Shown here piece by piece: positions 1-32,128 of a stretch of DNA of 32,128 nucleotides (its first letter is position 1; each line of letters opens with the position of its first letter). The translations under genes were made by a program, and so were the position numbers. The notes below the pieces were generated by a model. The model was not told the origin of the DNA. It searched no databases and saw only the letters and a list, made by a program, of their open reading frames with translations. Source of the DNA: Verrucomicrobiota bacterium (GTDB lineage Bacteria > Verrucomicrobiota > Verrucomicrobiia > Limisphaerales > UBA11358); NCBI GenBank assembly GCA_028873125.1, contig JAGWMQ010000027.1:1-32128 (forward strand), in the 5' to 3' direction.

Positions 1-26
1 ACGCTTTTCATTTCCCCGGATTTTAA

Positions 27-326
27 CGGCGGGCATTCCAAAACGGCGAATTCCAGACCTGCCGCCGTGCGCCGATGACAAACGGAAGTGATTTTCGACA
101 AGTCGAGGTCGTGCCGCCATTCCGTGCCGTCGTCGGTTTGAACCGAGCGGGGCGCATCGTGAACCAGCACATCGGCTTTACAGATAAGGCAGAATTTGAG
201 AAGGAAACCATGCCGGTCTTGGGCGCGATGCGAATTCGCCATCCCAAGAAAACCAAAGGCCAAAACTACAATGTGACGACCGACGCCGGCCAGTGCTGCG
301 ACGGCGGGAATGGAGGATGTTGCTGA
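27..326 (+). pseudogene. thioredoxin-like C-terminal fragment
   Basis: The open frame lies between a stop at 24-26 and a TGA at 324-326; an ATG occurs at 75. The segment VVGLNRAGRIVNQHIGFTDKAEFEKE resembles the last beta strands of the thioredoxin fold (fold-type pattern: hydrophobic strand, xDxxGxIVxxxxGF, then an alpha helix). The catalytic CxxC region is not in the readable frame, so either the 5' part is lost or frameshifted or it lies beyond the window edge. The tail is Cys/Gly-rich (CCDGGNGGCC) and could bind metal. The TGA overlaps the ATG of the following PiT gene (TGATG), which indicates translational coupling and that this frame was once genuinely translated. The assignment rests on a short match from memory; it could be another small redox or metal-binding protein. 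Confidence 0.35.
312..316 (+). promoter_or_regulatory. ribosome binding site deciding the PiT start
   Basis: GGAGG lies 9 nt before the ATG at 326, the best-spaced start for the PiT fragment. It supports the start at 326 (MFTIVIF) rather than 317 or 293. Confidence 0.6.
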
Positions 327-955
327 TGTTCACGATTGTGATTTTCCTGGCCGCTTGCTTCGTGGCTCATGCCAACGGTGCAAATGACAACTTCAAAGGC
401 GTCGCCAGCCTGTTTGGCAGCCGGACATGCAACTATCGTGCGGCCATCGGGTGGGCAATTATCTGTGACCGTGGACGATCCAGCAGTTTGCGCGCAGCGT
501 TACACCGGCGCAGTTCTGGGCGTCAACGCGGGGAAGTTGCTGGATGGACTGCACTTCTTGAGTGCGGGTGCGGCAAGTTTTGCGCGCGGGCTGAACGATA
601 CGCCCGAAATGGTCGCGTTGCTGCTGGTGGCCGGCACCCTCGACATTCGCTGGGGCTTCGTGGCGGTGGCGGCGGCCATTGCCGTCGGTGGGCTGTTGAA
701 TGCAAAAAGAGTCGCCGAGACGATGAGCCACAAAATCACCGGCATGAATCCCGGACAAGGCTTCGCCGCCAATCTATCCACCGCGTTGCTGGTCACGACG
801 GCCAGCTTTAACGGCCTGCCCGTGAGCACGACGCACGTGAGCGTCGGCTCATTGCTCGGCATGGGCGTTGTCACACGGCAGGCGAAATGGCAAGCCGTGC
901 TCGGCATTGTCGCTTCGTGGGTGATTACACTGCCTTGCGGCGCGTTATTTGCGGG
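326..955 (+). pseudogene. PiT-family inorganic phosphate transporter, internally deleted and frameshifted
   Basis: PiT permeases import phosphate through the inner membrane. The N-terminal part (326 to about 455) reads MFTIVIFLAACFVAHANGAN followed by DNFKGVASLFGS, the first PiT signature GANDxxK. The frame then shifts by one, and from about 459 to 955 the C-terminal half follows: FARGLNDTPEMVALLLVAG, the NLSTALLVTTASFNG helix and the second signature GLPVSTTHVSVGSLLGMG. The middle of the protein, roughly 130-150 residues by my memory of the compact PiT subfamily, is missing at the junction near 455-462, together with the reading frame. The extreme C-terminus is also lost, because ArsS-like sequence begins at 956. 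It is almost certainly non-functional. Such PiT genes often sit with arsenosugar or arsenic genes, which fits the ArsS fragment next door. An assembly chimera is an alternative explanation. Confidence 0.8.
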
Positions 956-1108
956 AGCAAGCTGCCGCCGACTCAAGCAGAACTTGAAGCCGCCTACAAG
1001 CGGGAACTGCGAAAGCGTTACAGCATTGAGTTCACGGGTTTGTTCACCATTACGAACCAACCCATCGCGCGCTTCGCCGAAAATTTGCGGCAACACGGCA
1101 ATCAGACG
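956..1108 (+). pseudogene. arsS: internal fragment of arsenosugar radical-SAM protein (ArsS-like)
   Basis: About 50 residues in one frame, beginning SKLPPTQAELEAAYKRELRK and continuing with YSIEFTGLFTITNQPIARFAENL, match the middle part of the ArsS/DUF3641 radical-SAM proteins (family pattern LPPxQxxLExDYKxEL...FxxLxTxTNMPIxRF). ArsS-type enzymes take part in arsenosugar synthesis. The radical-SAM CxxxCxxC loop and the C-terminal domain are absent on both sides. The piece is joined directly to the truncated end of the PiT gene in a different frame, so it is debris and not a gene. The identification comes from remembered family sequence and is fairly specific because of the TITNQPIARF segment. 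Confidence 0.65.
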
Positions 1109-1110
1109 GC

Positions 1111-1232
1111 GGCCATTTTGCCACGCTCCAAGCCGGAAACATGCGCGTGGCGCTGTGGGATAAGCATTGGGATTGGGAAGCGCCACGAGCAAAAGACGAA
1201 CGTCAATTTGGGCTTTGGTCAATTGAGTGTGT
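1111..1232 (+). pseudogene. C-terminal tail of an unidentified protein, interrupted at its stop by a MITE
   Basis: A third reading frame gives GHFATLQAGNMRVALWDKHW followed by DWEAPRAKDERQFGLWSIE. I do not recognise the family. The composition (Trp-rich, charged, non-repetitive) looks like real protein sequence. The 110-bp MITE at 1230-1339 sits exactly where the frame would have ended: removing the element and one copy of the 9-bp duplication restores TCA ATT GAG TGA, so the ancestral protein ended ...LWSIE. In the present sequence the frame runs on through the element to TAA at 1294-1296. No start is visible upstream in this frame. Confidence 0.45.
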
Positions 1233-1339
1233 GCCTATGCACATGACTCAACCTGGCTCAATCGGACCCAACTCATTGTGGTTTGGCTTGACGTAACTTG
1301 CCAAGGTGTTGTGGTTGGTTGAGTCATGTGCATAGCCCT
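1230..1339. mobile_element. 110-bp MITE with terminal inverted repeats
   Basis: Perfect 19-bp inverted repeats, ctatgcacatgactcaacc at 1235-1253 and its reverse complement at 1317-1335, lie near the ends of a 110-bp unit. The unit is flanked on each side by the identical 9-bp sequence aattgagtg (1221-1229 and 1340-1348), which has the form of a target-site duplication. The 63-bp interior has no coding capacity, so the element must be moved by a transposase encoded elsewhere. Nine-base duplications are known for IS1 and several IS4-type elements, but the tip sequence does not let me name a family. It inserted at the stop codon of a gene remnant and immediately upstream of the MerC-like gene. 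Confidence 0.75.
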
Positions 1340-1382
1340 AATTGAGTGAAACAATCATGCAGAAATGACGCGCGCAATCTGA

Positions 1383-1976
1383 ATGAAAATGAAACGAGCA
1401 CTTGCAGCTTTGGACAAACTTGGAGCAGCCGGAGCCATTCTTGCGGCAGCGGCTGCGCCCTGTTGTTTTCCGTTGCCCGCGATGGTCGGGACGGCGCTCG
1501 GCTTGGGCGCTTTGCAGTCATGGCTTGGCTACATGGATTATGCCATTCAGGTCTTTGCCGGGATTTCTGTCGTTGGCAATATATTCGCTTTCTGCCAGCA
1601 TCGGCGCGCCTGGCCGCTGGGGGTCGGACTGACAAGTGTGGCGCTTGTTTTCTTCGCATTTTATGTCAGCTATCAGGTCGCGTTTATTTATACGGGGTTG
1701 GCTGGTTTGGCAGTGGCGGCGGTCTGGAACATCGTTGCCAAGCGGCGGGCGGGTTCAAGTTGTAGGCCGGTTGAATTGCAATCCACCGTCGCCTGTCCGC
1801 AATGCGGCCATCAGAAGACGGAGACAATGCCGACCGATGCGTGCCTCTATTTTTACGAGTGTGAGAATTGTCACGCCACTCTGCGTCCCAAGCCCGGTGA
1901 CTGTTGCGTGTTTTGTTCCTACGGTTCGGTCAAATGTCCACCCATGCAATCGGGAGTTGGTTGCTGCGCGACATGA
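1383..1976 (+). CDS. MerC-like membrane protein fused to a GDCCVxC zinc-ribbon-like domain
   Basis: A 197-residue protein. Residues 1-120 form about four hydrophobic segments, the first carrying the paired cysteines of mercury transporters (AAAAAPCCFP, Cys27-Cys28), as in MerC/MerT-type inner-membrane carriers that pass Hg(II) or other soft metals. Residues 130-197 form a soluble domain with CPQC (138-141), CENC (160-163), then GDCCVFC (172-178) and further Cys at 185, 194 and 195. This is the GDCCVxC domain, usually a separate small protein beside mer/ars genes. The likely role is import or handling of thiophilic metal ions, with the cytosolic Cys-rich tail as acceptor; this is inferred from the family. 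The start at 1383 gives the tandem MKMK beginning; no strong ribosome site is seen, and the MITE 44 bp upstream may have replaced the original leader. No merA, merP or merR is visible. Confidence 0.75.
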   Translation: MKMKRALAALDKLGAAGAILAAAAAPCCFPLPAMVGTALGLGALQSWLGYMDYAIQVFAGISVVGNIFAFCQHRRAWPLGVGLTSVALVFFAFYVSYQVAFIYTGLAGLAVAAVWNIVAKRRAGSSCRPVELQSTVACPQCGHQKTETMPTDACLYFYECENCHATLRPKPGDCCVFCSYGSVKCPPMQSGVGCCAT

Positions 1977-2077
1977 GTTGCGGCGAGCAAATTGATTCAA
2001 GGGAAAATGTTGCGAAAATTTGCGCCTGTGGTGTAATGTCCGGCGAATGTTTCATCTAACCTTGAAACCATAACGAT

Positions 2078-4549
2078 ATGACCAAAGACCCCGTTTGCGG
2101 CATGACAGTGGACGAAACATCCGCGTTGCGCGCCGAACGGGACGGACAGACTTTTTATTTTTGCAGCAACCACTGCCGACAAAAGTTTCTTGCCCAATCC
2201 GCGCCCAATAATCCGATTATTCCCGTAACCACCAGCGGCGCACACCCGCACACGGCCTCTGAAGAACATGGCCATGTCCACATGCAGCATGGTCATGCCG
2301 AAGCAAAACCGTCGCCAGCAGCGAAGTATTTTTGTCCGATGTGTCCTGGCGTGGAATCGGACCAGCCGGGCGATTGTCCAAAGTGCGGAATGCCGCTGGA
2401 ACGGAATCCGGCCTGGGTTGCTCCGGCGGGGCGCAACACCATTTACACCTGCCCGATGCACCCGGAAATCGAGCAGGATCATCCGGGCGATTGCCCGAAG
2501 TGCGGAATGCCACTGGAACCCAAAACTGTTTCTGCCGAGCCGGAAGACGACAGCGAAATCCGCGCGCTCACCCGCAAATTCTGGATCAGCCTGGTCCTGA
2601 CGGCACCCATCCTGTTTCTGGCGATGGGTAAATGGATTCCCGGCGTGCCAATCGAACAGTGGATTCCCAAGCCGGCCTCCCAATGGTTGGAATTTCTGTT
2701 GAGCACGCCGGTGGTGCTGTGGGCGGGTGGGATGTTTTTCGACAAGGCGTGGCGTTCGTTGAAGACGCGCCAGTTGAACATGTTCACGCTCATCGCCACC
2801 GGCGTCGGCGCGGCTTATCTTTACAGCGTCGTTGCCGTCGTCGCTCCCGGCATTTTCCCCCCGTCGTTTCAGCGCCACGGCGAAGTGGGGCTTTATTTTG
2901 AGGCGGCGGCGGTCATCACGGTGCTGGTGCTGTTGGGACAGATGCTCGAAGCCCGGGCGCGCAGCCGCACTGGGCAGGCAATCAAGGCTTTGCTTGGCCT
3001 GGCGGCCAAGACCGCACATCGCGTTCGGAACGGTCAAGAAGAAGATGTGCCGGTGGATGAATTGCAAAAAGGTGACGAGTTGCGCGTCCGGCCCGGCGAG
3101 AAAATTCCCATTGACGGTGTGATTATCGAGGGCCGGAGCAACGTGGACGAGGCGATGATCACCGGCGAGCCGATGCCGGTCGCCAAAGGCGTGCAGGACG
3201 CGGTCGTCGGCGCAACCGTCAACCAGACCGGGACCTTTTTGATGCGGGCGGAGAAAATCGGCTCCGAAACACTGCTCGCCCAGATTGTGCGGATGGTGGC
3301 GGAAGCCCAACGCAGCCGCGCGCCCATCCAGAAACTGGCGGACAATGTGGCGGGATATTTTGTTCCGGCCGTCATCGGCATCGCCCTTGTCACATTTGCG
3401 GTCTGGTCCGTTTGGGGGCCGGCCCCGGCGATGGCTTTCGCGTTGGTCAACGCGGTGTCGGTGCTGATCATCGCGTGTCCGTGCGCGCTGGGGCTGGCAA
3501 CGCCGATGTCCATCATGGTTGGCGTGGAGCGAGGCGCGCAATCCGGCATTCTCATCAAAAACGCGGAAGCGATTGAAGTAACGGAAAAAATCACACACCT
3601 TTTGACGGACAAGACCGGGACGCTGACCGCTGGAAAACCGAGAGTCACAAGCCACAAGGTCGCTTCAGGCGAGGAACGGGATGCGGTCTTAAGTTTGGCG
3701 GCTTCGCTTGAACAAAACAGCGAACACCCGCTGGCGCGGGCGATTGTGGATGAGGCCAAGGAAAAGAAAATCATTTTGTCTCCGGTGAGGGATTTCGAGT
3801 CCACGACCGGCGGCGGCGTGGCGGGAAAAATCGGCGACAAAATCGTGCGCGTCGGAAAGGAGAAATTCTTACGCGAGTCCGACGTGGCAATTCCCGATGA
3901 CTTGAAACAGGCATCGCAGCAACTTCAGGAAAAGGCGCAGACGGTGGTCTGGGTCGCGGTAAATCAACAGGCGGTCGGCATCATCGGCATTGCCGATCCC
4001 ATCAAAGTGACGACGCCCGCCGCCATCCGGGCGCTCCACGACATGGGATTAAAAGTCTTGATGTGCACCGGCGACAATCGCAAAACCGCCGAGGCGGTGG
4101 GACGCGAGCTGGACATTGACGAAGTGCGGGCGGAGTTGACCCCACAAGGCAAACATGAGTTGGTCAAAAAATTGAAGGCCGAAGGCAAAATTGTGGCGAT
4201 GGCGGGAGATGGCATCAATGACGCGCCGGCGCTGGCCGAAGCGCATGTGGGCATCGCAATGGGCACCGGAACGGACGTGGCCATCCAAAGTGCCGGCATC
4301 ACTTTGGTCAAAGGCGACCTTCAAGGCATCGTCAAGGCGTTGTCCCTGAGCCGGCGGGTGATGAAGAACATCCGGCAGAATTTGTTTTTCGCTTTCGTCT
4401 ATAACGCGCTGGGAGTGCCGGTGGCGGCAGGCATTCTATATCCGTTGGCCGGTTTGTTGCTCAACCCAATGATTGCCGGCGCGGCGATGAGTTTCAGTTC
4501 ACTTTCGGTGGTCAGCAACGCGCTGCGATTGCGCAAAGTGAAGCTGTGA
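2078..4549 (+). CDS. copA: Cu+-exporting P1B-type ATPase with YHS and two heavy-metal-binding domains
   Basis: An 823-residue ATPase that exports Cu+ (possibly Ag+) from the cytoplasm. Order of parts: YHS domain (1-40, DPVCGM and FYFCSNHC); His-rich linker (about 56-73, [10 protein letters not shown]); two Cys-rich heavy-metal-binding domains with paired CPM(C/H)P and [10 protein letters not shown] motifs (85-107 and 125-147); membrane segments; actuator domain with ITGEPMPV; membrane metal site CPC (467-469); phosphorylation motif DKTGT (Asp511); hinge GDGINDAPA; and last two helices with YN...P and [11 protein letters not shown], the P1B-1 (Cu+/Ag+) signature. It lacks the classical GMTCxxC ferredoxin-like HMA domain; the N-terminal modules replace it. 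The start is the ATG at 2078, directly followed by the conserved MTKDPVCGM. It lies 101 bp after the MerC-like gene. No copper-responsive regulator is visible. Confidence 0.95.
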
Positions 4550-4660
4550 TGGAACCGAACAGCAGAATGTTTCCATCTCGTGGTGGAAATAGTTTGGTGG
4601 CGTGAGCCTTCCGGCCCGCTGGTGTTCTGATGGCTCTGGTGTGCGTGGCGCGAACGCGGA

Positions 4661-5161
4661 TTGTGGCACGCGCTCTTGGCGGGAACAATCGCGGCATTGC
4701 CAATGGCGGCGTTGCCACTGGCTTTCTTTCACGGAACCGCCTTTCGTCAACTCGTGACCAACAGACCCGTTGTTTTGGTCGTGTTGCGGGGCCGGCCGGG
4801 CTATCAATGCCCAATTTGCACGCGCCAAGTGCATGATTTCGTCACTCACGCCGATGAGTTCGCCGCACAAAATGCGCAGGTGTTGATGGTTTATCCCGGT
4901 CCGGCGGAAAACCTCAAGGCGCGCGCCCAGGAATTTCTTCAGAACAAACAGTGGCCGAAAGATTTCCTGTTTGTCATTGACCTCGATTACAAGTTCACCA
5001 CGGGCTATGGCCTGCGCTGGGACGCCAAGAACGAAACGGCGTGTCCCTCGACTTTCAGCATAGACACAAAGGGCAAGGTGCGCTTCGCGCACGTCAGCAA
5101 ATCGCACGGAGATCGTGTCGGCGCAACCGCGGCGTTGGATGCGTTGCAAACTTTGAAGTGA
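4661..5161 (+). CDS. redoxin (peroxiredoxin-like, AhpC/TSA type) with CxxC
   Basis: A 166-residue protein from a TTG start, the first plausible start after an in-frame stop at 4628-4630. The core reads RPVVLVVLRGRPGYQCPICT (Cys50 and Cys53), then VLMVYPGPAENLKARAQEFL, DYKFTTGYGLRWDA and CPSTFSIDTKGKVRFAHVSK, matching the thioredoxin-fold AhpC/TSA redoxins. It probably reduces peroxides or acts as a thiol-disulfide oxidoreductase. Residues 1-22 are hydrophobic and could serve as a signal or anchor. The normal N-terminal part of the fold (GxxAPxFxLxD, then xxGxxVxLxxF) is not recognisable, so the 5' end may be rearranged. The stop overlaps the next start (GTGA). A protective role beside a copper ATPase is plausible but inferred. 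Confidence 0.65.
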   Translation: MWHALLAGTIAALPMAALPLAFFHGTAFRQLVTNRPVVLVVLRGRPGYQCPICTRQVHDFVTHADEFAAQNAQVLMVYPGPAENLKARAQEFLQNKQWPKDFLFVIDLDYKFTTGYGLRWDAKNETACPSTFSIDTKGKVRFAHVSKSHGDRVGATAALDALQTLK

Positions 5162-5850
5162 ACCGGCACATTTGCGAAATCTTGAAGCCGGTTGGATTGC
5201 TCTGGCTGCTGGTCTGCGTCGCGCCGGCCGCGCGTGACGGAACATTTGCACTGCCGCTGACTCAAACCAATGGCTGGCAGTTTCTGCAATACCGGAAAAT
5301 CCCACCGAACACATTCCGTTGCATCTCGGCGGGCCTTGTCATCGGGGGCACCAACTCCGCTGCGCCTGCCGTATTCCCGTTGACCAATGAATTGACTATC
5401 ACCGAACTGCGCGTGAGCGGGAAGATTTCCGGTTCATTGAAAGTCCCGCCGGACAAGCAGGGTGCAAATGAATTTGATGACTATACCTTGCGCATGGGAT
5501 TGGTCGAGCCGGGGACGCGCACGTTAAGTTGGTGGGAGAAAATGACGGCCGCCGATTGGGTCAAAAAGCTGTTTGCGCTCGCGCCGCCCGGCACCGGCAT
5601 CAGAAAAATTCACTTCTTCAATGTCGGCACCGACGCGGCCCAGATAGGACGCAGCCAGGTTTGTTCGAGCGACGGCCTGATGGAGCAAGCGGTAGTGGCC
5701 GTGCCGGATGCCGACGGACATTTCACCTTCACCAATCGTTTCGCCAAGCCGGTCAATGTGGTCGCACTCTGGATTTCCAGCGACGGCGACGATACCCATT
5801 CACCGTATGCCGTCACTCTCAACAGAGTGGAACTTGAAACGACGCCATAA
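5158..5850 (+). CDS. secreted protein of unknown function, DUF3047-like
   Basis: From the GTG at 5158, which overlaps the TGA of the redoxin gene (GTGA), the product is about 230 residues and starts with a good signal peptide (KPVGLLWLLVCVAPAA). Further upstream in-frame starts lie inside the redoxin gene and give non-hydrophobic N-termini, so I prefer 5158. The mature part has features that resemble DUF3047: a start GWQFLQYRKIPPNTF, a middle FDDYTLRMGLV and an end VVALWISSDGDDTHSPYAVT followed by LNRVEL. The resemblance is weak and remembered, so the family name is tentative and the function is unknown. The overlap implies co-translation with the redoxin; both are probably exported, perhaps acting together in periplasmic stress defence (inference). 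Confidence 0.55.
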   Translation: MNRHICEILKPVGLLWLLVCVAPAARDGTFALPLTQTNGWQFLQYRKIPPNTFRCISAGLVIGGTNSAAPAVFPLTNELTITELRVSGKISGSLKVPPDKQGANEFDDYTLRMGLVEPGTRTLSWWEKMTAADWVKKLFALAPPGTGIRKIHFFNVGTDAAQIGRSQVCSSDGLMEQAVVAVPDADGHFTFTNRFAKPVNVVALWISSDGDDTHSPYAVTLNRVELETTP

Positions 5851-5960
5851 CTTTTCAGACCCGGGGTTTTTGAAATAATTCCCAAGCCGGGGAGTCTTAC
5901 CTTTGATGAATGCCATCGGATGTGCGACCCACAGCCTCGCCGGAGAAATAGCTTTTCGGT

Positions 5961-6479
5961 TCAGGCCGGAGGCGAATGGCTCAACACCACCCGGAACAGA
6001 TGCGGCCGTTTCCGCCGTCCTTCCACCATGACCCGAGCGCCCTGGCCAAAGTCCACCTGCGCCTCCGTGCCCGGCGCCACTTCCATCCGCACGAACGCTT
6101 CGGGTTGCGTCCGCCGCAAGTGCCGCACAAACCGTTTGACCGCTTGATAACTGCCGGCAAAACCGTGCATGACCACCAAATGCTGATAGATCCGTTGGGC
6201 GCTCAAGCCCGCGGCCACCGCCGCCTCAATCTGCGGCGACAACGGCAAACACATACTTTGCCGGCCAGCGGTCGAGCCGGGGGTCGAAATGGCTGGTTTT
6301 GCCCCATCCTTGGAGTTGACGCCGGGGGTCTAAATGGCCGGTTTTGACTGCGCCAGCCGCAGATGCCGGCCCACCGTCTCGCGGTGGACGTCCAGTTCAC
6401 GCGCAATCCGCCGGTGCGACCAGCCACGCGAGGCCAAAGTTAAAATCGAATGTTGCAGACTCACGTTGAGTTCGTTCAT
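5961..6479 (-). pseudogene. istA: IS21-family transposase IstA, N-terminal remnant
   Basis: Read from the ATG at 6479, the frame begins MNELNVSLQHSILTLASRGW, then SHRRIARELDVHRETVGRHLRL, the helix-turn-helix start of IS21 IstA. An in-frame TAG (6332-6330) follows the first KPAI segment, where a Ser codon (TCG) is expected. The same frame continues with a second KPAISTPGS, then CLPLSPQIEAAVAAGLSAQR, QAVKRFVRHLRR and EAQVDFGQGARVMVEGRRKR. Homology stops at LFRVVLSHS (about 5973) and a TGA follows at 5961. The DDE catalytic core and IstB are absent, so the element is dead: one nonsense mutation plus a 3' truncation that joins it to unrelated sequence near 5970. Confidence 0.85.
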
Positions 6480-6532
6480 CGCGTCCTTGTGCAACATCCG
6501 TCGCACACAACGCAATCTCGTCCTCAAAGTGG

Positions 6533-6580
6533 GCGGTTTTCATTCGACCCTCACTGGCTGGTTTTGAGTGACCGCTGACA
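6533..6580 (-). mobile_element. terminal region of the IS21-like element
   Basis: Read on the minus strand from 6580, the sequence starts TGTCAGCGGTCACTC and contains two similar blocks, aaaaccagccagtgag and aaaaccgcccac, ahead of the istA start. IS21 elements begin with 5'-TGT and carry repeated terminal transposase-binding blocks, so this is the likely intact end beside the istA remnant. The opposite end is not seen. Confidence 0.5.
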
Positions 6581-6707
6581 TTTCAATAAAGGAGATTCGC
6601 CGGTGCAAGTTGCCGAACCGCGTGCATTGCCATTTCCGCATTGTGAGGTAACAGGGCAAGGTGGAATACGGTCTTGAACTTTCATCGAAGCCAGTTCATT
6701 CATTTTT

Positions 6708-6752
6708 CAATTGCAAGCTGTTTGCACCAGTATTGCAAACTATTTGCAATTG
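6708..6752. repeat. nested TTGCAA dyad
   Basis: Outer arms caattgcaa (6708-6716) and ttgcaattg (6744-6752) enclose inner arms gtttgca (6720-6726) and tgcaaac (6734-6740), with 3-nt unpaired steps and a 7-nt centre. TTGCAA occurs three times here and once more at 7058-7063. It could be an operator or a recombination-protein binding site. Confidence 0.5.
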
Positions 6753-6920
6753 TCAAATCCATGCCCCAACCGATTAAGAGCGGTCATCAAGAAAATCCAG
6801 CGAGCGCGACTAAAAAGTCCGAAAATGTTTCGCGGGGTATCACAGCGTTTTGACCACCCGCCAAAAGGAACTGCCGGGGCGTCTGGCTGGCGCGGCGCGG
6901 CCAAAAAGGGACTCTTTTTC

Positions 6921-7016
6921 CTGACACAGAACGACACAGAAAACGCCGAAATCCTGGCTGTGTCAGGAACGTGTCAGACGGCGGTTTCGCACCCAATCCT
7001 GACACATTTCGACACG
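6921..7016. repeat. six GACAC motifs in three phased pairs
   Basis: GACAC occurs at 6923, 6933, 7001 and 7011 on the plus strand and at 6960-6964 and 6971-6975 on the minus strand. Spacing within the pairs is 10, 11 and 10 bp, about one helical turn. Three of the sites extend to cctGACACA. The orientation by pairs is direct, inverted, direct. The arrangement resembles arm-type sites of a recombinase or a multimeric regulator site. Confidence 0.5.
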
Positions 7017-7144
7017 CCCTTTTCTACCCATAGGCGCGCATAGACTCCAGAAAGTGCTTGCAAACACTTGCGTCTTGGTGTATCCCTGCGGGAAACTATG
7101 ACACAAGAAAGGCATTTATGAGTAACTGAGAAAAAAACCAAAGT

Positions 7145-7172
7145 GTGGGTTCAAATCCCAGCCCCGCAACCA
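7145..7172 (+). tRNA. 3' end of an initiator tRNA-fMet gene (partial; putative att site)
   Basis: The segment reads as a T arm with the loop TTCAAAT (TGGG paired with CCCA), then the acceptor strand CCCCGCA, discriminator A and encoded CCA at 7170-7172. CCCCGCAACCA is the typical 3' end of bacterial initiator tRNA. No D arm, anticodon arm or CGCGGGG 5' acceptor strand exists upstream at the right distance. The outermost T-stem pair (7145 with 7161, G-G) fails while everything from 7146 on fits, as if the copied block begins there. A 3' fragment of this kind is what remains downstream when an element integrates into a tRNA gene; sequence to the right is then the original chromosome. Confidence 0.7.
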
Positions 7173-7248
7173 ATTTCACGGCGCTGCGGACCTCCGGCCG
7201 GGGCGTTTATTTTCTTCAAAAATTCCGGCCAACCCCTACCTTCGGCGC

Positions 7249-8343
7249 GTGCGCACCGTTTCCGTTCAACTGGGCCGCCGCAGTTACTCCGTCAAAATCG
7301 CGCCGGGTTTGCTGGGGCAGATGGGCCGCCACTGCAAGCGGCTCAAGGCCGCCGGCCGTTGCGCCATCATCACGGACGCCAACGCCGGCAGATATTTTGC
7401 CAGGACGGCCTTTCAGGCGCTCGCCCACGCGGGCTTCTCGCCGGTGTTGATCAGGGTTCCGGCGGGAGAAACGTCCAAGAGTCTGAGGACCGTCCAAACC
7501 TGCTACGACCGGTTGGCCGAACACCGGTTCGAACGGAATTCGTTCGTGGTCGCGCTGGGCGGCGGGGTGGTCGGGGATTTGGCCGGGTTCGTGGCCGCCA
7601 CCTATCTGCGCGGCATCCCGTTCGTCCAGGTCCCGACGACGCTGCTGGCGCAGGTGGACAGCTCCGTCGGCGGCAAGACCGGCGTCAATTTGCGCGCCGG
7701 CAAAAATCTCGTCGGCGCCTTTTATCAGCCGCGGCTGGTGCTGTGCGATCTGGACACGCTGCGGACTCTGCCGGAACGCGAATTTCGCGCCGGCCTGGCC
7801 GAAGTCATCAAATACGGCATCATCCGCGACGCGGAATTGTTCGCGCGACTCGAACGCGATCTGGGGAAAATTCTGCAGCGTGAGGAGAGGGTTCTGGCGC
7901 CGGTGATCGCGCGCTGCTGCGAAATCAAGGCCGAGGTCGTGAGCCGGGACGAAACGGAAGGCGGAGTCCGGGCCATCCTGAACTTCGGCCACACCCTCGG
8001 CCACGCCATCGAAAACAGTTCCGGCTACGGAAAACTGCTTCACGGCGAGGCCATTTCCATCGGCCAGGTGGCCGCCGCCCGGCTGTCTCAGAAACTTCTT
8101 GGGCTGTCCGGGCGCGAGGTGGAACGCATTGAACGGCTGTTCCGGCGGGCGGGGTTGCCGACGCGAATCAGGCTGAACCCCGCGCGCCGGAAAAGATTGT
8201 TCGCCGCCATGCGCCTCGACAAGAAGGTCCGCGCCGGTGAAATCCGGTTTGTTTTGGCCGAAGCCCTCGGCCGGGTCCGCTGGGGGCAAGCCGTGCCACG
8301 GGCGTTGGTCGAAAAGGTTTTGGCCGCAGATGAACACGGATGA
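7249..8343 (+). CDS. aroB: 3-dehydroquinate synthase
   Basis: Converts DAHP to 3-dehydroquinate, the second step of the shikimate pathway, in the cytosol with NAD+ and a divalent metal. The 364-residue length is normal. Visible motifs are the NAD-binding segment [20 protein letters not shown], then [19 protein letters not shown] and [10 protein letters not shown], the metal-site segments [10 protein letters not shown] and [10 protein letters not shown], and the late His in [10 protein letters not shown]. The start is the GTG at 7249, 76 bp after the tRNA fragment. The last codons (AADEHG) run into the left arm of an inverted repeat shared with the gap before the next gene. It is the first apparently core gene right of the island scar. 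Its promoter is not obvious and may have been altered by the upstream insertion. Confidence 0.95.
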
Positions 8344-8388
8344 AACACCGTGCGAGAATTGCTTTTATCTGTATCCGTGTTCAATCTG
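8327..8388. repeat. inverted repeat between aroB and trpG/pabA
   Basis: cagatgaacacggat (8327-8341) pairs with atccgtgttcaatctg (8373-8388), with a single unpaired base; a smaller cacgg/ccgtg hairpin nests inside (8335-8352). The left arm encodes the last residues of AroB. It could attenuate or terminate aroB transcription, or be a dispersed intergenic repeat; no U-tract follows. Confidence 0.55.
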
Positions 8389-8407
8389 TGATACTCTACT
8401 GGCTGAA

Positions 8408-8977
8408 ATGATCCTGGTTTTGGACAACTACGATTCGTTCACTTACAACCTGGTCCAGTACCTGGGCGAACTGGGGGCGGAGATGACGGTGCGGCGCAAC
8501 GATGAGATTTCGCTGGACGGGATCCGCGCGTTGAAGCCGGAACGGATTCTGGTCTCGCCCGGCCCCTGCTCGCCGCGTGAATCGGGCCTGTCCAACGACG
8601 TCATCCGCGCCTTTTCCAGGGAGGGCGTGCCGATCTTGGGCGTCTGCCTCGGCCACCAGTGCATCGGCCATGTGTTTGGCGCGGAGGTCGTGGTCAATTA
8701 CCGCATGATGCACGGCAAGACCTCGCCGATTCGGCACAACGGCCGGGAGTTGTTCGAGGGCATGCCCAATCCCTTTTCGGCGACGCGCTATCATTCGCTG
8801 GTCCTCAAGCGCGACACGCTGCCGGATTGTCTCGAAATCACCGCCGAAAGCGACGAGGGCGAAATCATGGGCGTGCGGCACCGGTCCCTGCCGGTCTGGG
8901 GTGTCCAGTTCCATCCCGAAAGCATCCTCACCGAGAACGGGCGGCGGACCGTCAAAAATTTTCTCGAATTGAAGTAG
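8408..8977 (+). CDS. trpG/pabA: anthranilate/aminodeoxychorismate synthase glutamine amidotransferase subunit
   Basis: A 189-residue class I glutamine amidotransferase that supplies ammonia to the chorismate-using partner TrpE or PabB. The start [20 protein letters not shown], the oxyanion segment LVSPGPCSP, the nucleophile in GVCLGHQ (Cys80) and the His-Glu pair in [15 protein letters not shown] are all present. The ATG at 8408 is chosen because it directly precedes the conserved [13 protein letters not shown]; a longer frame from 8237 would overlap aroB. No trpE or pabB is adjacent, so sequence alone cannot say whether it serves tryptophan or folate synthesis; in many bacteria one subunit serves both. 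It lies 64 bp after aroB, upstream in the same chorismate pathway. Confidence 0.92.
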
Positions 8978-8996
8978 CCGCGCGGCGCGCTATACT
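8969..8996 (+). promoter_or_regulatory. sigma70-like promoter of panD
   Basis: TTGAAG (8969-8974), a 16-bp spacer, and TATACT (8991-8996), overlapping the end of trpG/pabA. The ATG of panD is at 9006, only 9 nt after the -10 hexamer, so a transcript starting at the usual distance would have almost no leader. Confidence 0.5.
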
Positions 8997-9005
8997 CCCC
9001 GTCTC

Positions 9006-9368
9006 ATGCAGCTCTTTTTGCTGAAATCGAAGATACATCGGGCCACCGTCACCGGCGGCAACGTCGAATACGAGGGCAGTCTGACCATCGCCGGCGACCT
9101 GATGGATCGCGTCGGCCTGCGGGAATACGAAAAGATTCTCTGCGGGGACATGGCCAATGGAAACCGGTTTGAGACCTATGTCATCCGCGGCAAGGCCGGT
9201 TCGGGCGAAATCATCTTGAACGGCGCGGTGGCGCATCTGGGCAAGAAAGGCGACCTGCTGACGATCATGAACTTCGGCGTGTTCACCGAGGCCGAAGCCG
9301 GGACGTGGAAGCCGCGCGTCATTGTCCTCGGTCCGGGCAACAAAATCACACCGGAACGGGAAAGATGA
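9006..9368 (+). CDS. panD: aspartate 1-decarboxylase (pyruvoyl-dependent)
   Basis: Decarboxylates L-aspartate to beta-alanine for pantothenate and CoA synthesis. The 120-residue length is normal for the proenzyme. Lys9 (LKSKIHRATVT) and the self-cleavage site Gly24-Ser25 (YEGSLTI) fall at the canonical positions; Ser25 becomes the pyruvoyl group. MANGNRFETYVI and GSGEIILNGAVAHL also match the family. There is no recognisable Shine-Dalgarno before the ATG, in line with the very close upstream promoter. It is convergent with the sod gene, with 110 bp between the stops. Confidence 0.95.
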   Translation: MQLFLLKSKIHRATVTGGNVEYEGSLTIAGDLMDRVGLREYEKILCGDMANGNRFETYVIRGKAGSGEIILNGAVAHLGKKGDLLTIMNFGVFTEAEAGTWKPRVIVLGPGNKITPERER

Positions 9369-9377
9369 GAAATTTAC

Positions 9378-9442
9378 GATTGACGATGGACGCTTGACGC
9401 GCCGCACGGGCCTCGTCAATCTCCTGACGTAAATCGTCAATC
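9378..9442. repeat. gattgacga inverted/direct repeats between convergent genes
   Basis: gattgacga (9378-9386) is matched by its reverse complement tcgtcaatc twice (9413-9421 and 9434-9442). Lying between the stops of panD and sod, it may form alternative hairpins that act as a bidirectional terminator, although no U-tract is clear. Confidence 0.4.
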
Positions 9443-9478
9443 TGATCCGGGCCTCGCCACGGCTCCGGCAATCGAGAT

Positions 9479-10093
9479 TTACAGATTCTTCGCGACGGCG
9501 TTCCAGTCAATCACGTTCCAGATCGCCTTCAAATACGCCCCGCGTTTGTTCTGGTGTTTGAGGTAATAGGCGTGCTCCCAGACATCCACGCCCAGGACCG
9601 GCTTGCCTTCGCACCCGGCCACGGCCCGGCCCATGAGCGGGTTGTCCTGGTTCGCCGTGGAAACGATCTCCAGCTTGCCGTGATTGGACACCAGCCAGGC
9701 CCAGCCGCTCCCGAATCGCGCCAGTCCCGCCGCCTCGAATTTTTCCTTGAATGCCTCGAAGCCGCCAAACGCGGACGCCAGGGCCTCGCCGAGATTGCCC
9801 GAGGGCGCGCCGCCGCCGTTGGGCGAGAGAATCTTCCAGAAAAAGGAATGGTTCCAATGGCCGCCGCCGTTGTTGCGGACCGCGGTGCGGATGTTGTCGG
9901 GGACGGATGCCAGGTTGCCGATGAGCGCGTCGAGCGTCTTGGCCTCGAGCGCCGCGTTTCCCGCAATGGCCTTGTTCAGGTTGTCCACGTAGGCCTTGTG
10001 ATGGCCGCCGTGATGGACTTCCATGGTCGCCTTGTCAATGTGCGGTTCCAAGGCGCCGGTGGGATAAGGAAGAGCAGGTAATGTGTGTGCCAT
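9479..10093 (-). CDS. sodA: superoxide dismutase, Mn/Fe type
   Basis: Dismutates superoxide to oxygen and peroxide. The 204-residue protein starts [20 protein letters not shown] and has the ligand segments [11 protein letters not shown] (ligand His27), [10 protein letters not shown] and [14 protein letters not shown]. The [13 protein letters not shown] segment and the late Gln in [10 protein letters not shown] favour Mn as cofactor, though cambialistic use cannot be excluded. The ATG at 10093 is preferred over a longer in-frame extension to 10276: it opens the conserved N-terminus and has a GAAAGGA ribosome site 10-16 nt upstream (10103-10109). No signal peptide is seen, so it is cytosolic. 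The divergent kinase fragment starts 64 bp upstream. Confidence 0.95.
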
Positions 10094-10157
10094 ACTGTTT
10101 GGTCCTTTCGTAACGCTTGTTAATCTTCGCCAGCATCTTGCCTCATCCTGACTGGAA

Positions 10158-10880
10158 ATGCAAGCCGGCAGTCGGGGGACGGATGTTTTCTGGCGCGACT
10201 GGCGGAGATGTTTTAACATCGCGCGATTGAATCGGCCCGAGCCACAGAACGCCCTCGAGAAGGACCGCGCGCGCATCGCCCGGGACCTTCACGACGAACT
10301 GGGTTCGGCCCTGACCCGCATCCAATTGCTGGCCGAACGCCTCCCCAGAGGCCGGGCCGCCCAGGAAGACGCCGGCCTGCTCGCTGAAAAGATCGCGGCC
10401 TGCGCCCGTGAAACGGCCCGGTTGCTCGACGAAATTGTCTGGGCGACCGACCCTGAAAACGACACGGTGGCCGGTCTGGTTGCCTACCTGAACCAATACG
10501 CCGGCCATTTTTTCGAGAACACCGAGGTCCGGTGCCGGCTGGAAATACCCTCCGAGTTGTCCTCCCGTCCGCTGCCGGCGCAAGCCCGGCGCGGCCTGTT
10601 TCTCCTGTTCAAGGAGGCCTTGAACAACGCGCTCAAACACGCGCAGGCCACGCTCGTGCGCGTGGGGGTCTCCGAGACCGCCTCGGCGCTGGAGATCGTG
10701 ATCGAAGACAACGGCCGGGGACTCGATTCGCGACGCATGACCGGCGACCGGAAAGGCCGCGGGCTGGGACAAATGCGGATGCGCGTGGAAAGCCTGGGCG
10801 GCGGGTTTTCCATCACCGCCGCGCCCGACGGCGGAACGCGTGTGAACGTGTCCTGTCCCATCAAGGGGCAATCGGGTTGA
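10158..10880 (+). CDS. NarL-type sensor histidine kinase, kinase core only (probably truncated)
   Basis: A 240-residue protein with a HisKA_3 dimerisation/phosphoacceptor helix ([20 protein letters not shown], His45) and a HATPase_c domain: N box [11 protein letters not shown], then [10 protein letters not shown] and the G-rich [18 protein letters not shown]. This family autophosphorylates and passes phosphate to LuxR-type response regulators. In related bacteria the core is normally preceded by a transmembrane segment and a large sensor (often a beta-propeller with Y_Y_Y). Here only about 30 irregular residues come first and an in-frame stop lies at 10149-10151, so the sensor is missing. No response regulator is adjacent. 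It may be a 5'-truncated remnant that kept an open frame, or a soluble kinase; I favour the former. Confidence 0.7.
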
Positions 10881-10942
10881 ACTGCAACCGCCAACGGTGA
10901 GCCGCAGAAGGCCCGAGACTCTCCCTCCACTCAGGACAATTC

Positions 10943-12607
10943 TTATTTGTCAGCGTTACCGGACAATGTGACGGCGGCCTTCGGCACGTCCGCTCCCAAT
11001 CGCACCGTCTGTTCCACGCCGGTCAGATCGTTGCCCGCCAGGGCGATGTGCTGCGTCCGGTCGCCCCGCGCTTCAAGAAATGTCTTGACACCCGGGGGCG
11101 CCGAACATCCGTGCAGGAAGGCCCGGCGCGTTTGCATGAGCTGGACGACGGCCCGAGTTCCGGCGATGGCCGCGCCTTTCAGGCCGTCCACGTCCAAGTC
11201 CCGCACGTCGTCGCAGACGAGCGCCGGCCGTTCCTCGGCGGCGGGGGCGTGGAACTCCACGTGATTCAGTCGAAGCCCTTTCACGTGGCGGCAATAGAAG
11301 CCGTAGGCCGGCAGCCTGCCAAACATGCGCGCCTCGGGATACGAACCGGGCAGTTCGGGAATCTTCCGCTCGACCCAGCTGGCCAGGCCCTTTTCCTCGC
11401 TGCCAATGCGGATGTTGGACAGGGTCACGTCCTCGACGTCGAAGCCGGGCAGCCCGGTGACGGAGCTGGTGAGGATCGCGCCGGTGGCGTGGACGTTTTC
11501 GATCATCACGCCGCGCAGGATTCCCGGCGCGCCGTCGGGGCGCGGAGACCGGTTGCCGCGGCGGATGAAAATCGGCGTGCGGGCGCGCTGCATGCGGATG
11601 TTGGAAATGACGACGCCTTCGAGCCGGCCGCCGTCCACCATTTCCAGCGCGATGCCGGCGATGATCCGGGCGTTCAAGGGGACGTCGTCGTTGAAGATCA
11701 CCGAATTGGTAAAGGCCACGTTTTCAAAAACGCCGCGTGTAGCGGTGCCGAACTTCAGCCCGTTGCAGCAGCCGGTCAGCACGCAATTGGTGATGGTGAT
11801 GTTTTTTGAGACGCGCGGTTCGCCGCCGTAGGGACTTTCGCTCTTGAGGCACAGCGCGTCGTCGCCGGTCTCGACCAGACAATCCGAAATGAACACATTC
11901 CGGCTGCACGTGAGGTCAATGCCGTCGGTGTTCGGCCCGATCACCGGGTTTTTGACGGCGATGCCGCGGATGACGACGTGGTCGCATTGGATCGGCCGCA
12001 ACGTCCAGCCCGGCGAATTTTCGATCCGCACGTCTTCGATGCGGAGATTTTTGCAATTGTAAAACTCCAGCATCGGCGAGGGGCGGGGCAGGGGTTTCCA
12101 ATCGTAGGTGGCCACGTCGCGCCAGGCTTCCGAGGCCGGCGGCGGCGTCCGTCCGCTGGGCGCCCAGAACGCCGGACCCTGCCCGTCAATGCGGCCCGGC
12201 CCGGCCAGTCCCACGTTTTCCGCGTCGCGCGCGAAGACCAGATGTCTCTGATTGGCGTCCGCCTTGGGCGATGGCCCCGGTTGCGACGAGTAATCCGACA
12301 AGGTCCGGCTGCCCAACAGCGTTGCGCCCGCCTCCAGATACAGCGTCACGTTGCTCCGCAGGATCACCGTTCCGGAAAGGTAGGTCCCGGGCGGCATGTA
12401 AACCACGCCTCCGCCGGCGGCGTGACAGGCGGCGATGGCGCGGTTGACGGCTTTGGTATCCAGCGTCCGTCCATCGCCCGCGGCGCCATGGGCTTTGACA
12501 TCAAAAATGCCGGAACCGGGTTTCGAATTCTTCAGCGTGAGCGCCGGCAGGGCCGGTGTTCCGGCGGCCAGGATGCCCATCGTGCCCAACATTTGCCTTC
12601 GATTCAT
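10943..12607 (-). CDS. Tat-exported GH28-family polygalacturonase-like protein
   Basis: A 554-residue right-handed beta-helix protein, probably hydrolysing galacturonan or a rhamnogalacturonan. The N-terminus NRRQMLGTMGILAAGTPALP looks like a Tat signal. The pectate-lyase-superfamily start FDVKAHGAAGDGRTLDTKAV, then GGGVVYMPPGTYLSG, leads to the GH28 catalytic region NTDGIDL (Asp228, Asp231) and TGDDALCLKS (Asp249, Asp250). The usual GHG is replaced by a CNGLKFGT segment, common in bacterial GH28 branches; this and a long C-terminal part argue for an oligosaccharide- or branch-specific enzyme. The ATG at 12607 puts the twin Arg at residues 3-4. It is divergent from the giant LamG protein across a 240-bp region with a dyad, suggesting shared control. 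Confidence 0.85.
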   Translation of the reverse strand: MNRRQMLGTMGILAAGTPALPALTLKNSKPGSGIFDVKAHGAAGDGRTLDTKAVNRAIAACHAAGGGVVYMPPGTYLSGTVILRSNVTLYLEAGATLLGSRTLSDYSSQPGPSPKADANQRHLVFARDAENVGLAGPGRIDGQGPAFWAPSGRTPPPASEAWRDVATYDWKPLPRPSPMLEFYNCKNLRIEDVRIENSPGWTLRPIQCDHVVIRGIAVKNPVIGPNTDGIDLTCSRNVFISDCLVETGDDALCLKSESPYGGEPRVSKNITITNCVLTGCCNGLKFGTATRGVFENVAFTNSVIFNDDVPLNARIIAGIALEMVDGGRLEGVVISNIRMQRARTPIFIRRGNRSPRPDGAPGILRGVMIENVHATGAILTSSVTGLPGFDVEDVTLSNIRIGSEEKGLASWVERKIPELPGSYPEARMFGRLPAYGFYCRHVKGLRLNHVEFHAPAAEERPALVCDDVRDLDVDGLKGAAIAGTRAVVQLMQTRRAFLHGCSAPPGVKTFLEARGDRTQHIALAGNDLTGVEQTVRLGADVPKAAVTLSGNADK

Positions 12608-12847
12608 AGGTGCTTCTTCAATGTAATGATTTCCGATTTCATCGCCCGGTTCCGGCGCCGGCGCCAAAAAGCGCCGCGGCCAGCTTGCCGCAAATTTTCC
12701 GGGAAGGCAATCGGATGGTCAAAATGGCCGGATTTGCGGCCGGAAAGCCGTTTGTCCCCGCCCGGGAGCCATACCATATAAACATATGGTAGCCGGGCTG
12801 GCGGCGGTGTGGTAAAAACTATATAAATAATCCCGACGAAAAAAGCT
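12608..12847. promoter_or_regulatory. divergent intergenic region with AT-rich dyad operator candidate
   Basis: This 240-bp stretch separates the GH28 gene and the giant gene. It contains the perfect dyad taccatat-aaac-atatggta (12772-12791), 56 bp before the plus-strand ATG, and an AT-rich tataaataat block (12822-12831). The dyad stands out in GC-rich DNA and is placed to control either or both genes. Confidence 0.45.
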
Positions 12848-15800
12848 ATGAGAAACCAATTGTTCAAAATCGGTGCGGTCTCGGTGTCGTTGATTCTGCT
12901 GGCGGGCACGAAGGCGCTGGGGCAATCGGCCTACTACAACGCCGTGAAGAGCCTCAACCCGGTGGTTTATTTCCCGTTGCAGGAAACGGCCCAGCCGCCC
13001 ATCGCGGACTTGGAGACCAACTACGGCTCGCTCGGTCCGGTGGGCGACGCCATTTATTCCAGCCAGGCGGCGGGCAAGGGCGTTCCGGGCGCGACGGCCG
13101 ATGGCGACCTCGCCGTGAACTTGAGTGACGCCAACGGCAGCCTTCTCGCCGTGCCCACGACCGATCCGCGCACGGCGGTCCAATCCCCGACGCTCACGGT
13201 GGAATGCTGGGTCAATCCCGGTACTGCTGAGCCGGGTCGGAACTACACCGGCATTCTCTCGAAGAGCGGCGGCAACAACGCCGGCATCAATCACGCCAAC
13301 AACCAGGCCGGCTGGTGTTTGAGTGAGAATTATATTGCTTACCTGGACAGCGCAAATCTGCGCGGGTTTGACTTCCACGTTTTTAACGGCATCGGGCATG
13401 CAGGCGCCGAGGTGATTGTGCCTTTTAACGTCCAGAGCGGCTCGTGGTATCATCTGGTCGCCACTTTCGACGGTACCAACTGCTGGCTCTATGTGAACGG
13501 CACGAACGAAGTCACCGCCGGCAACGCCATGCAGATCCCAATGACCGGCAGCTATGTGCCGGACACGTGGAACCAGCTCTGCATCGGTTGCAGCCGCAAT
13601 TTGAACGGCAATAGATGGCAGGGTGAAATTGACGAGGTGGCCATTTACACGAACGTGTTGACGGCTGCTCAAGTGGCGGCGCATTACAGTGCCGCCAGCA
13701 GCACGTCCCCGTATTCAACAACAATTTTGGCCGACAATCCCTACATGTATTGGCGCATGGATTCGCCGAGCTACACGGCTCCCGATCCAAGCACCTATCC
13801 GGTGGCCGCCGATGACGGCTCAATGGCCTCCACCTTTGTTGGCATCTACGGAACCGCTGCGCAGCCTGGCGTGGCCGGGCCTCAGTTTCCAGGAATGTTG
13901 GATCCCAACAATGGGAATGCCAGCTACGGCGTGGCCATCAACGGCATCGGCGGCAACAACGGCGGCACGGCCAACGTGCCCGTCGGCTTCGATACCAGCG
14001 GATCTCCGTATTATGCCGCCGACGCGGCGCCCGTGATTGTGACGAACTCCTTTACCGATCCCCATGCGGTTTATCTGAACCCCACCAATCAGGCGCCCCT
14101 GAGCGTCGCCCTCTGGTTCAAGGGGAATCCAGACGACTGGGCACGGTTCAAATGCATTGTGGGCCACAGCGACCAGGGCTGGCGCGTGGCCATGAATCAG
14201 AGTGGCCAGCTTCAGTTCAATCCCGGTCCGGGCGGCGAAACCCACACGGCCCACTCCTGGGATGACGGCACGTGGCATCAGGCCGTGTGCACCTACGACG
14301 GCAGCAATGTCTTGACTTACGTGGATGGAATATTGGAGTCCAGCGCCACCACTGCGAATGTGAACAACGGCTCGCCGTCGTTTGCCATTCTGGGCGGCGC
14401 GCCGGATTATCTGGCTTCCGGCAACAACTACACCCTCGGCACCGCCACGGGCACCAGCGCTCGCAATGGTTACAACCAGCGGAATTTCAGCGGCGCCATC
14501 GCCCATTTTGCCTTCTTCACCAATGCGCTGACGGCCGCGCAGGTGGACAGTCTTTATGCCGCCGTCAAAGCGCCGCCGGAGATCGTGGCGCAGCCGGTGA
14601 CCGGCCGCGTCAACCCGACTCCAATAGACTATCTCTTTTTTGGGGTGGTGGCGGGCGGATCTTCCCCCTCGTACCAATGGTATTTCAACACCAGTTCGAA
14701 TTATGCCGGCGCCACGGCGCTGAGCGACAGCGCGGATGGCGGCGTGAAATATGCCGGCTCGACCACCTCCCAGGTGACGGTGAGCAACCTGGTGAACAGC
14801 GATAGTGGTTATTATTTCGTGGTGGTCACCAACAACTATGGCGCAGTCACCAGCATTTTGGCCAGCTTGCAGGTCAATTACGCGCCGGTCATCACCGGCC
14901 AAAGTCCGGCGACCGACTTCAGCCTGTACCAGAACCAGGAGGCGGCGCTTTCCGTCACGACGACCGCCGAAACGAATTCCCCGTTGTCGTATCAATGGTA
15001 TGTCAACAACGTGGCGGATCCGAACGGAACCAATTCGTCTTATGTCTCGACGCCGATCACCTCGCCGGGAACCAGCTTCTATTGCATCGTCACCAATGAT
15101 TTCGGTTCGGCGACGAGCCTGACCGTCTCGGCGACGACGCTGCTGCCGCTGCCCGCCGCCCTGACCAACAGCGCCTTTGGCAGCAACGTGTTGGCGCTGA
15201 AGCCCACGGGTTACTGGCCGATGCACGAAGCCGGACAAACACCGGCCCCGGCGGACATCGAAACAAACTACGGTTCCTGGGGCAGTCTGGCGGACGGCTA
15301 CTATGGCGACTGGCAGAACATCGAAAATGCCGCCATGGGTCTGAACGTGGGCGGCAATCAAAACGCGCCCACCAACGTCTCCGTGTTGCACGACCTCCCC
15401 GGCGCTCTGGCGGGCGGCAGCGATACGGCCGTCAACTTCATGGGGGCCAACAGCAGTTGGATCGCCATCCCGCACGGCTCCCCGCAGTTGAGCATCAATT
15501 CGCCCTTCACGGTTGAGGCTTGGGTGCGCCCCAACAGCGACAGCGGCTGGGGCGCCATCGTGGCCCAGGATGTCGGGGCGCTCAACAACGGCAATAAAGG
15601 CGGCTTCGAGCTACTCTACTCCGGCACCCCGGACACGTTCAGCATGACCGTCTATAACGGAAGCGGCGGCAGCAGCACCGAACCCAAGACCACCGCCAAT
15701 TATCCGCCCGGCCAGTGGTATCATGTCGTTGCCGAGTTCGATGGCGCCAACGTCAGCTTCTACATCAATGGTGTCCAGGATTCGCTCCAAAACTCCGCCG

Positions 15801-18800
15801 CCGCCACGATGAATCCCAATACGTGGGATCCAATCACCATCGGCTGTGCGCGTGGCTTGAACAATAATATGTTCAAAGGTTCTTTGGACGAAGTGGCCGT
15901 CTATACGAATCTCTTGTCGGCGACGGACATTCAGAAGCACTACAACGACGGCCTCGCCTCGGCCAGCACCTACGACGCGGACGTGCTCGCGGACAGCCCG
16001 GTCCTTTATTACCGCATGGATTCACCGGTGTGGACGCCGCCGCCCACCAACGAGTGGCCGGGATTGACCAACTACGGCATCGCCGCGGTGAACGGCGTTT
16101 ATGAACCAGGCGCGGTTCCGGGAGGAGCTTCTGGACCGGTGGTCGCAGGAGTCCCGGTCGCCGGATTGAGCGCCCCCAATGCGCTCGCCTGCAACGGCGC
16201 CAGCATTTATGCGGATGCGGGGTTTGCGCCGGAGTTCAACCCCACCGGGACGACGCCGCTGACGGTTTCGGCCTGGTTCAGGGGCAACCCGGCCGACAAC
16301 CGGTTCCAGAACATCCTCGGCCATTCCGATGCCTCCTGGCGCATCGCCATGGATGGAAGCGGCAAGCTCCACTGGAACGCCGGCGCCGGCGGGGAAATCA
16401 CCTCAGCCAGGGTGTATAACGACGGCAATTGGCATCAGGTGACGGCCGTTTATGACGGCGGCACCAACGATCTCTATGTGGACGGCGTGCTCGACTCGAT
16501 GCGGAGCACCGGCACCGGCAAGATCAGCGGCACCACCCGGGACGTGGTTCTGGGCGGCGACCCGCAATACATCGGATCGCCGGGGCGGTTGTGGGCCGGC
16601 GACGTCTGCGAAGCGGCCTTCTGGAACGGCGTGGCCCTGTCGCCCAGCCAAATAGACTCGCTGATCAATGCCGCCGAGATGGCCCCGACCATTGACGGCC
16701 AGCCCATCTCCGCCGATGTGGACGGAAACACCGCCCTCACCAACACGGTTGTTGCCGGCGGCAGCGCGACGCTTAGTTATCAATGGTATAAGAACGGCGC
16801 GCCGGTCACGGACGGCGTGAATGGCTCCACCAACGCCAGCTTGGTTCTCAACCCGGTCCAGCCATCGGACGAGAGCAGCGACTATTACGTGGTGGTGGCT
16901 AACGGCTACGGTTCGGTCACGAGCGCGGTGGTGTCATTGACGGTCAACACCAATCTGACCATCACCCAGGACATCATGCCGACCAACATTACCTTGTTTG
17001 CCGGCGGCCACGCCACCTTCTCGGTTGCGGTGACAGGCGCGCGTCCGTATGGATTCCAATGGTATTCCAACAGCGTGGCCCTTCCCGGCGCGACCAACAT
17101 CACCTACATGCTGGCCAACGCCGAGCCGCCCAACGCGACGGTACTCTACAATTGCGTGGTGACCAACGCCTACAACACCCGCTCCAGCTCCTCGGCGAGC
17201 GTGACGATTCTTCCCTACCCGACGGCGTCCTATCCGGCGACGATTCTGTCAAACAATCCCGCCGGCTACTGGCGGTTGAATGAGCCGGATAACGGTTTGG
17301 GCGACGGCAATTTCGGAGTGGCCGCCCACGATTACTGGGGCGGCAACAATGGCGTGTACACCAATACTACGCTCGGCAATCCGCCCTTTGATGCGAACCT
17401 CGAGCCGACGAACACCTCGGCCCAATTTGGCTTCTTGTCCTTCTCGAACTGCATGGCGCTCAATATCCCGAACATAGACTTCTCCGGGCCGACCAACGCC
17501 GAATTTTCGGTGGAATGCTGGGAAAATGGCTATGGTCAAAATGCGGACGCCGGCCTGGTGACCAAGGGCTATTGGGGCCACGAGCAATTCACCCTGGACT
17601 TCGGCGCCCCGGGCAACGCCTTCCGGCTGTCGGTGCGCGATGCCAAGGGCAACATCCACAACGCGAATTCGACCAATGTTCCGGACGGCGCCTGGCACTA
17701 TGTGGCCGGGGTCGTGGACGAGGCCAACGGCGCCGAGATGCTCTACGTGGATGGCGCGCTGGTGGCTTCGAATGACATACCGGTCGGAAGCGGCGTGCTG
17801 GCGACGACGGTGCCGATGGCGATTGGCGCCCGGGACGGCGACAACGCGGGCGACTACACCCGCCAATTCGCCGGCACCATGAACGACGTGGCGGTGTATA
17901 ACTATGCGTTGAGCCCCGCCCAGGTGCTGGCTGACTATGACTCGGCCGACATCCCCGCTTATGTGTCCAGCCAGCCGCCGGCCAGCTTGGTCGTTGATGC
18001 TGGCGGCACCGCGACCATCAGGGCCGGGCTGGTTGGAACACCGCCGCTGGCAATTCAGTGGTATTCCAACAGTGTGGCCATTCCCGGCGCCACCAACTCC
18101 ACGCTCATCCTGAGCAACGTGAGCAGCAGCGCCGATGGGTCCACCTATTATGTGACGGTGCAGAACGCCTACAATACCGGTGGTCCGGTCCAGAGCGGCA
18201 CCACCACGCTCACGGTCGTTTCCGGAATCCCGCAAATTTACGTGGACGTGCCGACGAACTCATTTGCGCTGGTGGGCGGCACGGTCTCCATTCCGGTCAC
18301 GGCCTACGGCAGCCTGCCGCTCACGTATCAGTGGCAGTATGATGGAGTGAATCTCACGGACGGCGGCGGCATCACCGGCTCGCAGGTCACCGATAGCAGC
18401 GGCTCTTTGATTCCCGACGCCTTGATCATTGCCAAAGCGCAGCAGAGCGAGGCGGGACTGTATCGGGTGATCGTCGCCAATTCCTACGGGTCGGTGACCA
18501 GCAGCGCCTCCATCTTCGGCGTTGGCAGCATCGGCGGCTCACCGCTCGGCTTCAACAACGGCACGGGCTGGACGCCCGAGCAGGCGGGCACCTTCACTGC
18601 GCCGATCATGGCGAATAATATTTTGGAGCTCACAGACGGCGCCGGTAGTGAGGCGAGGAGCTTCTTCTACAATACGCCGCTGTTTATTGGCTCATTCCGG
18701 GCTTCATTCACCTATCTGGAAAGCCCGGGCGCCGGGGGTGCCGACGGCATTACCTTCTGCCTCCAGAACGATACCCGGGGCGCGACCGCCTTGGGCGGTG

Positions 18801-19375
18801 GCGGCGGCAGTCTGGGCGTCAGCGGCATCACGCCGAGTTGGGAATTCGAAATCAACATCTATAGCGGACACGTACAAGGCTACGCGCTCGCGACGGATGG
18901 CAGCACCGGCACGTATGTTGTCCCGGGGAACGTCAATGTGATCAGCGGCGATCCCATTGATGTCTCCTTGGTTTATGCCGGCGGAATCATGACGGTGACC
19001 ATGGCGGATGCCACAGCCGGCACCTCATTCACTACCACCGAACAGGTGGACTTACCCACCCATTTGGGCGGAGAAGATGCTTATGTCGGCTTCACCGGCG
19101 CGGACGGTGGTGTGGCGTCCATACAACAGATCAGCAACTTCGAGTTCTTCGGCCTTGTGCCGCAACAGGCCATTCGGGCGACGACGGCAAACAACACCGT
19201 CACCATCACTTGGTCGCAGACCTTTGCGGGCTACCGGCTGCAGGAGAACTCCGATTTGGGCACCACCAACTGGGTGGATGTGACCAGCCCGCTGCCGCAG
19301 GTTGTGAATGGCGTCAACCAGGTGGTGGTTCCGCTGGGATCCACCAACGAATTCTACCGTCTGGTCACGCCCTGA
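12848..19375 (+). CDS. giant secreted LamG / Ig-like / lectin repeat protein (2175 aa)
   Basis: A 2175-residue exported protein with signal peptide NQLFKIGAVSVSLILLAGTKALG. Approximate modules: LamG-like 1 (27-278), 2 (293-575), Ig-like 1-2 (581-770), LamG-like 3 (775-1035), 4 (1046-1278), Ig-like 3-4 (1279-1455), LamG-like 5 (1456-1700), Ig-like 5-6 (1703-1893), legume-lectin-like beta-sandwich (1893-2100), and a C-terminal domain ending GSTNEFYRLVTP. LamG units show the V(E/S)xWxxG, WYHLVATFDGTNxxLYVNG and GxIDEVAIYTNxLTAAQVxxHY patterns; Ig units show YQWYxN...YYVVVxNxYGSVTS. The lectin-like part has ADGITFCLQNDTRG, and later AYVGFTGADGG followed by SIQQISNFEF. The FYRL end is a frequent terminus of verrucomicrobial secreted proteins. 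It probably binds carbohydrate at the cell surface; no catalytic domain is seen. Its neighbour GH28 suggests pectin adhesion. Confidence 0.88.
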   Translation: MRNQLFKIGAVSVSLILLAGTKALGQSAYYNAVKSLNPVVYFPLQETAQPPIADLETNYGSLGPVGDAIYSSQAAGKGVPGATADGDLAVNLSDANGSLLAVPTTDPRTAVQSPTLTVECWVNPGTAEPGRNYTGILSKSGGNNAGINHANNQAGWCLSENYIAYLDSANLRGFDFHVFNGIGHAGAEVIVPFNVQSGSWYHLVATFDGTNCWLYVNGTNEVTAGNAMQIPMTGSYVPDTWNQLCIGCSRNLNGNRWQGEIDEVAIYTNVLTAAQVAAHYSAASSTSPYSTTILADNPYMYWRMDSPSYTAPDPSTYPVAADDGSMASTFVGIYGTAAQPGVAGPQFPGMLDPNNGNASYGVAINGIGGNNGGTANVPVGFDTSGSPYYAADAAPVIVTNSFTDPHAVYLNPTNQAPLSVALWFKGNPDDWARFKCIVGHSDQGWRVAMNQSGQLQFNPGPGGETHTAHSWDDGTWHQAVCTYDGSNVLTYVDGILESSATTANVNNGSPSFAILGGAPDYLASGNNYTLGTATGTSARNGYNQRNFSGAIAHFAFFTNALTAAQVDSLYAAVKAPPEIVAQPVTGRVNPTPIDYLFFGVVAGGSSPSYQWYFNTSSNYAGATALSDSADGGVKYAGSTTSQVTVSNLVNSDSGYYFVVVTNNYGAVTSILASLQVNYAPVITGQSPATDFSLYQNQEAALSVTTTAETNSPLSYQWYVNNVADPNGTNSSYVSTPITSPGTSFYCIVTNDFGSATSLTVSATTLLPLPAALTNSAFGSNVLALKPTGYWPMHEAGQTPAPADIETNYGSWGSLADGYYGDWQNIENAAMGLNVGGNQNAPTNVSVLHDLPGALAGGSDTAVNFMGANSSWIAIPHGSPQLSINSPFTVEAWVRPNSDSGWGAIVAQDVGALNNGNKGGFELLYSGTPDTFSMTVYNGSGGSSTEPKTTANYPPGQWYHVVAEFDGANVSFYINGVQDSLQNSAAATMNPNTWDPITIGCARGLNNNMFKGSLDEVAVYTNLLSATDIQKHYNDGLASASTYDADVLADSPVLYYRMDSPVWTPPPTNEWPGLTNYGIAAVNGVYEPGAVPGGASGPVVAGVPVAGLSAPNALACNGASIYADAGFAPEFNPTGTTPLTVSAWFRGNPADNRFQNILGHSDASWRIAMDGSGKLHWNAGAGGEITSARVYNDGNWHQVTAVYDGGTNDLYVDGVLDSMRSTGTGKISGTTRDVVLGGDPQYIGSPGRLWAGDVCEAAFWNGVALSPSQIDSLINAAEMAPTIDGQPISADVDGNTALTNTVVAGGSATLSYQWYKNGAPVTDGVNGSTNASLVLNPVQPSDESSDYYVVVANGYGSVTSAVVSLTVNTNLTITQDIMPTNITLFAGGHATFSVAVTGARPYGFQWYSNSVALPGATNITYMLANAEPPNATVLYNCVVTNAYNTRSSSSASVTILPYPTASYPATILSNNPAGYWRLNEPDNGLGDGNFGVAAHDYWGGNNGVYTNTTLGNPPFDANLEPTNTSAQFGFLSFSNCMALNIPNIDFSGPTNAEFSVECWENGYGQNADAGLVTKGYWGHEQFTLDFGAPGNAFRLSVRDAKGNIHNANSTNVPDGAWHYVAGVVDEANGAEMLYVDGALVASNDIPVGSGVLATTVPMAIGARDGDNAGDYTRQFAGTMNDVAVYNYALSPAQVLADYDSADIPAYVSSQPPASLVVDAGGTATIRAGLVGTPPLAIQWYSNSVAIPGATNSTLILSNVSSSADGSTYYVTVQNAYNTGGPVQSGTTTLTVVSGIPQIYVDVPTNSFALVGGTVSIPVTAYGSLPLTYQWQYDGVNLTDGGGITGSQVTDSSGSLIPDALIIAKAQQSEAGLYRVIVANSYGSVTSSASIFGVGSIGGSPLGFNNGTGWTPEQAGTFTAPIMANNILELTDGAGSEARSFFYNTPLFIGSFRASFTYLESPGAGGADGITFCLQNDTRGATALGGGGGSLGVSGITPSWEFEINIYSGHVQGYALATDGSTGTYVVPGNVNVISGDPIDVSLVYAGGIMTVTMADATAGTSFTTTEQVDLPTHLGGEDAYVGFTGADGGVASIQQISNFEFFGLVPQQAIRATTANNTVTITWSQTFAGYRLQENSDLGTTNWVDVTSPLPQVVNGVNQVVVPLGSTNEFYRLVTP

Positions 19376-19616
19376 TCGCGTCCAATCAGGAATGCATAAA
19401 CGGACAGCGACTGGATTGGTAAGCGGACATGAGAACATTGACTTGCTGGTGGCGCGCCTGAGAAGGCGCGCCACCAGGGGTCTGGACGGGAAAGGACAGG
19501 CGGCTCTGTTGCGTCGAATGTGATGTCGCCCGAGGGGCATTCAGCTGAGCGCGCCGAGCACCATGACGAGGCACGCCGTGCAACAACTATGCTGAAAAAT
19601 AGACGGATCCAGGCAG
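19376..19616. other. intergenic region with strong hairpin, no gene
   Basis: 240 bp between the giant gene and the first pseudopilin gene. The hairpin at 19446-19477 is the only feature I can support; no promoter is clear. Confidence 0.5.
19446..19477. terminator. perfect 14-bp stem with GAGA tetraloop
   Basis: ctggtggcgcgcct (19446-19459), loop gaga (19460-19463), then the exact complement (19464-19477), 71 nt after the stop of the giant gene. GAGA is a stable GNRA tetraloop. No U-tract follows, so it may stabilise the mRNA 3' end, act as a factor-assisted terminator, or be a dispersed palindrome. Confidence 0.6.
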
Positions 19617-20555
19617 ATGAGTGTGGACTATTCCAGCATGAAAAGGCGGGGATGCCACAGTTCCGAGTGCCGCAGCCGCAGCTTTCCGAGTTTCGGTTTC
19701 ACCCTTATCGAACTGTTGGTCGTCATCGCCATCATTGCCATTCTGGCGTCCCTGCTGCTGCCGGCCTTGGCCAAGGCCAAGGAAAAAGCGACGCGAATCG
19801 AGTGCCTGAGCAATCTTAGACAAATGACTCTGGCGTGGATCGCATACGCGGGAGATTATGGCGGCCGGCTGGTTCCCAACCATGACGGGGCCACGACGGA
19901 TCCCACCGTGAATTGGATCGCCGGCTGGTTGACGTGGAACCGGGGCAATGCGCACTACTCCGACGACACCAACACCTACTATCTCAAGCACGGTCTATTG
20001 GCGCCCTATTGCGGCGGGCAGACACTCATCTATAAGTGTCCGGCGGACCGGTGGCCGTGCCTTTATGGACCGCGCGTGCGCAGCATCTCCATGAACGGGT
20101 TCATTCAAGGCGGCGCCTACTATTCGGAGGCCGCCAGTCAAGGCTATCCGCCGGACCAATCCCATTGGTATCACGCCGGCAGGCCCCCAGCCTTGCGCGC
20201 TTACAACAAGGAATCGGATCTGGTTGATCCGCGGCCGGTGGACTTGTTTGTCTTTGCCGAGGAACATCCGGACAGCATCAATGACGGCTGGATGAACGTG
20301 CGCAGCGCCAACGGGCTTTTTTGGGAGGATTTGCCGGGCAGCAACCACGGTCCTGGATCCGACTTCGGTTTTGCCGACGGCCACGCCGAGTTTCACAAAT
20401 GGGTTCTGACCAGCGGCAGGCCCGCCAACAGTTCCGCCCCCACCGGCAGCTGTCCGCCGGTGGTGATGCAGGACGTTCCCAATTACCAGTGGCTGCCGGG
20501 AAAGAGCACCGTGGACCGCGATTGGGCCCAGGCGCACGCGACCGCGCCGAGGTAA
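19617..20555 (+). CDS. pseudopilin-like protein with prepilin leader and xADGH motif (1)
   Basis: 312 residues. A basic, Cys-containing leader precedes [20 protein letters not shown], the type IV prepilin/type II secretion N-methylation motif: a prepilin peptidase would cut at G-F and the helix would remain as the assembly stalk. The globular part starts [20 protein letters not shown] and ends with [19 protein letters not shown], the H-x(8-9)-DG-type motif of DUF1559-like proteins expanded in Planctomycetes and Verrucomicrobia. The role is unknown; they may be minor pseudopilins or surface-displayed proteins. The start at 19617 is uncertain; ATG 19638 (MKRRGC) is an alternative with a more typical short leader. 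The partner gene follows after 62 bp. Confidence 0.85.
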
Positions 20556-20604
20556 GAAAAAGCGCCATTTCTGGATTGACAACTTTTTCCCGGAGCATAT
20601 ATTT

Positions 20605-20610
20605 GAAAGG
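20605..20610 (+). promoter_or_regulatory. ribosome binding site of second pseudopilin gene
   Basis: GAAAGG lies 7 nt before the ATG at 20618, which decides that start against a longer in-frame extension reaching back to 20321 through the previous gene. Confidence 0.55.
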
Positions 20611-20617
20611 AAAAACA

Positions 20618-21637
20618 ATGAATCGTTTTACGCAGCATTTTTGTGGAACTGGGTTGGACAGGCGTGGCGCTGAAGAAACCACCGTTACGCGCCGAAAGTC
20701 GGATGCCGCGTTGCCGGCCAAACCGCAAACCGCAATGCGCGGCTTTAACGGCTTCACCTTGATTGAATTGCTGGTGGTGATCGCCATCATTGCCATTCTG
20801 GCTGCCTTGCTATTGCCGGCCTTGAACGCGGCCAAGGACAAGGCGATAAACATTTCCGCTGAGAACAACCTCCAGCAGTTGATGCTGGCTCTAAAAATGT
20901 ATGCGGGTGACAACAGCGACAAATACCCGCCCAACCCTGACTACAATGTATATCCCCGTTGGGTTGCTGGGGACATGAGGGGTGGAATGATCGGGGCACC
21001 CTATACCGGAATTGACGCGACCAACACCGCGCTGTTGATAAATCCCACATTCTCCAGCTTGGGGCCTTACCTGAAAGATTACAAGGTCTTCAAGGATCCG
21101 GGCGACCACAGCACTTGGGCCGGGATGCCGCGGGTGCGCAGTTTTTCCATGAATCAGGCCGTCGGCAGCGAGATCAATGGAGAAGCGTCCTATCAGGGCC
21201 ACAATATCGGCCATTGGCTTACGGGTGGGTCTGGCTCGCCTACGCCTCCGTGGATGGTATATCTCAAGGAGAGCGAGGTGGTCCATCCTGGTCCTTCCGA
21301 TCTTTGGATACTGCTAGACGAGCACCCGAACAGCATCAATGACGCCGGGTTCGCAGTGAAGATGCCCATGAATCCAGCGGATACAACGCACTGGATAGAC
21401 ACTCCAGCCGCATATCACAACAATGGTTGCGCCTTTGCTTGGGCCGATGGCCACGCAACAATACACAAGTGGTTAAGTCATAGCATTGGGCCTGTTGGTT
21501 GGGCGGCTGATAATGCGCCTTTCATCGGCAATGGAAGTGGCCCCGCTGTGCCGGCAAATCCTGACATGCTTTGGCTGGCCGGCCATACCACCGCGCCGGT
21601 GTCGGGTGCCAAGGTTTATTATCCAGGCACCTACTGA
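20618..21637 (+). CDS. pseudopilin-like protein with prepilin leader and xADGH motif (2)
   Basis: 339 residues. A long 45-residue basic leader ends at [20 protein letters not shown], then the [15 protein letters not shown] helix and [20 protein letters not shown]. The globular part repeats the scheme of the previous gene: [10 protein letters not shown] corresponds to [28 protein letters not shown] to [18 protein letters not shown], and [20 protein letters not shown] to the other's [19 protein letters not shown]. The two are diverged tandem paralogues. The leader is much longer than the typical 6-20 residues. It probably uses the same prepilin peptidase and a type II/IV assembly platform encoded elsewhere. 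The unrelated middle parts suggest different partners. Confidence 0.87.
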
Positions 21638-22201
21638 AGCGCATTTCAGAACGCCAGAGAAGCGTTTCCTAAATTCAACAGTCGGAGCACAGAATTCTGC
21701 CATTCGTGCATGTAGTTTTTCGGCGGTGCGTTCCAGCTTAAATGCGCGCAGCAGTATTTGCCGCATCAATATACCTTGCGAAAAAGGGCGCAGGCCGGTT
21801 TGCATTTGCTCCCGTCGCGAAAGCCCAAGGTTGAGCTGAAATCCCAACGACCCAGGGTAAGTGCGTGCGCCCAACGGCGGAACTCCGGCTGCGCCCCATT
21901 GCAAGCACTCTCTCGGATCCTGGAGGCCGGAATGAAATCCGCCCCGCAACGGCTGGCGGAACCAGTCCAGGACGTCGGGTGCAGGTCGGTCGGACCACGG
22001 GCAATTTGATGGATCGGGTGGACCACCGCTCTGCCGGCCGCCACGACAGCCCTCGTCACCGGTAACTGCAGCGTTTGTGGATGCGCGATGAGGTGTCTGA
22101 TTAACACGATTAGGATTGGCAAGGGGCGGTGGTGGCGCTAGACTGGCGCGGTTCCAAGTTTGGGAAAGCGCAGCATCAAACATGACAAACGCGACTGACT
22201 T
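21638..22201. other. 564-bp region without recognisable gene
   Basis: Frames on both strands give low-complexity, Arg/Ser/Pro-rich translations without domains, so I call no gene. It ends with a good promoter for the transporter gene (22116-22144). Whether the first 450 bp are decayed coding sequence I cannot tell. Confidence 0.4.
22116..22144 (+). promoter_or_regulatory. sigma70-like promoter of the transporter-kinase unit
   Basis: TTGGCA (22116-22121), a 17-bp spacer and TAGACT (22139-22144), 57 nt before the ATG at 22202. The -10 context ggcgctagact resembles the panD promoter gcgctatact. Confidence 0.5.
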
Positions 22202-23380
22202 ATGAGAATGCAAACCTTGCCGATTTTTCTGACCTTTCTGCTGATGGGCGTGGCCGACGCCATGGGGCCGATGTCCGACGCGGTCAAAAATCAATACCAA
22301 CTCAGCAACGTCGTGGCCACGCTGCTCTCCTTTTTTGTCTTCATCGCCTTCGCCGTGTTCAGCGTCCCGGGCGGCCTCCTGGCGTCGCGCATCGGCAAGA
22401 AAAAACTGCTCTTGCTGGGGTTGGGACTGAACGTCCTGGCGCTGCTGGTCCCCAGCGTGACCGCGCCCGGGTTCGGCGTGCTGCTCGCCTGCATCTTCGT
22501 GCTGGGCATCGGCACCACCTTTCTGCAGGTGGCCGGCAATCCCATCATGCGCGACGTGAGCGCGGAGGGCAACTACAGCCGCAATCTCAGTTTCGCCCAG
22601 GGCATCAAGGGCATCGGCAGCACCGCCTCCACCTACCTGGTGACCGCCTTCGCCTCCATCGCCCTGTTCAAGGGCATGGGCTGGCGCGGCAGCTTTCCGC
22701 TGTTCTTCATCCTGATGGCCGTGGCCTTCGTGGCGGTGGCGCTGTTGAAAGTCCACGAAACCAAGGTGGACAAACCGCCCGGCCTCGGCGGCTCGTTGGC
22801 GCTGCTGGACCAGCCGGTCTTCTTCTTCGCCGTGCTGGGCATCTTTCTCTACGTGGGCGCGGAAGCCAGCATGGGCCGTTTCCTGTTTCCATCCATGAAG
22901 GACATCGGCATGGACGAAAATACCGCCAGCAAGTTTGGACCCGCCCTGTTCTTTCTGTTGCTGACCATCGGCCGGCTTTTGGGCGGTGTCGTCCTGATGG
23001 TCATGAGTCCGCGCACCTGCTTCCGCCTTTCGGCGGCCCTGGGGCTGCTGGGCGGTCTGGCCCTGATGACCGGTTCACGGCCGCTGGCCGTTGCCGGGGT
23101 CTTCGCCGCGGGGCTGGGCTTTGCCAACATCTGGCCGATGCTCTTTTCCATCACCGTCGAGGAAAAGCCCGAACGCGCCAACGAACTGAGCGGACTGATG
23201 TGCATGGCCATCTCCGGCGGCGCTCTCGTGCCGCTGCTGATGGGCAAGCTGGTGGATTTGGGATTCAAATCCATGTCGTTTGTGGTGCCGGCGGCGTGTT
23301 TCGTATATCTGCTCCTGCTTTCGCTCAAGGGCAAGACGGCCGCCAGGCCGGCGTCCGTGCCCACGGCGACGAATGCTTGA
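22202..23380 (+). CDS. MFS sugar transporter, FHS (FucP-like) family
   Basis: A 392-residue inner-membrane permease with about twelve hydrophobic helices. Family marks of the fucose/galactose/glucose:H+ symporters are visible: FLTFLLMGVADAMGPM in helix 1, VPGGLLASRIGKKKLLLLGL at the 2-3 loop, FLQVAGNPIMRDV in helix 4 and GFANIWPMLFSITVEE in helix 10. The substrate is a monosaccharide, by context probably mannose. The gene is followed after 12 bp by a ROK sugar kinase, and a GH125 mannosidase lies downstream, so uptake and phosphorylation are coupled. FHS transporters adjacent to ROK kinases are typical of Bacteroidetes and Verrucomicrobia mannose or fructose loci. The start at 22202 is the only reasonable one before helix 1. 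Substrate is inferred. Confidence 0.88.
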   Translation: MRMQTLPIFLTFLLMGVADAMGPMSDAVKNQYQLSNVVATLLSFFVFIAFAVFSVPGGLLASRIGKKKLLLLGLGLNVLALLVPSVTAPGFGVLLACIFVLGIGTTFLQVAGNPIMRDVSAEGNYSRNLSFAQGIKGIGSTASTYLVTAFASIALFKGMGWRGSFPLFFILMAVAFVAVALLKVHETKVDKPPGLGGSLALLDQPVFFFAVLGIFLYVGAEASMGRFLFPSMKDIGMDENTASKFGPALFFLLLTIGRLLGGVVLMVMSPRTCFRLSAALGLLGGLALMTGSRPLAVAGVFAAGLGFANIWPMLFSITVEEKPERANELSGLMCMAISGGALVPLLMGKLVDLGFKSMSFVVPAACFVYLLLLSLKGKTAARPASVPTATNA

Positions 23381-23392
23381 AGACTTGAAGAA

Positions 23393-24514
23393 ATGGACTC
23401 TGCCATGAGCGCCAACACCGACCCGCGCATCGTCATGACCCTGGACGCCGGCGGCACCAGCTTCCGCTTCTCGGCCATGCGCGCCAACAAACCGGTCACC
23501 CGGACCGTCACGCTGCCCTCCAACGGCGACCATCTGGAGAAATGCCTCGCCAACATCGTCGAGGGGTTCACGCAAATCAAAAAGCAGTGCCCCAAACCGC
23601 CGGTCGCCATCAGCTTCGCGTTTCCCGGCCCGGCGGATTATCCGGCGGGCATCATCGGCGACCTCGGCAACCTGCCGGGGTTCCGCGGCGGCGTGGCGCT
23701 GGGGCCGATGCTGGAGCAGAAATTCCGCATCCCGGTGTTCATCAACAACGACGGCGAACTGTTCGTGTACGGCGAGGCCATCGCTGGTTTTCTTCCGCAC
23801 GTGAACGGGCTGCTGAAGAAAGCGGGCAGCCCGAAGCGCTACAAAAACCTGTTCGGCGTGACGCTCGGCACCGGTTTCGGCGGCGGCCTCACCCGCAACG
23901 GCGAATTGTTCGCCGGCGACAACTCGAACGCCTCACAAATCTGGCTCATGCGGAACAAGCTTGATCCGCAGATGAACGCCGAGGAAGGCGCCAGCATCCG
24001 CGCCGTCCGCCGCGTTTACGCGCAAAAGGCCGGCATCGCCTTTGACCAGGCGCCGGACCCGCGCGGCATCGAGGAGGTTGCCCTCGGCAAGGTGCCCGGC
24101 AACCGCGCCGCCGCCGTCGAGGCCTACCGGCGCCTGGGCGAGGTCGTCGGCGACGCGATGGGCAACGCGCTCACGCTGATTGACGGATTGGGAGTCATTG
24201 GCGGGGGGCTCTCCAAGGGGTGGCCGCTGTTTCTGCCCACCGTGGTGGAGGAATTGAACAGTGCCTACACCGCGCCCAACGGAAACAAATTCCGCCGCCT
24301 GCCTTCGGCGGCGTTCAACCTGGAGGACGGGGCGCAGATGCAAAAATTCCTCAAGGGCGAAACCCGCGAGATTGCCGTGCCCGGCGGCAAACGCAAAATC
24401 AAATACGATCCCTTGCAGCGCATCGGCGTGGGGATTTCCCGGCTGGGCACCAGCGAGGCCGTGGCCATCGGTGCCTACGCCTTCGCACTGCAAAAGCTGG
24501 ACTTGAAAAAGTAG
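23393..24514 (+). CDS. ROK-family sugar kinase, probably hexokinase/mannokinase
   Basis: 373 residues. The ATP-binding start VMTLDAGGTSFRFSAM, the sugar-site segment ISFAFPGPADYPAGIIGDLG, the catalytic Asp region VFINNDGELFVYGEAIAG, and GVTLGTGFGGGLTRNGELFAG all fit ROK kinases. The usual zinc motif (His followed by CxCGxxGC) is absent; the corresponding stretch reads NASQIWLMRNKLDPQMNAEE, a known variant group in Bacteroidetes-like sugar clusters. It probably phosphorylates the hexose brought in by the adjacent FHS transporter (12-bp gap, same operon); mannose is likely from the GH125 and GH92 context. Start 23393 (MDSAMS) or 23405 (MSANTD) is undecided; neither has a strong ribosome site. 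No DNA-binding N-terminus is present, so it is not a ROK repressor. Confidence 0.82.
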   Translation: MDSAMSANTDPRIVMTLDAGGTSFRFSAMRANKPVTRTVTLPSNGDHLEKCLANIVEGFTQIKKQCPKPPVAISFAFPGPADYPAGIIGDLGNLPGFRGGVALGPMLEQKFRIPVFINNDGELFVYGEAIAGFLPHVNGLLKKAGSPKRYKNLFGVTLGTGFGGGLTRNGELFAGDNSNASQIWLMRNKLDPQMNAEEGASIRAVRRVYAQKAGIAFDQAPDPRGIEEVALGKVPGNRAAAVEAYRRLGEVVGDAMGNALTLIDGLGVIGGGLSKGWPLFLPTVVEELNSAYTAPNGNKFRRLPSAAFNLEDGAQMQKFLKGETREIAVPGGKRKIKYDPLQRIGVGISRLGTSEAVAIGAYAFALQKLDLKK

Positions 24515-24790
24515 CGCCACCGGCATTCCCGCCCGTGCGAATTGGAACAGTCCGGCTGGCTGCGGCGGGAAGGCACGGGCCGCACGCCGTTGACGCTGCT
24601 GGCTTTGAATTTTACAATGGCCGAAAAGTTTGAGAGCGTGTCTGAAAAATGGCAGCCGACGGCGTGAGCCGGCTCCGGCCACGGGTTTGATGCGGAAAAT
24701 TGAGCCGGCTCACGCCGGCGGCTACGACGGAAAAACAGTTGTCAGACACGCGCTGAGACTTGTCAGTTCGCCCGCTGGAATCAAACGGTT
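24515..24790. other. intergenic region containing a palindromic repeat element
   Basis: 276 bp between the kinase and GH125 genes. About 116 bp (24636-24751) form a two-part inverted repeat described separately; nothing else is recognisable and no promoter is clear. Confidence 0.5.
24636..24751. repeat. 116-bp palindromic element (REP/MITE-like)
   Basis: Outer arms gcgtgtctga (24636-24645) and tcagacacgc (24742-24751) are exact complements. Inner arms at 24655-24675 and 24702-24722 match at 20 of 21 positions around ggcgtgagccggctc. The tip tgagagcgtgtctgaaa recurs in near-identical form, tgagagcatgtccgaaa, at 26207-26223 just after the GH125 gene. No target duplication is obvious. Confidence 0.6.
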
Positions 24791-26209
24791 ATGATGACTC
24801 GAAGACGATTTGTGCAAACCGCCTCGCTTGCCGCCGGCGGCGTCATGCTGGCCCCCATGGGCCGCGCGGCGGAACCAGGCTTTCCCACGGTCCGAATTCC
24901 CGAAGCCAAACGCAGATTCAAAAGCCCCGCCGTCGAAGCGACCATCCGGCGCGTCCAATCGTCCATCGGCAACAAGGAACTGGCCTGGATGTTCGGCAAT
25001 TGCTTTCCGAACACGCTCGACACCACGGTGGAGTTTGAAATGCTGGACGGACGGCCCGACACCTATGTCATCACCGGCGACATTGACGCGATGTGGCTGC
25101 GCGACAGCTCGGCGCAGGTGTGGCCCTATCTGCCGCTGATGAAGGAGGACGCGCGGTTGCAGCAGTTGATTGCCGGCGTCATCAACCGGCAGACCCGGTG
25201 CATTCTGTTGGACCCTTATGCGAACGCCTTTTACAAGGACCCCCGCAAGGTCAGCATGTGGAAGAGCGACCTGACGGAGATGAAGCCGGGCGTCCATGAA
25301 CGCAAATGGGAGGTGGATTCCCTCTGCTATCCAATCCGCCTGGCGCACGGTTATTGGAAAGCCACCCAGGACACCTCGCCGTTTGACGCGGCCTGGCGGG
25401 AGGCGGTTCTGCTGACGTTGAAAACGTTCCGGCAGCAGCAACGCAAGAACGGAGCCGGCCCTTACCATTTCCAGCGCCGCGCGATCAATCCCTCGGACTC
25501 CCTGGTGTTGAACGGTTACGGCAATCCGGCCCGGCCCGTGGGAATGATTTTTTCCATGTTCCGTCCGAGCGACGACGCCACCATTTTTCCGCTGCTGGTG
25601 TCCTCGAATTTTTTCGCGGTCGTCAGCCTGCGCCAGGCCGCGGAAATGCTGGGCCGGATTCATCACGACTCCGAATCGGCGGCGCAGAGTTCAGCCCTCG
25701 CCGACGAGGTGGAACACGCGCTGCGCGAATATGCCGTCGTCCAACTTCCCGGGGCCGGCCCCGGATACGCCTACGAGGTGGACGCCTATGGCGGCCGCAA
25801 TTGCATGGACGACGCCAACGTACCCAGCTTGCTGGCCCTGCCTTACCTCGGCGCGGTGAAGCGCGACGACCCTCTTTACCGGAACACGCGGCGTTGGGCG
25901 CTTTCCCTGCGCAACCCATATTACTTCAAGGGCGCGGCGGCGGAAGGTCTGGGCGGGCCGCACACCGGGCTGAACATGATCTGGCCGCTGGGGCTTATCG
26001 TGCAGGCGCTGACCAGCGCCGACGACGAAGAAATCCGACGGTGTCTGGACCTCCTGCAAAAAACCCAAGCCGGCACCGGCTTCATTCACGAATCCTTCTA
26101 CAAGGATGATTCGAAAAAGTACACGCGTTCGTGGTTTGCCTGGGCCAACACCATTTTTGGCGAACTGATCCTGACCACGTTCGAGAAACAGCCGCAGCTC
26201 CTGAACTGA
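24791..26209 (+). CDS. GH125 exo-alpha-1,6-mannosidase
   Basis: A 472-residue glycoside hydrolase of the GH125 (formerly DUF1237) family, which releases mannose from alpha-1,6-linked non-reducing ends without metal. The N-terminus MMTRRRFVQTASLAAGGVML is a Tat signal (twin Arg plus hydrophobic stretch). Family motifs appear in order: DIDAMWLRDSSAQVWPYLPL (from about residue 97), KWEVDSLCYPIRLAHGYWK, FRPSDDATIFPLLVSSNFFA, CMDDANVPSLLALPYLG (Met339), GGPHTGLNMIWPLG and FIHESFYKDDSKKYTRSWFA (Glu434). Asp in the MDDAN region and Glu in HESF are the likely acid and base, from memory of the clostridial enzyme. It lies downstream of the transporter and kinase genes, and the GH92 gene further right supports an alpha-mannan/N-glycan pathway. 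Confidence 0.92.
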   Translation: MMTRRRFVQTASLAAGGVMLAPMGRAAEPGFPTVRIPEAKRRFKSPAVEATIRRVQSSIGNKELAWMFGNCFPNTLDTTVEFEMLDGRPDTYVITGDIDAMWLRDSSAQVWPYLPLMKEDARLQQLIAGVINRQTRCILLDPYANAFYKDPRKVSMWKSDLTEMKPGVHERKWEVDSLCYPIRLAHGYWKATQDTSPFDAAWREAVLLTLKTFRQQQRKNGAGPYHFQRRAINPSDSLVLNGYGNPARPVGMIFSMFRPSDDATIFPLLVSSNFFAVVSLRQAAEMLGRIHHDSESAAQSSALADEVEHALREYAVVQLPGAGPGYAYEVDAYGGRNCMDDANVPSLLALPYLGAVKRDDPLYRNTRRWALSLRNPYYFKGAAAEGLGGPHTGLNMIWPLGLIVQALTSADDEEIRRCLDLLQKTQAGTGFIHESFYKDDSKKYTRSWFAWANTIFGELILTTFEKQPQLLN

Positions 26210-26222
26210 GAGCATGTCCGAA

Positions 26223-26250
26223 ATTGGAACTTGGAGCTTGGAATTTGGCT
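26223..26250. repeat. four tandem heptamers (nTTGGnn)
   Basis: attggaa, cttggag, cttggaa and tttggct follow one another in exact 7-bp register, in the 53-bp gap between the convergent ends of GH125 and modC. This is a short tandemly repeated heptamer type repeat; its function is unknown. Confidence 0.6.
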
Positions 26251-26262
26251 CCTCGCTCATCG

Positions 26263-27372
26263 TCATGCCGAGCTTGGTTTGGACCGGCAAATCAAATGCA
26301 CCTGCGGCGCCTTGATCAAGGCCATGACCATGGCCCCGGGCCGCAAATTCATTTCCGCGGCCGCCTGGGGCGTCAGCAGCGCCTTGAGGGAAAAACCGCA
26401 ATCCAATTCCACCCGCATCAGCGGCCCTTCGCGTTGAACGGAGACGACGCGCGCCGGGAGCCGGTTCCGCGCGCTGGTCTGCGACGGGGCCTCCCGCACC
26501 AGAATGACGTCCTCGGCGCGGATGCACACGTGGACGGCCTCCGCGCCGTCCGACAAATCCCCGGCCAGCGCGGTTAATCGGGTTTCATTGACCAGCACGG
26601 TGGCCAGGCCGTCGGCCACGCCGACGACGCGCGCCGGCAAAACGGTCTCGGCGCCGACGACATGCGCCACGGCCAGGTTCGCCGGACGATTGAAGACCTC
26701 TTCCACGACGCCCGTTTGCTCGATCCGTCCGGCGTTCACCACCACGACCCGATCACCCAACGCCAGGGCGTCGGCGCGGTCGTGCGTCACCAGCAGCGCC
26801 GGAACGGCCAGTTCCGCCAGCCAGCGGCGCAGTTCGTCGCGCAGGCGCTGACGGGTCGGCGCGTCCAGCGCCGACAGCGGCTCGTCGAGCAACAGCAGCC
26901 GCGGATTCCGCGCCACGGCACGCGCCAGTGCCACGCGCTGCTGCTGGCCGCCGGACAATTCGCCGGGCCGGCGGTGTTCCAGTCCGCCCAGTCCAAGCCA
27001 GCCGGTGAGTTCAACCACACGGGCGCGCCGTTCCGCCATGGGACGGCCGCGCAACCCGTAGGCGATGTTGGCCGCGACGGTCAGGTGCGGAAACAGCGCG
27101 TAATCCTGCGGGACAAAACCAACCTGGCGGCTTTGCGCCGGCAGAAATTTTTTCCGCGCGGGGTCAAACCAGGTTTGGCCGTCAAATTTGATGGAGCCTT
27201 CCCCGGGCCAATCCAGGCCGGCAAGGCACCGCAGGATCGTCGTTTTGCCCGCGCCGGACGGGCCGAACAACACGGTCACCCCCGAGTCCGCCGCGGCGCG
27301 CAGCGAATCCACCCGGATTTCCGGACCGTTCGGAAATCGGCGGACGAAGGAGGCGGTCAGTCCGGTGCTCAT
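26263..27372 (-). CDS. modC: molybdate ABC transporter ATP-binding protein
   Basis: A 369-residue ATPase subunit that powers molybdate (or tungstate) uptake through ModB. Walker A GPSGAGKTT (37-45), Q loop FVPQDYALFP, signature LSGGQQQRVALARA, Walker B and D loop LLLLDEPLSALDAP and switch His in LLVTHDRADAL are all present. The C-terminal part (about 230-369) carries a TOBE/MOP-type domain (HVCIRAEDVIL, then VELDCGFSLKALLTPQAA) that binds the oxyanion in ModC. The ATG at 27372 overlaps the modB stop by 4 bp (ATGA), so a longer in-frame extension is rejected. It is the last gene of a leftward unit; its end converges on GH125. Confidence 0.93.
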   Translation of the reverse strand: MSTGLTASFVRRFPNGPEIRVDSLRAAADSGVTVLFGPSGAGKTTILRCLAGLDWPGEGSIKFDGQTWFDPARKKFLPAQSRQVGFVPQDYALFPHLTVAANIAYGLRGRPMAERRARVVELTGWLGLGGLEHRRPGELSGGQQQRVALARAVARNPRLLLLDEPLSALDAPTRQRLRDELRRWLAELAVPALLVTHDRADALALGDRVVVVNAGRIEQTGVVEEVFNRPANLAVAHVVGAETVLPARVVGVADGLATVLVNETRLTALAGDLSDGAEAVHVCIRAEDVILVREAPSQTSARNRLPARVVSVQREGPLMRVELDCGFSLKALLTPQAAAEMNLRPGAMVMALIKAPQVHLICRSKPSSA

Positions 27373-28034
27373 GGGCGTTTGCGCTGAAATCGCCGGCCCA
27401 GCCACAGCGCGGCGAACGCCAGCGCCAGCGAGACGCCGGCCAGTCTCCAGGCATGAACGTCGTGGCCGAGTTGGATCTGTTCGTAAATGGAGACCGCCAG
27501 CGTGGTGGTCCGGCCGGGAATGTTGCCCGCGACCGTGATGGTCGCGCCGAACTCGCCGAGCGCGCGGGCAAAGGCCAGGAGCGTTCCCGCCGCCAGTCCG
27601 CGGCGCGCCAGGGGCAGGGTGATGGTGAAGAACACGCGCCAGCGCCCGGCGCCCAAGGTGTGCGCCATCTGTTCCAACGCCGGGTTGACCTCCTCGATGG
27701 CCGACTTTGCCGCCCACACCAGCAAGGGCAGCGACATCACCGCCAGCGCCAGTGCCACGGCGCGCCAGGTGAAGACCACGTCCACCCCGAACCGCTCGTG
27801 AAGCCAGTGGCCGAATGGTCCGTTCCGGCCGAACAATTCCAGCAGGACCAGACCGGTCAATACCGGCGGCATCACCAGAGGCAGGGACACCAGCGTCTCC
27901 ACCAGCGCCTTGCCGCGCGATTGAGCGCGGGCCAGCCACCACGCCAGCGCCACGCCCGGCGGCCAGATGAGCAAGGTGCTCAACAGCGCCATCCGCGCGC
28001 TGAACCCGATGATCTGCCAGTCCTCATGGCTCAT
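27369..28034 (-). CDS. modB: molybdate ABC transporter permease
   Basis: A 221-residue inner-membrane permease with about five or six helices. VSLPLVMPPVLTGLVLLELF and the cytoplasmic coupling segment ARRGLAAGTLLAFARALGEF followed by GATITVAGNIPGRTTTL match ModB (EAA-type loop with conserved Gly). The product starts MSHEDWQIIGFSARMALLST. The start at 28034 overlaps the modA end by 11 bp, and the stop overlaps the modC start by 4 bp, which means strict co-translation of the three transporter subunits. Confidence 0.94.
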   Translation of the reverse strand: MSHEDWQIIGFSARMALLSTLLIWPPGVALAWWLARAQSRGKALVETLVSLPLVMPPVLTGLVLLELFGRNGPFGHWLHERFGVDVVFTWRAVALALAVMSLPLLVWAAKSAIEEVNPALEQMAHTLGAGRWRVFFTITLPLARRGLAAGTLLAFARALGEFGATITVAGNIPGRTTTLAVSIYEQIQLGHDVHAWRLAGVSLALAFAALWLGRRFQRKRP

Positions 28035-28794
28035 GGATGGGGAGGGTCTTCAACGGAATGAATCCGTAGCGGGCGAAGATGTCGCCCGCCTCGTTTCCGG
28101 AGAGGAAATAGAGAAAGTTCTTCGCAGCCTCAGGTTCCGGGGCATCCTTCAGCAGCGCCATCGGGTAAGCGATCCTGGGGCCTGCCGACGGCGGCACTGC
28201 CATCACTGTTTTTACTTTTCGGGAAATCGCGGCATCGGTCTTATAGACGATGCCGGCGTCCACGTTGCCCGATGCCACCGCCGCCAGGCAGGCGCGGACG
28301 TTTTCAGTCGGAACCACCTTGGGTTCGACGGCCGCCCAAAGATGGTCCTTTTCCAACAACGCCTTCGCGTAGATGCCCGCCGGCACGGCCCGCGGATCGG
28401 CCAGGGCGATGCGCTTGATGTTGGGAGCGGCCAAGTCGGCCAGGTTGGTGAGGGCCGCGCCGCCTTTGGCGGGAACCACCACTACCAGCGCGTTGCTCAG
28501 GCGTGTGCGGCGCGTGGCGTTGACAATCAGGTTCCTTTTCGCCAGCGCGTCCATCCAGCCTTCGTCGGCGGAAAAGAAAACGTCCGCGGGCGCACCGGCC
28601 TCGATTTGGCGGGCGAGCGTGGACGAGGCCGCGAAATTGAAAACGATATGATGGTCGGAGTGTTGTTCGTAGTCGGCGGCGACGGCCTTCAGGGCGTCAG
28701 TGAGGCTGGCCGCCGCAAAGACGGTGACCGGGGCGGCGTGCAGCGCGTGCGCCGCCAAAATCGCGACTGCCAGAATGACCAGACCAGTCCTCAT
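28024..28794 (-). CDS. modA: molybdate-binding periplasmic protein
   Basis: A 256-residue solute-binding protein that captures molybdate or tungstate in the periplasm. The signal peptide is RTGLVILAVAILAAHALHA. The mature start VTVFAAASLTDALKAVAADY, then FNFAASSTLARQIEAGAPAD and VFFSADEGWMDAL, and later IALADPRAVPAGIYAKALLE and VDAGIVYKTDA are typical of ModA. The ATG at 28794 puts the signal peptide at the start; the frame open further upstream (to 28956) would overlap the cupin gene. It lies 20 bp after the cupin gene in the same direction. Confidence 0.93.
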   Translation of the reverse strand: MRTGLVILAVAILAAHALHAAPVTVFAAASLTDALKAVAADYEQHSDHHIVFNFAASSTLARQIEAGAPADVFFSADEGWMDALAKRNLIVNATRRTRLSNALVVVVPAKGGAALTNLADLAAPNIKRIALADPRAVPAGIYAKALLEKDHLWAAVEPKVVPTENVRACLAAVASGNVDAGIVYKTDAAISRKVKTVMAVPPSAGPRIAYPMALLKDAPEPEAAKNFLYFLSGNEAGDIFARYGFIPLKTLPIHEP

Positions 28795-28814
28795 TTTGAC
28801 TTGCCAGTCCGGTT

Positions 28815-29285
28815 TTACCGTTTGACTCGCCGCCAGTCCCAGCCCTGCTGCCGGCAAAGGACCTTGACGTGCGAATCCCAGGTCGGCTCGGCGGCGGGGC
28901 GGCCTCCGACAAAGCAATCCACCGCCAGATAGCGCAGTGCTCTTTTTCCTTTGCATCGGATTGTATGCGGCGTCTTTGGCGGAATCCGAACCACGTCGCC
29001 CGGCCGGACCGGAAACGGCTTCCGCTTCCCGCCAATGCGCAAAACGCCGTTGCCTTCCATCACGTAAAACACCTGCTCGGTGTCGTCGTGCTGGTGCAGC
29101 GGCGGCGCCTCGCCCGGTTCAAGCACGACGACAAAAACCTCGGACGTCTCCGAATCGGCGCGGTCCACGACCAGGTCGTTCTCGTGCGTGGGAAAGCGGT
29201 AACGCTTCGTCTTGGAGGTGGAAAACACAAATTGCACTTTGGCGTTGCTTTGTGTTCCTGGCGTTCTCTTGCGGCTAGTTTTCAT
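28815..29285 (-). CDS. cupin-domain protein
   Basis: A 156-residue single-domain cupin. Motif 1 is visible as PGEAPPLHQHDDTEQVFYVM (HxH plus Glu, the metal ligands) and motif 2 as PGDVVRIPPKTPHTI (final His ligand). The C-terminus is Trp- and basic-rich (WDSHVKVLCRQQGWDWRRVK). No signal peptide is seen. Function unknown: cupins of this small type may be sugar-related isomerases, oxygenases or ligand sensors. The start at 29285 (MKTSRK) overlaps the end of the GH92 gene by 11 bp, so it is probably translated from the same message; modA follows after 20 bp. Whether it serves sugar or molybdate handling cannot be told. Confidence 0.8.
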   Translation of the reverse strand: MKTSRKRTPGTQSNAKVQFVFSTSKTKRYRFPTHENDLVVDRADSETSEVFVVVLEPGEAPPLHQHDDTEQVFYVMEGNGVLRIGGKRKPFPVRPGDVVRIPPKTPHTIRCKGKRALRYLAVDCFVGGRPAAEPTWDSHVKVLCRQQGWDWRRVKR

Positions 29286-31590
29286 TCGACATCGAGGGCG
29301 GCGCGGCGTCGGGCGCGCTGCCCCAATTCTTGTTTGGCCTCGGTCCCATTTCAAATTCCAATCTCCCGCCGTTCACGATGTCCGCATGACTGAACCACGG
29401 CCGGTCGAGGGGCCGCCCGTTGAGCCTCGCCGACTGGATGAAGACGTTCTTTCCGGAATTGTTCCTGGCGACGATGACGAAATCCTTTCCGTTGCCCAGG
29501 CGCAGGGTTACCCGGTCGAAAACCGGGCTGCCGATGATGTATTCGGGCCGCGCCGGATTGACGGGGTAAAAGCCCAGGGCGCTCAGCACATACCAGGCCG
29601 AGGTGGCGCCTTGGTCGTCCATGCCCGGGTAGGGCAGGCCGGCCGGGTCGCTCCCGTAAAGTTCGCGCAGGATTTTGCGGACGAGCGCCTGGGTCTTCCA
29701 CGGCTCTCCGGCGTAATCGTAAAAATACGGCGCCTGCCAGTCGGGCTGATTGCCCTGGCAGTATTGGCCGATCAGGCCGGTCACGTCCCGCGCGATGCCT
29801 TTCGGGTGGTACGGCAGCGTGAAGAATTCATCGAGCTTGGCACAAAACTTCTGGCGCCCGCCCAGCAACCGGATCAAACCGGCGACGTCCTGCGGGACGA
29901 GCCAAAGCGTCTGCCAGCCGTTGGCTTCCTTCATCATGAAGTTGTAATACGGCTCGCGCGGGTCGAACGGCGAGATCCACGAGCCGTCCGCATTGCGGCC
30001 GCGCATGAAACCAATCGCCGGGTCGAAGACGTTGGTGTAATCGTGCGCGCGGGCGAGGAACATCTCGTAGTCGTCCAGCCTGCCGAGCTTTTTGGCGTAG
30101 AGCGCCAGGTCGTAGTCGTCCCAGGCGTATTCCAGCGTCGTGGCCACGCCGGCGTTGCCGTCGGCATAAGGCGGACTCGGATTCGGCACGACGATGTCGT
30201 GGATCCAGCCCCTTTGCAGGTATTCGGCGAGATGGCCGCGCGGGCCGCGCGGGTCGGTGGCGTTCTTGCGCAGATAGTCGTACGCCGCCCCCCAGTCGAA
30301 CTGATAGCCGCGTTCCCAGGCGCCCAGATACAGGAATACCGCGTTGTCGCCGTGAAATGACGTGCTCATCCAGCCGGATTCGCGGGCCATCTCCAGGTGG
30401 GTGCGCAGGACGTTGGTCATAAGCTCCGGTTCCAGCAGCATCAGCAGGACGATCTGGTCGCGGCCCGTGTCCCAGAACGGCACGCCGCTGTAGCGGTCAT
30501 AATCTCCGGTGTGAATTTCGCCGTCCAGGCCGCGGAACGGTTCGCCTCGTCTGGCGAGCAGGCGCGGACTGGAGAGGGCGTGATAAAACGCCGAATAGAA
30601 AAACCGGCGCTCCTGTTCCGTGCCGCCCCGGACTTCGATCAGGCTGAGCTTTTTGTTCCAAATTTTTGCGGCCGCCGCCTTGACGCCGTCGAAATCCCAT
30701 CCCGGGTTTTCCGATTTCAATTGTTGATCCGCCTGCTCCAGACTTTGGCCGGCGGCGACCTTCACCAGGATTTGTTCGCCGGCCGTGGTTGAAAAATTCA
30801 AATAGCAGCCGGCGTAGCTCCCCGATTCGGAGCGCGAATCCGGCCGGGTCACGTCGGTTCGCCTGACCCATCCGCCGTCGAGCGCCGGAACCTCCTGGCG
30901 AAAGGTGCCGAAGGATTTGAACGGCTTTGAGAATTCCGCGATGAAATAGCGTGCGCTCCGGTCACCGCGTCCGCCGCGCGCCGCCTGACCGCGAATGGCG
31001 TGATCGCCGATGATTTCCACGCTGGCATCGCGGGGGCCCAGGTCCAGCAGCACGACGCCCTTGTCCGTTTTGGGAAATGTAAAACGGTAGAAGGCGGTGT
31101 GCGCGGTTGTGGTGAGCTCGCTCTTAATCTGGTAATCCGGGAAATAGACCGTGTAATAGCCCGGGGATGCGTGTTCGGAGTCCTTGTCATACACCGAGGC
31201 GTAACTGCGGTCCGGGGGAACGGTCCAATCACCGGCCAAGGGCATCAAGGTCATGCCGGGAACTATGCTGGAAAAGCCGATCATCGTCCGGCGCGGATAG
31301 GTGTAAGGCCAGCGGATGCCGTGGTTGCCGGCCGCTTCGGCCAGATCCTTGTTGAGTGGGCCGCAGGTGGGGGAGCGATGGGGCAGGGCCGGCCCCGGCC
31401 AGACGAATCCGGTGTAAAGCTCCTCGCCCGGTGGTGGCGCGTTGCCGATCCATTTCTGTCGGTCAAGGGGCGCGGTGCCGACAAGCGGGTTGGCCAGGTC
31501 CACCGGTCTCTCGCCCGCGACGGCCCGGCCTTTAACCAGAGCAGCCAGCAGAAGGCCCAGGACCAACCGGCGCACGAAATTCGAATGCAT
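29275..31590 (-). CDS. GH92 alpha-mannosidase
   Basis: A 771-residue exported exo-alpha-mannosidase (calcium-dependent, inverting). The signal peptide is NFVRRLVLGLLLAALVKGRAVA. Family motifs: SPTCGPLNKDLAE region, RRFFYSAFYHALSSPRL, VPFWDTGRDQ, FHGDNAVFLYLGAWERGYQF, KEANGWQTLWLVPQDVAGLI (probable acid Glu in KEANGWQ), then GQYCQGNQPDWQAPYFYDYA and PYPGMDDQGATSAWYVLSAL (Asp pair of the GNDD motif). The usual HGNEPSHH-type segment reads QGNQPDWQ, so the usual Glu is Gln, and GNDD reads GMDD; linkage preference may therefore differ from the common alpha-1,2 type. The ATG at 31590 (MHSNF) puts the signal peptide first; a longer start at 31623 is less good. It is the first gene of the leftward unit with cupin and modABC. 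Confidence 0.93.
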   Translation of the reverse strand: MHSNFVRRLVLGLLLAALVKGRAVAGERPVDLANPLVGTAPLDRQKWIGNAPPPGEELYTGFVWPGPALPHRSPTCGPLNKDLAEAAGNHGIRWPYTYPRRTMIGFSSIVPGMTLMPLAGDWTVPPDRSYASVYDKDSEHASPGYYTVYFPDYQIKSELTTTAHTAFYRFTFPKTDKGVVLLDLGPRDASVEIIGDHAIRGQAARGGRGDRSARYFIAEFSKPFKSFGTFRQEVPALDGGWVRRTDVTRPDSRSESGSYAGCYLNFSTTAGEQILVKVAAGQSLEQADQQLKSENPGWDFDGVKAAAAKIWNKKLSLIEVRGGTEQERRFFYSAFYHALSSPRLLARRGEPFRGLDGEIHTGDYDRYSGVPFWDTGRDQIVLLMLLEPELMTNVLRTHLEMARESGWMSTSFHGDNAVFLYLGAWERGYQFDWGAAYDYLRKNATDPRGPRGHLAEYLQRGWIHDIVVPNPSPPYADGNAGVATTLEYAWDDYDLALYAKKLGRLDDYEMFLARAHDYTNVFDPAIGFMRGRNADGSWISPFDPREPYYNFMMKEANGWQTLWLVPQDVAGLIRLLGGRQKFCAKLDEFFTLPYHPKGIARDVTGLIGQYCQGNQPDWQAPYFYDYAGEPWKTQALVRKILRELYGSDPAGLPYPGMDDQGATSAWYVLSALGFYPVNPARPEYIIGSPVFDRVTLRLGNGKDFVIVARNNSGKNVFIQSARLNGRPLDRPWFSHADIVNGGRLEFEMGPRPNKNWGSAPDAAPPSMSNEN

Positions 31591-31830
31591 GGCGGGCACA
31601 GAATGGCCGACCCGGACCCGCAAATCAAATGCGCAGATGGGCCGCGCAAATTACACCCTTGACTTGAATTTAGAGGGGAATCGCGGCGGGTCGGCAACGC
31701 CGATGGTGGCATTGACGATCATAAGCTTCCGTGACAGTTTTACCCTCAACGGCGGCGGCACGACAATGGCGGAGGTCAAAAAATTACCGGTGACAACAAA
31801 CGATCTGGACGGGGTCGTGGCGGCTGCAAC
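31591..31830. other. divergent intergenic region, nothing specific recognised
   Basis: 240 bp between the GH92 start and the truncated rightward gene. Promoters for both directions should lie here, but I see no clear hexamer pair and no dyad; open frames crossing it look like shadows of GH92. Confidence 0.3.
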
Positions 31831-31983
31831 ATGAAAACGTTGTTCCGAACGATGTGTCTTTTGTTGCTCGCCCAGCCCGGCGCGCGTGCGGTGAACGTGT
31901 TGACCCAGCATAACGACCTGGCGCGCACCGGGGCCAACCTGGAGGAAACCCTCCTGACTCCGGACAACGTCAACTCCAACTAG
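31831..31983 (+). pseudogene. 5' fragment of a secreted PQQ/beta-propeller-like protein
   Basis: A 50-residue frame from ATG: a signal peptide MKTLFRTMCLLLLAQPGARA, then VNVLTQHNDLARTGANLEET and LLTPDNVNSN, then TAG. The segment VLTQHNDxARTGAN...LTxxNVN is the characteristic start of large secreted beta-propeller (PQQ-repeat-like) proteins of Acidobacteria and Verrucomicrobia, several hundred residues long. Here it stops just where the propeller should begin. The following sequence stays open in the same frame to 32103 (SLNKRDFLIAFKKKLG...) but is AT-rich and has no propeller character, so the gene is probably cut by a rearrangement or insertion at about 31980. Confidence 0.55.
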
Positions 31984-32128
31984 TCCCTCAACAAGCGTGA
32001 TTTTTTAATTGCTTTCAAGAAAAAGCTCGGAATGGCCTTAAACATTGGTTGGAATGCGTTTGTCACAACAACAAGCAAACCAACAAAAGGTCATTTCGAG
32101 TGAATAGAAGCTACCGCAAGATTCTCCG
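31984..32128. other. AT-rich tail of window, unidentified
   Basis: 145 bp clearly richer in A and T than the rest. The frame continuing from the truncated gene is open to a TGA at 32101-32103 but shows no domain. It may be the edge of foreign DNA inserted into the propeller gene; nothing more can be said from the window. Confidence 0.35.

Follow-up and report, generated by a model that had tools for sequence, protein, structure and literature searches.

A tRNA-fMet 3' fragment lies between metal genes and aroB

We analyzed a stretch of 32,128 nucleotides (the window) on contig C60 of a draft Verrucomicrobiota genome from the Limisphaerales (G000; 3.74 Mb, 205 contigs, 94% complete). Read directly, positions 7145–7172 carry a T loop, a T stem, the CCCCGCA acceptor strand, the discriminator A and CCA. 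A sequence-only reading had taken these bases for the 3' fragment of a tRNA-fMet gene, and the fragment was confirmed; ARAGORN called no tRNA gene in the 32-kb window. The 26-mer at 7147–7172 occurs once in the window and did not arise in 100 shuffles, even when up to 3 mismatches were allowed. An Rfam search of this region returned chance matches only, as a 27-nt stretch does not suffice for the tRNA model. A plasmid search returned similarity to aroB only.

The two sides of the fragment differ, as expected from the earlier proposal of an island on the left and chromosome on the right. To the left (1–7145), GC content is lower (57.2% versus 62.0%), and Pfam and NCBIfam searches identified a PHO4 transporter remnant, a MerC-like/GDCCVxC protein, a copper-type P1B ATPase and a SelL-related redox protein. 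This side, the candidate right end of an island of at least 7.1 kb, also contains an IS21-family transposase remnant (5961–6254, minus strand; partial NF033546 match, E 1e-18). To the right, aroB (7249–8343, plus strand) starts with GTG 76 bp past the CCA end and would be the first chromosomal gene beyond the island.

The fragment matches the only initiator tRNA gene found in the genome

We found only one other site in the 3.74-Mb draft that matches with at most 3 mismatches, C107:21246–21270, and it lies within an intact tRNA-Met(CAT) gene (C107:21194–21270). This tRNA has C1/A72, CCCCGCAACCA and the anticodon stem CAAGG/CCTTG; C1/A72 together with CCCCGCAACCA is the signature of an initiator tRNA. 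No second initiator tRNA (fMet) gene turned up in the draft genome. Window positions 7146–7176 (plus strand), the T stem to CCA plus ATTT, are identical to the C107 fMet 3' end over 31 bp, with the left boundary 27 nt before the CCA end. The sequence-only reading thus had the bases right but gave 28 of them, slightly short of the identity block. It had also placed the crossover edge where the outer T-stem pair fails, and indeed a G7145/G mismatch lies one base outside the block.

The order on C107 is mlaD-mlaF-mlaE (minus strand), tRNA-fMet (plus strand) and then, right behind the tRNA, a broken tyrosine integrase gene; the mla names come from sequence reading and tblastn to relatives. The integrase survives in pieces: an N-terminal part in frame with the tRNA is followed, after a frameshift, by a part with a weak Pfam match to a SAM-like core-binding domain, and the remainder is lost at a DruA-domain gene. 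At the end of C107 (L003:19458–20000) lies a second, unrelated-looking tyrosine recombinase gene on the minus strand; its C-terminal half is present and runs off the contig.

An intact fMet gene with an identical 3' end and an adjoining integrase was what the sequence-only reading had suggested looking for, together with a relative in which fMet runs straight into aroB. Such a relative exists: in G024, which does not carry the island region, 72 bp separate intact fMet from aroB. G045 and G022 have the order mlaE, fMet, aroB on one contig, G042 has fMet and aroB on one contig, and all three carry small insertions between fMet and aroB. The fMet-aroB order is absent from most other aroB loci examined with 1.5-kb flanks and is confined to a subclade. 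The empty site of G024 and the gene order of these relatives therefore indicate that an ancestral mlaE-fMet-aroB arrangement was split in G000, with aroB the old right neighbor of the tRNA gene. The GC contrast supports this split, as C107 repeats it (57.5% on the island side, 62.9% on the chromosome side). The partner copy, its integrase and the empty site thus support the earlier view of the fragment as the scar of an integrated island, and the junctions support C107 as the attL end and the window as the attR end, with 7146–7176 as the attR core. The two junctions of G000 sit on different contigs; complete relatives, G237 and G082 among them, have both ends on one contiguous element.

A family of integrases behind tRNA 3' ends

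Relatives of the C107 integrase were found in 60 of the 245 Limisphaerales genomes sampled. At most of the 31 loci that we fetched, the integrase begins directly behind the 3' end of a tRNA or tmRNA gene. The targets are mostly tRNA-Leu(GAG), and also Arg(CCG), Val, Lys, Gln, Pro, Leu(TAG) and tmRNA. The attL/attR pairs of other genomes mostly place the left edge of the core 26–29 nt before the CCA end (27 in the window). The integrases of the relatives match Phage_integrase as their only Pfam family; Phage_integr_3 (PF16795) matched neither these integrases nor the C107 pieces.

Among the 25 tRNA/tmRNA genes beside integrases at the 31 loci, fMet is the target once, on C107 itself; in addition, a remnant of a similar integrase lies behind the same fMet allele in G011 (C79, L147). 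Choice of the initiator tRNA, which the sequence-only reading had called notable, is therefore rare within the family but not unique more widely. Islands associated with metV in E. coli are known insertions at an initiator tRNA gene; they share the target with the present island and differ in host and integrase.

The N-terminus of the G011 remnant (L147:874–1290) looks very similar to that of a G000 integrase at tRNA-Arg (L272:2239–3672), which suggests that closely related integrases switched their target tRNA. The latter belongs to a second island of the family in G000 (C174, L272), inserted at tRNA-Arg(CCG) with an intact integrase frame; a further copy of the tRNA 3' end lies on C168 (L271).

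An apparent integrase start precedes the fragment

The attR arms of many relatives share the pattern GAAAGGCAAC-N-ATG-AGC-AA, in which the spacing from the ATG to the T-arm GGTTC is exactly 30 nt. When we searched the 245 genomes for this pattern and allowed 29 spacings, all 9 places found had the 30-nt spacing and lay before a tRNA 3' end. The window box reads GAAAGGCATTTATGAGTAA, and its ATG, at 7118, is 30 nt before the GGT at 7148. A profile built from nine attR arms of other species matched the window at 7093–7147 with 18.2 bits (next match on either strand of the 32 kb, −7.9), directly in front of the scar. The signature identified the attR end on C60, a contig without an integrase.

This stretch (7107–7147, plus strand) has the layout of a gene start: an RBS-like GAAAGG (7107–7112), the ATG (7118–7120) and a frame that leads into the GGT at 7148. 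Codon 4 is TGA (7127–7129; MSN*), and the frame is that of the N-terminal part of the C107 integrase. Judged by its homology to the arms of relatives, the DNA before the scar is the dead, cut-off 5' end of the island's own integrase gene. The sequence-only reading was right about a fragment at the far end of an island; it had missed the integrase start directly before it.

The integrase reading frame crosses attP

On the attL side, the integrase frame stays open across the tRNA 3' end at each of the 25 loci where it could be measured, and these fall into two phases. The first phase (21 loci) has 0 in-frame stops, versus 11 and 63 in the other two frames; the second comprises the remaining 4. 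The distances from CCA to a conserved block are 77, 80, 83, 86 and 89 in the first phase and 81 and 84 in the second, differing by multiples of 3 within each phase. When attR arm, core and attL arm were joined as they would be in the circle, one open frame ran from the attR-side ATG into the integrase in 11/11 undecayed pairs (G146, G117, G184, G082, G173, G058, G092, G258, G237, G019 and G264). Three of these, G019, G264 and G258, had been fetched to test the prediction of an open frame, and all three were open. In G237, G019 and G264, which belong to the second phase, the frame begins differently, with MNGNET, and this start lies in that phase too. The decayed pairs (G232 and the window) have stops in the joined frame.

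Further downstream, the conserved VKFP block carries a start codon in 24 of the 25 loci (19 GTG, 4 ATG, 1 TTG), and the remaining locus has an ATG one codon earlier. The C174 integrase has a good GAGGAG before this start codon. An internal start is therefore likely, and the integrase need not be silent when integrated. In the N-terminal extension we detected no third-codon excess (0.43/0.40/0.45), so that clear conservation of its amino acids is lacking: what is maintained is the frame rather than the residues.

These observations could also describe a passive scar, in which the integrase is translated only from the internal GTG/ATG and the attR-arm motif is a DNA-binding site. The nearly universal start codons at the VKFP block, the GAGGAG of C174 and the extension devoid of a codon-position signature would fit, and a fixed 30-nt spacing in one subgroup could suit a binding site. 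However, the frame upstream of the internal start is open across the core in every measurable locus, its indels preserve the frame, the attR starts follow the two phases and all undecayed joined frames are open. A pure DNA site would need neither an open frame, nor phase-matched starts, nor frame-preserving indels, and we regard the passive scar as unlikely.

We favor a different reading with good confidence: the fragment is the attR of an integrative island in the single tRNA-fMet gene, and the integrase frame of the family crosses attP, so that integration severs its 5' end. A tyrosine integrase would have recombined a tRNA 3'-end core of about 30 bp on a circular element with the same core in the fMet gene, rebuilding the tRNA on the left (C107) and leaving the gene's own 3' end beside aroB (window). 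In the circle, the attR arm would provide the start codon and the RBS-like site, followed by about ten codons; the tRNA 3' end would supply the next codons (GGT TCA AAT ... = GSNP...), and the body of the integrase would lie on the attL arm. With the frame running across attP, integration would sever the 5' end of the long gene form, and the two parts would be reunited on excision. In the C107 integrase family, integration thus appears to part the integrase gene from its main start signal. The sequence evidence consists of the junctions, the empty site, the continuity of the frame in relatives and the homology of the window arm. In G000 itself the island is probably fixed, given the nonsense codon in the window and the frameshifted, truncated body on C107.

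What the cut does to the protein is less certain. In the model that we favor, the long form would be made from the circle only and may differ in function from the short form, which could be made in both states; the conserved downstream GTG/ATG may serve as the start of the short form after integration, with expression perhaps driven by the tRNA promoter, as reported for ICEKp1. Whether integration acts as a switch, with a full-length integrase bearing a tRNA-encoded N-terminal peptide made from the circle only and a shorter form when integrated, we consider evenly balanced.

Probable arm-type repeats at the two ends, and the cargo

Left of the severed start, the window contains seven GACAC/GTGTC repeats (6923–7104, plus strand), many of them about one helical turn apart. 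Their density is 20.2 per kb in the cluster versus 1.3 per kb elsewhere in the window (Poisson p 5e-7). A 16-mer within this region, CGACACAGAAAACGCC (6932–6947), is common to the window arm and the C107 arm. From their density and the shared 16-mer, the repeats are probably arm-type sites of the integrase that tie both island ends together.

The repeats bear on the possibility that the C107 attL and the window attR come from two islands stacked at one fMet gene, in which case the metal region and the C107 integrase would not belong to one element. C107 and C60 are unjoined, part of a second recombinase lies at the end of C107, and several relatives have more than one fMet 3' fragment. However, only one such fragment was found in the draft genome, both arms have the 16-mer and the GACAC repeats, and the window arm fits the attR type that goes with the C107 integrase family. 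We therefore give stacked islands slightly less weight than the passive scar.

We rejected an origin of the scar from a GIY-YIG/tRNA-copy cassette of the kind found between fMet and aroB in G042 and G045. Such cassettes occupy this very place in close relatives, yet G000 has no GIY-YIG match, the window fragment has neither the TCCCGC-GCGGGA hairpin nor the AGCTCGTCAGGCTCATAA stretch, and it begins at the T stem and matches the attR arm of the integrase family; this origin is very improbable. Chance resemblance to a tRNA, or a simple partial duplication without site-specific integration, has only the short length of the fragment in its favor and is hardly credible beside the 31-bp identity, the integrase at the intact copy, the empty site and the conserved arm.

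On the reading of one island with its attR in the window, the metal genes are probably, though not certainly, its original cargo rather than later arrivals with the IS debris. Complete relatives are about 7–10 kb long and carry, besides the integrase, primase/helicase genes (G082, G173, G237) or terminase genes (G193); by their gene content they resemble phage satellites and may be of the PICI/P4 kind, which are small elements with integrase, primase/helicase and packaging genes. No primase/helicase or packaging genes were found on the island side of the window. The complete relative in G193 (C3, L267:803–7540; about 7 kb) has the integrase and the small and large terminase genes at opposite ends, a phage-satellite-like layout.

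Comparison with known systems

Genomic islands at tRNA ends are common. Islander catalogues those in tRNA genes with tyrosine integrases, and notes that the Mx8 and SSV integrases extend across attP (PMC4383910). Like the islands of that catalogue (PMC4383910), the present island has an intact tRNA beside its integrase, a 3' fragment at the opposite end, a T-arm core and an integrase reading away from the tRNA; it differs in its initiator tRNA target and in the integrase frame across attP.

In the 'suicidal' integrases of the SSV type, attP lies inside the gene and integration splits it into 5' and 3' parts; a review calls them exclusively archaeal (PMC8371274). The C107 family likewise has attP inside the integrase frame. 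However, the host is bacterial, only the start codon, about ten codons and the core are cut off, and an internal start is conserved. With no match to PF16795, the family would work like an SSV integrase while standing outside the SSV family. Myxococcus phage Mx8 also has attP inside int, and integration swaps the C-terminus of its integrase (PMC6070905, PMC4701971). Both systems are bacterial and in both integration alters the predicted product, but Mx8 changes the C-terminus and the C107 family the N-terminus and start codon. In ICEclc and ICEKp1, int lies beside the tRNA, and only circularization brings it together with a promoter from the opposite end; int expression from the tRNA promoter has been reported for ICEKp1 (PMC13023037). 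The joined signal there is a promoter, whereas here it would be a start codon with in-frame coding sequence.

The bacterial self-cutting cases that we found (Mx8 and ICEs integrated in rumA) affect the C-terminus, and removal of the start codon would be a new variant. If true, the switch would mean that bacteria arrived independently at a counterpart of the archaeal suicidal integrases. Loss of the start codon and a protein part supplied by the tRNA would make it possible to test directly in bacteria how the integrase product is linked to the integration state, and the attR signature can be used to find element ends in fragmented metagenome assemblies. We found no paper on split integrases of Limisphaerales in the open-licence literature, where absence is weak evidence.

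Other elements at tRNA ends

In relatives, a gene for a GIY-YIG nuclease of about 90 aa lies directly behind tRNA genes, frequently with a partial copy of that tRNA after it. In the copy, a GC-rich hairpin (for example TCCCGC-NNN-GCGGGA) takes the place of the anticodon arm, and the T arm, acceptor strand and CCA are kept. Some of these cassettes form tandem arrays. They occur at fMet (L116:1526–1873, L118, L121, L196–L199, L201–L206), at tRNA-Asn (L209–L211, L213, L214, L217, L218), at Lys (L215, L219, L222) and at elongator Met (L216, L224). In G042 (L116), the stop codon of the nuclease is the TAA of the copied CATAA. A search of the open-licence literature, in which absence is weak evidence, turned up no paper on these cassettes, and the unit is possibly an undescribed tRNA-end mobile cassette.

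The fMet gene also carries other insertions. In G012 (C20, L152:2737–13609), 10.8 kb lie between intact fMet and a longer fMet 3' copy of about 44 nt, with apparent type III restriction-modification genes, a different tyrosine integrase and then a GIY-YIG gene. Further fMet 3' fragments were found in G019, G021, G053 and G063, which suggests that fMet is an insertion hotspot in this genus.
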